Shown: in pieces, positions 1 to 64,000 of the stretch
Layout: every line of letters begins with the position of its first letter
Position numbering within the stretch: position 1 is the first letter of the stretch
Origin: Massilia sp. Root335
GTDB lineage: Bacteria > Pseudomonadota > Gammaproteobacteria > Burkholderiales > Burkholderiaceae_D
Reading direction: 5' to 3'
Length of the DNA stretch: 64,000 bases
NCBI RefSeq assembly: GCF_001425685.1
Contig: NZ_LMCY01000008.1
Location: 101,738 to 165,737 of the forward strand
Made by a program: the position numbers and the translations under genes
Notes under the pieces: generated by a model
What the model saw: the letters and a program-made list of their open reading frames with translations, nothing else
The model's database searches: none
What the model was told of the DNA's origin: nothing

Positions 1-708
1 CAGCCCGGACAAGGCATCGGCAGCGGGGCGCTGGAGCGGATCGTCGCGTTCGCGAATCCCGACATGCCGGATCGCGCGACGCAGGCCTACACCGGCCGCA
101 TGGGCGCCTTCTTCGGCGGTGGCGCCGCGCACGTTCCGACCGTCGACGCGGCGACCATGGTCAAGGGCGCGGGCACAATGATCGGCCCCGGCGGCACGTA
201 TGCGAACCGCGTCTGGGTCAACCGCTGGTACGTGATCGGTCCATTCGACGGGCGGCACGGCGAAGGGCTGTTTGCCAATTACCGCCATCCGCCCGAGCAG
301 GGCGTCGTGCTGGACGCTGCATATCGCGGCAAGGGCGGACGCCTCGTCAAATGGGATTACGTCGACATGGCGCACTATCCCCTCGAACCGCCCGTGCACG
401 CGGAAGACGCCGTGTATTACGGCTATACGGAGTTGATGCTCGACGCGGAGCAGGACCTGACGATCTGGGTCGGCGCGGACGACGATGCGCAACTGTGGCT
501 CAACGACCGGCTGGTCTGGAAAGGCGGGAACGTCAACAAGGACTCGTTCTTCGGCCTGGTCTACGAGACGAAGAACACCTTTGTGCGCGACTACAACCTG
601 AACGAAGGCACGCGCGTGGTGCACTTCAGGAAGGGCCGCAACAAGCTGTTCTTCAAGTTGTCGAACGGGCCGACCCGGATTTTCTTTTCGCTGGTCCTCA
701 CGAAGTGA
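1..708 (+). CDS. C-terminal part of an uncharacterised beta-rich protein (5' end outside window)
   Basis: The frame is open to the left edge of the window, so only the last 235 codons or so are present. The visible part contains 'RWYVIGPFDG' and, later, 'DDDAQLWLNDRLVWKGG'. This pattern is typical of PA14-like or lectin-like beta-sandwich modules, where an acidic turn precedes a strand carrying a 'LWLND' core. No catalytic motif can be seen and the N-terminus is missing, so export cannot be judged. It ends 23 bp from the convergent udk gene, with no clear terminator between them. The function is unknown; carbohydrate or surface binding is only a guess from the fold-like pattern. Confidence 0.6.
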   Translation, partial: QPGQGIGSGALERIVAFANPDMPDRATQAYTGRMGAFFGGGAAHVPTVDAATMVKGAGTMIGPGGTYANRVWVNRWYVIGPFDGRHGEGLFANYRHPPEQGVVLDAAYRGKGGRLVKWDYVDMAHYPLEPPVHAEDAVYYGYTELMLDAEQDLTIWVGADDDAQLWLNDRLVWKGGNVNKDSFFGLVYETKNTFVRDYNLNEGTRVVHFRKGRNKLFFKLSNGPTRIFFSLVLTK

Positions 709-731
709 ACGGCATCACCCCGGTCCACGCG

Positions 732-1373
732 TCAGGGCCGCCGCAACCGGCCGATGACGCTCGCGACCTTGGTGGTGATGATGTCGACGGCCGGGCCGTT
801 CGCGCCGTGGGGCAAAATGACATCCGCGTGGCGCTTGGTCGGTTCGATGAATTGCTTGTGCATCGGCCGCACGGTGTCCAGGTACTGGCCGACGATGCTC
901 TCCAGTGAACGGCCACGTTCGGCGATATCGCGCTGCATGCGCCGGATGAAGCGGACGTCGGGAGCGGTGTCGACGAAGATTTTCAGCGACATCATGTCGC
1001 GCAGGTCCGCGTCGTACAAGGCGAACAGGCCTTCGATCACGACGACCGGGGCCGGCTTGACCGGAATGGTTCTGGTGGAGCGGTTGTCGATCGTGAAGTC
1101 GTACTCCGGCATCGCGATCGTTTCGCCGTTGCGCAAGGCCTGGACGTGCCGTACCAGCAGCGGCCAGTCGAAGGCGTCGGGATGGTCGTAATTCTGCTTG
1201 CGGCGGACTTCGGGCGGAAGGTCAGACTGGTCGCGGTAGTAGTCGTCCTGCATCACGACCGAGACCATGTCGGCGCCGAAGGAGGCCAGCACCTGTTGGG
1301 ACACCGTCGACTTGCCGCTGCCGCTTCCGCCGGCGACGCCAATGACAAACGGAAGGAAAGAAATCTCGTTCAT
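732..1373 (-). CDS. udk: Uridine kinase
   Basis: Phosphorylates uridine or cytidine to UMP or CMP with ATP or GTP in the cytoplasmic pyrimidine salvage pathway. The 213-residue protein has a Walker A loop GGSGSGKS near residues 15-22, the 'MQDDYYRD' substrate-binding stretch, 'NYDHPDAFDW', and 'VVVIEGLFAL' as the Walker B-like strand, followed by the lid 'RFIRRMQRDIAERGRS'. Length matches the family. The ATG at 1373 is chosen because the frame upstream adds 12 residues with no family resemblance. It is the last gene of a minus-strand series rsxB-nth-udk, 52 bp after nth. Confidence 0.93.
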   Translation of the reverse strand: MNEISFLPFVIGVAGGSGSGKSTVSQQVLASFGADMVSVVMQDDYYRDQSDLPPEVRRKQNYDHPDAFDWPLLVRHVQALRNGETIAMPEYDFTIDNRSTRTIPVKPAPVVVIEGLFALYDADLRDMMSLKIFVDTAPDVRFIRRMQRDIAERGRSLESIVGQYLDTVRPMHKQFIEPTKRHADVILPHGANGPAVDIITTKVASVIGRLRRP

Positions 1374-1425
1374 CCCCGGATGATACCGGAGACCTCCGCC
1401 GCCGGCCATGCTTGACGATCCGGCA

Positions 1426-2073
1426 TCACGCGTCCTTCGGCGCCGGCGTCTTGTCCTTGTATTCGCACAGGTCGTTGATGATGCAGTTCCAGCACTTGGG
1501 CGTGCGCGCCACGCACGTGTAGCGGCCGTGCAGGATCAGCCAGTGGTGCGCGTCGTGCAGGAATTCCTTCGGCACGAATTTCAGCAGCTTCCGTTCGACG
1601 TCGTCGACGTTCTTCCCGGGCGCGATCTTCGTCCGGTTCGCGACGCGGAAGATGTGCGTGTCGACGGCCATCGTCGGTTCGCCGAACGCGGTGTTCAGCA
1701 CGACGTTCGCCGTCTTGCGGCCCACGCCGGGCAGGGCCTCCAGCGCCTCGCGCGACTGCGGTACTTCGCCGCCGTACTGGTTCACGAGGATCTCGCACGT
1801 GGCGATGACGTTCTTCGCCTTGTTGTTGTACAGGCCGATCGTCGAGATGTATGTCTTGAGTTCGTCCAGGCCCAGGTCGAGGATAGCCTGCGGCGTGTTC
1901 GCGACCGGGTACAGGCGGCGCGTGGCCTTGTTGACGCCGACGTCCGTCGATTGCGCGGACAGCAGCACGGCGATCAGGAGTTCGAACGGCGTCGTGTATT
2001 CGAGCTCGGTGGTGGGATGCGGATTGGCGTTGCGGAAGCGCGTGAAGATCTCGAGGCGTTTGGCGGGATTCAT
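1426..2073 (-). CDS. nth: Endonuclease III (DNA glycosylase/AP lyase)
   Basis: Base-excision repair enzyme that removes oxidised pyrimidines and cleaves the abasic site. The 215-residue protein has the helix-hairpin-helix 'LPGVGRKTA' with catalytic Lys120 and the catalytic Asp138 in 'VDTHIFRV', the same positions as in the E. coli enzyme. The C-terminal [4Fe-4S] ligand set has the spacing C-x6-C-x2-C-x5-C ('CVARTPKCWNCIINDLC'). The gene starts 6 bp after the rsxB stop codon, so the two are almost certainly cotranscribed, an order common in proteobacteria. Confidence 0.96.
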   Translation of the reverse strand: MNPAKRLEIFTRFRNANPHPTTELEYTTPFELLIAVLLSAQSTDVGVNKATRRLYPVANTPQAILDLGLDELKTYISTIGLYNNKAKNVIATCEILVNQYGGEVPQSREALEALPGVGRKTANVVLNTAFGEPTMAVDTHIFRVANRTKIAPGKNVDDVERKLLKFVPKEFLHDAHHWLILHGRYTCVARTPKCWNCIINDLCEYKDKTPAPKDA

Positions 2074-2079
2074 CGGTGC

Positions 2080-2778
2080 TTATTCTTTGTTGTCCGGAGC
2101 GGGCGGCGTGGCGGCCTTCTGCTTCGCGCGCTCGATGGCGGCGGCGATGATCGCGCGCTTGCGTTCCTTTTCCGCCAGCTCTTCCGCCGTATTCGTCTCT
2201 TCCGCCGTCACGGCGCGCATCTTTTCGACGGCCTTGGCGGCCAGGCGCGCGTCGTTCTCTTCCTTTTCGCGGCGCAGGCGCGCGCTGCGGAAGTCGTGGC
2301 GCGCACGGGCCGCGTCGGCCTGTTCCTGCGACCACGCGGCCCAGCCGGTGGGTTCGCCGGCCGGGTCGTCCGTGAGCGGGATCATGGCGATGCAGTCGAC
2401 CGGGCAGGGCGCCACGCACAGGTCGCAGCCCGTGCACAGGCTCGGGATGATCGTGTGCATCTGCTTGGCCGCGCCGAGGATCGCGTCGACGGGGCACGCC
2501 TGGATGCACAAGGTGCAGCCGATGCACAGGCTTTCGTCGATGAAGGCGACGGGGCGCGGACGCTCGACGCCGTTGGCCGGGTTGATCGGAATGACGGGCC
2601 GCCCGGTGACCCGCGCCAGCCGCGCGACGCCTTCCATGCCGCCGGGCGGGCACTGGTTGATCCCGGCCTCGCCGCGCGCGATCGCTTCCGCATACGGGCG
2701 GCAGGCGGGATAGCCGCACTTGGTGCACTGGGTCTGCGGCAGCAGGTCTTCGATCTGGTCGGCGAGCGTCTTGGTCAC
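2080..2778 (-). CDS. rsxB: Electron transport complex protein RsxB/RnfB (soluble form)
   Basis: Iron-sulfur protein of the Rnf/Rsx family, which passes electrons from reduced cofactors to membrane partners. An N-terminal four-cysteine cluster domain ('CTKCGYPAC', with a later Cys in 'NQCPPGG') is followed by two ferredoxin motifs, '[12 protein letters not shown]' and '[12 protein letters not shown]', around residues 95-145. The C-terminal third is charged and Ala/Lys/Glu-rich, probably helical. The N-terminus starts directly in the cluster domain ('[18 protein letters not shown]') and lacks the membrane helix of classical RnfB. No other rnf/rsx genes are in the window. First gene of the rsxB-nth-udk unit. 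Confidence 0.9.
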
Positions 2779-2958
2779 GGCGATGCTGGTTCGAAACTGG
2801 ATAAACCGACATTATCCGCTAAAAGCCCGAGCCAGTCGAAATGCCCCTCCGATGCCGGCGGTTAATCCAATTTGCATGGTTTCGTGCTGCAACGAACGGA
2901 TGCAGGCTGAGTCCGGTGGTCTACTGGTGTCCAGGCAATGAACTACATGGAGGGTCTT

Positions 2959-3456
2959 ATGAACAGGAAGCACCTCGCGATGTCCACGTTGCTGGCGGCG
3001 CTGCTGAGCGCGGCCGGCGCATCGAGCTTTGCCCAGGACCGTTATCACGGCGGCGACCGCGACGACAGCCGCCGTGGCGACGGACCGTACAGCCAGCGCG
3101 ACCACGACCGCGGCGACCGCAGCGACCGGCACGGCAACGACCGCAGCGACTGGCGCGGCAACGATCGCCGCAATGACGACCGCCGCGACGGCTACCAGGC
3201 CCGCGGCGGCGGCCGTTACGGCGACGAGGGTCATGGCGGCGACCGCCGTTGGGATGGTGCCGGACCCAACCACGACATCCGCCGCGGCGGCCATCTGCCG
3301 AGCCGCTACCGCAACCATCAATATGTCGTGGATAACTGGCGCGACCACAATCTGCGGCCGCCACCACGGGGCTACCACTGGGTGCAGACGGGTGGCGATT
3401 ACGTGCTGGCGGCCGTTGCCACCGGCATTATCGCGGACCTGATCATCAATCACTGA
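2959..3456 (+). CDS. RcnB-family periplasmic protein
   Basis: The 165-residue product has a signal peptide ('MNRKHLAMSTLLAALLSA...', cleavage after 'SSFA'), a long low-complexity middle rich in Asp, Arg, Gly and His, and a C-terminal RcnB-like domain ('QYVVDNWRDHNLRPPPRGYHW' region, then 'YVLAAVATGIIADLI'). RcnB proteins are periplasmic factors linked to Ni/Co homeostasis in E. coli; in many beta-proteobacteria the role is unproven. The start at 2959 is preferred over the ATGs at 2938 and 2947 because GGAGGG lies just upstream and the signal peptide begins there. Divergent from rsxB across 180 bp in which I see no clear site. Confidence 0.8.
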   Translation: MNRKHLAMSTLLAALLSAAGASSFAQDRYHGGDRDDSRRGDGPYSQRDHDRGDRSDRHGNDRSDWRGNDRRNDDRRDGYQARGGGRYGDEGHGGDRRWDGAGPNHDIRRGGHLPSRYRNHQYVVDNWRDHNLRPPPRGYHWVQTGGDYVLAAVATGIIADLIINH

Positions 3457-3585
3457 CGCCGCGGGCTGCCTTGACGGCGGCCCCGGCAGGTGAGTCGCCT
3501 GGCCGTTCCTGCCGACGCGGGAGCGGCTTTTGCGTCTTGAGCCCGGCAGCAATCTGCTTTAGACTTGACGCGCCATCAACAGAAG

Positions 3586-3784
3586 AAAGGAGGCCATCGT
3601 GAACCACGTATTCCTGCCGAGCGCAAGTAACGTAAGCGAGGCCCGACTTCCTTCCCGTCGATCGCAAGAAGGTCGCTCGGTGGGCCATCCACTTTCCATT
3701 CATGGATTCAACGACTTTCATGCAAGCGATTCCAACGATCTATTTTCCCGGCCTGTGCGCCGAAGCCCTGTCCTTTTATCGTGA
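3586..3784 (+). other. Strong RBS with a GTG-started short frame overlapping the VOC gene start
   Basis: AAAGGAGG ends 5 nt before a GTG at 3599, the best ribosome binding site in this stretch. The GTG frame runs 61 codons to 3784 and so overlaps the first 80 bp of the VOC gene in another frame. The VOC frame itself is open back to 3636 and reads 'ARPDFLPVDRKKVARW' into its Met at 3702, which has no ribosome binding site. Either the short frame is a coupling leader, or a one-base indel between about 3633 and 3641 has separated the true start from the VOC body. Confidence 0.45.
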
Positions 3785-4142
3785 CATTCTCCACGCCGAG
3801 GTATTGTTCCAGCTGACAGCGGTGCCCGACGGTCCGCCGCAATACCTGCAACCCGGCAGCCCGGGCATGATCCTGCGTGCAGGATTGCGCGTCGGTTCCA
3901 CCACCCTGTACCTGTCCGGCGCGGAGCATGCCGGCGACCTGGCCTTCCGCGGCTTTTCGGTGAGCCTGCAGTTGGCGAGCGCGGACGAGGCCGGCCGGGT
4001 GCTGCAGGCGCTCGGCGAGGGCGGCAATATCCGCGTGCCCTTGCGCGCGACGACATTGGCCGAGCACTATGGCGTCGTCATCGACCGGTTCGGACTGCAT
4101 TGGACCATCGAGGCGGGCGGCACGTACGCCCGCGCCGCCTGA
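3702..4142 (+). CDS. VOC-superfamily protein (PhnB/glyoxalase-like)
   Basis: About 146 residues with the vicinal oxygen chelate layout: 'IPTIYFPGLCAEALSFYRDIL' is the first beta-alpha unit and 'EHYGVVIDRFGLHWTIE' the closing strand, as in PhnB-like members. The protein lacks a clear full set of metal ligands, so the substrate cannot be named. Members of this branch include antibiotic-resistance-like and methyltransferase-like domains, most of them uncharacterised. The ATG at 3702 (alternative 3720, where family homology begins) has no ribosome binding site; see the GTG at 3599. Followed by a bidirectional terminator shared with convergent phaZ. Confidence 0.75.
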   Translation: MDSTTFMQAIPTIYFPGLCAEALSFYRDILHAEVLFQLTAVPDGPPQYLQPGSPGMILRAGLRVGSTTLYLSGAEHAGDLAFRGFSVSLQLASADEAGRVLQALGEGGNIRVPLRATTLAEHYGVVIDRFGLHWTIEAGGTYARAA

Positions 4143-4167
4143 CCTGCCGGCGCCTGGCGCCGCAATG

Positions 4168-4199
4168 AAAAATGCCGCGGTTTCGGCCGCGGCATTTTT
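4168..4199. terminator. Bidirectional intrinsic terminator
   Basis: A 13-bp perfect stem (AAAAATGCCGCGG against CCGCGGCATTTTT) with a 6-nt loop. It has an A tract on one side and a T tract on the other, so it can stop transcription of both the VOC gene and convergent phaZ. Confidence 0.9.
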
Positions 4200-4216
4200 A
4201 TGGGTGCAGGCAACGC

Positions 4217-5452
4217 TCAGGCGTTCTTGCGGATGAACTCGCCGATCATCGGGCAGATGATTTCGCGCCAGCGGCGGCCGGAGAAGATGCCGTAGTGGCC
4301 GCACTTCGGTGCCGTGAACGTCTGCTGCTTGTCGGCCGGGATGCCGCTGCACAGCTCGTGTGCGGCGTGGGTCTGGCCGGCGCCGGAAATGTCGTCCAGC
4401 TCGCCTTCGATGGTGAACAGCGCGACGTCCTTGATGTCCTGCGGACGCACGAGTTGGCCGCCCACTTCCCACGTGCCCTTGGGCAGGCGGAATTCCTGGA
4501 ATACCGTTTTGATCGTTTCCAGGTAGTACTCGGCTGGCATGTCGAGGACGGCGTTGTACTCGTCGTAGAACTTGCGGTGTGCTTCCGCCGAATCGTCGTC
4601 GCCGCGCATCAGGTGCTGGTAGAACTCGCGGTGGCTCTGGGCGTGGCGGCCCGGGTTCATGGCGATGAAGCCGGCGTGCTGCAGGAAGCCAGGATAGACC
4701 TTGCGGCCGAAGCCCGGGTAATTGCCCGGCACGGCATAGATCACCGTGTTCTCGAACCACGAGAACGGTTTTTCGATGGCCAGGTCGTTGACGGCCGTCG
4801 GCGATTTGCGCGGGTCGATCGGACCGCCCATCATGACCATTGTCTTGGGCAGTTTCGCGTCCTTGTTCGTCGCCATCAGCGAGATCGCGGCCAGCACGGG
4901 CACGGTCGGCTGGCAGACGGAGATCACGTGGACGTCCGGGCCCAGGTGGCGGATGAAATCCTGGACATAATAGATGTAGTCGTCCAGGTGGAACGGGCCG
5001 TCCGACATCGGCACCATGCGCGCGTCGACCCAGTCGGTGATGTAGACATCCTGGCCGGGCAGCAGCGCGCGGACGGTGTCGCGCAGCAGCGTCGAATGGT
5101 GGCCGGACAGCGGGGCCACGACGAGCACCGTCGGCTGTTCGAGCGCGGCGAAGTCGCCGTCGTTCATGTCCTTCTTGAAGTGCAGCAGCTTGCAGAACGG
5201 CTTGCTGACGACCGCGCGTTCAACGATGCCGACCGTCTTCCCGTCGATGATGGTCGAGTTCAGGCCGAAAGCAGGTTTATCGTAGTCCTTGCCGAGGCGG
5301 TACATCAGCTCGTAGCCGGCAGCGATACGCTGCGAGAACGGGGTGTGCGCGAACGGTGAAACCGGATTCGAAAACAGTTTGGCAGAGGCATCGGCCCACT
5401 GCATCAGCGGGTTCAGGAAGGAGCGTTGCATTTCGTGCAGTTGGTAAAGCAT
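4217..5452 (-). CDS. phaZ: Intracellular polyhydroxyalkanoate depolymerase
   Basis: Mobilises stored PHB by thiolysis or hydrolysis at the granule surface. The 411-residue protein has the hallmark cysteine nucleophile box 'VCQPT' (Cys180), the acid in 'IEGELDDISGAGQTHAA' and the catalytic His in 'KCGHYGIFSG' near the C-terminus, matching the PhaZ1-type intracellular depolymerases of Ralstonia/Cupriavidus. No signal peptide is seen, as expected. The ATG at 5452 is chosen because AAGGA lies 7-8 nt upstream; longer frames add unrelated residues. Monocistronic, between two terminators. Confidence 0.95.
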   Translation of the reverse strand: MLYQLHEMQRSFLNPLMQWADASAKLFSNPVSPFAHTPFSQRIAAGYELMYRLGKDYDKPAFGLNSTIIDGKTVGIVERAVVSKPFCKLLHFKKDMNDGDFAALEQPTVLVVAPLSGHHSTLLRDTVRALLPGQDVYITDWVDARMVPMSDGPFHLDDYIYYVQDFIRHLGPDVHVISVCQPTVPVLAAISLMATNKDAKLPKTMVMMGGPIDPRKSPTAVNDLAIEKPFSWFENTVIYAVPGNYPGFGRKVYPGFLQHAGFIAMNPGRHAQSHREFYQHLMRGDDDSAEAHRKFYDEYNAVLDMPAEYYLETIKTVFQEFRLPKGTWEVGGQLVRPQDIKDVALFTIEGELDDISGAGQTHAAHELCSGIPADKQQTFTAPKCGHYGIFSGRRWREIICPMIGEFIRKNA

Positions 5453-5633
5453 AATTTTTTCCTTCATGACTCTGTGCGCACCTGAAATCGATTGCGCAAC
5501 GTGTTCGATCAATTATAGGCTCATTCGGCTTGGCGCGGGGCAACATCGAGCCTGAGTCAAAATCAGTTATTACTGCATTGCACCATTAGTATCACATTGT
5601 CCGGACCCGGTTCGTTAAGTGCACTACATAAGA

Positions 5634-5662
5634 AAAATGCCCCGCACGGGCGGGGCATTTTC
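5634..5662. terminator. Intrinsic terminator, mainly for the ferredoxin-NADP reductase gene
   Basis: An 11-bp stem (AAAATGCCCCG against CGGGGCATTTT) with a 6-nt loop, flanked by A and T tracts. It lies 24 bp past the stop codon of the minus-strand reductase gene. It could also work on the other strand. Confidence 0.85.
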
Positions 5663-5685
5663 GTCGTACCGGCGTTACGGAACGA

Positions 5686-6777
5686 TCAGTCGAACACGGG
5701 TGTCTCGACGCCGAGGATCTTGTGCAGTTTCGGCGAGGTCGTCGTGTACTGCATGTGAATCTTCTTGTCCGGGAAGATGTACGGCGCGGCGCCGAAGGCG
5801 GCCAGCGCGGCTTCGTGGAAGCCCGACAGGATCAGCTTCTTCTTGCCCGGGTAGGTGTTGATGTCGCCCACGGCGAAGATGCCCGGCACGTTGGTCTCGA
5901 ACTTTTCCGTGTCCACGACCTTGAGCTGGCGGCGTTCGATGTCCAGGCCCCATTCGGCGATCGGGCCCAGCTTCGGCGACAGGCCGAAGAACACCATCAG
6001 CATGTCCAGCGGCACGCGGCGGGTCACGCCGTCGGCACCGGTGACCTTGACTTCGGACAGCTGGCCGTCCTTTTCGTCGAAGCCGGTGACCTGGCCGGTG
6101 ATCAGCTGCATTTCGTACTCTTCGCACAGCTGCTTCATCTTGGCGACGGACGCGGGCGCGGCGCGGAAATCTTCGCGGCGGTGCACCAGCACGACGGACT
6201 CGGCCTTGCCGACGAAGTTCAGCGCCCAGTCCAGCGCGGAGTCGCCGCCGCCGCAGATGACGAGGTTCTTGCCTTCGAACAGGCTCGGATCCTTGACGCG
6301 GTAGAACAGCTGGCTGTTGTCGAACTTCTCGATGCCGTCGACCTTGATCGTGCGCGCCTGGAACGAACCGACGCCGGCCGCGATGAAGATGGTCTTGGTG
6401 ATGAAGCGGGTGCCGGTCGAGGTCTCGACGTTGAAGCGGTGGTCTTCACGGCGCTGGACGGTCGTGACTTCCTGGCCCAGGTGGAAGGTCGGCTCGAACG
6501 GCTCGATCTGCTTGAGCAGGTTGTCGGTCAGTTCCTGGCCGGTGCAGACGGGCACGGCCGGGATGTCGTAAATCGGCTTGTCCGGGTACAGTTCCACGCA
6601 CTGGCCGCCGACGGCCGGCAGCGAATCGATCACGTGGGCCTTGATCTCCAGCAGGCCCAGCTCGAACACCTGGAACAGGCCGACCGGGCCCGCGCCGATG
6701 ATCACGGCATCGGCTTCGATGGCGCCGGCAAAGGAGCTGTTGGGAGCGATGGTGCCCGCTTCGGGGGTCGTAGTCAT
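5686..6777 (-). CDS. Ferredoxin/flavodoxin-NADP(+) reductase, thioredoxin-reductase-like type
   Basis: FAD enzyme that moves electrons between NADPH and ferredoxin. The 363-residue protein has the FAD-binding '[12 protein letters not shown]' (residues about 25-36), the NADPH-binding '[16 protein letters not shown]' in the middle, and '[26 protein letters not shown]', the FAD-contact segment typical of the family. It lacks the redox CxxC of thioredoxin reductase, which identifies the TrxR-like FNR group. The next gene upstream on the same strand is fdxA, about 160 bp away with a repeat between, so the pair plausibly forms an electron-transfer couple. A weak AGGA precedes the ATG. Confidence 0.9.
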
Positions 6778-6807
6778 GCTAATTTCCTATGAAGGGGGCA
6801 CGCCGAA

Positions 6808-6907
6808 CCTGCTGCGCGTTGCAAAGCGGCCTGCGATGCGCGCCGTACGCCAGTACGGCTGCGCTTCTCGACCACTTCTGCCGCCGCTCGCTACGGTTTG
6901 GCGCGAC
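6808..6907 (+). repeat. Inverted repeat flanking fdxA, copy A
   Basis: This about 100-bp stretch begins CCTGCTGCGCGTTGCA and contains GCGATGC, then GTACGGCTGCGCTTCTCG, then GCCGCTCGC. The same ordered blocks occur in reverse orientation at 7325-7425. Inside, GCCGTAC-GCCA-GTACGGC can form a 7-bp hairpin. It lies between the reductase gene and fdxA. Confidence 0.75.
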
Positions 6908-6935
6908 CCTGATACTGAGTTGGGTCTGAAGTTGT

Positions 6936-7259
6936 TTAGCGGGCCAGTTGGTCCAGCTTGCTCTTGACGTCCTTCCACTCCTCCGCGTCGGGCAGGGCCG
7001 GCTTGGTCTTGGTGATGGACGGCCAGTGGCGCGCCAGCTCGACGTTGAGCTTGATGAATTGCTGCTGGTCCGACGGCACGTCCTCTTCCGCGTAGATCGC
7101 GTTGACCGGGCACTCCGCCACGCACACGGCGCAGTCGATGCACTCGTCCGGGTCAATGGCGAGGAAATTCGGGCCTTCCCGGAAACAATCTACCGGGCAT
7201 ACATCCACGCAGTCGGTATAGCGACAACGGATGCACGATTCGGTGACAACGTGGGTCAT
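6936..7259 (-). CDS. fdxA: Seven-iron ferredoxin FdxA
   Basis: Small cytoplasmic electron carrier of the [3Fe-4S][4Fe-4S] Azotobacter FdI type. The 107-residue protein has N-terminal cysteines at 9, 12, 17, 21 and 25 ('[18 protein letters not shown]') and a second set at 40, 43, 46 and 50 ('[12 protein letters not shown]'), with the long C-terminal extension usual for this type. The ATG at 7259 starts the conserved 'MTHVVTE' sequence. Its likely partner is the NADP reductase just downstream. The gene is bracketed by inverted repeats on both sides. Confidence 0.94.
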
Positions 7260-7324
7260 AACAGTCCTATCAGTGAGTGGAGGCGGCGGCGCGTGACTTT
7301 TACAGGGAACGTTCGGGCACCTCG

Positions 7325-7425
7325 AAAAACCCTCGCGAGCGGCAGCAATGGCATTCGAGAAGCGCAGCCGTACGAGCAGTACAGCGAGCATCGCAAAATG
7401 ACAGTGCAACGCGCAGCAGGTTTTC
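7325..7425 (-). repeat. Inverted repeat flanking fdxA, copy B
   Basis: Read on the minus strand this starts CCTGCTGCGCGTTGCA near 7425, continues with TTGCGATGCTCGC, GTACGGCTGCGCTTCTCG and GCTGCCGCTCGCGAGG, and parallels copy A at 6808-6907 block for block. The two copies face each other across fdxA, about 420 bp apart. Confidence 0.75.
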
Positions 7426-7570
7426 CGACGCGCCCGTTCGCCGGACGCGGCAAAGCACTGTATTTTAGGGCAATTCTGCTTCTACGACAAATCAGGCTTA
7501 TACACAATACACATAAGCAAATGTGCGCTGGCGGCCCCGGCAGGCCCGGGAAACGGGCCCGTCGGGCGGG
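7426..7570. other. Intergenic stretch between fdxA repeat and protease gene
   Basis: No gene seen. It holds an AT-richer patch around 7480-7520 and a GC hairpin (GGCCCG-GGAAA-CGGGCC near 7542-7558) just past the stop codon of the minus-strand protease. The hairpin has no T tract, so a terminator role is doubtful. Confidence 0.4.
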
Positions 7571-9067
7571 TCATGTCGACGCGGGCAGGTCGACGACCGC
7601 GGTCGTCGCGACGGCCGTTCCGGCGGCATCCGTCACCGTGACGGTCGTCAGCGCCAGGGATGTCTGCGTCGCCGGCGGGGTTGCGCCGGCGGGCCCGAGC
7701 CGGCCGTGTTCGGCGCACCAGCGCGCCAGCGCATCCGCTTCCGCCTGCAGCACCCGTTCGACGTCGTAGTACTCGGCGAGGTTCATCGTGCCGCAGCAGG
7801 CGCGCCGGTCCTGGCGGGCGCCGGGCGCGTCCGTCACGGCGAACACTTCGCGCTGGGCGAAGCGGTCGCGGATGGCGTTGATGACCGGCTGCGGCTTGCC
7901 GTCGTCGTTTGCGATGCGCAGCATCTCGTTGGCCACGTCGGCATACGTGGCGGCCGCGTCCGGCGCGGCGATCAGCGCGCGCAGCACGAGCCCGCGCAGC
8001 CAGCCGGCGACCCGGTGCAGGACGCTGGCGCAATCTTCCAGCGCGGGATTGCGCTCGAAGGCGAACACGTCGGCCAGGATGTCGTAGACGGCCCCCGTGA
8101 ACACTTGCGAGATCGCGTGCACCTCGGTGCCGGCCTGCGACAGGGTCAGGTCGTTGTCGGCATTGCGCAGGCCGGTCGTGCTGCCCAGGGCCAGGCCGAA
8201 CTGCTCGGCGATGTCGGCCAGGAAGGTTTTATCGTGCAGGTGCGCCTTGGTCTGGGCGACGACGGCGTCGCATTGGTCGAGCTGCGACAGCGCCAGGAAG
8301 ATCGCCGTCAGGTCGCCGAACGACTCATGCAGGCCGCCCGTCTGCGGCGGATTGTCGGCCAGCAGCCATTGCGGCTTGAGGCCGTCCAGCACGGCGTGCC
8401 CGGTCTCGTGCGAGACGATGTCGAACGAGCGGCACGTGTAGACGCGCGCCGTGTCTCCGCCGGGGACGAAGTCGCCGAATTTCAGGCAGGCCTGCGCGCG
8501 GCTGTAATAGGCGTTCATCACGTTCGGCAGGCCGTACGGCCAGACCTGCAGCGGCGACGTGTCCGTGCTGCTGTTCCACTGCCAGGGCAGGGGCATCGCG
8601 CTGCCCGCCGTCGACAGCGCGCGCTGGTACATCGTCAAGGTCTGGCGCACGACGGCGAACGTGTGGACGGCGTCGAACTGCGGGGTGTCCGGCATCGTCA
8701 CGAAGTCGCCGAAGGCATTCGGTTCGACGGGCGGGATGGCGGTATCGCCCGACGCCAGCACGATGCGCGCGTCGCGCGGGCCGGCCAGCACGACGCCGGG
8801 CAGGAACACCTTGCGCGTGCCGATCTCGTCGACCGACGGGTCCTGCTTCCACATCAGCACGCGCGCGCCGGACGCGTAGGGCAGGGGGACGTCGGCCGGC
8901 TGGCCGGCTTCGGGCGCCGAGGGGCTGCCGGGGCCGGCCTGCGGGCGCGGCTTGCCCGGCTGGTCGAGCAGCTGCGCGGCCTTGCGGTGCTGGCGGTAGG
9001 CGCTGCTCGGCGTCGGCACGAACCCGACGGGCAACCGCGGGCGGCGGGTGGGGGCGGATGAGTCCAT
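7571..9067 (-). CDS. M4-like (gluzincin) zinc metallopeptidase without signal peptide
   Basis: The 498-residue protein has zinc-protease motif HETGH (residues 220-224) and a second motif GGLHESFGD giving Glu248 and Asp252, as in thermolysin-type GGxxEAxxD. A later 'AGTEVHAISQ' places His317 where thermolysin has its transition-state His231. The first 60 residues are Pro/Ala/Gln-rich with no hydrophobic signal peptide, unusual for a family that is mostly secreted with a pro-region. Start at 9067 is supported by GGAGGA 8 nt upstream. The C-terminal 25 residues are Ala/Thr-rich beta-like. Substrate unknown. Confidence 0.85.
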   Translation of the reverse strand: MDSSAPTRRPRLPVGFVPTPSSAYRQHRKAAQLLDQPGKPRPQAGPGSPSAPEAGQPADVPLPYASGARVLMWKQDPSVDEIGTRKVFLPGVVLAGPRDARIVLASGDTAIPPVEPNAFGDFVTMPDTPQFDAVHTFAVVRQTLTMYQRALSTAGSAMPLPWQWNSSTDTSPLQVWPYGLPNVMNAYYSRAQACLKFGDFVPGGDTARVYTCRSFDIVSHETGHAVLDGLKPQWLLADNPPQTGGLHESFGDLTAIFLALSQLDQCDAVVAQTKAHLHDKTFLADIAEQFGLALGSTTGLRNADNDLTLSQAGTEVHAISQVFTGAVYDILADVFAFERNPALEDCASVLHRVAGWLRGLVLRALIAAPDAAATYADVANEMLRIANDDGKPQPVINAIRDRFAQREVFAVTDAPGARQDRRACCGTMNLAEYYDVERVLQAEADALARWCAEHGRLGPAGATPPATQTSLALTTVTVTDAAGTAVATTAVVDLPAST

Positions 9068-9226
9068 GATCGCTTCCTCCTTGATGCATACGAGGCATGG
9101 TCGCCCCTTACCCGATAGCGACATTGAGGCTCATCAATTGATTATTCTCCAGGCAAGCGCTGGCCTTTGCGCCCATCAACTGGCATGATGGCGGGCTTGT
9201 TTGATTTGAATCAGTAAGGAAATCGC

Positions 9227-9505
9227 ATGCCGGACATCAGCATCACCCAGCCGCACAGCCTGAGTCAGACCGACGCGCGCGCCGCCGCGCAGAAGGTGGC
9301 GGACAAGCTGGCCCGTGAATATGGATTGAGTTGCCAATGGGAGGGCGACGTACTGCGTTTCGCGCGCAGCGGCGTCGAAGGGGCGCTCACCCTGGGCGAG
9401 CGCCAGGCCGCGTTGCGCATCAAGCTGGGCTTCCTGATGAGTGCCTTCGCGTCCACCATCGAACAGAAGGTGGGGGAAAGCATGCGCAAGACGTTCAACG
9501 CCTGA
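9227..9505 (+). CDS. Polyhydroxyalkanoic acid system family protein (PHA granule region)
   Basis: A 92-residue protein matching the small PHA_gran_rgn family: N-terminal 'SQTDARAAAQKVADKLAREYG', a central beta hairpin 'CQWEGDVLRFARSGVEGALTL', and a C-terminal amphipathic helix. Such proteins accompany PHA genes in many proteobacteria; their biochemical role is not settled. The window also has phaZ 3.8 kb away. Its stop codon directly abuts the stop codon of the convergent acyl-CoA-binding protein gene, with no spacer. Confidence 0.85.
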   Translation: MPDISITQPHSLSQTDARAAAQKVADKLAREYGLSCQWEGDVLRFARSGVEGALTLGERQAALRIKLGFLMSAFASTIEQKVGESMRKTFNA

Positions 9506-9763
9506 TTACTGGTCCTTCAGTTCGTCGATCAGGTCGACGTACTGCTGCATCGCCTCGTCCTGCGCCGTGCCTTTCAGCGCGGCCCAGGCGTCGTACTTGG
9601 CGCGGCCGACCATGTCGGTGAAGCCGGGACGCTCGCCGCCGACGTCGCCGCTCGACGCCTGCTTGAACAGCGCGTAGATCTTCAGCAGGGTCATATTGTC
9701 CGGACGCTCCGGCAGGTTCTTCGAATCGAGCTGGGCCTGGGCGAACTGTTCTTGCAAACTCAT
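9506..9763 (-). CDS. Acyl-CoA-binding protein
   Basis: An 85-residue four-helix protein that binds medium- and long-chain acyl-CoA esters in the cytoplasm. Family signatures are 'LKIYALFKQASSGDV', 'RPGFTDMVGRAKYDAW' and 'AALKGTAQDEAMQQYVDLIDEL'. The conserved Lys and Tyr that contact the CoA moiety are present. A strong AAAGGAG precedes the ATG. Its position next to a PHA-granule gene suggests a link to acyl-CoA flux, but this is inferred only from neighbourhood. Confidence 0.92.
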   Translation of the reverse strand: MSLQEQFAQAQLDSKNLPERPDNMTLLKIYALFKQASSGDVGGERPGFTDMVGRAKYDAWAALKGTAQDEAMQQYVDLIDELKDQ

Positions 9764-9857
9764 GGTAACTCCTTTGACGATGTGCGGGCATCTTAGCGCA
9801 TCGTGTCGGGATCACACCCCGTTCGGCGGGTTTTTAGAAGAATTGCTCGGTCTGCTT

Positions 9858-9990
9858 CGTGGGCTCGGGGAGCCCACCCTACAGCTCCGTGGGCTCGGGG
9901 AGCCCACCCTGCAGCTGCCTGATGGGCTCGGGTGCCCGCCCTACGTCGACGCGACCGTAGGGTGGGCACCCTGTGCCCACCAGGCGCAGA
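9858..9990. repeat. Dispersed hairpin repeat, locus 1
   Basis: Two close copies of GTGGGCTCGGGGAGCCCACC, a weaker one (GGGCTCGGGTGCCCGCC), and one GTAGGGTGGGCACCCTGTGCCCACC. Each core can fold back on itself. It lies upstream of the acyl-CoA-binding protein gene and against the 3' end of the FKBP gene. Confidence 0.85.
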
Positions 9991-9996
9991 CGTAAA

Positions 9997-10353
9997 TCAA
10001 ACGTCCAGCAGCTCGACGTCGAAGATCAAGGTGGCATTCGGCGGAATCACGCCGCCCGCGCCGCGTGCGCCGTAGCCGAGGCTCGCCGGGATGATCAGGC
10101 GGCGCGCGCCGCCGACCTTCATGCCCTGCACGCCTTCGTCCCAGCCGCGGATCACGTGGCCGGCGCCCAGCGGGAACTGGAACGGGTCGTTGCGGTCTTT
10201 GCTGGAGTCGAACTTGACGCCGGTGCTGCCGTCGTCGTTCTGCAGCCAGCCGGTGTAGTGCACGGTCACGTGGTTGCCGGCCTTCGCCTCGGCGCCGCTG
10301 CCGACGACGGTGTCTTCATATTGCAAGCCGGAATTCGTGGTGGTGATGGACAT
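9997..10353 (-). CDS. FKBP-type peptidyl-prolyl cis-trans isomerase
   Basis: A 118-residue single-domain FKBP that speeds proline isomerisation during protein folding. Motifs run in the normal order: 'GLQYEDTVVGSG', 'VTVHYTGWL', 'FDSSKDRNDPFQFPLG', 'VIRGWDEGVQGMKVG', 'RRLIIPASLGYG' and 'IPPNATLIFDVELLDV'. The aromatic and acidic pocket residues of active FKBPs are present. No signal peptide, so probably cytoplasmic. The start at 10353 follows an AAGGGA; the longer open frame upstream adds 18 unrelated residues. Confidence 0.94.
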   Translation of the reverse strand: MSITTTNSGLQYEDTVVGSGAEAKAGNHVTVHYTGWLQNDDGSTGVKFDSSKDRNDPFQFPLGAGHVIRGWDEGVQGMKVGGARRLIIPASLGYGARGAGGVIPPNATLIFDVELLDV

Positions 10354-10537
10354 GGTTTTCCCTTGTTGTTCAGAGTGAAAGGCCGATTGTAGTGCATGGC
10401 CTGTCAAAGTGCCATTGACGTCCTGGCCACTGTGTTGCGGCGGCGCGCCGCCCGCGTGCGATTGCGGTGCCCGGCGCTACGGGGTGTTCAAGTTTCCCCT
10501 TAGAATAAAGCTTTTCCTCCTGGGCTCGTGCCGTTCC

Positions 10538-11509
10538 ATGCTGCGTCGCTTCCACCAGTCTCTCATTTTCGGTTTCTCATTGTTTTCGGCCATCCAGGCC
10601 GCCGATGCGAATGTCGTGGTCGTGCTCAATTCGCGCGATGCCACCGTCCAGCTGCTCGACCAGGCGACGGGCGCCGACAACGGCACGTTCGCTGTCGGCA
10701 AGGAGCCGCATCACCTGATGGCCACGCCGGACAACAAGTCGCTGATCGTCGCCAGTTCCGCCGGCAACGAGCTGGTCTTCCTCGACCCCGTCACCGGGAA
10801 GGTGCAGCGCCGCCTGCCGGGCGTGCTCGATCCGTACCAGATCGGCTTCTCCCCGGACCAGAAGTGGTTTGTGTCGGCGGCGCTGCGCATGGACCACGTC
10901 GACATCTACCGCTACGACGGCGCCAGCCTCACGCTCAGCAAACGGCTGCCGCTCGCGCGCATGCCCAGCCACATCGCGTTCGATGCGAACAGCACGACGG
11001 CGTTCGTCACGCAGCAGGGCAGCGACCAGGTCAGCGCGATCGACCTCAGGACGCAGGCCGTCAAATGGACGCTCCCGGTCGGCAAGCTCCCGGCCGGCAT
11101 CACGATGACGCCGGACGACAAGTACCTGCTCGTCGGGATCATGGGCAGCGACTACGTCGAGGTGATCGACTGGCGCGCGCAAAAGACCGTCAAGCGCATC
11201 AAGACTGGTAACGGCGCCCACAACTTCCGCGCCGCGGGCGACCGCCGCCACGTGTTCGTGTCGAACCGCGTGCAGAATTCGATCAACATCATCGACCAGG
11301 TCACGCTGGAAAACGTCGGCATGATCCCGGTGCCGGGCGGTCCGGACTGCATGGAACTCACGGCCGACGGCAAGACGCTGTGGGTGACCCTCCGCTGGAT
11401 CAAGAAGGTCGCGGTGATCGACGTGGCGAGCCGCAAGGTGATCAAGCTGATCCCGGTCGGCCGTTCGCCGCACGGCGTGTTCTTCGCCAACGCGGCGCCG
11501 CGGCTGTGA
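10538..11509 (+). CDS. YncE-like beta-propeller protein, exported
   Basis: The product of 323 residues starts with a signal peptide ('FHQSLIFGFSLFSAIQAAD') and continues as repeated 40-residue blades of the YVTN/YncE type, for example 'LLDQATGADNGTFAVGKEPHHL', 'VQRRLPGVLDPYQIGFSPDQ' and 'KVIKLIPVGRSPHGVFF'. Such propellers are periplasmic or surface binding scaffolds; the ligand is unknown. The ATG at 10538 begins the signal peptide, and the frame upstream has no such features. Its TGA overlaps the ATG of the next gene (TGATG), so the two are translationally coupled. Confidence 0.8.
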   Translation: MLRRFHQSLIFGFSLFSAIQAADANVVVVLNSRDATVQLLDQATGADNGTFAVGKEPHHLMATPDNKSLIVASSAGNELVFLDPVTGKVQRRLPGVLDPYQIGFSPDQKWFVSAALRMDHVDIYRYDGASLTLSKRLPLARMPSHIAFDANSTTAFVTQQGSDQVSAIDLRTQAVKWTLPVGKLPAGITMTPDDKYLLVGIMGSDYVEVIDWRAQKTVKRIKTGNGAHNFRAAGDRRHVFVSNRVQNSINIIDQVTLENVGMIPVPGGPDCMELTADGKTLWVTLRWIKKVAVIDVASRKVIKLIPVGRSPHGVFFANAAPRL

Positions 11510-12300
11510 TGGCGCGGTCCCCGTACGCCGCGGCCGTGGCGCTGCTGGCGGCCACCTCGATCGCCCAGGCGGCGGCACAGCCCGACGAGGCGCCCGCGTG
11601 CAAGGGCACGATCTACCTGACGTTCGACACGGGCAGCCAGTCGCAGGCCGACCTGATCGCCGACACGCTGCGCCGCCACCGCATCAAGGCCACGTTCTTC
11701 CTCGCCAACGAAAAGACGGTGCGTGGCGACTGGTCGCTCGATCCGTCCTGGGCCGGCTTCTGGAAGGCGCGCGTGGCGGAAGGCCACGCGTTCGGCAGCC
11801 ACACGTTCGACCACGTCTACTTCCAGCGCGACGCGGCCGGCGGGCGCATCGTCGTCAAGCCGCAGTTCGGCGCCCACGCCGGCCAACGGGAAACGTGGAC
11901 GCAGCAGCAGTACTGCGATGAACTGCGCCGCGTCGACACGCGCTTCGCGCAGCTCACCGGCCGCCACCTCGACCCGATCTTCCGCACGCCGGGCGGCCAC
12001 AGCTCGCCCAACATCCTGGCGGCCGCCAAGGCATGCGGCTACCGGCACGTGGGCTGGGCGCCGGCCGGTTTCTCGGGCGACGAGACGTCCAGCGACAAAT
12101 TCCCGAACGACGTGCTCCTCAGGCGCGCGCTGGACAACCTGAAGGACGGCGACATCTTCATGGCGCACATGGGCATCTGGTCGCGCAAGGACCCGTGGAT
12201 GCCCGCGAACCTCGAGCCGCTCATCTCCGGGCTCGAGCGCAAAGGCTTCTGTTTCGCTACACTGAGGGAGCATCCGGACTACCGCCGCATGCAGCCTTGA
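11509..12300 (+). CDS. NodB-type polysaccharide deacetylase, exported
   Basis: A 263-residue protein with a signal peptide followed by a NodB domain. Motif 1 reads 'LTFDTGSQS': Asp40 (catalytic base) is present but the next, normally metal-binding, Asp is Thr41. Motif 2 is 'GSHTFDH' (His98, His102) and motif 3 is 'RTPGGHSSP' (Arg159). The family removes acetyl groups from peptidoglycan or other N-acetylglucosamine polymers. The changed motif 1 leaves metal use and activity uncertain; some family branches tolerate this change. Coupled to the propeller gene upstream. Confidence 0.82.
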   Translation: MARSPYAAAVALLAATSIAQAAAQPDEAPACKGTIYLTFDTGSQSQADLIADTLRRHRIKATFFLANEKTVRGDWSLDPSWAGFWKARVAEGHAFGSHTFDHVYFQRDAAGGRIVVKPQFGAHAGQRETWTQQQYCDELRRVDTRFAQLTGRHLDPIFRTPGGHSSPNILAAAKACGYRHVGWAPAGFSGDETSSDKFPNDVLLRRALDNLKDGDIFMAHMGIWSRKDPWMPANLEPLISGLERKGFCFATLREHPDYRRMQP

Positions 12301-12335
12301 TTGGCGTTGATCCCGACCGACACACTGAAAGACAC

Positions 12336-13331
12336 ATGATCCAGCACTTCCTCGATTGGTTCGCCTTCCTGCAGGGATGGCTGTTCGAGCACATGGTCGA
12401 ACCGGCGATGTTCGCCATGGGCCTCGGCGAATACCTCGAAGACGCCTTCGAGGGCGTCGAGTGGTTCCTCGCCGGCGCCTGCGAAGTGGCGGCCCTGTAT
12501 CTCGTGCTGCGTCCGCTGGAAGCCGTCATCCCCGTGCAGGAGATGACGGACCGCGCCGCGCGCTGGAACGATTTCATCTACACGCTGATCCACCGCCTCG
12601 GCCTGTTCGGCATGGCCGTGTTCTTCACGCTCGACCCCGTGCTGGACCACGTCGCCGGCCTGCTGCGCTTGGAAGGCGTCCACCCGTTCAACCTGGAAGG
12701 GCTCATGACGGGCTTCCACCCGCTCGCCAGCTTCCTGCTGTACCTCGTCGTGCTGGACTTCTTCGATTACTGGTTCCACCGCGGCCAGCACCGGTTCCGC
12801 TGGTGGTGGGCGCTGCACAGCCTGCACCACAGCCAGCTGAACATGAACCTCTGGAGCGACGACCGCAACCACCTGCTGGACGACCTGCTGCGCGACGTCT
12901 ACATGGCCGTCCTCGCGCTCGCGATCGGCGTGGCGCCGAGCCAGTACGTGCTGCTGGTATCGGTCTCGCGCGGCCTGCAAAGCCTGCAGCACGCGAACGT
13001 GCGCATCCACTTCGGCCGTCTCGGCGAGCGCCTGCTCGTGTCGCCGCGCTTCCACCGCACGCATCACGCCGTCGGCGTCGGCCACGAATCGCCAGGGCAT
13101 GAGCTGGGCGGCTGCAATTTCGGCGTGCTGCTGCCCGTGTGGGACCTGGTCTTCGGCACCGCCAACTTCGCCGCCGGCTGGCACGGCACCGGCGTGCGCG
13201 ACCAGTTCGCGCGCACGAATCCGGACGGCTCCAGCCGGCCCGCGCGCGACTACGGGCGCGGTTTCTGGCGCCAGCAGTGGCTCGGTCTCGTGCGCTTGAT
13301 GGAAGCCGGCAGCCGGCGCAACGCGGCATGA
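12336..13331 (+). CDS. Sterol desaturase/fatty acid hydroxylase family membrane protein
   Basis: Di-iron integral membrane hydroxylase-type protein of 331 residues. The eight-histidine set is visible as H148RGQH, H161SLHH and H240RTHH. Several hydrophobic helices surround it ('EVAALYLVLRPL', 'LGLFGMAVFFTLD', 'LASFLLYLVVLDFF', 'MAVLALAIGVAPSQYVLLV'). Family members oxidise lipids such as fatty acids, sterols or hopanoid-like compounds; the substrate here is unknown. It begins 35 bp after the deacetylase gene with a weak GAAAG site, and its stop overlaps the next gene's start (ATGA). Confidence 0.85.
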   Translation: MIQHFLDWFAFLQGWLFEHMVEPAMFAMGLGEYLEDAFEGVEWFLAGACEVAALYLVLRPLEAVIPVQEMTDRAARWNDFIYTLIHRLGLFGMAVFFTLDPVLDHVAGLLRLEGVHPFNLEGLMTGFHPLASFLLYLVVLDFFDYWFHRGQHRFRWWWALHSLHHSQLNMNLWSDDRNHLLDDLLRDVYMAVLALAIGVAPSQYVLLVSVSRGLQSLQHANVRIHFGRLGERLLVSPRFHRTHHAVGVGHESPGHELGGCNFGVLLPVWDLVFGTANFAAGWHGTGVRDQFARTNPDGSSRPARDYGRGFWRQQWLGLVRLMEAGSRRNAA

Positions 13332-14152
13332 TGCGCCCCGTCGCCATCGCCTACGGCCGCGCGCTGCGCTCCCAGTTTTCGGGACGCATGCTGCTCCTGT
13401 CCATCGTGCCGCTGCTGCTGTCGCTGGCCTTGTGGGGCGGCCTGCTGTACGCCGGCATGCAGCCGTTGCTGGACTGGCTGCACGCGCTGTTCGCCGACTA
13501 CGGCCTGTTCGAGACGAGCAACGGCATCCTCGCCACGCTGGGCCTCGGCTTCTTGAAGACGCTCGTGATCCCGCTCGTGGCGATGCTCGTGCTGCTGCCG
13601 CTGATGATCATCACGTCGCTGCTGTTCATCGGCGTGGGCGCGATGCCGGCCATTGCGCGCCACGTCAGCCGCGTGCAGTTTCCGGCGCTCGAACGCAGGG
13701 AAGGCGGCAGCTTCCTGGGCAGCCTCGGCGTGAACCTGTCGGGCATCGTCGTATTCGCGCTGCTGTGGCTCGTCACCCTGCCGCTGTACGCGCTGGCGCC
13801 CGTCGCCCTCATCGTGCAGGCGGTGCTGTGGGGCTGGCTCACGGCGCGCGTGATGAGCTACGACGCGCTCGCCATCCACGCGAGCCTCGAGGAGCGCCGC
13901 ACGATCGTGCACGCGCAGCGCCGGTCGCTGCTGCTGATCGGCACCGTGTCCGGCCTGCTCGGCGCGCTGCCGGGCGTCGCGTGGGTGGGCGGCGCGCTGT
14001 TCTCGGTGGTGCTGTTCCCCGTGCTGGCCGTGCTGTCGATCTGGCTCTACCTCATCATCTTCATCTTCACGGGCCTGTGGTTCCAGTACTTTTGCCTGCA
14101 GGCGCTGGCCGACCTGCGCGCCGGACAGGTCCTGAAAGACATCGTGCCCTGA
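13328..14152 (+). CDS. EI24-domain integral membrane protein
   Basis: A 274-residue multi-pass membrane protein resembling the EI24/CysZ-like family: 'LLSIVPLLLSLALWGGLLY', 'LKTLVIPLVAMLVLLPLMII', 'SGIVVFALLWLVTLPLYALA' and 'LPVLAVLSIWLYLIIFIFTGL' regions are membrane helices. The segment 'QAVLWGWLTARVMSYDALAIHAS' is a conserved family loop. In E. coli CysZ is a sulfate permease, but most beta-proteobacterial members are uncharacterised and no cysteine-pathway genes are nearby. The ATG overlaps the stop of the hydroxylase gene, so the genes are coupled. Confidence 0.78.
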   Translation: MMRPVAIAYGRALRSQFSGRMLLLSIVPLLLSLALWGGLLYAGMQPLLDWLHALFADYGLFETSNGILATLGLGFLKTLVIPLVAMLVLLPLMIITSLLFIGVGAMPAIARHVSRVQFPALERREGGSFLGSLGVNLSGIVVFALLWLVTLPLYALAPVALIVQAVLWGWLTARVMSYDALAIHASLEERRTIVHAQRRSLLLIGTVSGLLGALPGVAWVGGALFSVVLFPVLAVLSIWLYLIIFIFTGLWFQYFCLQALADLRAGQVLKDIVP

Positions 14153-14238
14153 CCGTCGGTGCACGCAGCCGAAGCTCGGCCAATGCGCGCGGCAGGCTGC
14201 GGCGCACTGTGGCACACTGGAACCGGAAGGAGGTACGC

Positions 14239-15039
14239 ATGGCATTCGGCCTCATCATCATCGGCGACGAAATCCTGTCCGGGAAGCGGCGCGACCAGCA
14301 CCTGCCCAAGGTCATCGAGTTGCTGGGCGAGCGCGGCCTGCGCCTGTCCTGGGCCGAGGTCGTGGGCGACGAACCCGCGCGCATCACGGCGCTGTTGACG
14401 CGCACGTTCGCCGGACCCGACGTCGTGTTTTCCTGCGGCGGCATCGGCGCCACGCCGGACGACCACACGCGCCAGTGCGCCGCCGCGGCGCTCGGCGTGC
14501 CGCTCGAACTGCATCCGGAAGGGCGTACGCTGGTCGAGGAGCGCATCCGCGAGACCGCGGGTGCCGACGCCGACCTGCGCGCCCCCGAGAACCTGCAGCG
14601 CCTCAAGATGGCCGAATTCCCCGCGGGCGCACGCCTGATCCCGAATCCCTACAACCGCATCCCCGGCTTCACGGTGGCGCAGCACCACTTCGTGCCCGGC
14701 TTTCCCGTGATGGCGTGGCCGATGATCGCGTGGGTGCTCGATACCCTGTATGCCGACCGCTTCCACCGCGAGCCCCGGCGCGAACGGGCGTTGCTGGTGT
14801 ACGAACAGGCCGAAGCGGCGCTCACGCCGCTGATGGAATCGCTGGAGGCGCGCTACCCCGGCGTGCGCGTGTTCAGCCTGCCCAGCGTGGGCGATGCGCA
14901 CACGCGGCGCCATATCGAATTGGGCGTGAAAGGCGAGCCGGAACAGGTCGATGCGGCGTGGGCCGACATGTGCGCCGCGCTCGAACGTATGGAAGTGGAA
15001 ACACAGCCGTTGCCGCCCGTGGACAGCCGGGCAAACTGA
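14239..15039 (+). CDS. CinA-like molybdopterin-binding-domain protein
   Basis: A 266-residue protein made of a MoaB/Mog-type domain: 'IIIGDEILSGKRRDQHLP', 'VVGDEPARI' and the phosphate loop 'SCGGIGATPDDHTRQ'. It corresponds to the N-terminal half of CinA and lacks the C-terminal NMN-deamidase domain. In CinA-like proteins this fold is linked to ADP-ribose or nucleotide hydrolysis, but the substrate is not established for the stand-alone form. A strong AAGGAGG precedes the ATG. It follows the envelope gene set by 86 bp and may be part of the same transcript. Confidence 0.82.
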   Translation: MAFGLIIIGDEILSGKRRDQHLPKVIELLGERGLRLSWAEVVGDEPARITALLTRTFAGPDVVFSCGGIGATPDDHTRQCAAAALGVPLELHPEGRTLVEERIRETAGADADLRAPENLQRLKMAEFPAGARLIPNPYNRIPGFTVAQHHFVPGFPVMAWPMIAWVLDTLYADRFHREPRRERALLVYEQAEAALTPLMESLEARYPGVRVFSLPSVGDAHTRRHIELGVKGEPEQVDAAWADMCAALERMEVETQPLPPVDSRAN

Positions 15040-15269
15040 GCCGTTGTTTTTTTGCGAAAATGGCAGGGCGACGTCAAAAAACTGCATGTGTGGTTCCTGC
15101 ATGTCACATTGATGTGGTGGAATGATGTTTGTGAGCAGGGACGATCCAGAGTGAGGTCGCCACCTGCTTTGTGAACTTTTACGACCTGGGATCACTCGAA
15201 CCGACCAGCAGCAGGATGGCGAGCAGGTTGACGGGATTTGCAGGCGTGTTTCAAACCGGTTGAGCCATC

Positions 15270-18200
15270 ATGGATAGTATTCGCCGTCTCCGACGGCCCC
15301 GCTTCTTCGCCCGCGCATTCCACCGCTTCTTTGGTGGGGCCGCGCCGGTGCAACCCTCTCTCGCCGGCGTGCCCGCCATGGCGGCCGAGCAGGATGTTCC
15401 CGTTCGTATCATGCCGCCGCGATTGGAACCCAGTCTCGAGCCCGCGCTCGATCCGGACGCCGACACCGGCGACGGCGCCGCGCCGCCGCCACAGCAGCCG
15501 GCGCCGCCCAAGCGGCGCTGGCGCAGGACCAAACGCGCCATGCTCGTCCTGCTGCTGCTCGTGGTGGCCGCCGTGTCCGCCGTGGGCGTGTACGAAAGCC
15601 GCACGTCGGCGCTGGAAGCGCGCTTCTTCGCCGGCCTGGCGAGCAAGCTCACCTACCGCGTCGGCAAGGGGCCCAGCAACGCGATCCGCTTCCCGCAGGC
15701 GAGCCCGTACGACGAGCGCCTCGGCTACTCCAACCTGCCGAACTACCTGGCCAAGCTCAAGACGCGCGACTACGTCGTCGTCGAACAGGCGCGCATGTCG
15801 CCCAAGATGCTGCAGATGGCCGACCTCGGCCTGTTTGCAACGTACCGCGAAAAGACGCGCGCCGGCCTCGACATCCTCGACAGCAGCGGCGCGCCGCTGT
15901 TCTCGGCCCGCTTCCCCGAGCGCCTGTACGAACGGTTCGACGCCGCGCCGCAGGTTCTCGTGAAGAGCCTGCTGTTCATCGAGAACCGCGAACTGCTCGA
16001 CACGACTTATCCCAAGCGCAACCCGGCCGTCGAATGGGACCGCTTCTCGAAAGCCGTGTTCGACAAGACGGTCCATGCGGTGGGCCTGGGCGGCGGCGGC
16101 CGCGTCGCCGGCGGCAGCACGCTCGCCACGCAGATCGAAAAGTACCGCCATTCGCCGGAAGGCCGCACGGCGTCGCTGGGCGACAAGCTGCGCCAGATGG
16201 CCTCGGCCACGCTGCGTTCCTACCAGGACGGCGAGGACACGAGCAAGACCCGGCGCCACATCGTGCTCGAATACCTGAACACCGTGCCGCTGTCGGCCAA
16301 GCTCGGCTACGGCGAAGTGAACGGCATCGGCGACGGCATGTGGGTCTGGTACGGCCGCGATTTCAATGACGTCAACCGCGTCCTGTCCAATAACCAGGCA
16401 AATGCGCAGGTCACCCCCGACTTCGCGCTCGTCTACAAGGAAGCGCTGTCGCTGATGATCGCGCAGCGCCGCCCGGCCTACTACCTGGGCGCCGGCGAAA
16501 AGGATCTCGAGACCCTCACGAACTCGCACCTGCGCGTGCTGGCGCAGGCGGGCGTGATCTCGCCCCAGCTGCGCGACGCCGCGCTCGCCACCGTGCTGCA
16601 TCCCGCGCTGGGTTCGGGCGTGGCGCCGCCGCCGGCGAACACGTTCGTCACGCGCAAGGCCGCCAACGCCGTGCGCAACCACCTGGCGACCCTGCTGGGC
16701 GACTCGCGCCTGTACAACCTCGACCGCCTCGACCTCTCCGTCGTGACGACGTTGAACGCCGATGCGCAGAGAGCCGTCACGGCCGCCTTGCGCAAGCTGA
16801 CCGACAACGAAGCCGCGGCCGCCGCCGGCCTGACGGGCAAGGGCATGCTGGGCAACGGCGACCCGTCCAAGGTCGTGTACAGCTTCACGCTGATGGAGCG
16901 CGGCGACAAGGCCAACTACCTGCGCGTCCAGACCGACAACTACGACCAGCCGCTCGACATCAACGAGGGCGCCAAGCTCGACCTCGGCTCGACCGCGAAG
17001 CTGCGCACGCTGACGACCTACCTCGACATCATCGACCAGCTGCACCAGCGCTACGAGCCGATGTCGAAGGCGGAACTCGCGAAGGTCACCGTCGATCCGA
17101 AAGACCGGCTGAGCCAGTGGGCCGTCGACTACTTCAAGGCGTTGCCGGACGGCGCCGACCGCGGCCTCGTGCCGATGCTGGGCGCGGCGATGGAGCGCAA
17201 GTATTCGGGCAACCCGGGCGAAGCGTTCTTCACCGGTGGCGGCGTGCACATCTTCGGCAACTTCAGCAAGCTGGACGACAGCCGCATCCTCACCGTGCAG
17301 GAGGCGCTGCAGCACTCGACGAACCTCGTGTTCGTGCGCCTGATGCGCGACGTCGTGCGCTACTACATGTTCCAGCTGCCCGGTTCGTCCGCCCAGTTGC
17401 TGGCCGACGCCGACGACCCGCGCCGCGCCGAATACCTGTCGCGCTTCGCCGACCGCGAAGGCAAGGACTTCCTGGCGCGCTTCTGGAACAAGTACCGCGG
17501 CAAGAACTGGGACGAGATCGAGACGGCGCTGATGCAGGGCGTGCGCATCAAGGCCTCGAAGATCGCGGCCGTGCACCGCACGATCTACCCGGACGCGTCG
17601 CCGGACGAGTTCGCGAAGTTCCTGCATAAGTATCTGCCGGCCGAGGCCGAGGTCGACGACGAGCGCATCGCCAAGATGTACGACCAGTACTCGGTCGCGA
17701 ACATGTCGCTGGCCGACCGCGGCTACGTCGCCTCCGTGCACCCGCTCGAGCTGTGGCTCGTCGGTTATTTCCGCACCCATCCGAAAGCCGGCTGGGACGA
17801 GGTCGTCGCCGCGTCGACGAAGCAGCGCCAGGAAGTCTATTCCTGGCTGTTCAAGACGCACCGCAAGCACGCCCAGGACAAGCGCATCGCCGGCCTGATC
17901 GAGGTCGAAGCCTTCCTCAAGATCCACGCGCAGTGGAAGAAGATGGGCTATCCGTTCGACTCGCTCGTGCCGTCGTACGCGACGACCCTGGGCGCATCGG
18001 CCGACCGTCCGATCGCGCTGGCCGAGCTGATGGGCATCCTCATCAACGGCGGCGTGCGCAAGCCCACGCAGCGCATCGATTCGCTGCACTTCGCCAAGGA
18101 CACGCCGTACGAGACCCTCGTCAAGCGCAGCGACGCGGAGAAGGGCGAGCGGGTGCTGAATCCCCTGGTGGCGCGCGCAGTCGTCAACGCCATCCGCGGC

Positions 18201-18929
18201 GTCGTGCAGGAAGGCACGGCCAAGCGCGTCAAGACCGCCTTCGTCAAGGAAGACGGCAGCGTGATCGCGCTGGGCGGCAAGACCGGCACGGGCGACCAGC
18301 GCTTCGACGTCTACGGCGCCGGCCACCGCCTGATCGAGTCGCGCTACGTGAACCGCTCCGCCACGTTCGTGTTCAACATCGGCGAGCGCTTCTTCGGCAG
18401 CATGACGGCGTACGTCCATGGTCCGGACTCGGCCCACTACGATTTCACGAGCGCGCTGCCGGTGCAGTTGCTGGTGACGCTGGCCCCGAGCCTGATGCCG
18501 ATGATCGCGCACCAGGACACCGTGACCATCCCGGGCCTGCACGTCGAGCGCGCCGCGCCGGCGCCGGCGGGACCGGCGGACGCCGTCGCCCGCGATACCG
18601 AGCAGGCCGTGCCGGCGGACGCGGCGCCCGCCGATGCCGATGCCGCCCCGGCCGCCAAGGCCGGTGCGAAGCCGGCCGAGAAGCCCGCCGTCAAGCCGGC
18701 CGGCGAGACGCATCCGAAGGCAGTGGGCGAGGGCGCGCACGCCGCGCCGCACAAGCCCGCGGCCGACGAACACGTCCCGGCCAGACCACCCGTCGTCCAC
18801 AAGGGCGACGCGGAGGGCCACGCCAGACCCGCCGTGCACAAGCCGGCCGCGAAGCCCGCGGCCGAAGCGGATACGCCGCCCAGGACGTCGCGTGCCAAGC
18901 CGCCCGCCGTCGAAGAAGTGCTGCAGTGA
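15270..18929 (+). CDS. Very large bifunctional class A penicillin-binding protein
   Basis: Peptidoglycan glycosyltransferase/transpeptidase of 1219 residues. A cytoplasmic Pro/Arg-rich head precedes one membrane helix (about 88-107). The GT51 domain shows catalytic Glu238 ('FIENRELL'), 'GGSTLATQ' (281-288) and 'RRHIVLEYLNT'. The transpeptidase domain shows S574TAK, S683TN and K1004TG. The 430-residue distance from SxxK to KTG is longer than usual, so a large insert lies within this domain. The last 125 residues are an Ala/Pro/Lys-rich disordered tail. Typical class A PBPs are 750-900 residues. Weak ribosome binding site; a later Met at 15378 is possible. Confidence 0.88.
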   Translation: MDSIRRLRRPRFFARAFHRFFGGAAPVQPSLAGVPAMAAEQDVPVRIMPPRLEPSLEPALDPDADTGDGAAPPPQQPAPPKRRWRRTKRAMLVLLLLVVAAVSAVGVYESRTSALEARFFAGLASKLTYRVGKGPSNAIRFPQASPYDERLGYSNLPNYLAKLKTRDYVVVEQARMSPKMLQMADLGLFATYREKTRAGLDILDSSGAPLFSARFPERLYERFDAAPQVLVKSLLFIENRELLDTTYPKRNPAVEWDRFSKAVFDKTVHAVGLGGGGRVAGGSTLATQIEKYRHSPEGRTASLGDKLRQMASATLRSYQDGEDTSKTRRHIVLEYLNTVPLSAKLGYGEVNGIGDGMWVWYGRDFNDVNRVLSNNQANAQVTPDFALVYKEALSLMIAQRRPAYYLGAGEKDLETLTNSHLRVLAQAGVISPQLRDAALATVLHPALGSGVAPPPANTFVTRKAANAVRNHLATLLGDSRLYNLDRLDLSVVTTLNADAQRAVTAALRKLTDNEAAAAAGLTGKGMLGNGDPSKVVYSFTLMERGDKANYLRVQTDNYDQPLDINEGAKLDLGSTAKLRTLTTYLDIIDQLHQRYEPMSKAELAKVTVDPKDRLSQWAVDYFKALPDGADRGLVPMLGAAMERKYSGNPGEAFFTGGGVHIFGNFSKLDDSRILTVQEALQHSTNLVFVRLMRDVVRYYMFQLPGSSAQLLADADDPRRAEYLSRFADREGKDFLARFWNKYRGKNWDEIETALMQGVRIKASKIAAVHRTIYPDASPDEFAKFLHKYLPAEAEVDDERIAKMYDQYSVANMSLADRGYVASVHPLELWLVGYFRTHPKAGWDEVVAASTKQRQEVYSWLFKTHRKHAQDKRIAGLIEVEAFLKIHAQWKKMGYPFDSLVPSYATTLGASADRPIALAELMGILINGGVRKPTQRIDSLHFAKDTPYETLVKRSDAEKGERVLNPLVARAVVNAIRGVVQEGTAKRVKTAFVKEDGSVIALGGKTGTGDQRFDVYGAGHRLIESRYVNRSATFVFNIGERFFGSMTAYVHGPDSAHYDFTSALPVQLLVTLAPSLMPMIAHQDTVTIPGLHVERAAPAPAGPADAVARDTEQAVPADAAPADADAAPAAKAGAKPAEKPAVKPAGETHPKAVGEGAHAAPHKPAADEHVPARPPVVHKGDAEGHARPAVHKPAAKPAAEADTPPRTSRAKPPAVEEVLQ

Positions 18930-18969
18930 GCGCCGGGTGCGCTAACCCGGCGCACGGGAGCCGGGCCGC

Positions 18970-20337
18970 ATGAAGCGGCTCCCGCTGCGTAAATTCAGCC
19001 TCGTATCGTTGCGCGACCTGCTGCTGGCGGTGGCGCCGACGGCCGTGCTCGTGCTGGCCGCCTGCATCGTCGCGTACATCGTCGTCGACCCGGCGCCGCC
19101 GCGCCACGTCGTCCTCGCGACGGGGCAGGAGAACAGCGCGTACGAGGAATTCGGCCGCCAGTACGGCGTCATCCTGGCGCGCGACGGCATCAAGGTCGAG
19201 CAGCAGCGCTCGCCCGGTTCGGAAGACAACCTGCAGCGCCTCATCGACGGCAAGGCCGACATCGCCTTCGTGCAGAGCGGCTCGACGAGCGAGGCGCAGG
19301 CGGAGCGCCGCGGCCTCGTTTCCCTCGGCAGCCTGTTCACGGAACCCGTCTGGCTGTTCCTGCGCGAGCGCGACGCGCGCGGGCGCAAGCTCGACGTGCG
19401 CAGCATCACGCAATTGAAGGGCCTGCGCATCAACCTCGGTCCGGAAGGCACGGGCGTGCCCAAGCTGTTCCGCCAGGTGCTGGCCGTGAACGGCCTGGAG
19501 CCGGGCCAGCTGACCACGTCCTCGCTCGAGAACACGCCCGCCACGGTGGAATTGTTGGCGGGGCATATCGACGGCCTCGTGTTCAGCTCGGCCCCGGAAG
19601 CGCCGCTGATCCAGATGCTGTTGCAGACGCCGGGCATCCGCCTGTTCGATTTCCACCAGGCCGAGGCGTACTCGCGCCGGCTGCCGTTCCTGACGCACGT
19701 CGTGCTGCCGCGCGGGATCGTCGACCTCGGGCGCGACATCCCCGCGCGCAACATCGACCTGATCGCGCCGACCGCGACCCTCGTCGCGCGCGCGGACCTG
19801 CATCCGGCGCTGGTGGACCTGTTCGTCAAGGCGGCCACGGAGATCCACGGCGGCACGGGCTGGTTCCAGCAGCAGGGGCAGTTCCCGTCGCCGCGCTACA
19901 CCGAGATCCCGGTGGCGCGCGAAGCGGCCAAGTACTACCGCGACGGCCCGCCGTTCCTGCAGCGCTACCTGTCGTTCTGGCTGGCGAACCTGTTCGACCG
20001 GCTGTGGGTCGTCGTCGTGGCGCTGGCGGCATTGATCATCCCGTTGTCGAAGATCGTGCCGCCGCTGTACGTATGGCGCATCCGCTCGCGCGTGTACCGC
20101 TGGTACGGCCAGTTGCGCGCCGTCGAGCAGGCGCTGGAGAATGCGGGGGACGCGCACCGCGACGAGGCGCGCGCGGAGCTGCTGCGCCGCCTCGACGACA
20201 TCGAGCAGCGCGTCAACCACATCTCGATCCCGCTGGCGTATGCCGATGCCTTGTACGGGCTGCGCAGCCACATCAACTTCGTGCGCCAGCGCGTGAAGGT
20301 CATGCTGGCGGTGCCCGCAGCCGCGCAGGACGGCTAA
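18970..20337 (+). CDS. TAXI-family solute-binding protein with two membrane anchors
   Basis: The 455-residue protein has an N-terminal membrane helix ('LLLAVAPTAVLVLAACIVAYIVV'-like stretch), a TAXI-type binding domain ('ATGQENSAYEEFGRQYG', 'GKADIAFVQSGS', 'GLRINLGPEGTGV', 'AGHIDGLVFS') and then a second helix near residue 345 followed by a cytoplasmic coiled-coil-like tail. TAXI proteins normally deliver solutes to TRAP permeases, but no permease gene is present and the protein seems tethered by both ends. A signalling or scaffold role is possible. It starts 40 bp after the PBP gene. Confidence 0.8.
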   Translation: MKRLPLRKFSLVSLRDLLLAVAPTAVLVLAACIVAYIVVDPAPPRHVVLATGQENSAYEEFGRQYGVILARDGIKVEQQRSPGSEDNLQRLIDGKADIAFVQSGSTSEAQAERRGLVSLGSLFTEPVWLFLRERDARGRKLDVRSITQLKGLRINLGPEGTGVPKLFRQVLAVNGLEPGQLTTSSLENTPATVELLAGHIDGLVFSSAPEAPLIQMLLQTPGIRLFDFHQAEAYSRRLPFLTHVVLPRGIVDLGRDIPARNIDLIAPTATLVARADLHPALVDLFVKAATEIHGGTGWFQQQGQFPSPRYTEIPVAREAAKYYRDGPPFLQRYLSFWLANLFDRLWVVVVALAALIIPLSKIVPPLYVWRIRSRVYRWYGQLRAVEQALENAGDAHRDEARAELLRRLDDIEQRVNHISIPLAYADALYGLRSHINFVRQRVKVMLAVPAAAQDG

Positions 20338-20342
20338 TAGCG

Positions 20343-20530
20343 GGCGCGGCCGGCGTAGGCACCATGTGCCCACGCGTGACGTATCCGGTGTGTCGGCGTT
20401 ACGCGTGGGCACAGTGTGCCCACCCTACGTTCTGCACAGCCAGTGGGGTGGGCGCGGCCGGCGTAGGCACCACGTGCCCACGCCACGTTCGTATTTGCAG
20501 CCGGTAGGGTGGGCACCACGTGCCCACGCG
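20343..20530. repeat. Dispersed hairpin repeat, locus 2
   Basis: Four modules of the GGGCACC(N)GTGCCCAC type lie in the gap between two convergent genes. A block GGCGCGGCCGGCGTAGGCACCA occurs twice (near 20344 and 20451) as an imperfect direct repeat. The repeat continues almost to the stop codon of the NHL lipoprotein gene at 20566. Confidence 0.85.
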
Positions 20531-20565
20531 TGACGTTGCCGCTGTGTTGGCGAGGGTTCGCCGCG

Positions 20566-21648
20566 TTACGGCAGGACGATCTTGACGACGGCATGCCCCG
20601 ACGTCGCATACAGCGTGCCGTCGGGGGCGACCGTGAGGCCGCGCAGCGTGGCGAAGCTGCCGAGCAGCTTGCCCGTCTTCAGCGCCGTCGCGCCGGCCGT
20701 GCCCGCCGGCGTCGTCACGACCGCATTCGTCGTGATCTTGCGGATCGTGTTGTTGACGGCGTCGGCGGCGTACAGGTCGCCGTTCTTGGCGACCGTGAGC
20801 GCGACTACCTGCTGGAAGCGGGCTGTCGTCGCGTTGCCGTCGTCCTTGCCCGTCTGCCCCGGCGTACCGGCGAACGTCGCCAGGCTCGACGCGCCGGACG
20901 TGGCGCGGCTGATCGTCTTTTTCAGGTCGGCCACGTAGGCCGTGTCGTCGGCATTCACGGCGACGCCGCGCGTGACCGGGTCGATCGTGCCGGGAAGGAT
21001 CTCGACGGCACCCGTTTCCAGCTTCGTCCAGCGGTTCGGATTCGCGAGCGGGACGCGGCGCGTGTCGACGCCCGTCGTCACGATCAGGTTGCCGGACCCG
21101 TCCGCGGCGATCCCGCCGGGGAAGAGCCGGGTGTCGCCCGAGAAGTCGCTGGCGGCGAACGTGATGAGCGTGCTGACGGTGCCGTCCGGCGTGATCTTGC
21201 GGATCGCCACCCCGTCCGTGACGTAGAGGTCGCTGTTGCCGTCGATCGTGATGGCCGACGGCTGCGTGAACAGGGCGTTGGTGCCCGTGCCATTCTTCGT
21301 CCCGCTCGTGCCGCGCTTGCCGGCGAACGTCGACACGGTGCCGTCCGGCGCGACCTTGCGGATCGCGAAATTCAGCTGGTCGGCCACGTACAGGTTGCCG
21401 TTCGCGTCGATGGCGATGCCGCGCGGCGTATTGAAGCGGGCGGCCGCGCCCTTGTTGTCGGAACTGCCGCTGACCGCGGCATCGCCGGCCAGCACGGAAA
21501 TGCCCGTGCTCGGCCCGGTGTCGCCGCCGCTGCCGTCGTCCGTCTCGCGCTTGGGACCGCCGGGGCCGCATGCGCACAACAGCGCCGCGACGCCCGCGCA
21601 CAGGAGACGCACGCGCAGGCGGGCGGGTACGGCGGATTCGATCTTCAT
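20566..21648 (-). CDS. NHL-repeat lipoprotein
   Basis: A 360-residue protein with a signal sequence ending in a lipobox-like 'ALLCAC', so probably a lipoprotein. The body is a six-bladed NHL propeller: repeated 'FNTPRGIAIDANGNLYVAD', 'AIRKVAPDGTVSTFAGKRG' and 'LTVAKNGDLYAADAVNNTIRK' units. NHL propellers bind proteins or ligands; no enzyme motif is seen. Start at 21648 is favoured because CTGGAG lies 9 nt upstream; the ATG at 21657 has no room for a site. Its stop codon lies just beside a dispersed repeat. Confidence 0.82.
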   Translation of the reverse strand: MKIESAVPARLRVRLLCAGVAALLCACGPGGPKRETDDGSGGDTGPSTGISVLAGDAAVSGSSDNKGAAARFNTPRGIAIDANGNLYVADQLNFAIRKVAPDGTVSTFAGKRGTSGTKNGTGTNALFTQPSAITIDGNSDLYVTDGVAIRKITPDGTVSTLITFAASDFSGDTRLFPGGIAADGSGNLIVTTGVDTRRVPLANPNRWTKLETGAVEILPGTIDPVTRGVAVNADDTAYVADLKKTISRATSGASSLATFAGTPGQTGKDDGNATTARFQQVVALTVAKNGDLYAADAVNNTIRKITTNAVVTTPAGTAGATALKTGKLLGSFATLRGLTVAPDGTLYATSGHAVVKIVLP

Positions 21649-21747
21649 GGGTTCCATCTCCAGGTCAGCGGTGAGCCGGCATGCTAGCACGCGCGCACCG
21701 TGCGGAATCTCAGCGATTGTCACGGTGCGGCCAGGAGATGACGGGGA

Positions 21748-22206
21748 TCAGGCGCCGATCCAGGGCAGGCCGGCCTTGCACCAGCCGCCCACGGTCTTGC
21801 GATGGCCTTCGGGGTCGCGGTCGCCTTCGAAACCTTCCAGGATGTCGAACGCATTCGGGTAGCCCAGTTCCGTGGCCGTGCGCGCCGCGTGGCGCGAACG
21901 CACGCCGGAACGGCACAGGAACAGGACGACGTCGCCGGGTGCGGCGACGTTTTGCAGCTGCGTGGCGAAATCGGGATTCGGCGCGCCGCCGGGGTACAGC
22001 GACCATTGCACGGCGCCGTGCTGGGCGTCCGGCAGCGCGGGGCGGCCGACCCAGTCGCGTTCCGCATTCGTACGCACGTCGACCAGTTTGACCCTGGGGT
22101 CCGATTGCAGCAGCGCGAACGCTTCCAGCGGGGTGACGGCGCCCGCGTAAGGCTGGCCGGGCGCGCGGGTCCGGGCATTGGCGAGAATCTCGTCGGTCGT
22201 ACTCAT
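21748..22206 (-). CDS. Rhodanese-like sulfurtransferase domain protein
   Basis: A 152-residue single-domain rhodanese. The active-site loop is 'CRSGVRS' with Cys98, the residue that carries the persulfide. Upstream, 'LVDVRTNAERDWVG' is the CH2A-type signature. Such small proteins handle sulfane sulfur in the cytoplasm; the acceptor is unknown. GGAG lies about 8 nt before the ATG at 22206. Divergent from glnA, sharing the 328-bp intergenic region that carries the NtrC-type sites. Confidence 0.9.
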   Translation of the reverse strand: MSTTDEILANARTRAPGQPYAGAVTPLEAFALLQSDPRVKLVDVRTNAERDWVGRPALPDAQHGAVQWSLYPGGAPNPDFATQLQNVAAPGDVVLFLCRSGVRSRHAARTATELGYPNAFDILEGFEGDRDPEGHRKTVGGWCKAGLPWIGA

Positions 22207-22279
22207 GTCATGTTCTCCATCTATCCTGGTTGCGGGCGCCGTCGCCGCACCGTTACAGTTCGCAGCGACGCATCGGCTC

Positions 22280-22371
22280 GCACTTTTGGTGCACTGTGCA
22301 TCAAATCGGTGCATACTCGAAAAATTGCACTTGTTTGGTGCGTATGCATGAGTTTGCATCAAATCCGTGCA
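22280..22371. promoter_or_regulatory. NtrC-type enhancer sites upstream of glnA
   Basis: Three sites fit the GCAC/T-N7-GTGC dyad of NtrC: TGCATCAAATCGGTGCA (22297-22313), TGCACTTGTTTGGTGCG (22326-22342) and TGCATCAAATCCGTGCA (22355-22371). A tighter GCACTTTTGGTGC lies at 22280-22292. They sit 80-170 bp upstream of the sigma-54 promoter, spaced about three helical turns apart. Confidence 0.82.
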
Positions 22372-22451
22372 CCCATACGGTGTCATTGATTTTAAGGGCC
22401 AAATTGAGTGGCCTCAAAGTATTCATTATTTATTTGTTCAGGGAAAAATGC

Positions 22452-22468
22452 TGGCATAATTTCTGCTT
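22452..22468 (+). promoter_or_regulatory. Sigma-54 promoter of glnA
   Basis: TGGCATAATTTCTGCTT has GG and GC exactly 10 nt apart, the -24/-12 pattern of RpoN promoters. It precedes the glnA ATG by 66 bp. An AT-rich tract lies upstream. Activation by phosphorylated NtrC from the sites at 22297-22371 is expected. Confidence 0.85.
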
Positions 22469-22534
22469 AGAAGGAAATGCGCCTGTCGCACGCCCCGTCG
22501 GCGTCGACACCCCTTTTTGACTTAGGAGATACGA

Positions 22535-23950
22535 ATGGCAAGGACCGCCGCAGATGTAATGCAGATGCTGAAGGACAACGAAGTCAAGTTCGTTGATTTG
22601 CGCTTCGCCGATACCCGCGGCAAGGAACAGCACGTGACCGTTCCCATCTCGCATTTTGACGAAGACAAATTCGAATCCGGCCACGCATTCGACGGCTCGT
22701 CGATCGCCGGCTGGAAAGGCATCGAAGCATCGGACATGCTGCTGATCCCTGATCCGAACACCGCGAACATCGACCCGTTCTTTGAAGAGACCACCGTGTT
22801 CATGCAGTGCGACGTGATCGAACCGTCGGACGGCAAGGGCTACGATCGTGACCCGCGTTCCATCGCCAAGCGCGCCGAAGCGTACCTGAAGTCGTCGGGC
22901 ATCGGCGACACCGCCTACTTCGGCCCGGAGCCGGAATTCTTCATCTTTGATTCGGTCCGCTGGAAGATCGACATGTCGGGCAGCTTCGTCAAGATCGATT
23001 CGGAAGAAGCCTCGTGGTCGACCGACAAGGAATTCGAAGGCGGCAACAGCGGCCACCGTCCTTCCGTCAAGGGCGGCTACTTCCCGGTCCCGCCGGTCGA
23101 CAGCTTCCAGGACATGCGTTCGGAAATCTCGCTGATCCTCGAATCGCTGGGCATCCCGGTCGAAGTGCACCACCACGAAGTGGCGGGTGCGGGCCAGATG
23201 GAACTGGGCACCAAGTTCTCGACCCTGGTCGAGCGCGCCGACTGGACGCAAAACCTGAAGTACGTGATCTGGAACGTCGCCCACAGCTACGGCAAGACCG
23301 CCACCTTCATGCCGAAGCCGATGAACGGCGACAACGGCTCGGGCATGCACGTCCACCAGTCGATCTGGAAAGACGGCAAGAACCTGTTCGCCGGCGACGG
23401 CTATGCCGGCCTGTCGGAAACCGCGCTGTTCTACATCGGCGGCATCATCAAGCACGCCAAGGCCCTGAACGCCATCACCAACCCGGGCACGAACTCGTAC
23501 AAGCGCCTGGTGCCGGGCTATGAAGCCCCGGTCAAGCTGGCTTACTCGGCCAAGAACCGTTCGGCGTCGATCCGTATCCCGCACGTGGCGAACCCGAAAG
23601 GCCGCCGCATCGAGACCCGCTTCCCGGACCCGCTGGCCAACGTCTACCTGTGCTTCGCAGCCCTGCTGATGGCCGGCCTGGACGGTATCCAGAACAAGAT
23701 CCACCCGGGCGAAGCCGCGACGAAGGACCTGTACCACCTGCCGCCGGAAGAAGACAAGCTGATCCCGACCGTCTGCTCGTCGCTGGAAGAAGCGCTGGAC
23801 TCCCTGAACAAGGACCGCGAGTTCCTGACCCGCGGCGGCGTGTTCAGCGATGCCATGCTCGACGCCTACATCGACCTGAAGATGCAGGAAGTCCAGCGTC
23901 TGCGCATGACCCCGCACCCGGCCGAATTCGACATGTACTACTCGTCGTAA
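22535..23950 (+). CDS. glnA: Glutamine synthetase type I
   Basis: Makes glutamine from glutamate, ammonia and ATP, the entry step of ammonium assimilation. The 471-residue protein has the N-terminal '[15 protein letters not shown]', '[10 protein letters not shown]', '[11 protein letters not shown]' metal ligand segment, '[16 protein letters not shown]' and '[16 protein letters not shown]' for ATP and ammonia. Tyr400 in '[12 protein letters not shown]' is the adenylylation site, matching Tyr397 of E. coli, and glnE lies in the same window. AGGAG precedes the ATG. Transcribed from a sigma-54 promoter with NtrC-type sites; followed by a terminator and then by the ntrBC genes. Confidence 0.98.
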
Positions 23951-24016
23951 TTCGTTGGCATCACCCAGTGCCGGATTGGAAACGAACGGCACTGGAGTGT
24001 ATCCACACAGTAACGA

Positions 24017-24056
24017 AAACGCGGGGAAAGCCAGCCGGCTGCCTCGCGTTTTTTCT
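24017..24056 (+). terminator. Intrinsic terminator after glnA
   Basis: AACGCGGGG pairs with CCTCGCGTT (one mismatch) around an inner AGCCGGCT palindrome, followed by TTTTTT. It probably makes most glnA transcripts end before the DUF4124-ntrBC genes. Confidence 0.8.
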
Positions 24057-24106
24057 TGGATGGGGTATAGTCGGAAGCTTCCCAACCATGCATCCAGACT
24101 GCCCCG

Positions 24107-24625
24107 ATGCGAATGACAAGCAGCTTCTTCCTGCGCCTGGCGTTGCTCGCGGGACTTGCCGCGCACGACGGTGCCCGGGCCGATTCCGTCGTCTACAAAT
24201 GCGTTTCCAAGGACGGCCGGGTGGAGTTCACCGACATCAATAAACCCGGCTGTAAAGTGCTCGACCTGCCCGGCTATATCTCGACGCCGGCCCCGGCGCC
24301 GCGCGCCGCGCCCGCGGTGACGATGCGGCAAGGGGCGGGGCGCCCGGCGGCGAACCCGAATCCGGCGGGATTCCCGCGCGTGGACACGGCCACGCAGCGC
24401 GCGCGCGACGACGACCGGCGCGCGATCCTCGAGGACGAATTGCGGTCCGAGGAACGGAAACTGGCGGACCTGAAGCGCGACTTCAACAACGGCGAACCGG
24501 AACGCCAGGGCAACGAAAAGAATTACGCGAAGTACCAGGAGCGCGTGGCCCAGATGCGCGACGACATCGGCCGCAGCGAAAAGAACATCGAAGCGCTCAG
24601 GCGCGAGATCGCCAACATACGATAA
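24107..24625 (+). CDS. DUF4124 periplasmic protein
   Basis: A 172-residue protein with a signal peptide ('FFLRLALLAGLAAHDGARA') and a DUF4124 domain right after it ('VVYKCVSKDGRVEFTD' and 'GCKVLDLP', two cysteines that could form a disulfide). A Pro/Ala linker follows, then a charged C-terminal coiled coil (about 95-172, 'LEDELRSEERKLADLKRDF'). The function is unknown. It lies between glnA and ntrB and ends 16 bp before ntrB, so it is cotranscribed with the nitrogen sensor genes. Confidence 0.8.
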   Translation: MRMTSSFFLRLALLAGLAAHDGARADSVVYKCVSKDGRVEFTDINKPGCKVLDLPGYISTPAPAPRAAPAVTMRQGAGRPAANPNPAGFPRVDTATQRARDDDRRAILEDELRSEERKLADLKRDFNNGEPERQGNEKNYAKYQERVAQMRDDIGRSEKNIEALRREIANIR

Positions 24626-24641
24626 GGACGACACCCCTGCG

Positions 24642-25727
24642 ATGAACGGAACCCCGGCCCAGCCCCTCCAGCACGACCGTTTCGCAGGCCTCGACATGCT
24701 CGCCTCCGCCGTGCTGGTGGCGGACGCCGGCGGGCTCGTGCGCTACGCCAATCCGGCCGCCGAGCACCTGCTCGACATGTCCGCCAAGGCACTGTCGCGC
24801 CAGAAGCTCGTCGGCCTGTTCACCAACGGCGAGGAACTGGGCGTCCTGTGCGAGCAGGCGATCGCCCACAAATACGCCGACCTGCGCCAGGACCTCACGC
24901 TGTTCCGCCCGGCGCGCGACCCGCTGCACGTGCACAGCATCGTCAGCGCGGCCGGCGAGGCCGAGGTCGTCGTCGAGCTGCGCGAGAACGTCCAGCAACT
25001 GAAGCTCGACCGCGAGGAGCGCCTGCTCGACCAGAGCCTGGCCAACAAGGAGCTCATCCGCAACCTCGCCCACGAGATCAAGAACCCGCTGGGCGGCATC
25101 CGCGGCGCGGCCCAGCTGCTGGAGCTGGAACTGCCGGACGTGCACCTCAGTTCCCTGCGCGAGTACACGCAGGTGATCATCAAGGAAGCCGACCGCCTGC
25201 AGACGCTGGTCGACCGCCTGCTGGCGCCGCACCGCAGGCCGCACATCGTGGGCGACGTCAACATCCACGAAGTGTGCGAGCGCGTGCGCAGCCTCGTGCT
25301 GGCCGAGTTCCCGTCCGGGCTCGCCATCCGGCGCGACTACGACGCGTCGATTCCCGAGTTCCGCGGCGACAAGGAACAGCTGATCCAGGCCGTGCTGAAC
25401 ATCGTCCACAACGCCGCCCAGGCCCTGCGCGCCCGGATCGCGGCGGGCGACGCCGAGATCGTCCTGCGCACCCGCGTGGCGCGCCAGGTCACCCTGGCGA
25501 AGGTGCGTTACGGCCTGGCATTAGACTTGCATATCATCGACAACGGACCGGGCATCGCCCCCGATATCCGCGACCGCATCTTCTATCCGCTCGTCTCCGG
25601 GCGCGAAGGCGGCAGCGGTCTCGGGCTGACCCTGGCGCAGACCTTCGTGCAGCAGCACATGGGACTGATCGAGTGCGAAAGCCGGCCTGGATTGACGGAT
25701 TTCCGCATCCTGATTCCCCTGCCATAA
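24642..25727 (+). CDS. glnL: Nitrogen regulation sensor histidine kinase NtrB
   Basis: Cytoplasmic kinase/phosphatase that sets NtrC phosphorylation in response to PII proteins. The 361-residue protein has an N-terminal PAS domain ('LASAVLVADAGGLVRYANPA'), the H box with His144 ('NLAHEIKNPLGG'), N box 'NIVHNAAQAL', G1 'DNGPGI' and G2 'GREGGSGLGLTLAQ'. No membrane segment, as expected. The gene ends 62 bp before ntrC. Order and spacing match the ntrBC operons of related bacteria. Confidence 0.96.
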   Translation: MNGTPAQPLQHDRFAGLDMLASAVLVADAGGLVRYANPAAEHLLDMSAKALSRQKLVGLFTNGEELGVLCEQAIAHKYADLRQDLTLFRPARDPLHVHSIVSAAGEAEVVVELRENVQQLKLDREERLLDQSLANKELIRNLAHEIKNPLGGIRGAAQLLELELPDVHLSSLREYTQVIIKEADRLQTLVDRLLAPHRRPHIVGDVNIHEVCERVRSLVLAEFPSGLAIRRDYDASIPEFRGDKEQLIQAVLNIVHNAAQALRARIAAGDAEIVLRTRVARQVTLAKVRYGLALDLHIIDNGPGIAPDIRDRIFYPLVSGREGGSGLGLTLAQTFVQQHMGLIECESRPGLTDFRILIPLP

Positions 25728-25789
25728 GCAGCGGATGAGAGGGCGGCTGCGTCGGTCCCCCTTGAACCTTCGCGGGAAAAACGAATTAC

Positions 25790-27301
<1,512 letters not shown>

Positions 27302-27307
<6 letters not shown>

Positions 27308-27418
27308 GGCCCGGGGGGCCTTATTCGAAAGGCCCGGGGGGCCTTATTCGAAAGGCCCGGGGGGCCTTATTCGAAAGGCCCGGGGGCCTTATTCGAAAGG
27401 CCCGCGGGGCTTGTTCGA
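27302..27418. repeat. Tandem palindromic repeat, five copies, at the ntrC stop codon
   Basis: The unit AAGGCCCGGGGGGCCTTATTCGA is 23 nt. Copies start at 27306, 27329, 27352, 27375 and 27397; the last two are 22 nt and the fifth is diverged. Each has AAGGCCC against GGGCCTT around a GGG loop. In the first copy the stem extends to 12 bp through the preceding CGAAT. The ntrC stop codon forms part of the first stem. Confidence 0.95.
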
Positions 27419-27423
27419 CACTG

Positions 27424-27525
27424 CGCGCGTGGGCACGGGGTGCCCACCCTACGGCGGGCGGGGCGCGTAGGGTGGGCTCCCCGAGCCCACGCGGACGTTC
27501 GCGTAATGCCGGCACGCGTGACGTT
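27424..27525. repeat. Dispersed hairpin repeat, locus 3
   Basis: GCGTGGGCACGGGGTGCCCACCCTAC is followed by an inverted module GTAGGGTGGGCTCCCCGAGCCCACGCG and a trailing ACGCGTGACGTT. It sits between ntrC and corA, next to the tandem palindrome. Confidence 0.85.
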
Positions 27526-27565
27526 GGTGTAAGCTCTGTCATCTTAGCAACAACCACCCGATGAC

Positions 27566-28534
27566 ATGCTGATCAACTGTGTCGCCTACCAGGAAGGCAA
27601 GAAGCTGTGCGACATCCCCGTCGAGGACATCAGCGATTTTCTCGTTAAACCCGACTGCTTCGTCTGGGTTGCGCTGCGCGATGCCACCGACGCCGAAATG
27701 GCGCAGATGAAGGAAGAGTTCAGCCTGCACGAACTCGCCGTCGAAGACGCCGCGCGCGGCCACCAGCGCCCCAAGATCGAAGAATACGGCGACTGCCTGT
27801 TCACCGTCGTGCACACGGTCGACCTCGTCGAAGGCGACCGTCTCGCCTCCGGCGAACTGGCGATCTTCGCCGGCAAGAACTACGTGCTGTCGGTGCGGCG
27901 CGATTCGGCCAAGGGCTTCCTGGGCGTACGCGCGCGCGCGGAGCGCGAACCGCACCTGCTCAAGATGGGATCGGCGTTCGTGATGTACGCGCTGATGGAC
28001 GCCGTCGTCGACCGCTACTTCCCCATCGTCGACATGCTCGAGTCGGAACTGGAGACCGTCGAGGACCGCATCTTCACGCACGGCGCCCAGCGCGAGAACG
28101 TCGAGCGCCTGTACCAGTTGAAGAGAAAGGGCCTCGTCCTGCGCCATGCCGTGATGCCGCTGATGGAAGCGATCGGCCGGCTGCACGGCGGCCGCGTGCC
28201 GACGCTCGTCACCGGCACGCAGGATTATTTCCGCGACGTGCACGACCACCTGATCCGCATCGGCGGCCGCCTGGACTCGATCCGCGACACGACCAGCACC
28301 GCGATCCAGGTGAACCTGTCGATGGTCTCGATCGACGAGAGCGAAGTGAACAAGCGCCTGGCCGCGTGGGCGGCGATCTTTGCCGTGTTCACGGCGTTCG
28401 CCGGCGTGTGGGGCATGAATTTCAAGTACATGCCCGAGCTGGAGTGGAAGTGGGCCTATCCGACGGCGCTCGCCATCATGATTGCCGTGGGCGTCTACAT
28501 GTATCGCAAGTTCAAGAAGGCTGGCTGGTTGTGA
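27566..28534 (+). CDS. corA: CorA-type magnesium transporter
   Basis: Inner-membrane divalent cation channel of 322 residues. The large N-terminal cytoplasmic domain has 'KIEEYGDCLFTVVHTV' and 'VMYALMDAVVDRYFPIVDMLE', the long stalk helix follows, and two C-terminal membrane helices carry the signature GMN (283-285 in 'WGMNFKYMPEL') in the periplasmic loop. The C-terminus 'MYRKFKKAGWL' is the usual basic tail. Typical length. Followed by a strong bidirectional terminator shared with the convergent TonB receptor gene. Confidence 0.95.
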   Translation: MLINCVAYQEGKKLCDIPVEDISDFLVKPDCFVWVALRDATDAEMAQMKEEFSLHELAVEDAARGHQRPKIEEYGDCLFTVVHTVDLVEGDRLASGELAIFAGKNYVLSVRRDSAKGFLGVRARAEREPHLLKMGSAFVMYALMDAVVDRYFPIVDMLESELETVEDRIFTHGAQRENVERLYQLKRKGLVLRHAVMPLMEAIGRLHGGRVPTLVTGTQDYFRDVHDHLIRIGGRLDSIRDTTSTAIQVNLSMVSIDESEVNKRLAAWAAIFAVFTAFAGVWGMNFKYMPELEWKWAYPTALAIMIAVGVYMYRKFKKAGWL

Positions 28535-28583
28535 TGCAGGGCGGGCCCGGTGAGCCCGCCCTGCGTTGAATCACCGGCACAAT

Positions 28584-28616
28584 AAAAAACGCCCGGTGCG
28601 CGAGCACCGGGCGTTT
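28584..28616. terminator. Bidirectional intrinsic terminator
   Basis: A perfect 13-bp stem, AAACGCCCGGTGC against GCACCGGGCGTTT, with a 4-nt loop and an A tract upstream. It lies between convergent corA and the first TBDR gene; the T run is longer on the minus strand. Confidence 0.9.
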
Positions 28617-28638
28617 GCATTGCTACGTGGCGGCCAGC

Positions 28639-31326
28639 TTAGAACGTGTAGGTTGCACGCGCGTAGAAGGTACGGCCCAGCGGATCCGTGTAACGCGGAT
28701 CGTAGCCGGCCTGGAACGTGGCGTCCTGGTACGACAGCGGCGGATCCTTGTCGAACAGGTTACGCACGCCGACCGTCAGGCCGAGGCCCTTCGGCTGCGT
28801 CCAGGCGACGAACGTGTCGAACGTGGTGTAGGAAGCGACGTGGTTGGTCGGGTCCTGGTCGACGTAACCGCTCTTGTAGTGCGCGGTCAGGCCGGCCGAG
28901 TAGGCGTTCTTGTTCCACACCAGGTTGTTGGTCGACTGCCAGCGGAACACCGGGTTGTTGCCCGAGTACACGCCAACGTTCTTGTGCCACTCGCCGCCTT
29001 CCGAGTTCTGGTAGTCGTACTTGTGGACGTAGGTGGTGTTCGACGCGAACGTGAAGTTGCCGTAGGCGGCGCTGCGCAAGCGGTAGTTGGCCGACAGGTC
29101 GAGACCGTTGGTGATGATGCCGCCCAGGTTCTGGTTACGCAGGTCGACATAGCCGCAGGTTGCCGGGTTCGGGCATTGCGAGCCGTCCACCGACAGTTCG
29201 CCGTTCGGGTTGCGGTGGTACACGGAGGCGTACTTGACCGGATCCGCGAACACGTCGTCCTGGCTCAGCGTGCTGATCTGGTGATCCAGCTTCAGGGCCC
29301 ACAGGTCGAAACCGACGCTCAGGCCTTTCAGCGGCTCGATCACGAGGCCGAGGGTGGCGTTCTTCGACTTCTCAGGCTGCAGCGTGTTGCTGCCGCCGCC
29401 CAGCACCTGGAACTGCTGGCTGCAGTTCGCGGCGCGCGAGTGACCCGGCAGCGGGGTGCCGCCCGGGCAGTTGATCGGGTCGTCGTAGGTGCCGGCGGTG
29501 TTGGTGTAGGTCTGTGCCGAGTGGATCTCGTACAGCGACGGCGCGCGGAAGCCGGTCGAGTACGAACCGCGCAGCATCACGGACTGTGCCGGCTGCCAGC
29601 GGAACGAGACTTTCGGGTTCGTCGAGTTGCCGAAGTCGCTGTACTTGTCGAAGCGGACCGAGCCCGTCACGTCCAGGGTCTTGTTGATCGGGACGTTCAG
29701 TTCGCCGTAGCCGGCAAACACGTGGCGCGTGCCGGAATTGAACGTGTTCGGGTCGATACCGGTCGATGCGACGACCTTCTCGGCGAACTCCGTATTGGCG
29801 GCGCTCGTGAACTTGTCGTACGTACCCTGGACACCCAGTGCCAGTGCGGCGGCGCGACCGGCGTTCAGCCAGTCGCCCACTTCGCGGCTGGCGTGGAAGT
29901 CGGCGCCGGTGGACTGGCCGCGGGCGCTCTGGATGGTGCCCGACAGTGCGGCCGAGTTCAGCAGGGCGGTGCCTGCGGCGGACTGGTCGCCGAACGGGTT
30001 GATGACGCCGTTCAGGACGCCCTGGGTGATGATGCCGCCGTCGCTGTAGCCGAACAGCTGCTCCTGCACGCGGTTTTCGTTCCAGGTGACGGCGCTCTCG
30101 TAGTCCCAGCCGCCGATGTTACCTTGCAGCGAAACGACCAGGCGCTGCTGGCGGTTCGTGTTCTTGTCCTGGCGCACGCCGTTCGGCATGTCGCGCCATT
30201 TCACGTGGGCGAAGCCCGGCTGCACGCCGTCCGGCATGTACGGTTCCGTGTAGGCCGCATCCAGGCCGGCCGGGAAGTACGGGTTGGCCGTGCCGTCCGG
30301 ACGCAGGCGGTTCATGTACAGGCCGCCGTACGGGACCGGGGCGATGGTGGTGGCCACGATGCTCTGGCTCGTCAGGTACTCGACGCCCAGTTCGTGCTCG
30401 CCCAGCTTCATGGTGCCGCGGATCAGGCCGGAGTCGCGCACGTTGCGCGGGACGTAGTCGACGAACGACGAGGTCGTCATCAGGCAGCCGGTGCCGCCGT
30501 CCGGGATCAGGTGCACGCCGGTCGTGCAGCCCGGGCCCGCCGGGTTGACGCTGTCGCCGCCCTGGTAGTAGTTGGCCGGGAAGGTCGACGACGACAGGCC
30601 GCCGGGATAGCGGGTGTTGTACGAGCGGTCGGTGCCGGTCAGCGGATACTGTTCCTGGTGGTCGATCACGGCCGAGATGTTCCAGCCCTTGGTGTCCAGG
30701 TCGCCGAAGCCGAAGGCCACGTTGGCGTTGATCGAACGGCCGCCGCCATGCGACGGGACGTCTTCGCCGAAGGTGGCGACGCCACCCTGGAAATTCTTCT
30801 TGGTGATGAAGTTGATCACACCGCCGACGGCGTCGGAGCCGTACAGCGACGATGCGCCGTCGCGCAGCACTTCGACGCGCTCGAGCGCGGCGAACGGGAT
30901 CATGTTCAGGTCGGGGGCCGAGCTGTCGTAGGCATTGTTCGCCAGGCGACGGCCGTTCAGCAGCACCAGGGTCTTGTTCTGGCCGATGCCGCGCAGGTCG
31001 GCGAACGAGGCGCCGCCGGTGCTGGAACCCACCGACTGGCTGGTGCCTTGCTGGGCTTGCGAGACGCTCAGGTTGGCCATCACCTGTTCGATGGTGGTGA
31101 TGCCTTCCTTTTTCAGGTCGTCGGCACGAATCACCGTGACGGGCACGGAGGTTTCAGCGTCGATCCGTTTGATTGCCGAGCCGGTGATTTCGACGCGGGC
31201 GATCGGGGCCTGCTGGGCGTCCTGGGTTTGTGCCAGGGCATTTCCAGCGAAACCAAAGCCGGCCGCGAGGGTGGTGCCGGAGAATACGAGGCGCAGGGTG
31301 CGCGCCATGGTTTTTTCAGTGAGCAT
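28639..31326 (-). CDS. TonB-dependent outer-membrane receptor 1
   Basis: An 895-residue receptor that imports a ligand across the outer membrane with TonB energy. A signal peptide ends at 'GNALA', followed by 'RVEITGSAIKR' (TonB-box region), a plug domain with 'DGASSLYGSDAVGGVINFITKK' core residues, and a 22-strand barrel ending in Phe ('YARATYTF') as needed for barrel insertion. The ligand is unknown; no siderophore or vitamin genes are next to it. Sequence style matches the other receptors here. AGGA precedes the ATG at 31326. Confidence 0.92.
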   Translation of the reverse strand: MLTEKTMARTLRLVFSGTTLAAGFGFAGNALAQTQDAQQAPIARVEITGSAIKRIDAETSVPVTVIRADDLKKEGITTIEQVMANLSVSQAQQGTSQSVGSSTGGASFADLRGIGQNKTLVLLNGRRLANNAYDSSAPDLNMIPFAALERVEVLRDGASSLYGSDAVGGVINFITKKNFQGGVATFGEDVPSHGGGRSINANVAFGFGDLDTKGWNISAVIDHQEQYPLTGTDRSYNTRYPGGLSSSTFPANYYQGGDSVNPAGPGCTTGVHLIPDGGTGCLMTTSSFVDYVPRNVRDSGLIRGTMKLGEHELGVEYLTSQSIVATTIAPVPYGGLYMNRLRPDGTANPYFPAGLDAAYTEPYMPDGVQPGFAHVKWRDMPNGVRQDKNTNRQQRLVVSLQGNIGGWDYESAVTWNENRVQEQLFGYSDGGIITQGVLNGVINPFGDQSAAGTALLNSAALSGTIQSARGQSTGADFHASREVGDWLNAGRAAALALGVQGTYDKFTSAANTEFAEKVVASTGIDPNTFNSGTRHVFAGYGELNVPINKTLDVTGSVRFDKYSDFGNSTNPKVSFRWQPAQSVMLRGSYSTGFRAPSLYEIHSAQTYTNTAGTYDDPINCPGGTPLPGHSRAANCSQQFQVLGGGSNTLQPEKSKNATLGLVIEPLKGLSVGFDLWALKLDHQISTLSQDDVFADPVKYASVYHRNPNGELSVDGSQCPNPATCGYVDLRNQNLGGIITNGLDLSANYRLRSAAYGNFTFASNTTYVHKYDYQNSEGGEWHKNVGVYSGNNPVFRWQSTNNLVWNKNAYSAGLTAHYKSGYVDQDPTNHVASYTTFDTFVAWTQPKGLGLTVGVRNLFDKDPPLSYQDATFQAGYDPRYTDPLGRTFYARATYTF

Positions 31327-31593
31327 CTTGGTCCTGTTGTTTTAGGTAAGCAAGTTTGAAATAGCGGTTCACCAATATTTCAAGACTGGTAAAGATACAC
31401 CACAGAAACTAAAACCCGGGTAATTTTGTTGTGTAATTACGTCAAAAACAGACAGATTTACATCAGCAGTTGTAAGAATTTGAAACAATATTCCTGTGCG
31501 AAATCTATTGATGCCTCACATGCACCGTTTGTGCGCACGCCGGCGGGGTGTGGCGGGGCCGGCCGGCCCCGGCCCCGGAACCGATGAGGAGGA
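31327..31593. other. Intergenic region upstream of TBDR 1
   Basis: About 180 bp next to TBDR 1 is AT-rich with no convincing promoter match. The imperfect dyad GTAATT...AATTAC around 31420-31440 is the only symmetry I see there. A perfect 16-bp GC palindrome, GGGGCCGGCCGGCCCC (31555-31570), lies just past the stop of the upstream oxidoreductase and may help end its transcript. Confidence 0.4.
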
Positions 31594-33210
31594 TCAGCCG
31601 ACCATCGCCAGCGCGACGGCTTCGGCGACGCGGATGCCGTCGATGGCGGCCGACATGATGCCGCCCGCGTAGCCCGCGCCTTCGCCCGCCGGGTACAGGC
31701 CGCGCGTATTCAGGCTCTGCAGGTTGTCGTCGTGGCGTTTGATGCGGATCGGCGACGACGTGCGCGTCTCGACGCCCGTCAGCACGGCGTCTTCCTTGTA
31801 ATACCCCTTGATCTGCTTGTCGAAGGCGACGAAGGCTTCGCGCATCGCGACGATGGCGTAGTCGGGCAGGGAAGGGGCGAGGTCGGTCAGGTGCACGGCC
31901 GGCTTGAACGACGGGACGACGCTGCCGAATTCGGTCGACGCCCTGCCTTTCACGAAGTCGCCCATCAACTGGCCCGGCGCATCGTAGTTGCCGCCGCCCA
32001 GCACGAAGGCGCGCGATTCCAGTTCGCGCTGGAAGGCGACGCCGGCCAGCGGGTGGCCCGGATAGTCGGCCGGCGTGATGCCGACGACGATGGCGCTGTT
32101 GGCATTGCGTTCCGCGCGCGAATACTGGCTCATGCCGTTCGTCACGACGCGGCCTTCCTCGGACGAGGCGGCCACGACGGTGCCGCCCGGGCACATGCAG
32201 AAGCTGTACACGCTGCGCCCGTTGGAAGCGTGGTGCACGATCTTGTAGTCGGCCGCGCCGAGGATCTCGTTGCCGGCGTTCGGACCGAAGCGGCACACGT
32301 CGATCAGCGACTGCGGGTGTTCCACGCGGAAGCCGATCGAGAACGGCTTGGCCTCGACGTAGACGCCGCGTTCGTACAGCATCTCGAACGTGTCGCGCGC
32401 GCTGTGGCCGACGGCCATCACGAGGTGGCGGGTCGGGATCGTCTCGCCCGTATGCAGCCTGACGCCGACGACCTGCCGGGCATTCCCGTCGCCCTCGATC
32501 AGCACGTCTTCCACGCGCGTCTGGAAGCGGATCTCGCCGCCCAGCGCGAGGATCTCCGCGCGCATCTGCTCGACCATCTTGACGAGGCGGAAGGTGCCGA
32601 TGTGCGGCTTGCTGACGTACAGGATTTCTTCCGGCGCGCCCGACTTCACGAATTCGTTCAGCACCTTGCGGCCGTAGTGCCTGGGGTCCTTGACCTGGCT
32701 GTACAGCTTGCCGTCCGAGAACGTGCCCGCGCCGCCTTCGCCGAACTGCACGTTCGATTCCGTGTTCAGCTTGCGCTTGCGCCAGAAGCCGAAGGTGTCG
32801 ACGGTGCGCTCGCGCACGATCTTGCCGCGCTCCAGCACGAGCGGCTTGAAGCCCATCTGCGCCAGGATCAGCGCCACGAACAGCCCGCACGGCCCCATGC
32901 CCACGACGACGGGACGCGGCACGCCCGGGGCCGGCAGCGCCTTCGTCACGAATTTGTAGCTCGTATCGGGTGCCGGAACGACGTGCGGATCGTGTGCCAG
33001 CCGGGCCAGCACGGCCGCTTCGTCGCGCACGTCGACGTCGAGCGCGTAGGTCAGGACGATGGCGCTCTTCTTGCGCGCGTCGTAGCTGCGCTTGTAGACC
33101 GTGAAATCGATCAGGTCGTCGCCTTCGATGCCAAGCCGGCCGACGATGGCGTCGCGCAGGGCGTGGTCGGGGTGGTTCAGGGGGAGTTTGAGTTCGTTAA
33201 TTCGCAGCAT
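31594..33210 (-). CDS. FAD-dependent oxidoreductase of the COG2509 type
   Basis: A 538-residue flavoprotein of unknown reaction. The N-terminal 90 residues form a small domain ('LRINELKLPLNHPDHALRDA'), then comes the FAD-binding 'VVVGMGPCGLFVALILAQMG'. 'NVQFGEGGAGTFSDGKLYSQ' and 'AVGHSARDTFEMLYERGV' are the family marks, and the end 'GLYPAGEGAGYAGGIMSAAIDG' is the second FAD contact. These widespread proteins remain uncharacterised. The ATG at 33210 is chosen because homology starts there; a longer frame runs upstream without similarity. Confidence 0.88.
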   Translation of the reverse strand: MLRINELKLPLNHPDHALRDAIVGRLGIEGDDLIDFTVYKRSYDARKKSAIVLTYALDVDVRDEAAVLARLAHDPHVVPAPDTSYKFVTKALPAPGVPRPVVVGMGPCGLFVALILAQMGFKPLVLERGKIVRERTVDTFGFWRKRKLNTESNVQFGEGGAGTFSDGKLYSQVKDPRHYGRKVLNEFVKSGAPEEILYVSKPHIGTFRLVKMVEQMRAEILALGGEIRFQTRVEDVLIEGDGNARQVVGVRLHTGETIPTRHLVMAVGHSARDTFEMLYERGVYVEAKPFSIGFRVEHPQSLIDVCRFGPNAGNEILGAADYKIVHHASNGRSVYSFCMCPGGTVVAASSEEGRVVTNGMSQYSRAERNANSAIVVGITPADYPGHPLAGVAFQRELESRAFVLGGGNYDAPGQLMGDFVKGRASTEFGSVVPSFKPAVHLTDLAPSLPDYAIVAMREAFVAFDKQIKGYYKEDAVLTGVETRTSSPIRIKRHDDNLQSLNTRGLYPAGEGAGYAGGIMSAAIDGIRVAEAVALAMVG

Positions 33211-33664
33211 GATGAGTGGTGGCCGGCGCGCGGCGGCGCCGGACGGGCGCCGTGCCGGCGGCGGCAGATCGGTACAGGCGCCAGTATAAGGCATCGGCCG
33301 CGCGGGCCGGCAGGAAAGGCCGGGGCGGCTGTGGTGCCCGGACCTGCCGTTTACGTCAATTGTGTTGTAAGCAAGCAACCGACATTGGTTTCCCCCATGC
33401 ATGGTGACGACCCGGACATCATGGGCCACGTCCATACTTTCATGCGATATGCATACGTCGACGAAAATTCTTGCTGCGGTGCGTCGAACATCGTCCCGGA
33501 TTGAATCCGCGGAATATTTACAACGGGTCGCTATGATTCACTTCGATGGTGCAATATTTGTTTAAAGAAAAACCCTTTCTGGTGCTGCGTTGCACCAGCG
33601 GAAAACATTAATTCTTCCTTTTCGAAAATGTGTTGTTTCTACACATTTCAACAATTGTGTTTTA
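33211..33664. other. Intergenic region without recognised gene
   Basis: The first 150 bp upstream of the oxidoreductase are GC-rich; from about 33480 the sequence turns AT-rich. No convincing coding frame, RNA gene or repeat of the families seen elsewhere in the window was found. It leads into the promoter of TBDR 2. Confidence 0.5.
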
Positions 33665-33694
33665 TTGACACTTTCGCTTTTGCTATGGTTTTAT
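33665..33694 (+). promoter_or_regulatory. Likely sigma-70 promoter of TBDR 2
   Basis: A perfect -35 TTGACA (33665-33670) and TTTTAT (33689-33694) are 18 bp apart. The same -35, spacing and -10 occur upstream of TBDR 3. The predicted transcript has a leader of about 245 nt. Confidence 0.55.
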
Positions 33695-33706
33695 CGACAC
33701 GTCAGT

Positions 33707-33730
33707 AACGTTTGATATCGATGAAACGTT
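33707..33730 (+). promoter_or_regulatory. Inverted repeat at the TBDR 2 transcription start (operator candidate)
   Basis: AACGTTT-N10-AAACGTT is a 24-bp dyad lying about 13 bp after the predicted -10. The position suits a repressor site. No regulator gene is next to it. Confidence 0.5.
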
Positions 33731-33845
33731 AATTGAGAGGGTTCGTCCTACAGGGCGAATGATGAAAAAACACAGCAATTCAGTGTGTAAGTGAATGTAG
33801 TTCAAACGCACCAGGCCAAAAGCCTTTGCAGGCCACGGGGTGCAA

Positions 33846-33875
33846 GCGGGGGCGGCGCAGCATGGCCGCCCCCGC
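33846..33875 (+). other. Very stable hairpin in the TBDR 2 leader
   Basis: GCGGGGGCGGC pairs perfectly with GCCGCCCCCGC across an 8-nt loop, an 11-bp G/C stem about 70 nt before the start codon. There is no T tract, so it is not a standard terminator. It is in the predicted 5' untranslated region. Confidence 0.7.
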
Positions 33876-33946
33876 GCGCAAGCATCGTGTCTGCATTCGG
33901 TGAACGTAAGAAACCACTTTGAGAGATTCGAGAAGGAGAAGTTTTC

Positions 33947-36838
33947 ATGACGTTTAAATTGAAGTCGATGCCATTTGCGATTTCCTGCGCAATTGCCAGC
34001 GGTGCCATGCTTGCAGCGCCGGCAATGGCGCAGACGCAGGACGGTGCCGCGCCCCAGCAAGTCCAGCGCGTGGTCGTGACCGGTTCGCTGATCAGCCGCA
34101 CCGACACCGAAACCCCGGCCCCCGTGCAGGTGCTGACCGCACAGGACATCCAGCGCAGCGGCAAGAGCTCGATCGGCGAACTGCTGAACGACCTCGCCGC
34201 CAACGGCCAGGGTACCCTCGGTTCCGGCTTCTCGGGCGCATTCGCCAACGGCGCGCAGGGCGTCTCGCTGCGCGGCCTGACCGTCGGCGCGACCCTGGTG
34301 CTGGTCGACGGCCACCGCATCGCTCCGTATCCGCTGTCGGACGACTCGCAGCGCTCCTTCGTCGACGTCTCAAACATTCCGTTCGACGCCATCGACAGCA
34401 TCGAGGTGCTGAAGGCCGGCGCATCGTCGACCTACGGTTCGGACGCGATCGCGGGCGTGGTCAACATCAAGCTGAAGAAAAACCTGACCGGCACCCGCTT
34501 CAGCGCCGAGAGCGGCACCACCCAGCACGGCGGCGGCGACACCCACAAGGCGTCGTTCAGCACCGGCATCGGCGACCTGGACAACGACGGCTACAACGCC
34601 TTCATCACGGCCGAATGGCGCCGCCAGGGCGACATCAAGACCTCCGACCGCGACCAGTTCATGTGGGACAACGCGGACTGGCGTTCGCGCGGCGGCAACG
34701 ACCTGCGCGTCGGCGTGCCGTCCAGCATCAACAGCTTCCTGACCGCGACCTCCAGCCCGTTCCTGTACAACGCGGCCGGCGCCGGCGGCGTCAACAATGC
34801 GGCGAACTTCCAGTTCCTGGACCCGACCGCCTGCAACTACACGAAATACATGGCGGGCGGTTGCGCGGTGCGCGACACGACCACCAACATCCAGCCGGCC
34901 ACCGAGAACATCAACGTGATGGTCGGCCTGACCAAGAAGCTGAACAACGACTGGGAACTGGCCTTCAAGGGCTCGATGTTCCAGCGTAACAGCATCAACA
35001 ACCGCGGCAGCTCCTATCCGACGACCGGCACGTTCGGCTCGTTCATGCCGAGCTATTCGCCGACCACCGTCCCCGGCTACACCTCGCTGAACAACGGCGT
35101 GCTGGTGGCGAACATCGGGCGCGTGCCGAGCACCCTGATCCCGGCCACCGCCTCGTACAACCAGCTCGGCGCCGCGGCCCGCCTGTACGGTTTCATCCCG
35201 GGCGTGGATCCGGTCTCGACCATCGACAACACGGCCAAGACGACCCGCTTCGCCCTCGACCTGCACGGCAGCGCCTACGGCTGGGACGTGAATGCGGCCG
35301 CCGGCGTCACCGAGACCAAGCTCGACCTCAAATACAGCGGCTACATCGACCGTCTGGCGCTGTACAACGCGATCTTCAACGGTTCCTGGAACCCGGTGGG
35401 CGGCAATTCGCCGGCCCTGGTGTCCCAGATCTCGCCGACCTTCTCCAACTCGCTCGATTCGAAGCTGAACTACATCGACCTGGTGGGTTCGCGCGAACTG
35501 ATGCAATGGGGCGCGGGCCCGGTCGCCCTGGGTGCCGGCGTGCACTGGCACAAGCGCCAGCAGAACGCCCCGGCCGCCAGCCTGACGGCCAACGGCCAGG
35601 TCGCCAACACGTCCGCCTTCGTGATCGGCAACGAGACCAACAGCGCGGTCTTCGCCGAACTGCAGGCGACGCCGATCAAGAACCTCGAAGTCGGCGTCTC
35701 GAGCCGCTACGACCACTTCGACACCTACGGCAACTCGTTCACGCCAGCGGCCAAGTTCAAGTGGTCGCCGTCGAAGATGTTCGGTGTGCGCGGCACGTTC
35801 GCCCGCGGCTTCCGCGCGCCGAACCCGGCCGAGGTGGGCAATGCCGGTTCGTTCTTCACGTTCAACGCGATCAACGACCCGATCCTGTGCAAGGACGGCC
35901 ACCAGTACACCGCCGGCAACGTGCCTTCGTCCTGCGGCATGAACCCGCCGTACGTCCAGGTCACCAGCAAGGACCTGTCGCCCGAGAAGTCGAAGTCGTA
36001 CACCCTCGGCATCATCGTCGAACCGCTCAAGGGCCTGAACGCGACGCTCGACTACTACAAGATCGAAGTCCGTAACCAGATCGTGACGGCGGCCGGCAAC
36101 GACCCGAGCTTCTCGCCCGACTTCGTGCGCGGCCCGGCCACCCCGGTCGACATCGCGACCGGCGTCGGCACCGGCACCACCGTCGGCACCCCGGCGGTCG
36201 GCCCGATCATCTACGCGAAGTCGCCGTACATCAACCTGGGCGGCACCAAGACCTCGGGTATCGAAGCCGACGTCGGCTACCGCTGGCGCCTGTCGAACGA
36301 CATGGGTCTGGTGCACGCCAACCTGAGCGCTTCGCACACCTTCAGCTACATCAGCGAGGCGGCAGGCGGCGTGTCGTACGAACTGGCCGGTACGCAGGGC
36401 CCGTCCGTGGTGTCGGGCGCAACCGGTTCGCCGAAGGACCGCGCCCAGTTCACCCTGGGCTGGAACCGCGGCCCGCTGGATGTGACCGCGACGATGAACT
36501 ACACGAGCTCGTTCTCGACCAAGGATCCGTCGCTGGAAGCCAACGACTGCGCATCGACCGGTCTCGACGTCGGTGGCCGCCGTTATTTCCAGGGCGTGGA
36601 CCAGCCGGGCGTGTACTGCGAAGTGCGTTCGTTCACGACGACCAACCTGAACGTCGTGTACAAGGTCTCGCAGAACCTGAGCCTGAAGGGCGCGATCCTG
36701 AACCTGTTCGACCGCCAGCCGCCGATCGACGTCGCCACCTACGGCAACGCCGGCAACCAGACGGCCTACAACGCCTCGCTGCACCAGGCAGGCGCGGTCG
36801 GTCGCTTCTACAGCCTCGGCCTGAACTACGTGTTCTGA
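33947..36838 (+). CDS. TonB-dependent outer-membrane receptor 2
   Basis: A 963-residue receptor with a signal peptide ending 'AAPAMA', then 'VQRVVVTGSLISR', a plug ('GVSLRGLTVGATLVLVDGHR', 'AGASSTYGSDAIAGVVNI') and a long barrel that ends in Phe ('SLGLNYVF'). Three cysteine-containing loops in the barrel could carry disulfides. The ligand is unknown. AAGGAG precedes the ATG. It is preceded by an unusually long leader with a dyad and a strong hairpin, suggesting regulation before translation. Confidence 0.92.
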   Translation: MTFKLKSMPFAISCAIASGAMLAAPAMAQTQDGAAPQQVQRVVVTGSLISRTDTETPAPVQVLTAQDIQRSGKSSIGELLNDLAANGQGTLGSGFSGAFANGAQGVSLRGLTVGATLVLVDGHRIAPYPLSDDSQRSFVDVSNIPFDAIDSIEVLKAGASSTYGSDAIAGVVNIKLKKNLTGTRFSAESGTTQHGGGDTHKASFSTGIGDLDNDGYNAFITAEWRRQGDIKTSDRDQFMWDNADWRSRGGNDLRVGVPSSINSFLTATSSPFLYNAAGAGGVNNAANFQFLDPTACNYTKYMAGGCAVRDTTTNIQPATENINVMVGLTKKLNNDWELAFKGSMFQRNSINNRGSSYPTTGTFGSFMPSYSPTTVPGYTSLNNGVLVANIGRVPSTLIPATASYNQLGAAARLYGFIPGVDPVSTIDNTAKTTRFALDLHGSAYGWDVNAAAGVTETKLDLKYSGYIDRLALYNAIFNGSWNPVGGNSPALVSQISPTFSNSLDSKLNYIDLVGSRELMQWGAGPVALGAGVHWHKRQQNAPAASLTANGQVANTSAFVIGNETNSAVFAELQATPIKNLEVGVSSRYDHFDTYGNSFTPAAKFKWSPSKMFGVRGTFARGFRAPNPAEVGNAGSFFTFNAINDPILCKDGHQYTAGNVPSSCGMNPPYVQVTSKDLSPEKSKSYTLGIIVEPLKGLNATLDYYKIEVRNQIVTAAGNDPSFSPDFVRGPATPVDIATGVGTGTTVGTPAVGPIIYAKSPYINLGGTKTSGIEADVGYRWRLSNDMGLVHANLSASHTFSYISEAAGGVSYELAGTQGPSVVSGATGSPKDRAQFTLGWNRGPLDVTATMNYTSSFSTKDPSLEANDCASTGLDVGGRRYFQGVDQPGVYCEVRSFTTTNLNVVYKVSQNLSLKGAILNLFDRQPPIDVATYGNAGNQTAYNASLHQAGAVGRFYSLGLNYVF

Positions 36839-36850
36839 TCGCCGTGCAGG

Positions 36851-36947
36851 TGTAGGGTGGGCTCCCCGAGCCCACGCGTAACGTTCGCGTGACGTCGGCG
36901 TTCGCGTGACGCCGGCGTTCGCGTGGGCACGGTGTGCCCACCCTACT
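36851..36947. repeat. Dispersed hairpin repeat, locus 4
   Basis: GTAGGGTGGGCTCCCCGAGCCCACGCG is linked by short tandem GCGTTCGCGTGACG-like units to the inverted GCGTGGGCACGGTGTGCCCACCCTAC. It fills most of the gap between convergent TBDR 2 and rsmE. Confidence 0.88.
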
Positions 36948-36961
36948 GACTTATCGAAGCA

Positions 36962-37690
36962 TCAGATTCCGCCCCAGGCCGCGGCCAGGATCGCGAGCGC
37001 GGCCAGCCCGGCCGTCTCCGTGCGCAGCACCCGCGGCCCCATCGACAATGCGAGCGCGCCCGCGGCCAGCGCCGCGTCTTCTTCCTGCTCCGTGAAGCCG
37101 CCTTCCGGGCCGACGAGCAGGGTGACGTCCTGCGCCGGCGTCTGCCTTGTCCACTGCGCGAGCGACGCCTCGGCGCGCGGGGACAGCAGGATGCGCACGC
37201 CGCCCGCCGCGCCCTGGCCGAGCCAGCGATGGAAGTCCTGGATGGGCGCGACGTCGGCCAGGCGGTTGCGGCCGCACTGCTCGGACGCGCTGACGACGAC
37301 GCCTTGCCAGTGCGCCAGGCGCTTGTCGGCGCGCTCGCCGGACAGCCTCACGACGGACCGTTGCGCGGCCAGCGGCTGGATCGCCGCCGTCCCCAGTTCG
37401 ACGGCCTTTTCGACGATCCAGTCCATCTTGCTGCCCTCCGGCAAGCCCTGGGCGAGGGTCACGCGGAACGGCAGTTCCACGTCGACGGCGTCGATCGCGA
37501 GGACTTCGGCGGTGGCGCGGCGCTTGCCGATCTCGACGAGCCGCGCGCGCGCCTGGCCGCCCTCGCCATTGAACAGCACGAGATCGTCGCCGCTCTGCTG
37601 GCGCACGACGTGCAGGTGGTGGGCGACCGCTTCCGGCAGGTCGACGAGGCTGCCGGGGACGAGCGGCTGGGGGCAGTAGAAACGTGGCAT
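36962..37690 (-). CDS. rsmE: 16S rRNA (uracil1498-N3)-methyltransferase
   Basis: Methylates U1498 of 16S rRNA using SAM. The 242-residue protein has the N-terminal PUA-like domain ('MPRFYCPQPLVPGSLVDLP', 'HHLHVVRQQSGDDLVLFNGE') and the C-terminal SPOUT fold with knot motifs 'LLVGPEGGFTEQEEDAA' and 'LSMGPRVLRTETAGLAAL'. The ATG at 37690 is chosen over a TTG three codons upstream because the conserved start 'MPRFY' matches. Divergent from tkt. Confidence 0.95.
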   Translation of the reverse strand: MPRFYCPQPLVPGSLVDLPEAVAHHLHVVRQQSGDDLVLFNGEGGQARARLVEIGKRRATAEVLAIDAVDVELPFRVTLAQGLPEGSKMDWIVEKAVELGTAAIQPLAAQRSVVRLSGERADKRLAHWQGVVVSASEQCGRNRLADVAPIQDFHRWLGQGAAGGVRILLSPRAEASLAQWTRQTPAQDVTLLVGPEGGFTEQEEDAALAAGALALSMGPRVLRTETAGLAALAILAAAWGGI

Positions 37691-37812
37691 GGATGGCAAT
37701 CGGAACCGTTAACGAGCCGGCATTTTAAATCCCGCCGACCGTGCTCTGGTAAAATACGCGGTTAAGGCCAGCTCGTGCCACCGCTTTCCAATCCTCAGAC
37801 TTCACCACACCC

Positions 37813-39810
37813 ATGAAATCTCTGCAAACCACCACCTTGATGGCCAACGCAATCCGCGCGCTGGCGATGGACGCCGTCCAGAAGGCGAATTCCGGCCACC
37901 CCGGCATGCCGATGGGCATGGCCGAGATCGCCGTCGCGCTGTGGGACGGCCACTATCGCCACAACCCGGCCAATCCGGGCTGGATGAACCGCGACCGTTT
38001 CCTGCTGTCGAACGGCCACGGCTCGATGCTGCACTACGCGCTGCTGCACCTGTCGGGCTACGACCTGTCGATGGACGATATCCGCAACTTCCGCCAGATG
38101 CACAGCAAGACGCCGGGCCACCCGGAAGTCGGCATCACCCCGGGTGTGGAAACGACCACCGGCCCGCTGGGCCAGGGCATCGCCAACGCCGTCGGCATGG
38201 CGCTGGCCGAGTGGCTGCTGGCCAAGGAATTCAACCGTCCGGGCTTCGACATCGTCGACCACTACACGTACGCGTTCGTGGGTGACGGCTGCCTGATGGA
38301 AGGCATCTCGCACGAAGTGGCGTCGCTGGCCGGCACGCTGCGCCTGAACAAGATGATCTGGCTGTACGACGACAATGGCATCTCCATCGACGGCAAGGTC
38401 GAAGGCTGGTTCACGGACGACACGCCGAAGCGCTTCGAAGCCTACGGCTGGAACGTGATCCCGCACGTGGACGGCCACGACGTCGCGGCCGTCGATGCCG
38501 CCATCGCGCAGGCCAAGAAGTCGGACCGTCCGACGCTGATCTGCTGCAAGACCATCATCGGCAAGGGTTCGCCGAACCTGCAGGGCGGCGACAAGGTGCA
38601 CGGCGCCGCGCTGGGCGAGAAGGAAGTCGCCGCGGTGCGCGAGCACCTGATCTGGGACGCGGTCCCGTTCGACATCCCGGCCCCGATCTACGACGCCTGG
38701 GACCAGAAGCAGAAGGGCGCCGCCGCCGAGGGCGCATGGAACGAGGTGTTCGCCGGCTACCGCGCGCAGTATCCGGAACTGGCCGCCGAATTCGAGCGCC
38801 GCATGAAGGGCGACCTGCCCGGTCATTTCGAACAGACGCTTGCTGACGCCATCGCGTCCACGATCGACAAGAAGGAAACCATCGCCACCCGCAAGGCGAG
38901 CCAGAACGCGATCCAGGCGCTGGCGCCGGTGCTGCCGGAATTCCTGGGCGGCTCGGCCGACCTGACCGGCTCGAACCTGACCAACTGGAAGGAATCGATC
39001 CCGCTGCGTTCGGGCACGCCGGGCAACCACATCAACTACGGCGTGCGCGAATTCGGCATGTCCGCCATGATGAACGGCATCGCCCTGCACGGCGGCTTCA
39101 TCCCGTTCGGCGCCACCTTCCTGACGTTCTCGGACTACAGCCGCAACGCGCTGCGCATGGCCGCGCTGATGAAGCTCCGTTCGCTGTTCGTGTTCACCCA
39201 CGACTCGATCGGCCTGGGCGAAGACGGCCCGACGCACCAGTCGGTCGAACACGTCTCGTCGCTGCGCCTGATCCCGAACCTGGACAACTGGCGTCCGTGC
39301 GACACGACCGAATCGACCGTCGCCTGGGGCGAAGCGGTCAAGCGCAAGGACGGCCCGTCGACGCTGATCTTCTCGCGCCAGAACCTGCCGTTCATGGAGC
39401 GCGACGCGGCGACCGTCGCCAATATCGCGAAGGGCGGCTATGTGCTGCGCGACGCGCAGAACCCGGCCGCCGTGCTGATCGCGACGGGTTCGGAAGTGGA
39501 ACTGGTGGTGAAAGCCGCCGAAACCCTGGCTGGCCAGGGTATCCAGGTGCGTGTGGTGTCGATGCCGTCGACCGACGTGTTCGAGCGCCAGGACGCGGCC
39601 TACAAGGCTGCCGTGCTGGGCCGCGGCATCCCGCGCGTGGCCGTCGAGGCTGGTGTGACGGACTTCTGGTACAAGTACGTCGGCCTGGAAGGTGCCGTAG
39701 TGGGCATCGATACCTTCGGCGAATCGGCCCCGGCCCCGGTGCTGTTCAAGCACTTCGGCTTCACGGTCGAGAACGTGGTCGCCAAGGTCAAGGCCGTTCT
39801 CGCGGCCTGA
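37813..39810 (+). CDS. tkt: Transketolase
   Basis: Thiamine-diphosphate enzyme of the pentose phosphate pathway. The 665-residue protein has '[14 protein letters not shown]' (substrate site), the cofactor segment '[20 protein letters not shown]' with the following '[10 protein letters not shown]', the pyrimidine domain ('[13 protein letters not shown]', '[15 protein letters not shown]') and the C-terminal domain. Full length for bacterial transketolases. Gap follows 94 bp later on the same strand with a terminator between, so the two central carbon genes are adjacent but probably separate transcripts. No clear ribosome binding site was seen before the ATG. Confidence 0.97.
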
Positions 39811-39819
39811 TGGATTGCG

Positions 39820-39858
39820 CCCGCCGCACGGACCGGTGACTGTCCGTACGGCGGGTTT
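39820..39858 (+). terminator. Intrinsic terminator after tkt
   Basis: CCCGCCG-C-ACGGAC pairs with GTCCGT-A-CGGCGGG (one mismatch in 14 bp), followed by a short TTT. Lies 10 bp past the tkt stop and upstream of gap. Confidence 0.75.
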
Positions 39859-39904
39859 CACGCTATGCTTCGGTGTTAGGATTTTTTTAATCAGGAGTGA
39901 ATAA

Positions 39905-40915
39905 ATGACGATCAAAGTAGCAATCAACGGTTATGGCCGCATCGGCCGCAACGTGCTGCGCGCTTTCTACGAAGGCGGCAAGAAGCAGGACATCCAGATC
40001 GTGGCGCTGAACGACCTCGGCAATGTCGAGCACAACGCCCATCTGACCCGTTACGACACCACGCACGGCAAGTTCCCGGGCACCGTCGAAGTCGACGGCG
40101 ACTACATGATCGTCAACGGCGACCGCATCCGCGTGTACGCGCAGCGCAACCCGGCGGAACTGCCGTGGGGCGAGCTGGGCGTGGATGTCGTGCTGGAGTG
40201 CACCGGCTTCTTCACCACCAAGGAAAAGGCTTCGGCCCACCTGAAGGGCGGCGCCAAGAAAGTCATCATCTCGGCACCGGGCGGCAAGGACGTCGACGCC
40301 ACCATCGTGTTCGGCGTCAACCAGGACGTGCTGAAGTCGACGGACACCGTGATCTCGAACGCGTCCTGCACCACCAACTGCCTGGCTCCGCTGGTCAAGC
40401 CGCTGAACGATGCCATCGGCCTGGAAAACGGCCTGATGACCACCGTGCACGCCTACACCAACGACCAGGTGCTGACCGACGTGATGCACGAAGACCTGCG
40501 CCGCGCCCGTTCGGCCACGCAGTCGATGATCCCGACGAAGACCGGTGCCGCCGCCGCCGTCGGCCTCGTGCTGCCGGAACTGAACGGCAAGCTGGACGGC
40601 TACGCGATCCGCGTGCCGACCATCAACGTGTCGATCGTCGACCTGTCGTTCATCGCCAAGCGCGACACGACGGTCGAAGAGATCAACAAGCTGATGAAGG
40701 ACGCATCGGAAGGCGTGCTGAAAGGCATCCTGACGTACAACACCGAGCCGCTGGTGTCGGTCGACTTCAACCACAACCCGGCGTCGTCGAACTTCGACGC
40801 GACGCTGACCAAGGTGTCGGGCCGCCTGGTGAAGGTGTCGTCGTGGTACGACAACGAGTGGGGCTTCAGCAACCGCATGCTGGACACCACCGTGGCGCTG
40901 ATGAACGCCAAGTAA
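39905..40915 (+). CDS. gap: Glyceraldehyde-3-phosphate dehydrogenase
   Basis: NAD-linked glycolytic enzyme of 336 residues. It has the dinucleotide fold '[12 protein letters not shown]', the catalytic Cys155 in '[12 protein letters not shown]', and the partner His in '[11 protein letters not shown]'. Near the end are '[16 protein letters not shown]' and '[15 protein letters not shown]', both signatures. AGGAG lies 8 nt before the ATG. A TATGCT at 39863-39868 may be its -10. It lies after tkt, an arrangement common in beta-proteobacteria. Confidence 0.98.
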
Positions 40916-40932
40916 TCCGGCGCAGCATCCAT

Positions 40933-40960
40933 GAAAAACGCTCCCTCGGGAGCGTTTTTC
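40933..40960. terminator. Bidirectional intrinsic terminator after gap
   Basis: GAAAAACGCTCC pairs with GGAGCGTTTTTC around a CTCG tetraloop, giving a 12-bp stem with A and T tracts on both sides. Confidence 0.92.
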
Positions 40961-40974
40961 ATTTGTGCGGATTA

Positions 40975-41056
40975 CGTAGGGTGGGCACCCTTGTGCCCAC
41001 GCGTAACGCAAGCAGACTGCAAACGTCGCGCGTGGGCTCGGGGAGTCCACCCTACG
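40975..41056. repeat. Dispersed hairpin repeat, locus 5
   Basis: GTAGGGTGGGCACCCTTGTGCCCACGCGTAACG, a short spacer, then the inverted GCGTGGGCTCGGGGAGTCCACCCTACG. One half carries the GGGCAC arm and the other the GGGCTC arm. Located between convergent gap and map. Confidence 0.88.
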
Positions 41057-41065
41057 TCGCGTTTT

Positions 41066-41833
41066 TTACTTGGTCTTCGGCCAGGGCGTCAGGATCTCGA
41101 ACCCGTTCTTCGTCACCGCGATCATGTGTTCCCACTGCGCGGACAGCGACCGGTCGCGCGTCACGACCGTCCAGCCGTCGTCGAGCTGCTCGACGTCCGA
41201 ATCGCCCAGGTTGATCATGGGTTCGACGGTGAAGGTCATGCCTTCCTTGATGAGCATGCCCGTGTTCGGGCGGCCGTAGTGCAGCACCTGCGGGTCTTCG
41301 TGGTAGACCTTGCCGATGCCGTGGCCGCAGTACTCGCGCACGACCGAATAGCCGGCGGCTTCCGCCAGCTTCTGGATCGCATGGCCGACGTCGCCCAGGC
41401 GCGCGCCCGGGCGCACGGCGCGGATGCCGGCCATCATGGCGTCGTAGGTCGTGTCGACGAGCTTCTTTGCTTCCGGGCTGGGCGTGCCGACGAAGTACAT
41501 GCGGCTCGTGTCGCCGTGCCAGCCGTCCTTGATCACGGTGACGTCGATGTTGACGATGTCCCCGTCCTTGAGGATCTCGGCGGGCGCGGGGATGCCGTGG
41601 CAGACGACGCTGTTGACCGACGTGCACAGGGTCTTGGGAAAGCCGTGGTAGCCGACGTTGGCCGGCGTGGCCTTCTGCACCTTGCGGATGTATTCGTTGC
41701 AGCGCCGGTCGAGTTCCTCGGTGGATACGCCGGGGACGACGTATTCGCCGATCATTTCCAGCACCTCGGCCGCCAGCCGGCCGGAGACGCGCATTTTCGC
41801 GATGTCTTTGTCTGTCTTGAGTTTGATAGCCAT
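41066..41833 (-). CDS. map: Methionine aminopeptidase type I
   Basis: Removes the initiator methionine from new proteins. The 255-residue protein has all catalytic residues at the same positions as E. coli: His79 ('VCHGIP'), metal ligands Asp97 ('NIDV'), Asp108 ('GDTS'), His171 ('YCGHGIG'), Glu204 ('FTVEPM') and Glu235 ('QWEHMI'). The longer frame upstream of 41833 shows no family similarity, so the ATG there is used. The rpsB gene often found beside map is not in the window. Convergent with gap across a dispersed repeat. Confidence 0.96.
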   Translation of the reverse strand: MAIKLKTDKDIAKMRVSGRLAAEVLEMIGEYVVPGVSTEELDRRCNEYIRKVQKATPANVGYHGFPKTLCTSVNSVVCHGIPAPAEILKDGDIVNIDVTVIKDGWHGDTSRMYFVGTPSPEAKKLVDTTYDAMMAGIRAVRPGARLGDVGHAIQKLAEAAGYSVVREYCGHGIGKVYHEDPQVLHYGRPNTGMLIKEGMTFTVEPMINLGDSDVEQLDDGWTVVTRDRSLSAQWEHMIAVTKNGFEILTPWPKTK

Positions 41834-41950
41834 GTTCACTTTCGTTGGGCCGCGCCGCCGCATTGCCGGGCCGGCCGATGGCGCATGATACCGCCAAGAC
41901 GCCCGCCGCGTAAGCTGGGCGGCAAACGTGGCGCCGCGTCGCCGTGCGCC

Positions 41951-41982
41951 GAAAAAAAAGCCGCCCGCGCAGGGCGGGCGGC
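41951..41982 (-). terminator. Intrinsic terminator of TBDR 3
   Basis: On the minus strand GCCGCCCGC pairs with GCGGGCGGC around a 5-nt loop and is followed by eight T residues. It lies about 40 bp past the TBDR 3 stop codon and upstream of map. Confidence 0.9.
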
Positions 41983-42023
41983 TTGGCGCGTCCGGCACGC
42001 GGGCGTGCCGGAGAGGCGGTCGA

Positions 42024-44924
42024 TCAGAGCTTGACGCGGATACCTGCGTACCAGCGGCGGCCGATCGGGTCGTAGGTACCGCCGTCGGTCTCGGTGCCGG
42101 TCACGTCGCCCGGCAGGCCGGAGATGATCGGCGGCGCCTTGACGTCGAACGCGTTGTCGAGGCCGAAGTACAGCTCGGTCTTCTTCATCAGCTGGTACGA
42201 CACCTGCATGTTCGTGTAGGTGCGCGAACCGACTTGCAGCGAGTTCGCCGGCAGGTCGAAGCCCGACAGGAACTGGTCGTCCAGCGACGAACGGCCGATG
42301 TAGTCGAACGTGGCGTTGACGTTCAGGTCCTTCCAGCGATAGCCCAGGTTCAGGTTCGCCTTGTTCTTCGGCGCGCCGATTTCACCGGCGAACGGATCGC
42401 GGTCCGCGCCCGGCAGCGGCACGTCGTAGCCGGTCTTCACGTAGGTGTACGCGAGGCGGGTCGACAGGGTGCCCGGGCCGACGCGGTCGGTCCAGGCCGC
42501 GGTCAGGTCGATGCCCGAGGTGGCCTTGCCGCCGCTGTTCGACACGGCGGTGTCGATGTAGCGCAGGGCGCCGGCGCTGCTGGCGCCGTTCGCGGTCGGC
42601 CAGCGGGTGATGAACTGGCACATGGCCGGGTTCGTGCCGCTGTAGCAGCCGGTCAGCGCGAACTGGCGCGGGGTCGACACGATCGCGTCGGCGATCTTGA
42701 TGTTGAAGTAGTCAGCCGTGAAGGTGAAACGCTTCAGCATCGGGATCGAACGCGGGGTCCAGACGACGCCCAGGGTGGTCGAACGGCCTTTTTCCGCGTG
42801 CAGGTTCGGGTTGCCGCGGTTGTAACCGCTGACGCCCTGCTGGTCGGCCAGGGTGTTCGTGAACTGGCCGTTCTTGGCGATGTTCGCGGCCACGCCCGGA
42901 TCGGCACGGCAGCGTGCATCGTACACGCCTTGCGACGTCGCGGTCACGCCTTCGCACGGGTCGGTCAGGCCGGTCGGGAAGTCCTGGCTCGGAGCCTGGT
43001 ACAGCTCGTTGATGTCCGGCGCACGGGTCGACAGCGAGCGGGTGCCGCGCAGCTTGACGTCGTCGACGACGGTCCATTCGAAGCCGGCGTTCCAGCTGTT
43101 GGTGCTGCCCACCGACGAGTAGTCGCCGTGGCGGAACGCGATCGGCAGGCTCAGTTCCTTGATGAAGGGCAGGTCCTTCAGGATCGGCACGTGGGCCTCG
43201 ACGAAGGCTTCGCGCACGCTGAATTCGCCCTGGGTCGGCGGGGTCGCGTTGCCGGCGTTCAGGCCGGCCTGGGTCAGCGCGTCAGGCGTCGATTCCGAGT
43301 ATTCCTTGCGGAACTCGACACCGGCGGCGATGCCCAGCGGGCCGGCCGGCAGGTCGAAGATTTCGCCGTCGATGTGGCCGCCAGCCAGCTTCTGCGTGGT
43401 GCGGGTCGTCAGCGAACCCGGCGCGTTCACGTAGGCCAGCGCTTCCTTGCTGATCGAGTTGAAACCGAAGATATTGATCGGCACGCAACCCTGGGTGACC
43501 GCGTTGGCGTCCGCGCACACCGGGTTGCCATTCGCATCGGGGATGGCGCTCAGTGCGTTGCGGAAGTTCAGGACGTTGACCTGGCCGCTCGACTGCTGGG
43601 CTTCCTTGGTCTGGCCGTACGACACATACGCTTCATAGTTCCAGTCCTTCCACGCGTGGAAGTCGCCCTTGAAACCGGTGGCGAGGCGGAAGGTATCGCG
43701 GTCCACGCTGTTGCTGCGGGTGCCGACTTCGGCCATGCGGCGCGTGAACGAGTAGTCGGGAATGCCGTCGCCGTCGGTGTCGCTGATGCGGTCGTACAGG
43801 TATTGCGGCACCAGCGGGTTCTTCACCAGCGTGCCGTTGACCATGGTGCCGGCCGGCACCTGGGCGTTGCTGAAGATGTCGGCCGAGCTCAGCGCGAACG
43901 GCTCGATCACGCTGCCCGAGCGGGTCGAGACATAGGTGCCTTCGATGAAGGCGCTGTTGTGCTCGTCGATCTTGCGCTCGCCGTTCAGGGCCAGCACGAA
44001 GCGGTCGACCGGCACGGCGATCGAACGATAGTACGAACGGTTGAAGCCGGACACCGAGGAGACGAACGGGATCGGGTTGCCGTTCGCGTCGTAGGTGTAG
44101 CTGCCGGTCTTGCCGTTGGCGCCCGTGTAGGTGAAGCGGCCTTGCGGCGCGTAGCTGGAGTAGGTCGGACGGACCGCGACGAAGGCGTCGGCCGGGTCGC
44201 CGGTCTCGACGACCATCTTCGACGACTGGTCGACCGCCGATGCTTCGCGGTTGCGCGACCACACCTGGCCGTCGCGCGTGAAGCCGATGTGGCCCATCAG
44301 GAAGCCGTTGTCGTTGCTGCTGCCGAAGGTGATCGACAGCTTGCGCTTCTCGCTGTCGCCCTTCGAGCTCTCGCCGCCCTGGGCGTCGATCGTGAGGCCG
44401 TCGAAATTACGCTTGGTGATGATGTTGACCACACCCGCCACGGCGTCCGAGCCGTAGGCCGCCGAGGCGCCGCCGGTCATCAGTTCGACGCGTTCGACGA
44501 AGTCGGTCGGGATCGCGTTCAGGTCGACCGCGGCGCTGCCCGGCACGCCGGACACGAAACGGCGGCCGTTGACCAGCACCAGGGTACGCGAGGTGCCCAG
44601 GTTGCGCAGGTCGACGGTGGCAACGCCGGCGCCGGACGTCAGGAATGCCGTGTTGGTACGGCTGTAGGTCGGCGTGCCCAGGGTCGGGTTTTGCAGCAGC
44701 AGGTCCTGCAGGTTGTTGGCACCCGAGGCGGCGATGTCCCGTGCGGTCAGCACCTGCAGCGGCGACGGCGACTCCGCGTTCGGCGAGGCAATGCGCGAAC
44801 CGGTGACCTCGACGCGCTGCATCGGCGCGGGCTGCGTGTCCTGGGCATAAGCACCCTGCACCGCAAGGGCGACGCCGCCAAGGCAGATCATCCGGATTGA
44901 ACGGGACAAATTCTTCTCTCTCAT
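42024..44924 (-). CDS. TonB-dependent outer-membrane receptor 3
   Basis: A 966-residue receptor. Signal peptide ends around 'VQGAYA', then 'PMQRVEVTGSRI', the plug with 'LGTSRTLVLVNGRR' and 'GGASAAYGSDAVAGVVNIITKR', and a barrel that ends 'WYAGIRVKL': the last residue is Leu rather than the usual Phe. It resembles receptor 4 in the plug. Ligand unknown; no transport or degradation genes adjoin it. GGAG lies about 11 nt before the ATG, a wide spacing; Met12 is an alternative start. A promoter is visible upstream at 45051-45080. Confidence 0.92.
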   Translation of the reverse strand: MREKNLSRSIRMICLGGVALAVQGAYAQDTQPAPMQRVEVTGSRIASPNAESPSPLQVLTARDIAASGANNLQDLLLQNPTLGTPTYSRTNTAFLTSGAGVATVDLRNLGTSRTLVLVNGRRFVSGVPGSAAVDLNAIPTDFVERVELMTGGASAAYGSDAVAGVVNIITKRNFDGLTIDAQGGESSKGDSEKRKLSITFGSSNDNGFLMGHIGFTRDGQVWSRNREASAVDQSSKMVVETGDPADAFVAVRPTYSSYAPQGRFTYTGANGKTGSYTYDANGNPIPFVSSVSGFNRSYYRSIAVPVDRFVLALNGERKIDEHNSAFIEGTYVSTRSGSVIEPFALSSADIFSNAQVPAGTMVNGTLVKNPLVPQYLYDRISDTDGDGIPDYSFTRRMAEVGTRSNSVDRDTFRLATGFKGDFHAWKDWNYEAYVSYGQTKEAQQSSGQVNVLNFRNALSAIPDANGNPVCADANAVTQGCVPINIFGFNSISKEALAYVNAPGSLTTRTTQKLAGGHIDGEIFDLPAGPLGIAAGVEFRKEYSESTPDALTQAGLNAGNATPPTQGEFSVREAFVEAHVPILKDLPFIKELSLPIAFRHGDYSSVGSTNSWNAGFEWTVVDDVKLRGTRSLSTRAPDINELYQAPSQDFPTGLTDPCEGVTATSQGVYDARCRADPGVAANIAKNGQFTNTLADQQGVSGYNRGNPNLHAEKGRSTTLGVVWTPRSIPMLKRFTFTADYFNIKIADAIVSTPRQFALTGCYSGTNPAMCQFITRWPTANGASSAGALRYIDTAVSNSGGKATSGIDLTAAWTDRVGPGTLSTRLAYTYVKTGYDVPLPGADRDPFAGEIGAPKNKANLNLGYRWKDLNVNATFDYIGRSSLDDQFLSGFDLPANSLQVGSRTYTNMQVSYQLMKKTELYFGLDNAFDVKAPPIISGLPGDVTGTETDGGTYDPIGRRWYAGIRVKL

Positions 44925-45050
44925 ATTTTTAAAACTCCCAGGGTTTAAAACGGCAGGCCGGATCGCGGCACTGCCGTCGGCGTCGGCTAGCGACGGGTTT
45001 GGTCGACGCGGGTTGCACTTGCTTGATGCATACGGTTTTCCAAGATGCCA

Positions 45051-45080
45051 ATAAAATCATTCGGCGTAGCTTGGTGTCAA
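45051..45080 (-). promoter_or_regulatory. Likely sigma-70 promoter of TBDR 3
   Basis: On the minus strand a perfect TTGACA (45080-45075) is followed after 18 bp by TTTTAT (45056-45051), the same pattern as at TBDR 2. The predicted leader is about 120 nt. Confidence 0.55.
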
Positions 45081-45432
45081 CACGTGTAACGATGTGTTTC
45101 CACGCTTGTCACCCCTGCCGATTCTCCTGCGCCGAAACGAAAAGCTGATGATTGACAGTTGTGCTTATCGAAATCGGCGAACTTTATTTGGCTTTTGAAA
45201 ACAATTTACGTGAAATATGAGAAAAATTTCATGAAAAACGACCGGGATCAACTTGCGCTCAGTTTTTAAGTAATAACAAGAGTGTGTTTGTTTGACATTA
45301 AAATGTAAAATAAATGTAACAATTTAGAGACGGCGATATATTCGCATGTTGTTGTAAATCCGCAAAAATCGAGCCGGTTTGAGGCGGCATCCATGCAACA
45401 TGCGTGCCGCGACGACCTGCCGCGGGCGACCG
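45081..45432. other. AT-rich intergenic region between TBDR 3 and TBDR 4
   Basis: No gene is seen. The sequence is markedly AT-rich compared with the rest of the window, especially 45130-45340, with several A and T runs and the small dyad ACATTAAAATGT near 45294-45305. It separates the 3' end of TBDR 4 from the promoter of TBDR 3. No terminator with a T tract was found behind TBDR 4. Confidence 0.5.
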
Positions 45433-48324
45433 TCAGAACGACTGGTTGTAGCGCACGTAGAAGAGCCGGTCGATCGGCAGTTGCGGATCGACGGCCGATG
45501 AGGCCGACGTGCCGTTCACGAATGACGTGCTGGCGTCGTAGACGATGCGCGGCTTGCGGTCGAACACGTTGTTGGCGCCGAGCAGGAGCCTGGCTTTCCA
45601 CGGCAGCGCATAGCCCACCGACAGGTCGCTGTAGACCATGGCGCCCAGCGTCGTATAGCCGGTACCCCAGCTGGCCGGGTCGTTCGGGTTGCTGCACTCT
45701 TCGTTGTTGGCCGCGCTCCAGCAATGCACCTTGACGCCGCTGTAGTAGCGCGACGCCAGCGTGGCGCTCCAGTTGCCGAGGGTCCAGTCCAGGGTCAGAT
45801 TCGATTTCACGCGGTTGTACGTGAATTCGCCGGCGTCGTTTTCCCAGTCCGACGTGGCGGTACTCTTGATGCGGAACGTATCGGTATAAGTCGATTCCGA
45901 GCGCACGTTGAGCTGGCCAAACGCCATGCGCGGGAAGCGGTAGGCGAAGGTCAGGTCGACGCCCCTGGTCTGCAGCTCGCCCAGGTTGGCGTTGCCGCGC
46001 GACAGGTTCGAGATCATGCCGGTGGCCGGGTCGCGCCCGATCCTGTCGCAGAACGCCTGCACGCCGCTGACGTAGCACTGGTTGATTTCGTAGGTCGCCG
46101 TCACGCCGGTGATGCGGTTCTTGACGTGGATGTCGAAATAATCGAGCGCGATCGACGCGCCGTTCAGCCAACCCGGGCTGTAGACGAGGCCGAAGGTTTT
46201 CGTGGTCGCCGTTTCCGGCTGCACCGCGCCGTTGCCGGCGCCCGCGTTGAACGGCACCGGGGTCTGGGCGCCGCCGGCCGGGACCGGCGAGCCCGCCTGG
46301 TTGAGCTGGCGGAAGCCGGCCGGCACGCCGGCGGCCGCGCAGCGCGCCGCCACGGCCGGGTTCCGGGCCGCTTCGCCGTACTTGCTGTCGCAGGCGTCGA
46401 GGTAGGCATCGTAGGCCTGCTGGCCGCCGCCGAACGTGTCGCTCAGGGTCGGGGCGCGGAAGCCCTGGGCGTACGTGGCGCGCGCGAGCAGGTCGCGGAT
46501 CGGCTTCCACATCACGCTGGCCTTGCTGTTGGTCGTGGTGCCGAAGTTGCTGTAGTCGGAGTAGCGCGACGCGATGTCGACGCTCAGCAGTTGTGCGAAC
46601 GGCTGGTTCTTCAGCAGCGGGACGTTGAATTCCAGGTAGGCTTCGCGCACGGTGTACTTGCCGACGGTGGCATTGCCGGCCAGGTCGGTCGAATAGCCCG
46701 ACTGCTCGAACTGGCCCGGGCGGTCGTAGCCGCTGACCGAACGGTGCTCGAGTCCGGCCGCCATGCCGACGGCGCCGGCCGGCAGGTCGAACAGGTCGCC
46801 GGTGATGTCGGCGGTGGCGCTGTTGACGGTCGAGCCGTACGTGGCCTGGCCGTTGGCCATGACGTAGTTCAGCGCGGCGGCGGTCGAAGCCGACGGGCCG
46901 CCCAGGATGTCGAACGGCACGCATTCGGCCAGCGGGATCGGGCTGGCGGCGGTGCCGCACTGCACGGCGCCCGACGCGTTCATGAACGACGGCCCCAGGG
47001 CCTTTTTCAGGTTCAGCAGGTTCAGGTTGCCGGCCGACTGCACCGAACCCGTGATGGCGCTGTGGTTGTAGCCGACGTTCCAGTTCCAGACGTTGCCCAG
47101 CACGCCGACAGCGCCTTCCAGGCTCGCGTCGATGTGCAGGGTGCGGTTGCCGTTGTCGGTCACGCGCGGCACTTCGATCGTGCGGCGGTAGAAGAACAGG
47201 TCGACGCCCTTGCCGGCGCCGGCCACCTGGTTGCCGTACGGGTTGTAGTAATCGTCCTTGTCGATGTAGACGGGGTACTTCGACTGCGTCATCGAGTTCA
47301 GCGGATAGCCGGCGACCTCGCGCGACGATGCGCGGTCCGCGAACATCGCGGTGGCCGTGAACCGCATCTCGTGCGGCAGGGCGATGCTGCCCTTGGTGAA
47401 GATGGACGCCAGCCGGGTCGGCGACGTGTACATCATCTGGTTCGACGAATTGAACGTGTCGGCGTCGGCGCCGGCATAGTTGTGATAATTGTCCGGATCG
47501 CGCGCATTGGAGCCGGTGCCGTCGCCCAGGTACGAACCGGTGTGGTTCAGGATCTTGTTGAAACCGCCGGCGCCGCCGCTGGCGCTCACCTGGCGGATGC
47601 GGCCCCACGGGCTCGCGCCGAAGCCCGCGTTCAGGTGGTTCGGGCCATAGGCGGTGGCGGTGACGTCGCGGTCCTTCGCCCAGACGACGCCGTCCTCGGT
47701 GTACGTCAGGCCGAACATCATGTCGGCCTTGTCGTCGCCCGTGCCCCAGGCGAGCGCGTAATCCTTCTTCCTGCCGTCGCCTTTCTCGTTCTGGCCGTCG
47801 TACACGCTGGCCAGGCCGCCATGCATGGTCTTCTTGAGGATGACGTTGACGACGCCGGCGATGGCATCGGAACCGTAGATCGACGAGGCGCCGTCCTTGA
47901 GGACTTCGATGCGCTCGATCAGCGACGCCGGGATGGTCGACATGTCGGTATAGCCGGCGACGGTCTGGGTCCAGCGCTTGCCGTTCACCAGCACCAGCAG
48001 GCGGTTCGCCCCCAGGTTGCGCATATTGATGTACTGGCCGCCCTGTTCGCGGTTCGACGTCAGCGTCGAGCCCTTCGAGAAGGCCGGGGTGCCTGCGGCG
48101 GACAGGTTGTTGAGGATGTCGCCGACGGTGACGAGACCCGTTTTCTGGATCTGTTCCTGGGTCATCACCTGGACGGGTTGGGCCGTTTCCAGGTCGACCT
48201 GGCGGATACGCGAGCCGGTCACTTCGACGCGCTGCATCGCGTCCGCGGTTTGTGCATGGGCAAGGCCGGCCATCGCATTCAAGGCGACGGCAACGGCCAT
48301 GGCGATCTTTGTACGGTGTTGCAT
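45433..48324 (-). CDS. TonB-dependent outer-membrane receptor 4
   Basis: A 963-residue receptor. Signal peptide 'IAMAVAVALNAMAGLAHA', then 'MQRVEVTGSRIRQVDLE', plug segments 'MRNLGANRLLVLVNGKR' and 'DGASSIYGSDAIAGVVNVILKK', and a barrel ending in Phe ('FYVRYNQSF'). The start at 48324 is chosen because CGGAGA lies just upstream and the signal peptide begins there. A perfect 18-bp palindrome sits about 100 bp before the start codon. The ligand is unknown. It follows glnE on the same strand after a terminator. Confidence 0.92.
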   Translation of the reverse strand: MQHRTKIAMAVAVALNAMAGLAHAQTADAMQRVEVTGSRIRQVDLETAQPVQVMTQEQIQKTGLVTVGDILNNLSAAGTPAFSKGSTLTSNREQGGQYINMRNLGANRLLVLVNGKRWTQTVAGYTDMSTIPASLIERIEVLKDGASSIYGSDAIAGVVNVILKKTMHGGLASVYDGQNEKGDGRKKDYALAWGTGDDKADMMFGLTYTEDGVVWAKDRDVTATAYGPNHLNAGFGASPWGRIRQVSASGGAGGFNKILNHTGSYLGDGTGSNARDPDNYHNYAGADADTFNSSNQMMYTSPTRLASIFTKGSIALPHEMRFTATAMFADRASSREVAGYPLNSMTQSKYPVYIDKDDYYNPYGNQVAGAGKGVDLFFYRRTIEVPRVTDNGNRTLHIDASLEGAVGVLGNVWNWNVGYNHSAITGSVQSAGNLNLLNLKKALGPSFMNASGAVQCGTAASPIPLAECVPFDILGGPSASTAAALNYVMANGQATYGSTVNSATADITGDLFDLPAGAVGMAAGLEHRSVSGYDRPGQFEQSGYSTDLAGNATVGKYTVREAYLEFNVPLLKNQPFAQLLSVDIASRYSDYSNFGTTTNSKASVMWKPIRDLLARATYAQGFRAPTLSDTFGGGQQAYDAYLDACDSKYGEAARNPAVAARCAAAGVPAGFRQLNQAGSPVPAGGAQTPVPFNAGAGNGAVQPETATTKTFGLVYSPGWLNGASIALDYFDIHVKNRITGVTATYEINQCYVSGVQAFCDRIGRDPATGMISNLSRGNANLGELQTRGVDLTFAYRFPRMAFGQLNVRSESTYTDTFRIKSTATSDWENDAGEFTYNRVKSNLTLDWTLGNWSATLASRYYSGVKVHCWSAANNEECSNPNDPASWGTGYTTLGAMVYSDLSVGYALPWKARLLLGANNVFDRKPRIVYDASTSFVNGTSASSAVDPQLPIDRLFYVRYNQSF

Positions 48325-48419
48325 GGATTCTCCGATGAGGACGCGTTCCTGGCTGCGCGGCTGGGCGTAAATACTTTGCCGCAGATCAAACCATACGCTG
48401 GCCTTATCAGAGCATTCGG

Positions 48420-48437
48420 TATTGACAAATGTCAATA
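48420..48437. promoter_or_regulatory. Perfect 18-bp palindrome upstream of TBDR 4 (operator candidate)
   Basis: TATTGACA-AA-TGTCAATA is fully self-complementary in its 8-bp arms and includes a -35-like TTGACA on each strand. On the minus strand a TGATAA follows after 20 bp. The site is 96-113 bp upstream of the TBDR 4 start codon. Confidence 0.65.
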
Positions 48438-48487
48438 TGGAAATTTGTTGTAATGGAAACGTTGATAAAAAACAACATGCCGAAAGG

Positions 48488-48511
48488 AAAAAGGCGCTCG
48501 TGTGCGCCTTT
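48488..48511 (-). terminator. Intrinsic terminator after glnE
   Basis: AAAGGCGC pairs with GCGCCTTT around a 6-nt loop; on the minus strand it is followed by further T residues. It is 9 bp past the glnE stop codon. Confidence 0.85.
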
Positions 48512-48519
48512 GCGTGCCC

Positions 48520-51276
48520 CTATACGTGGAAGCAGTCGTGCCACAGCCGCACGACGACGTCCGCATGCTTCGCGACGAGGCTGCGTTCCACGCGGGCGTT
48601 TTCCTGGCCTTGCAGGCGCACCTGGTGTTGCAGCTTGCGCATCGCGCGGTAGGCCGCGGCCGCGCCGTCGGCCAGCCCGGCGTCGATGAGGCCGAGCTGG
48701 CCGCACAGTTTCAGCAACGCGATGTTGCCGACGTTCGCCGTCAGCCGCGGATACGCGCAGGCATGGCGCAGCACGAGGTACTGGACGATGAATTCGATGT
48801 CGATCATGCCGCCCTCGTCGTGCTTGAGGTCGAAACGCTCGTCGCGCGGCGGGTGCGCATCGCGCATGCGCTGGCGCATCTTGACGACCTCGCCGCGCAG
48901 CTCGGCCTCGCGGTCCGACCTGTCCTGGCGCAGCACCTGTTCGCGGATCGCCTCGAAGCGCGCGCCGATGGCGGCGTCGCCGGCGCAGAAGCGGGCGCGG
49001 GTGAGGGCCTGGTGCTCCCAGATCCATGCCGATGTCTGCTGGTAACGCTCGAACGCGGCCACGGACGACACGAGCATGCCGGACGCGCCGTCCGGCCGCA
49101 GCGCCGTGTCGATGTCGAACAGGATGCCGGCCGGCGTGTGCGTCGTCATCCAGGTGATGAAGCGCTGCGCGAGCTTGGCGTAGTTGGACGCGGCCATGTC
49201 GTCGTCGTCGTCGAACAGGAAGATCACGTCCAGGTCGGACACATAGCCCAGTTCCTTGCCGCCCAGCTTGCCGTAGGCGGCCACGGCGAACCGCGGGACC
49301 TCGCGGTGGCGCGAGGCGATGGTGCGCCAGGCGCGCCGCACGACCTCGCACACGATCAGGTCGGCCAGCGCGGACAGGTGGTCGGCCAGGCGTTCGACCG
49401 ACAGTTCGCCGGCCAGGTCCAGCGCGAGCAGGCGGAACATCTGGGCGTGGTGGGCTTCGCGCAGGATGTCGAGCTGGCGTTCGGTGTCGCCGGCGGCCGC
49501 GTCGAGCTGGGCCGCAAGGCTGGCCGCCAGCGCGGGCAAGTCTTCGGCCGCGTTGCCGCGGTCGTCCAGCAATTCGTCCAGCAGGATCGGATGCTGGGTG
49601 AGGAAGGTCGCGGCCCAGCCGGACGCGTTGATCATGCGCAGCACCCGCTCCAGGGTGTGCGGATATTCCGTCAGCAGCGACAGGTAGGCGGAGCGCCGGG
49701 CGATGGCTTCGAAGAAATCGAGCAGCCGGCCGAGCAGGGCCGCGTGGCTGCCGAGCCCGGCGTCGGCGACGACGGCCGGAATCTGCGTCAGCGCCGTATT
49801 CACGAGGGCGACGAGGCGGTGGCGGCTCGCTTCGGGCAGGGTCTGCAGCCGCGGCGCCTGCCAGGTGGCGACGAGGCGGTTCGCGGCCGCTTGCGGGTCG
49901 TCGAAGCCGAGGCTGGCGAGACGGTCGGCGATGGCGTCGCGGTTGTCCGGATCGGTGAGCAGGGCGTCCGGGTCGACGGGCTCGGCGCCGGCCGCCTTGT
50001 CGGCGAAGATCGCGTCGAACTGGGCGGCGACGAAGTGGCGCCAGGCGTCCAGCCGGGCCAGCAGTTCGCCTTCGTCCGCCATCCCCATCATGCGCGCGAC
50101 GGTGTGTTTGTCCTCGGGCGCGACGGGCATGGTGTGCGTCTGCGCGTCTTCCAGGTATTGCAGGCGGTGCTCCAGGTTGCGCAGGAAAGAATACGCCTCA
50201 AGCAATTGCTCGACGGTGTCGCCGGCCAGCAGTTCGCGCTCGGCCAGCAGGCGCAGCGTCTTGCGCGTGGAACGCTCGCGCAGCGCGGGGTCGCGGCCGC
50301 CGCGGATCAGCTGGAACACCTGGGCCAGGAACTCGATCTCGCGGATGCCGCCGCGGCCCAGCTTGACGTTCTGGTTGCGCTCCGGATGCAGGCGTTCCTG
50401 GCGGTTGACCTCGGCGCGGATCTGGGCGTGCATGGTGCGGATCGCATCGATCACGCCGAAATCGAGGTAGCGCCGGAACACGAACGGCCGCACGATGGCG
50501 TCGAGGGCCGCGATGTCGGCCGGATCGCCCGTGACCGCGCGCGCCTTGACCCAGGCATAACGTTCCCACTCGCGCCCCTGTACGATCAGGTAGTCCTCGA
50601 CCATGTTGAGGCTCGCCACGAGCGGGCCCGACTTGCCGTTTGGACGCAATGCCATGTCGACACGGAACGTAAAACCATCCTCGGTGACCTCCGACAGCGC
50701 GGCGATCAGCTTGCGGCCCAGGCGCACGAAGAATTCGTGGTTCGACAGCGATTTCCGGCCGGGGCCGGCATTCGTGTCGCCGTCCTCGGGGTAGACGAAG
50801 ATGAGGTCGATGTCGGACGAGACGTTCAGTTCGCCGCCGCCGTGCTTGCCCATCGCCAGCACCATCATCTGCTGGGGGCGGCCGGAATCGGCGCCGATCG
50901 GCTCGCCGTGCAGGGCCGTCATTTCGGCCATCAGCTCGGCCAGGTGGGTCTGGACGGCGAAGTCGGCGAAGCGGCTCATCGCCGTGACGACCTCGTCGAG
51001 GTCGGCCTGGCCGGCGAGGTCGCGCCGGATGATGGCGCAGATGAGCAGGTTGCGCAGGCGGCGCATTGCCCGTACCGTCGGGAGCACCGAACCGTTCGGA
51101 CCGAGCGCGGCTTCGGACTTCAGCGCTGCGCCGAAATCGAGAGAGGCCAGCGATAATGCGGCAAGGGTATCGACGCGTCCGGCACGGGCCGGGTCGGCGC
51201 CGATCCAGCGTTGGTAAAAGCGCGACATCGGCGCCATCGACTGCGTGGAGGGTTGCGAGGGAGAAACTTGGAGCAT
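48520..51276 (-). CDS. glnE: Glutamine synthetase adenylyltransferase/adenylyl-removing enzyme
   Basis: Bifunctional regulator that adds AMP to, or removes it from, the tyrosine of glutamine synthetase. The 918-residue protein has two nucleotidyltransferase domains, each with a GGxxxxxSDIDLIF-type core: 'GGGELNVSSDIDLIFVYPED' in the N-terminal (removing) half and 'GGKELGYVSDLDVIFLFDDD' in the C-terminal (adding) half. Slightly shorter than the 946 residues in E. coli. The ATG at 51276 lacks a clear ribosome binding site, so the start is less certain. Target GlnA is encoded in the same window. Confidence 0.95.
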   Translation of the reverse strand: MLQVSPSQPSTQSMAPMSRFYQRWIGADPARAGRVDTLAALSLASLDFGAALKSEAALGPNGSVLPTVRAMRRLRNLLICAIIRRDLAGQADLDEVVTAMSRFADFAVQTHLAELMAEMTALHGEPIGADSGRPQQMMVLAMGKHGGGELNVSSDIDLIFVYPEDGDTNAGPGRKSLSNHEFFVRLGRKLIAALSEVTEDGFTFRVDMALRPNGKSGPLVASLNMVEDYLIVQGREWERYAWVKARAVTGDPADIAALDAIVRPFVFRRYLDFGVIDAIRTMHAQIRAEVNRQERLHPERNQNVKLGRGGIREIEFLAQVFQLIRGGRDPALRERSTRKTLRLLAERELLAGDTVEQLLEAYSFLRNLEHRLQYLEDAQTHTMPVAPEDKHTVARMMGMADEGELLARLDAWRHFVAAQFDAIFADKAAGAEPVDPDALLTDPDNRDAIADRLASLGFDDPQAAANRLVATWQAPRLQTLPEASRHRLVALVNTALTQIPAVVADAGLGSHAALLGRLLDFFEAIARRSAYLSLLTEYPHTLERVLRMINASGWAATFLTQHPILLDELLDDRGNAAEDLPALAASLAAQLDAAAGDTERQLDILREAHHAQMFRLLALDLAGELSVERLADHLSALADLIVCEVVRRAWRTIASRHREVPRFAVAAYGKLGGKELGYVSDLDVIFLFDDDDDMAASNYAKLAQRFITWMTTHTPAGILFDIDTALRPDGASGMLVSSVAAFERYQQTSAWIWEHQALTRARFCAGDAAIGARFEAIREQVLRQDRSDREAELRGEVVKMRQRMRDAHPPRDERFDLKHDEGGMIDIEFIVQYLVLRHACAYPRLTANVGNIALLKLCGQLGLIDAGLADGAAAAYRAMRKLQHQVRLQGQENARVERSLVAKHADVVVRLWHDCFHV

Positions 51277-51442
51277 GGGGCGAATTCCAGAGGAGTTTGT
51301 GCGTTCCGGGACGCTTGCTATGGGGTAAAATTGCCCGCCATGCTGCCCTGGGTCAGCATGATGGTAAGGTAGACGCCGCGAATGTTGCAAGCGCTCTCTT
51401 ATTTACAGATAAACAATAGTTGGCGAGCCTTTGAGCGTTTTG

Positions 51443-54400
51443 ATGCACAACCCGGAACCGCAGGCGCAGCGCGAGCACGACGCGCACGAGCAGGCGCACC
51501 CGCAGGGAGGCGCGCCTGAGCACGCGCACGAGCATGTGCCGCTGGCGGAGCGCTGGGCGCGCGCGCGTACGTGCTACCGCTATGCCAACCTGGCGTCGCA
51601 TCACGTGCTCGGCTTTACGATCAAGGCCGTCCTGCTCGTCTACTTCGCGTTCATGGCGCTGTTCCTCGTACTGCGCTACGCGGTCCTGCCGAACATCGAC
51701 CTCTACAAGCCGGACATCGAACGGGCCGCCAGCCGCGCGCTCGGCAACCAGGTGACCATCGCCCGCGTCTACGCGTCGTGGCGCGGCCTGCATCCGAACC
51801 TGTACCTCGGCGACCTGCGTGTGCGCGACCGCGCCGGGCGCCAGCTGCTGGCGCTGCCGTCGGTGTCGGCCACCTTGTCGTGGTGGTCGGTGGTGGCGGC
51901 CGAACCCCGTTTCGACGCGCTGGAAATCAACCGGCCCGAGCTGGACGTGCGCCGCGGCCGCGATGGCGTCATCGCCGTGGCCGGGGTGCGCATCGATCCG
52001 AACCGGAAGGAAGAGGGCGGCGGCGCCGACTGGCTGCTGCGCCAGCACGAAATCGTGATCCGCGAAGGCCGGCTGTCCTGGACCGACGAGCTGCGCGGCG
52101 CGCCGACGCTGGCATTGTCGGACGTGACCCTCGTGCTGCAGAACCGCTGGACGACGCACCGCTTCGCCCTGAAAGCCGCGCCGCCGCCGGGCGCCGGCGA
52201 CCCGCTCGACCTGCGCGCGCGCTTTTCCCACCCGGCGTTCGGCGCCAGGCCGTCCGACGCGCGGCGCTGGAAAGGCCAGGTGTATGCCGACCTGCGCAAC
52301 ACCGATCTCGCCGCCTGGAAGCAGTACGTCGATTACCCGTTCGCCCTGCAGCAGGGCCGCGGCTCCGTGCGCGCCTGGCTCGACTTCGATCACGCGCGCC
52401 TGGCCGGTTTTACCGCCGACCTCGCGCTGGCCGGCGTCAGCGCGCGCCTCGGGCCGGACACGCCGCCGCTGGCGCTGGCGCGCGTGTCGGGCCGGCTGTC
52501 GGCCAGCGAAACCATCGCGCCGAACGTGGACGACGGCAAGCCGACCTTCGGCGCGCTCGGCCATGCCATCGGCCTGGAAAACTTTGCCGTCGTCACGGAA
52601 GACGGCGTCGTGCTGCCGCCGGCCACGTTGACCGAATCCTGGCACCCGGCCACGCGCACCCGGCCCGAACGCTTCGAGGTGCGCGCCGCACAGCTGGACG
52701 TGGGCGCACTGGCCGCGCTCGCCGTGCAACTCCCCATCGCACCGGCCCAGCGCCAGCTGCTGACGGAACTGGCGCCGCACGGCCGCATCAACGACGCCGA
52801 CGTCGAATGGCAGGGCCGCTTTCCGCACGTCACGGGCTACCGCGTGCGCGGCGAGGTCGAGAACCTGGGCATGAATCCGCTGGCGGCGCGCGCCGAACTG
52901 GCGGCGACCGACGGCCAGCCGGCCCAGGCGGCACGGCCGGCGCTGCCCGGCTTCAGGAACCTGTCCGGCCGCGTCGACGCGAGCGACCATGGCGGCAGCG
53001 TCGACGTCGATTCCGACAAGCTCGTGCTGGCGCTGCCGGCATGGTTCGCCGAACCCGAGATGCCGTTCGACCAGCTCGCGCTGCACGCGCGCTGGAGCTT
53101 CCCGCAGGACGACCGCCTGCTCGTCGAAGTCGACAGCATGAACCTGTCGCAGGGCGCGCTGAAGGCGAGCCTGTCCGGCCGCCACCTGCTGCCGTTGACG
53201 CCCGGGCAGGGGCCGGGCGACGCCGACTTCACGGGCACGGTCGACAATTTCGACATCGCGAGCATTGGCCGCTGGCTGCCGCTCGCGACTCCCGAGGGCC
53301 TGCGCGAGTGGCTGACGGGCGCGCTCCAGGGCGGCACCCTGCACGACGCGCGCCTGCGCCTGCGCGGCGACCTGGCCCACTTCCCGTTCCACGCCGACAA
53401 CGCGGCCCTGCGCGCCAAGGGCGAGTTCCGCGTCAGCGGCCGCATCGAGGACGGCAAGCTCGAGTACGCACCGGGCCACAAGGCGGCCGACGGCAAGGCA
53501 CCGCTGTGGCCGCTGCTGGAAAACATCGAGGGGTCGATCGTGTTCGACCGCGCGCGCATGGACATCCACGCCGATACGGCGCGCACGCAGGGCATCGCGC
53601 TGTCGAACGTGCGCGCCGTGATCCCGGAGCTGGGCGTGCACGAGATGATGCTCGACATCGACGGCGCGGCCGCCGGCCCGCTGCCGGACTTCCTGCGCTA
53701 CGTGGCGGCCAGCCCCGTGCTCGAATGGATCGGCAACTTCACCGAGGACACGCGCGCGACCGGCGCCGCCAGGCTGGGCCTGAAGCTGCACCTGCCGCTC
53801 GCCAGCCTGCACGACGCGAAGGTGCAGGGCGCGCTGCAGTTGCAGAACAACGACGTCGTGCTGTTCCCCGAACTGCCGCCCATCGAAGCCGCGCTGGGCC
53901 GCATCGAATTCTCCGAGCGCGGCGTCAACCTGAACGGCGTGGGCGCCAGCTTCCTCGGCGGGCCGCTGCAACTGTCCGGCGGCACCCAGCGCGACGGCAC
54001 CATCCAGATCCGCATGGCCGGCAGCGTCACCGCCGACGGCATGCGCCGCACGGGCTCGCTGCCGGCGCTGCAGCGCCTGGGCACCAAGCTGAGCGGCGGG
54101 GCGCGCTTCGGCGGCACCGTCACCGTGAAGGACCGCCAGTCGCAGATCGTCATCGACTCCAACCTGGCCGGTCTCGGCGTCGAACTGCCGGCGCCGCTGA
54201 ACAAGCCCGCCGCGGAAGCGCTGCCGCTGCACTTCGTGCTCGCCGGCCAGCCGACGGGGCTTGACGGCGTCGGCCACGACGAGGTCCGCGTCGCCCTCGG
54301 CAACATCGCCGCCGCAAAGTATGTGCGCGAACGCCAGCCGCACGGCACGTGGATCGTCAAGCGCGGCGGTATCGGCGTCAACGTGCCGGCGCCGGAGCCC

Positions 54401-55711
54401 GACGGCGGCATGATGATCAACGTGAACATGAAGGCGCTGAACGTCGACCGCTGGCTCGCGGCGGCCGCCGAGATCGCCGGGCCGGGCGAGGCCGCGCCGA
54501 CGGGCAACGCGACCGTCGACAGCGCCACCGGCGCGGGCATGGCCCAGTACGTGCTGCCGGACACGATCGCCGCGCGCGCCAGCGAACTTACCATCGGCGA
54601 ACGGTCGCTGCGCGACGTCGTCGTCGGCGCCACGCACCAGAACAATACGTGGCAGGCCAGCATCGATTCGCGCCAGGTGGTCGGCTACGTGACGTGGAAC
54701 GAGTCGCCCACGGGCCAGGGCCTGGGCAAGGTGACGGCCCGGCTCGCGTCGCTCGTGATCCCGGAATCGTCCGCGAACGAAGTCAAGGACCTGCTCGAAT
54801 CGAGCAAGGGCGCCACTGCCAGCATTCCCGGCCTCGATATCGTGGCCGAGCGCTTCGAGCTGTCGGGCAAGCAGTTCGGACGGCTGGAACTGGCGGCCAG
54901 CAATGCGCAGGCGCTGGCCGGACGCGAATGGCGCATCGAGCGGCTGGCGCTGACGAATCCGGACGGCCAGCTGAAGGCGAACGGCCGCTGGCTCACGCGC
55001 GACGGCAAGAGCAATACGGCATTGAATTTCACGCTCGACATCAGCGACGCCGGCCGCCTGCTCGACCGCCTCGGTTTCCCGGAGACGCTGCGCCACGGCA
55101 AGGGCTCGCTGTCCGGCGACATTTCGTGGGCCGGCTTGCCATACTCGCTCGACATTCCGAGCCTGTCGGGCCAGATCCAGATGAACGTCGAGGATGGCCA
55201 GTTCCTCAAGCAGGACCCGGGCGCCGCGAAACTGCTGGGCGTGCTGAGCCTGCAGATGCTGCCGCGCATGCTGAAACTCGACTTCCACGACGTCTTCTCG
55301 GAAGGCCTCGCCTTCGACGGCATCACGGCCAATGCGATGATCACGCGCGGCGTCGTGCGCACCGACAACCTCAAGATGCACGGCGTCGCGGCGACGGTGC
55401 TGATGGACGGCACGGCCGACATCGCGCACGAATCGACGAACCTGCACGTCGTCGTGATCCCGGAATTCAACCTCGGCACCAGCTCGCTCGTGTACGGCCT
55501 GGCCGTGAACCCCGTGATCGGCCTGGGCAGTTTCCTGGCCCAACTGTTCCTGCGCGCACCCGTGATGAAGGCGCTCACTTACCACATGCAGGTCACGGGG
55601 CCGTGGAAGTCGCCGCACATCGTCAAGCTGGACAATTCGCCCGCCGTTGCGGCCGCCGCCGAGGCGGCGGCCCAGCAGGACCGCAGCAAGCAAAAGAAGG
55701 GAGCCCAATGA
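51443..55711 (+). CDS. yhdP: YhdP-family AsmA-like envelope protein
   Basis: Large inner-membrane-anchored periplasmic protein; in E. coli YhdP, with TamB and YdbH, supports phospholipid transport to the outer membrane. The 1422-residue product (E. coli about 1270) has a His/Glu-rich cytoplasmic head, one N-terminal membrane helix ('FTIKAVLLVYFAFMALFLVL'), the conserved 'ALGNQVTIARVYASWRGLHP' start of the domain, long beta-repeat body, and an AsmA-like C-terminus ('VYGLAVNPVIGLGSFLAQLF'). The start may be ATG 51443 or TTG 51431; neither has a strong site. It overlaps the next gene by 4 bp (ATGA). Divergent from glnE. Confidence 0.88.
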   Translation: MHNPEPQAQREHDAHEQAHPQGGAPEHAHEHVPLAERWARARTCYRYANLASHHVLGFTIKAVLLVYFAFMALFLVLRYAVLPNIDLYKPDIERAASRALGNQVTIARVYASWRGLHPNLYLGDLRVRDRAGRQLLALPSVSATLSWWSVVAAEPRFDALEINRPELDVRRGRDGVIAVAGVRIDPNRKEEGGGADWLLRQHEIVIREGRLSWTDELRGAPTLALSDVTLVLQNRWTTHRFALKAAPPPGAGDPLDLRARFSHPAFGARPSDARRWKGQVYADLRNTDLAAWKQYVDYPFALQQGRGSVRAWLDFDHARLAGFTADLALAGVSARLGPDTPPLALARVSGRLSASETIAPNVDDGKPTFGALGHAIGLENFAVVTEDGVVLPPATLTESWHPATRTRPERFEVRAAQLDVGALAALAVQLPIAPAQRQLLTELAPHGRINDADVEWQGRFPHVTGYRVRGEVENLGMNPLAARAELAATDGQPAQAARPALPGFRNLSGRVDASDHGGSVDVDSDKLVLALPAWFAEPEMPFDQLALHARWSFPQDDRLLVEVDSMNLSQGALKASLSGRHLLPLTPGQGPGDADFTGTVDNFDIASIGRWLPLATPEGLREWLTGALQGGTLHDARLRLRGDLAHFPFHADNAALRAKGEFRVSGRIEDGKLEYAPGHKAADGKAPLWPLLENIEGSIVFDRARMDIHADTARTQGIALSNVRAVIPELGVHEMMLDIDGAAAGPLPDFLRYVAASPVLEWIGNFTEDTRATGAARLGLKLHLPLASLHDAKVQGALQLQNNDVVLFPELPPIEAALGRIEFSERGVNLNGVGASFLGGPLQLSGGTQRDGTIQIRMAGSVTADGMRRTGSLPALQRLGTKLSGGARFGGTVTVKDRQSQIVIDSNLAGLGVELPAPLNKPAAEALPLHFVLAGQPTGLDGVGHDEVRVALGNIAAAKYVRERQPHGTWIVKRGGIGVNVPAPEPDGGMMINVNMKALNVDRWLAAAAEIAGPGEAAPTGNATVDSATGAGMAQYVLPDTIAARASELTIGERSLRDVVVGATHQNNTWQASIDSRQVVGYVTWNESPTGQGLGKVTARLASLVIPESSANEVKDLLESSKGATASIPGLDIVAERFELSGKQFGRLELAASNAQALAGREWRIERLALTNPDGQLKANGRWLTRDGKSNTALNFTLDISDAGRLLDRLGFPETLRHGKGSLSGDISWAGLPYSLDIPSLSGQIQMNVEDGQFLKQDPGAAKLLGVLSLQMLPRMLKLDFHDVFSEGLAFDGITANAMITRGVVRTDNLKMHGVAATVLMDGTADIAHESTNLHVVVIPEFNLGTSSLVYGLAVNPVIGLGSFLAQLFLRAPVMKALTYHMQVTGPWKSPHIVKLDNSPAVAAAAEAAAQQDRSKQKKGAQ

Positions 55712-56520
55712 AATCCGTCGCCAAGTCGACCGTCGCAGCAGTACAGATGGTGTCCACGCCCGACGTGGACGAGAACATCGCCACCGCGCGCCGCCTGATC
55801 GCGGCTGCCGCGGCGCGTGGCGCGCAGCTGGTCACGTTGCCGGAATACTGGCCCATCATGGGCATGGCGGACACGGACAAGGTCGCCCACGCGGAACAGC
55901 CGGGTCACGGCCCCATCCAGGATTTCCTGGCCGCGCAGGCGCGCGAGCACGGCATCTGGCTGATCGGCGGCACCTTGCCCCTCGTGTCGGGCATTGCTGC
56001 CCGCGTGCTGAACACGACGCTCGTCTACGACCCGGCAGGGCACCACGTCGGCCGCTACGACAAGATCCACTTATTCGGATTCAACAAGGGCAGCGAATCG
56101 TACGACGAGGCGCGCACGATCGTCCCGGGCGCGACGGTCGGCAGCTTCGAGGCGCCGTTCGGCCGCGTGGGCATGTCGATCTGCTACGACCTGCGCTTCC
56201 CGGAACTGTTCCGCGCGATGGGCGAGTGCGCGCTGATCGTCGTGCCGGCCGCGTTCACGCACACGACGGGCCTCGCGCACTGGGAAGTGCTGCTGCGCGC
56301 CCGCGCCATCGAGAACCAGTGCTACGTGCTGGCCGCGGCCCAGGGCGGCACGCACCGGAACGGCCGCCGCACGTTCGGCCACAGCATGCTCATCGATCCG
56401 TGGGGCGACGTGAAGGACATCCTGCCGGAAGGCGAGGGCATCGTCAGCGGCGAGATCGATCCCGAGTACATCGCCAAGGTGCGCGAGAGTTTGCCGGCGC
56501 TGAAACACCGCAAACTCTGA
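55708..56520 (+). CDS. Carbon-nitrogen hydrolase (nitrilase superfamily, Nit-like amidase)
   Basis: A 270-residue amidase with the Glu-Lys-Cys triad: Glu46 ('LPEYW'), Lys119 ('YDKIHLF') and Cys159 ('[10 protein letters not shown]'). The sequence resembles the Nit1/Nit2 group, whose members hydrolyse deaminated glutathione or omega-amidates as metabolite repair; which one applies here cannot be told. The ATG overlaps the yhdP stop codon, so translation is coupled, and tldD follows after 43 bp. The order yhdP-nit-tldD is a known arrangement in beta-proteobacteria. Confidence 0.92.
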
Positions 56521-56563
56521 CGTATGGCACAATGCCCTATCCTTATCAGAAAGACCCGACGCA

Positions 56564-58024
56564 ATGACTCCATTCGAACCGAATCTCTCCTCCCTCGCCG
56601 TCGCGCGCGACATACTGTTGACGCCATTCGGGCTCGACGAAGGCAAGCTGATCACGACGCTGGGGACCATGTTCACGCACAAGGTCGACTATGCCGACCT
56701 GTATTTCCAGTTCACCAAGAGCGAAGGCTGGAGCCTGGAAGAGGGCATCGTCAAGAGCGGCAGTTTTTCGATCGACCAGGGCGTCGGCGTGCGCGCCGTG
56801 TCGGGCGACAAGACCGCCTTCGCGTACTCCGATGACATCTCGCAGGCAGCCCTGCTGGACGCCGCCGCCGCCACGCGCACGATCGCGCGCGCAGGCGCCG
56901 GGCGCGTGAAGGTCGCGGCCGGCGTCCAGCCGACCGGCGGCCGTGCGCTTTACCTGCCGAACGATCCGCTGGCCTCGCTCGACGCCACGGCGAAAGTCGC
57001 CCTGCTGGAGCGCGTCGAAAAGATCGCGCGCGCCAAGGACCCGCGCGTCGTGCAGGTGATGGCCGGCCTGGCGGGCGAGTACGACGTCGTGCTCGTCGTG
57101 CGCAGCGACGGCGTGCTGGCGGCCGACATCCGTCCGCTCGTGCGCGTGTCCGTCACCGTCATCGCCGAGCAGAACGGCCGGCGCGAGATGGGCTCGTCCG
57201 GCGGCGGCGGCCGTTACGACTACGGTTATTTCAGCGACGAACTGCTGGAAAAATATGCCAGCGAAGCCGTGCAGGCGGCCCTCGTGAACCTGGAAGCGCG
57301 TCCGGCCCCGGCCGGCCCGATGACCATCGTGCTCGGCCCGGGCTGGCCCGGCGTGCTGCTGCACGAAGCCGTCGGCCACGGCCTCGAAGGCGACTTCAAC
57401 CGCAAGGGCTCGTCCGCGTATGCCGGCATGATCGGCCAGCGCGTCGCGGCCAAGGGCGTGACGGTCGTCGACGACGGCACGCTGAAGGATCTCCGCGGCT
57501 CCCTCAACATGGATGACGAGGGCAATCCGAGCCAGTGCACGACCCTGATCGAAGACGGCATCCTCAAAGGCTATATCCAGGACACGATGAACGCGCGCCT
57601 GATGAAGATGCCGGTGACGGGCAACGCGCGCCGCGAGTCGTTCGCCCACCTGCCGATGCCGCGCATGACGAACACCTACATGCTGGCCGGCGACAAGGAC
57701 CCGGCCGAGATCCTGGCCTCGGTCAAGAACGGCTTGTATGCGGTGAACTTCGGTGGCGGCCAGGTCGACATCACCAACGGCAAATTCGTGTTCTCGGCCA
57801 GCGAGGCCTACATGATCGAGGACGGTAAGGTCACGTACCCGGTGAAGGGCGCGACCCTGATCGGCAACGGTCCGGACACGATGAACCGCATCTCCATGAT
57901 CGGCAACGACATGCGCCTGGACTCGGGCGTGGGCGTGTGCGGCAAGGAGGGCCAGAGCGTGCCGGTGGGCGTCGGCCAGCCGACCTTGCGCATCGACGGC
58001 GTGACCGTCGGCGGCACGGCCTGA
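56564..58024 (+). CDS. tldD: Metalloprotease TldD
   Basis: Zinc protease subunit that with TldE degrades unfolded peptides, matures microcin B17 and degrades CcdA in E. coli. The 486-residue protein has the zinc motif HEAVGH (267-272) in '[19 protein letters not shown]', the N-terminal helical domain ('[19 protein letters not shown]'), and C-terminal '[20 protein letters not shown]' and '[17 protein letters not shown]'. Full length. The partner tldE/pmbA is not in the window. Third gene of the yhdP unit. Confidence 0.97.
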
Positions 58025-58038
58025 CGCCAGCCGCGGCG

Positions 58039-58836
58039 ATGGCGTCCGCCCTCGCAAGCTCGACGCCCGCCTTGCGCGGGCGTTTGTTCTTCGGCGCCGC
58101 CGTCGCCGCGCTCGTCGTATCGATGCAGCCGCAGTGCGCCCGGGCCGACGAACACACGAATGTCGCCACGCGCTTCGGCCCGGTCGAGACGCAGGCCGTT
58201 CCCGCCGCCGGCGCCGGCCTTGAGCGTTCCGACATCCGCTTGCGCGGCGCGTCGCTCGGGCAGGTCGACGGCAACGCCGGCCTCGTCAAGCTGTCCGTGC
58301 AGGACGACGCCGATTACGTCCTCGTCGATGCCCAGTTGCCGGACCCGCAATGCCGGCACCGCTTCACCTTGCTGCGGATCGGGCCCGGCGATGCGGCGGC
58401 GATGTCGCAACCGTTCGGCGATTGCCTGACGGGCTTCGGCGCGCGCCGTGCGGGCGACAACGTGGTCGTCCAGCTGGCCCGGGAGGGCGCGGCGCAGGTG
58501 CACGAGTTCGTGTGGATGCAGGACCGCATGAAGGAACTCTCCAACGTGCTCACCCGCTGCGAAGCGGCCCAATTGACGGCCGCGTCGCGCTGGATACCGG
58601 TCGAGTCCGCGCAAGCGGGACGCGTCGTCACCGGCACCGGCCGCGCCTGGTTTCATACGGCACCGCTGGACGAATGCAAGCTCCCGACGTTGTTCGTGAT
58701 TCCCGGCGATGTGCTGACCGTCCTCCATACGTATGGCGACTACGCGGACGTCGCCTACCGCAATCCGCGCACGGGGCGCGCGGCCGGCGGCTGGGTGCGG
58801 CTGGACCATCTGGCGGACAGTGCGCCCAAGCCCTGA
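58039..58836 (+). CDS. Hypothetical exported protein with SH3-like C-terminus
   Basis: A 265-residue protein not recognised beyond its outline. The N-terminus is a signal peptide ('LRGRLFFGAAVAALVVSM', cleavage near 'CARA'). The middle is beta-rich with four cysteines that may form disulfides. The last 60 residues ('FVIPGDVLTVLHTYGDYADV', then 'GWVRLDHL') resemble a bacterial SH3 domain, which often binds cell wall. It starts 14 bp after tldD, so it is probably in the same transcript. No ribosome binding site is clear; the start is the first ATG before the signal peptide. Confidence 0.68.
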   Translation: MASALASSTPALRGRLFFGAAVAALVVSMQPQCARADEHTNVATRFGPVETQAVPAAGAGLERSDIRLRGASLGQVDGNAGLVKLSVQDDADYVLVDAQLPDPQCRHRFTLLRIGPGDAAAMSQPFGDCLTGFGARRAGDNVVVQLAREGAAQVHEFVWMQDRMKELSNVLTRCEAAQLTAASRWIPVESAQAGRVVTGTGRAWFHTAPLDECKLPTLFVIPGDVLTVLHTYGDYADVAYRNPRTGRAAGGWVRLDHLADSAPKP

Positions 58837-58887
58837 ACCCTGTGCCACACTTGCCCTGACTGGATCATCCATCGCAAGGAGCAGGAC

Positions 58888-59091
58888 ATGGCGAACGATC
58901 AAACCCGACAGCCCGGCGCACAGCAAGCGAACCCGACGCCGCCCCCGCCACCCGACAACGCGCAGGCGCAACCGGGCGCAAAGCCGCCGGACGACTTCGA
59001 CGGGCTCGAAGGCAAGAAGCCCGACGAGCTGACACCGGAAGAACTGCGCCTCATGGCCGACACGATGCCGGGGGAGGGCCCTGGCGACTAA
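58888..59091 (+). CDS. Small hypothetical Pro/Gln-rich protein
   Basis: A 67-residue protein with good start signals (AAGGAG 9 nt before the ATG). The first half is Gln/Pro/Ala-rich and disordered, the second half is acidic ('DELTPEELRLMADTMPGEG') and may form one helix. No family is recognised. It ends in a 7-bp hairpin and then the tandem repeat region. Composition fits a real small gene rather than noise, but the role is unknown. Confidence 0.6.
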   Translation: MANDQTRQPGAQQANPTPPPPPDNAQAQPGAKPPDDFDGLEGKKPDELTPEELRLMADTMPGEGPGD

Positions 59092-59100
59092 ATGTCGCCA
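59082..59100 (+). terminator. Short hairpin across the end of the small gene
   Basis: TGGCGAC-TAAAT-GTCGCCA forms a perfect 7-bp stem that includes the TAA stop codon in its loop. There is no T tract, so it is a weak terminator candidate or an RNA 3' end stabiliser. Confidence 0.45.
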
Positions 59101-59332
59101 GGGCGGCGACCAAAATTGGTAGGGTGGGCACCCTGTGCCCACGCGAAACGCCAACACACCGCATACGTCACGCGTGGGCACGGCGTGCCCACCCTACCGC
59201 TCAAAACGAACTCAATGTCGCCGGGCGCCGACCAGGATCGTAGGGTGGGCACCCTGTGCCCACGCGTAACGCCAACACACCGCATACGTCACGCGTGGGC
59301 ACGGCGTGCCCACCCGACCGCTCAAAACGAAT
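59091..59332. repeat. Tandem duplication of a dispersed-repeat module, locus 6
   Basis: Two copies of about 120 bp stand head to tail: 59091-59213 and 59214-59332. Each runs AATGTCGCC, GTAGGGTGGGCACCCTGTGCCCACGCG, CGCCAACACACCGCATACGTCACGCG, TGGGCACGGCGTGCCCACC, CGCTCAAAACGAA. The last block holds the final codons of TBDR 5 in copy 2 and a vestige of them in copy 1. Confidence 0.92.
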
Positions 59333-62183
59333 AGCGCGCCCCCAGCGTGTAGTAGCGTCCGCGCGCCCCCTCGTAATCGAGCGGGTTGTACGCCTGCGCG
59401 CCGTAGGTCAGCGGATCGAGCGGCGCGATCTTGTCGAACAGGTTCTGGATCGAGCCGAACAGTTCCCAGCGCTGCCGCGGCTTCCAGCGCACGATTAGGT
59501 CGACCGTCGTGAACGACGCCAGTTCGCAACCGTTCGGGGCGTCGGCCCCGTTGGCGAAGGTCACGGCGCAGCCGCTCGGGTCGCCCCGGAAGAAGCGGTT
59601 CTCGAGTACGCCGCGATAGTTCACGTTGGCCGACACGCGCAGGTTTTCGCGGTCCCAGCCGAAGCGCATATTGACCCGGTCGGCCGGCGTGCCCGCGCAG
59701 TTGGTGACGTCGCAGTTGCCGTGCGTGCCCGCGAATTCGCGCGACGTGCCGTCCTGCTCGGTGCGCAGCCATTCGAAGATGTGCGTGTACTTGACGTCGA
59801 AGGTGGCATTGCCCCAGGCGTCCGGCAGGTGGTGGTTGTAGCGTGCGTCCACGTCGAGCCCGCGCACCTTGCTCTGGGCCGAGTTGACGTAGCGCGTCAG
59901 CACGGCCGTGATGGCGCCGGGATCGCCGGGAATGGCGCTCACGCTGGTGGGGTCGCGCACGACGTGGCCGGCGGCGATGGCGGCATCGACCTGTTCCTGG
60001 TTGATCTCGTTCTTGCGCTTGATCTTCCAGTAGTCGACCGAGATGCTCGTGCGCGGCAGCGGGTCCCAGATGACGCCCAGCGTGTAGCTCTTCGAGCGTT
60101 CCGGCGACAGGTTGGGGTTGGGCGACGTGATCAGCGCGATCGATGCCGGATTGCAGCTGCTCGTCACGCCCAGCGCACAGCGCACGGGGTCGGCGGCGGT
60201 CGAGAAGGCGGCCAGGCCGCCGACGCCGTTTTCGGCCGGGCTCGGCGCACGGAAGCCGCGCGCGAACGTGCCGCGCAGGGCGAATGCGCGCACCGGCGTC
60301 CACTTGAGCCCGAATTTCGGCGTCCAGGAACTGCCGACGTCGGTGAAGTGGTCGTAGCGCAGGGCCGCCGAGGCTTCGACGTTGAACGGCAGCGGCGCCA
60401 GTCCTTCGCCGTACAGGGCGAACACGTTGCGGGCCCCGGAGTAGGCGGAATAGCCGAGGCCGATGATGTTGCCGCGTTCGGTGCCCGAGGTGGGCATCAG
60501 CTCCGTCATCTCGTGGCGGAACTCGGTGCCGGCCGCCAGCCCCAGATTGCCGGCCAGGTAAGGAATGCCGCTGAACTCGCGCGTGGCCTTGAAGTCGACC
60601 TGGCCGACCTTGGTGTTCGCCGCGTTGGCGATGGTCGGCGACAGGGCGGCGTACAGCGCGGGCGAATTCAGGTTCGCGTTTTCGCCGATGCGCCACACGG
60701 TGCCCGGCGGCAGCGCCGCATAGGCCGGGTTGCGCAGCGCCGCGGCCACGTTGGCGGCGGACGGGTCCAGCAGGGCAAAAGCGACGTCGCGCTGCAGGTA
60801 GCCGTTCTGCGTGTTGTTGACGTGGTTGTGCGAGAACAGCAGGGACGAGTCCCAGTCCCAGCCGAAATTCGAGCCCTTGGCGCCGCCGAGCCAGCGGAGG
60901 AAGTTGGAGCCGATGTTCGAGACGCGCGGACCGACGTCGGCCGCCAGGTAGCGCAAGCGCGCGGCCGTGCCGAAATACGGGTTGTCGGGGTGGGCGGCGC
61001 CCAGCTGGGCGATGGCATTGTTGACGGGGCCGCCCGGGAAGCCGACGGAGGCGCTGACCGTGGACGGCGTCGTCGACGAATCCGTCTGGCTCGTGTACCA
61101 GTTGAACTCGCTGTACAGCAGGACGGCCGGGTCGAGCTGGTAGGAGCCGCGCAGGAAGAAACTGAGGTTTTCCTGCTTGGGCTCGATCTGGTTGTAGACC
61201 TGGGACGCGTCGATCAGGCAGCCGCCGCCGGGATCGCCCTGCGGGTGGCTGGTGAAGTTGGAACAGGCCGCGCCGGGGAACGTGCGCGTGAAGCCGGGCC
61301 CGGCCAGGTTGCCCCGGTTGTAGTAGTTGGTGGGGTCGGCCGGATTGCGCACGTTGCCGTTGATGGCGCTGCCGGCCGTGCCGGTGCCGGGCAGGATGGC
61401 GCCGGTGCCGCCGAGCGCCTGGTCGGCCGAATAACCCCATGGCCGCAGGTCGTTGCGGCCGATCCAGTCGCGGTCCGAGCGGTCGCGGTACCAGATCTCG
61501 TCGAACTTCTTGTACTCGAGGCTGAACAGGACGTTGTAGCGGTCGGCGTCGAGGCTGCCGACGCCCTTGGTGAAGGCGACGTTCGTGCGCTTGCCGTCCC
61601 AGTCGTTGCTGGCGCCGCGCGAGAACCGCACCGTGTTGCCCTGGAAGTCGCGGCGCAGGATGATGTTGACGACGCCGGCGATGGCGTCGGAACCGTAGAT
61701 GGCCGACGCGCCGTCCTTCAGCACCTCGACGCGCTCGACGGCGTCGGTCGGGATCACGTTCAGGTCCGCGAACTGTTTCTGGCCGTCGTCCGCGAGGCCG
61801 TACGGGGCCATGCGGCGCCCGTTCAACAGCACGAGCGTGGAGGCGGCGCCGAGGCCGCGCAGCGAGATGCCGGAAGCGCCGGCCGCGAAGCCGTTGCCGA
61901 ACGTGGTCGGCACGGAACCCTGGTTGTCGACGGCCAGGGTCTGCAGCAGTTCGGCCACGGTGGCCTTGCCGGAACGCTCGATGTCGGCGCGGTTGACGGT
62001 GATGACGGAGGAAGCCGTCTCGGCCTCGGAGCGGCGGATGTTCGAGCCGGTGATCTCGACGCGCGGGACGGGTTTGGGCGCGGCTTCCTGGGCCGGCGCC
62101 GGCAGTGCCAGGATTGCCAGGCCGATGGCGCCCCCGCCCGCGAACAGGCGCCGGATCGTTCGGGATATCGGTGTTTCAGTCAT
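59322..62183 (-). CDS. TonB-dependent outer-membrane receptor 5
   Basis: A 953-residue receptor. Signal peptide 'AGGGAIGLAILALPAPAQ', then 'VPRVEITGSNIRRSEAE', plug segments 'LRGLGAASTLVLLNGRR' and 'DGASAIYGSDAIAGVVNIILRR', and a barrel that ends in Phe ('YYTLGARYSF'). The start at 62183 follows GGAGTC; longer frames upstream have no signal peptide. The ligand is unknown. Its last codons lie in a duplicated segment. The end is very similar to that of the partial receptor at the right window edge, suggesting close paralogues around aroG. Confidence 0.92.
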   Translation of the reverse strand: MTETPISRTIRRLFAGGGAIGLAILALPAPAQEAAPKPVPRVEITGSNIRRSEAETASSVITVNRADIERSGKATVAELLQTLAVDNQGSVPTTFGNGFAAGASGISLRGLGAASTLVLLNGRRMAPYGLADDGQKQFADLNVIPTDAVERVEVLKDGASAIYGSDAIAGVVNIILRRDFQGNTVRFSRGASNDWDGKRTNVAFTKGVGSLDADRYNVLFSLEYKKFDEIWYRDRSDRDWIGRNDLRPWGYSADQALGGTGAILPGTGTAGSAINGNVRNPADPTNYYNRGNLAGPGFTRTFPGAACSNFTSHPQGDPGGGCLIDASQVYNQIEPKQENLSFFLRGSYQLDPAVLLYSEFNWYTSQTDSSTTPSTVSASVGFPGGPVNNAIAQLGAAHPDNPYFGTAARLRYLAADVGPRVSNIGSNFLRWLGGAKGSNFGWDWDSSLLFSHNHVNNTQNGYLQRDVAFALLDPSAANVAAALRNPAYAALPPGTVWRIGENANLNSPALYAALSPTIANAANTKVGQVDFKATREFSGIPYLAGNLGLAAGTEFRHEMTELMPTSGTERGNIIGLGYSAYSGARNVFALYGEGLAPLPFNVEASAALRYDHFTDVGSSWTPKFGLKWTPVRAFALRGTFARGFRAPSPAENGVGGLAAFSTAADPVRCALGVTSSCNPASIALITSPNPNLSPERSKSYTLGVIWDPLPRTSISVDYWKIKRKNEINQEQVDAAIAAGHVVRDPTSVSAIPGDPGAITAVLTRYVNSAQSKVRGLDVDARYNHHLPDAWGNATFDVKYTHIFEWLRTEQDGTSREFAGTHGNCDVTNCAGTPADRVNMRFGWDRENLRVSANVNYRGVLENRFFRGDPSGCAVTFANGADAPNGCELASFTTVDLIVRWKPRQRWELFGSIQNLFDKIAPLDPLTYGAQAYNPLDYEGARGRYYTLGARYSF

Positions 62184-62382
62184 GTCCAGACTCCATGTAC
62201 GATGAGGGATGGTCGACCCGGTGTGCATGCGGCCGGGGCTCGTTGCGACTTTTGCATCTCGCACGGAGAGGCAACTGACATCTCTCAAGCGTGTCCGGCA
62301 CAGGGGAAAAGGGTGTCTGGTTGGCGCAACCGATCGCCTGTATAGGCAACCGTAACCGACAGATCACGGCACAAATAAAGTC

Positions 62383-62412
62383 TTGCCAACGTCGATGCAA
62401 TGTTGTTATAGT
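62383..62412 (+). promoter_or_regulatory. Likely promoter of the aroG leader transcript
   Basis: TTGCCA (62383-62388) and TATAGT (62407-62412) are 18 bp apart. The start of the leader peptide frame is 24 nt past the -10. Confidence 0.6.
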
Positions 62413-62435
62413 CAATCGACCATTCAGGAACCCAC

Positions 62436-62504
62436 ATGCGCCACGCCGTTTTCTTTACCTTTTATTTTTGGTTTAGCCATTCCAGCCCAACGGCGGTGGA
62501 GTAG
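62436..62504 (+). CDS. Aromatic-rich leader peptide of the aroG attenuator
   Basis: A 22-codon frame with AGGAA 7 nt before its ATG. It reads MRHAVFFTFYFWFSHSS followed by PTAVE: five Phe, one Tyr and one Trp within eight residues (positions 6-13). This is the pattern of leader peptides such as PheL, where ribosome stalling at scarce aminoacyl-tRNA controls a downstream terminator. The peptide itself probably has no other role. It is too short to be called by length and was found from its position between the promoter and the terminator. Confidence 0.85.
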   Translation: MRHAVFFTFYFWFSHSSPTAVE

Positions 62505-62582
62505 CGGCAGGTTCACGCAGTAACAGAACAGCGTCCGACACAAAAATCCAAAAGACCGCCGAGCTGGCGGTCTTTTTTTTTT
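62491..62582 (+). promoter_or_regulatory. Transcription attenuator (antiterminator/terminator) of aroG
   Basis: The terminator is AAAGACCGCC-GAGCT-GGCGGTCTTT (62551-62575) followed by T residues to 62582. The end of the leader frame contains CGGCGGT (62491-62497), complementary to ACCGCCG (62555-62561) of the terminator's 5' arm, so a competing antiterminator can form. The pairing segment starts 17 nt after the last Phe codon and ends 4 nt before the leader stop codon. A ribosome stalled at the aromatic codons would leave it free, and one at the stop codon would cover it. Confidence 0.82.
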
Positions 62583-62626
62583 ACGGCCCCGAATTTTTAA
62601 TCATCAGATCAGAACGGAGAACAGCA

Positions 62627-63688
62627 ATGCCCCGCACCGACGACCTACGCATCCGCGAAATGAAGGAATTGACGCCGCCCTCGCACCTGATCCGCGAATT
62701 CCCGGTGACGCCGGAGGCCGAGCAGACCGCGTCGCAGGCGCGCCTGGCGCTGCATCGCATCCTGCATGGCCAGGACGATCGCGTGATGGTCGTGATCGGC
62801 CCGTGCTCGATCCACGATCCGAACGCCGCCATGGAATATGCCCGCCGCCTCGTCGAGCAGCGCCACCGCTTCGCCGGCGAGCTGGAAATCGTCATGCGCG
62901 TCTACTTCGAGAAGCCGCGTACGACGGTCGGCTGGAAAGGCATGATCAACGACCCGTACATGGACAACAGCTTCCGCATCAACGACGGCCTGCGCATGGC
63001 GCGCGAGCTGCTGCGCGACATCAATGAGCTGGGCCTGCCGGCCGGCACCGAATTCCTCGACGTGATCAGCCCGCAATACATCGCCGACCTGATCAGCTGG
63101 GGCGCGATCGGGGCCCGCACGACCGAGTCGCAGGTGCACCGCGAACTGGCGTCGGGCCTGTCGTGCCCGGTCGGCTTCAAGAACGGCACGGACGGCAACA
63201 TCAAGATCGCGGCCGATGCGATCAAGGCGGCGTCGCAGCCGCACCACTTCCTGTCCGTGACGAAGGGTGGCCACTCGGCGATCGTGTCGACCGCAGGCAA
63301 CGAGGATTGCCACATCATCCTGCGCGGCGGCAAGGCGCCGAACTATGACGCGGCCAGCGTCGAGGATGCCTGCAAGCAGCTCGCCGCCAACGGTCTCGCG
63401 AGCCGCCTGATGATCGACGCCTCGCACGCCAACAGCAGCAAGAACCCGCAGAACCAGGTGCCCGTGTGCGCCGACATCAGCGCCCAGATCGCGGCGGGCG
63501 ATACGCGCATCGTCGGCGTGATGGTCGAGTCGCACCTCGTCGGCGGCCGCCAGGACCTCGTGCAGGGCAAGGAACTGACGTACGGTCAGTCCGTCACGGA
63601 CGGCTGCATCGACTGGGACACGAGCATCGCCGTGCTGGAAAACCTGGCCGCCGGCGTGCGCGCACGCCGCCTGCGCGACGACGCCTGA
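62627..63688 (+). CDS. aroG: DAHP synthase, class I (first step of the shikimate pathway)
   Basis: Condenses phosphoenolpyruvate and erythrose-4-phosphate to DAHP. The 353-residue protein has 'VIGPCSIHDPNAAMEYA' with the metal Cys, 'GWKGMINDPYMDNSF', 'GARTTESQVHRELASGLSCP', 'GFKNGTDGNI' and 'IDASHANSSKN' as in AroF/G/H. Length fits the type Ialpha enzymes that are inhibited by aromatic amino acids. CGGAG precedes the ATG. It is controlled by the attenuator upstream. The enzyme uses erythrose-4-phosphate from transketolase, also in this window. Confidence 0.96.
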   Translation: MPRTDDLRIREMKELTPPSHLIREFPVTPEAEQTASQARLALHRILHGQDDRVMVVIGPCSIHDPNAAMEYARRLVEQRHRFAGELEIVMRVYFEKPRTTVGWKGMINDPYMDNSFRINDGLRMARELLRDINELGLPAGTEFLDVISPQYIADLISWGAIGARTTESQVHRELASGLSCPVGFKNGTDGNIKIAADAIKAASQPHHFLSVTKGGHSAIVSTAGNEDCHIILRGGKAPNYDAASVEDACKQLAANGLASRLMIDASHANSSKNPQNQVPVCADISAQIAAGDTRIVGVMVESHLVGGRQDLVQGKELTYGQSVTDGCIDWDTSIAVLENLAAGVRARRLRDDA

Positions 63689-63702
63689 GTCCGTTCGTGG
63701 TG

Positions 63703-63856
63703 CGTTTGCGTCACGCGTGGGCACCACGTGCCCACGCGTGACGTTCGCAACGTGTTGGCGTTACGTAAAACAACCGCCGCAGCCCGGTAGGGTGGGCGGC
63801 CTCCGCCCACGCGTGACGTTCGCAACGTGTTGGCGCTACGTAAAAAAACCGCCGCC
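63703..63856. repeat. Dispersed hairpin repeat with 50-bp direct duplication, locus 7
   Basis: CCCACGCGTGACGTTCGCAA, then CGTGTTGGCG and ACGTAAAA, then AACCGCCGC, occurs at 63731-63780 and again at 63806-63855 with two differences. Between them is a GTAGGGTGGGCGGCCTCCGCCCACGCG module, a third arm type. Located between convergent aroG and the partial receptor. Confidence 0.88.
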
Positions 63857-63882
63857 GGCCTCGCAGCCTGCGGCGGTTTTTT
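63843..63882. terminator. Bidirectional intrinsic terminator
   Basis: AAAAAACCGCCG pairs perfectly with CGGCGGTTTTTT (12 bp) across a 16-nt loop. It ends aroG transcripts and, on the other strand, those of the receptor gene at the window edge. Its 5' arm is part of the duplicated segment of the adjoining repeat. Confidence 0.9.
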
Positions 63883-63902
63883 CATTGCTTGCGTTCAGCC
63901 GA

Positions 63903-64000
63903 TCAGAACTGGTAACGCACGCCAGCCTTGAAGAACCGGCCGATGGCGCCGCTGGCGTCCATCGGGTTGTAGCTCATGCCGCCGTAGGTCAGCGGGTCCA
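63903..64000 (-). CDS. C-terminal end of a sixth TonB-dependent receptor (partial)
   Basis: The last 31 codons and stop are inside the window; the rest lies beyond the right edge. They read 'DPLTYGGMSYNPMDASGAIG' and then 'RFFKAGVRYQF', closely matching the end of TBDR 5 ('DPLTYGAQAYNPLDYEGARG', 'RYYTLGARYSF'). The terminal Phe is the outer-membrane barrel signature. It is oriented towards aroG, with a terminator between. Confidence 0.85.
   Translation of the reverse strand, partial: DPLTYGGMSYNPMDASGAIGRFFKAGVRYQF

Follow-up and report, generated by a model that had tools for sequence, protein, structure and literature searches.

A probable leader-peptide attenuator upstream of the DAHP synthase gene aroG in Massilia and related bacteria

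Background

Among the systems most like the one described here are attenuators of enterobacterial amino acid genes. pheL and pheST are attenuators (PMC11802643). The enterobacterial pheL-pheA and pheST leaders share with the aroG leader a short frame with Phe codons, an antiterminator and a terminator, and their logic is identical, but their target genes are others. The trpL attenuator is equal in mechanism, but it contains Trp codons only. When the Rfam models of these elements were applied to the aroG leader, Phe_leader (RF01859, the pheL-pheA kind) gave 24.7 bits (E = 0.083) against a cut-off of 55, and Trp_leader (RF00513) gave 20.6 bits (E = 0.12) against a cut-off of 41.

A leader peptide before a 3-deoxy-7-phosphoheptulonate (DAHP) synthase gene is described for aroR-aroF of Corynebacterium glutamicum, where, as described in PMC11802643, ribosome stalling at the aroR leader, which there has Phe-Tyr-Phe, raises transcription under Phe limitation and Tyr supply has no effect. 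That host is an actinobacterium, in a different phylum from the bacteria considered here, and the likeness is one of description. Unlike aroR, the aroG leaders can have as many as nine aromatics in ten codons, and Trp is often one of them. Control at the RNA level has also been proposed for DAHP synthase genes in proteobacteria. In Vibrio, attenuators are predicted for operons that join a DAHP synthase gene to tyrA (PMC1173090); in Shewanella, aroF and aroH each have a predicted RNA element ahead of them, the one at aroF being called an 'attenuator sensing tyr-tRNA' (PMC2659441). Unlike the leader studied here, these cases are from Gammaproteobacteria and concern other paralogues and operons, and the available portions of those reports give no aromatic leader peptide for them. 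The regulation of aroG by TrpR and TyrR in gammaproteobacteria is treated in a regulon survey (PMC5343134), and 82 short 5'UTRs of Burkholderia cenocepacia have been tabulated, among which aroG may be included (PMC5688073). No betaproteobacterial aroG leader was found in the literature searched, where subscription journals were thinly covered. The attenuation mechanism is classical and a leader-controlled DAHP synthase is already reported in Corynebacterium; the aroG leader would therefore be a new and widespread case within a known mechanism.

Methods

The window is the whole 64,000-nt stretch of the Massilia sp. Root335 genome that was analysed (contig NZ_LMCY01000008.1). Regions upstream of aroG were taken from 80 named genomes, from 29 further places in the genus and from 100 more distant genomes. 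A paralogue (L002) and six same-contig duplicates (L085, L089, L090, L094, L105, L106) were dropped before counting. The near set then held 104 regions, ie the window genome, the 80 named genomes and 23 others of the genus. The far set of 100, one region per genome, held 80 from a 150-genome survey of the order and 20 from a survey of the class; an aroG match was present in 119 of the 150 genomes of the former and in 84 of the 114 of the latter. A leader was scored as detected where an ORF with at least five aromatics in ten codons was followed by a terminator no more than 90 nt after its stop. For the stall analysis a ribosome was placed at each codon of 30 representatives, the distance of its edge from the A-site codon was assumed to be 12, 14 or 16 nt, and the free RNA was folded up to the terminator 3' arm. 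The covariance model was built from 57 sequences.

Results

The aroG of the window encodes a type I DAHP synthase, and the features found at and upstream of the gene are given in Table 1. The original prediction had described a 22-codon frame with five Phe codons, one Tyr and one Trp within residues 6-13, and the codon positions were confirmed (Phe at 6, 7, 9, 11 and 13, Tyr at 10 and Trp at 12, ie seven of the eight). The ribosome binding site claimed for the frame was located as a likely AGGA. The terminator that was said to follow the leader stop by 46 nt is present, at a measured distance of 45 nt, and the proposed complementarity between CGGCGGT and ACCGCCG was located at 62491-62497 and 62555-62561, the second of these being part of the terminator 5' arm. 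The former lies 4 nt before the stop, as had been claimed, and 16 nt, rather than 17 nt, from the last Phe codon. A short ORF which is predicted to be translatable and is rich in codons for products of the pathway is thus followed, ahead of the structural gene, by an intrinsic terminator. The promoter-like site matches at 10 of 12 positions, and since shuffles average 0.4 such sites it is weak taken alone; a comparable TTGCCA...TATAGT is found 5' of the leader in several relatives (L003, L020, L021, L040, L103).

Table 1. Features of the aroG leader region in the window
Feature	Position	Strand	Basis
Promoter-like site, TTGCCA-18-TATAGT, TG 5' of second hexamer	62383..62412	+	sequence
AGGA, likely leader ribosome binding site, 6 nt 5' of leader ATG	62426..62429	+	sequence
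Leader peptide ORF, 22 codons, MRHAVFFTFYFWFSHSSPTAVE; start ATG 62436, stop TAG 62502-62504	62436..62504	+	sequence; conserved in relatives
Aromatic control codons 6-13, F F T F Y F W F	62451..62474	+	sequence
5' arm of predicted 1:2 (protector) hairpin, partner within 62492-62508	62476..62487	+	fold; putative role
Antiterminator 5' segment, CGGCGGTGGA	62491..62500	+	folds, comparison
Antiterminator 3' segment, TCC (62547-62549) and ACCGCCG (62555-62561)	62547..62561	+	folds, comparison
Intrinsic terminator hairpin, 12-pair stem, then T run	62550..62576	+	terminator prediction, fold, pair counting
GGAG, likely aroG ribosome binding site	62616..62619	+	sequence
aroG, DAHP synthase, 353 aa	62627..63688	+	NF006723, 590.5 bits (cut-off 568)

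The RNA from 62419 to 62582 is more stable than its shuffles (z = -3.27), and the 7-nt pairing alone is unremarkable at the window, since 7 of 100 shuffled leader tails give one equally long. When the RNA ends at 62562 the 1:2 hairpin folds and the antiterminator does not, at a stability no better than that of shuffles (z = -1.42). The antiterminator becomes the best fold once 62563-62566, the four bases beyond, have been made. If the window leader is left untranslated the antiterminator probability is 0.01 and the 1:2 hairpin is predicted; across the representatives (L135 set aside) the untranslated state was predicted to be repressed in 20 of 29 and not in the other nine.

Among the 128 loci with a detected leader, 124 have GGCGG after the aromatic run together with CCGCC in the terminator arm, and in 125 the tail of the leader and the arm of the terminator share a contiguous match of at least 6. 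One codon phase predominates for GGCGG, but some families have it in others, which suggests that it is kept as an RNA constraint and not as a peptide constraint. The length of the pairing at a single locus is weak evidence, since five or fewer of 100 shuffles were as long in only 62 of the 128. Swapping the arms was more informative: among 30 representatives, several of which come from a single family, the mean energy of a leader with its own arm was -20.83 kcal/mol, compared with -18.61 kcal/mol for swapped arms (z = -4.53). None of 20000 permutations was as good as the own pairing, and with the invariant GGCGG/CCGCC core omitted 208 of 20000 were.

Pairs were also counted in an alignment of 57 sequences. 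For the terminator 98.9% of cells were paired, and there were 21 double-changed cells against 2.4 in shuffles. For the antiterminator 82.4% were paired against 80.0% in shuffles (1 of 500 shuffles as high), and there were 12 double-changed cells against 6.0 (3 of 500 as high); the number of pairs with a double change (2 versus 2.0) and the number of pair types (5 versus 6.4) were not in excess of shuffles. The arm swaps and the folds support an antiterminator in competition with the terminator for its 5' arm, and pair counting adds modest support. RNAalifold, applied to 32 Oxalobacteraceae-type sequences, returned the terminator and a 4-pair hairpin with the antiterminator absent, which may be expected because antiterminator and terminator share one arm.

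The predicted fold depended on where the ribosome stalled. The antiterminator probability was at least 0.5 for 183 of 207 codons of the aromatic cluster and for 22 of 350 later codons, L135, which is anchored differently, being counted as zero in these totals. The failure of the later stalls arises in part because the ribosome covers the antiterminator segment. The same probability was reached at 109 of 158 codons before the cluster, and as these earlier stalls are also permissive the fold test shows a downstream limit and no upstream limit. With the ribosome edge at +14, the last permissive codon fell between -1 and +3 codons relative to the final aromatic one in 126 of 127 leaders (L135 omitted) and at -4 in the remaining one, and the spreads for edges at +12 and +16 resemble this. 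That the aromatic run ends at the permissive limit is not forced by ribosome coverage. In the window leader the antiterminator probabilities for a stalled ribosome were 0.76 at F6, 0.83 at F7, 0.25 at F9, 0.55 at Y10, 0.92 at F11 and 1.00 at both W12 and F13, so that Phe codon 9 is poorly permissive. In the model a stall at the control codons frees the antiterminator segment and a ribosome at the stop covers it.

The original prediction proposed a comparison of aroG upstream regions from Oxalobacteraceae, and when relatives were compared in this way both the leader frame with its aromatic codons and the segments that pair proved to be kept in close and distant genomes alike. The detector was positive 5' of aroG in 100 of the 104 near regions (77 of the 80 named genomes) and in 28 of the 100 far regions, which were drawn mostly from the tops of the lists with some passed over, and of which one (L113) seems to be the same region as L033; no leader was detected in the other 72. 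The leader was found in Oxalobacteraceae, including Massilia, Janthinobacterium, Duganella, Collimonas and Undibacterium, but it is not confined to that family: of the 32 family codes sampled in the order, 13 are represented among the far-set positives, and the positive genomes also include Burkholderia, Paraburkholderia, Caballeronia and Mycetohabitans. Other orders of the class contributed 20 regions, one of which was positive. The leader peptides themselves have strongly diverged, being MSAKFYFYFFWYLRPLADREG in Burkholderia-type genomes and MNRAYYFSFFFWFPSLPAKGRN, MLRVTPYFFWFWFPKPLAAGRI and MTRRFFFFFYYFPCLLADGTG in distant families.

Several of the exceptions could be examined individually; those of the near set are L033, L062, L052 and L103. 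Leaders are visible in L128 and L177, where they have four aromatics in ten codons and were scored as misses. In two Oxalobacteraceae-type loci, L033 and L062, the leader is absent and the DNA 5' of aroG is unrelated, and therefore either the switch was lost or aroG moved. L052 (Candidatus Burkholderia humilis) retains its aromatic run, but the frame extends past the terminator, so that ribosomes could hold the terminator open. The frame of L103 appears to continue into aroG; a second copy in the same genome, L224, has the usual frame, so the run-on is probably an artefact of the assembly end. The two copies, each aroG with its leader, lie near the two ends of a 5.55 Mb contig (G030, C1) with small differences between them, and they probably reflect a circular assembly whose overlap was left unresolved.

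The covariance model gave 70.3 bits at the aroG leader and no more than 35.5 bits elsewhere in the genome. The next seven matches (L213-L219, 25.2-35.5 bits) were considered as copies of the same element and rejected; they resemble other terminators, and an aromatic-rich short ORF was absent from their three forward frames. In the survey of 150 genomes of the order all 32 matches of at least 40 bits were directly 5' of an aroG, as judged from coordinates compared individually, and 13 of the 32 came from outside the training alignment. Many other places are caught by the model at scores under 40 bits, and matches with E no greater than 0.01 occur in 110 of the 150 genomes; three of these weaker matches sit before aroG (G125, G195, G183). 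The genome has a second DAHP synthase (L002), 51% identical to the aroG product, and upstream of it an aromatic leader with terminator was not seen.

Discussion

The ribosome-controlled attenuation that had been proposed for aroG is supported by the kept leader frame and pairing segments, and the leader is very probably a transcription attenuator of the classical, leader-peptide type. The signal would be a lack of charged Phe- and Tyr-tRNA and, in about half of the leaders, of charged Trp-tRNA. A scarcity of charged tRNA for Phe, Tyr or, in this lineage, Trp should stall the ribosome within codons 6-13, leaving 62491-62500 free to capture 62547-62561. The antiterminator 5' segment, GGCGG with the purines downstream of it, is expected to form a duplex with the terminator 5' arm together with the bases preceding it; the terminator would then be blocked and RNA polymerase would read into aroG. 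Given an ample supply of aromatics, the ribosome would reach the stop codon and cover 62491-62500, the terminator would form and transcription would end early. For this genome, termination should also be favoured by the predicted 1:2 hairpin if the leader is not translated.

The T-runs of terminators belonging to upstream genes do yield spurious aromatic ORFs (L163, L166, L175), and the leader might on that account be taken for a T-rich stretch misread as Phe codons before an ordinary terminator. Those three fail, however, because the detector demands a terminator after the ORF stop. When the 450-nt upstream region was put through 3000 dinucleotide shuffles, an ORF with at least five aromatics in ten codons arose in 96 of them and one with seven in a single shuffle, but the full detector, ORF and terminator together, was never satisfied. 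Of 566 tiles taken from both strands of the window it was positive in one, the aroG leader site, and it was positive in none of 211 reverse-complemented upstream regions. These controls, the conservation of the leader in relatives and the arm-swap result all stand against a chance origin, which was rejected and to which we give a practically negligible probability. It is also conceivable that the RNA is a cis-acting switch for some other signal, be it a metabolite, a protein or an sRNA, and that translation of the ORF merely opens the RNA. The greater conservation of the RNA segments compared with the leader peptide would suit such a switch, but aromatic codons are kept in peptides that have otherwise diverged, they end near the permissive stall limit, the leader precedes a gene of the aromatic pathway, and in 20 loci (19 of aroG and one of trpE) every Rfam family stayed below its cut-off. 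A switch of that kind is consequently judged to be very unlikely, and the leader-peptide attenuator is the reading followed below.

Which of the aromatic amino acids the attenuator reads is less clear. The ten-codon cluster contains Phe in all 128 leaders, Tyr in 120 and Trp in 66; all three occur in 60, Phe and Tyr in 60, Phe and Trp in six and Phe alone in two. Phe is encoded in 114 distinct leaders by TTT 385 times and TTC 140 times, the reverse of the aroG bodies of 77 named loci, where the figures are 82 and 414. A general aromatic shortage, as originally suggested, is plausible as the signal, but the codons are unevenly represented, with Trp in just 66 of the 128 clusters. Phe and Tyr are taken here to be the main signals, and we put at about even the chances that Trp is read too. 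The alternative, that the attenuator in effect senses Phe (and Tyr) and the Trp codon is incidental, seems to us equally balanced between true and false. It is favoured by those same counts, by the Phe-Tyr-Phe leader of Corynebacterium, which according to PMC11802643 answers Phe and not Tyr limitation, and by the separate Trp-rich leader owned by trpE of the same genome; against it, Trp recurs in those 66 leaders, and Trp codon 12 of the window is among the most permissive of the stall sites. A broader proposal is that the leader senses any of the three and has long served, across much of the order, as a main switch at the entrance to the shikimate pathway, its peptide having drifted under retention of the class of codon and of the RNA segments. 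This we regard as tentative and somewhat doubtful; if true, the leader would do the job of the enteric TyrR and TrpR repressors.

The attenuator gives a concrete, testable model for the control, in many betaproteobacteria, of the first step in aromatic amino acid synthesis, in an RNA element that reaches no Rfam cut-off. The natural series of leaders (Phe; Phe and Trp; Phe and Tyr; all three) is well suited to asking which codons the switch reads.

Two further observations concern other parts of this genome. The trpE leader ORF, MFFAKKHIVNPTGAHEAWLWRRWQSWSI (L221:1236-1322, G000 contig C6), has four Trp in ten codons and is followed by a hairpin and a T run; the Rfam Trp_leader model is below its cut-off there, and no such leader was found at pheA or pheS within 560 nt around the match start. 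On the 3' side of aroG an exact duplicate of a 24-nt stretch, at 63737-63760 and 63812-63835, lies ahead of a second terminator-like hairpin. A GTAGGGTGGGC stretch adjoins the two copies, and it recurs beside other terminators in the genome (L213, L214).
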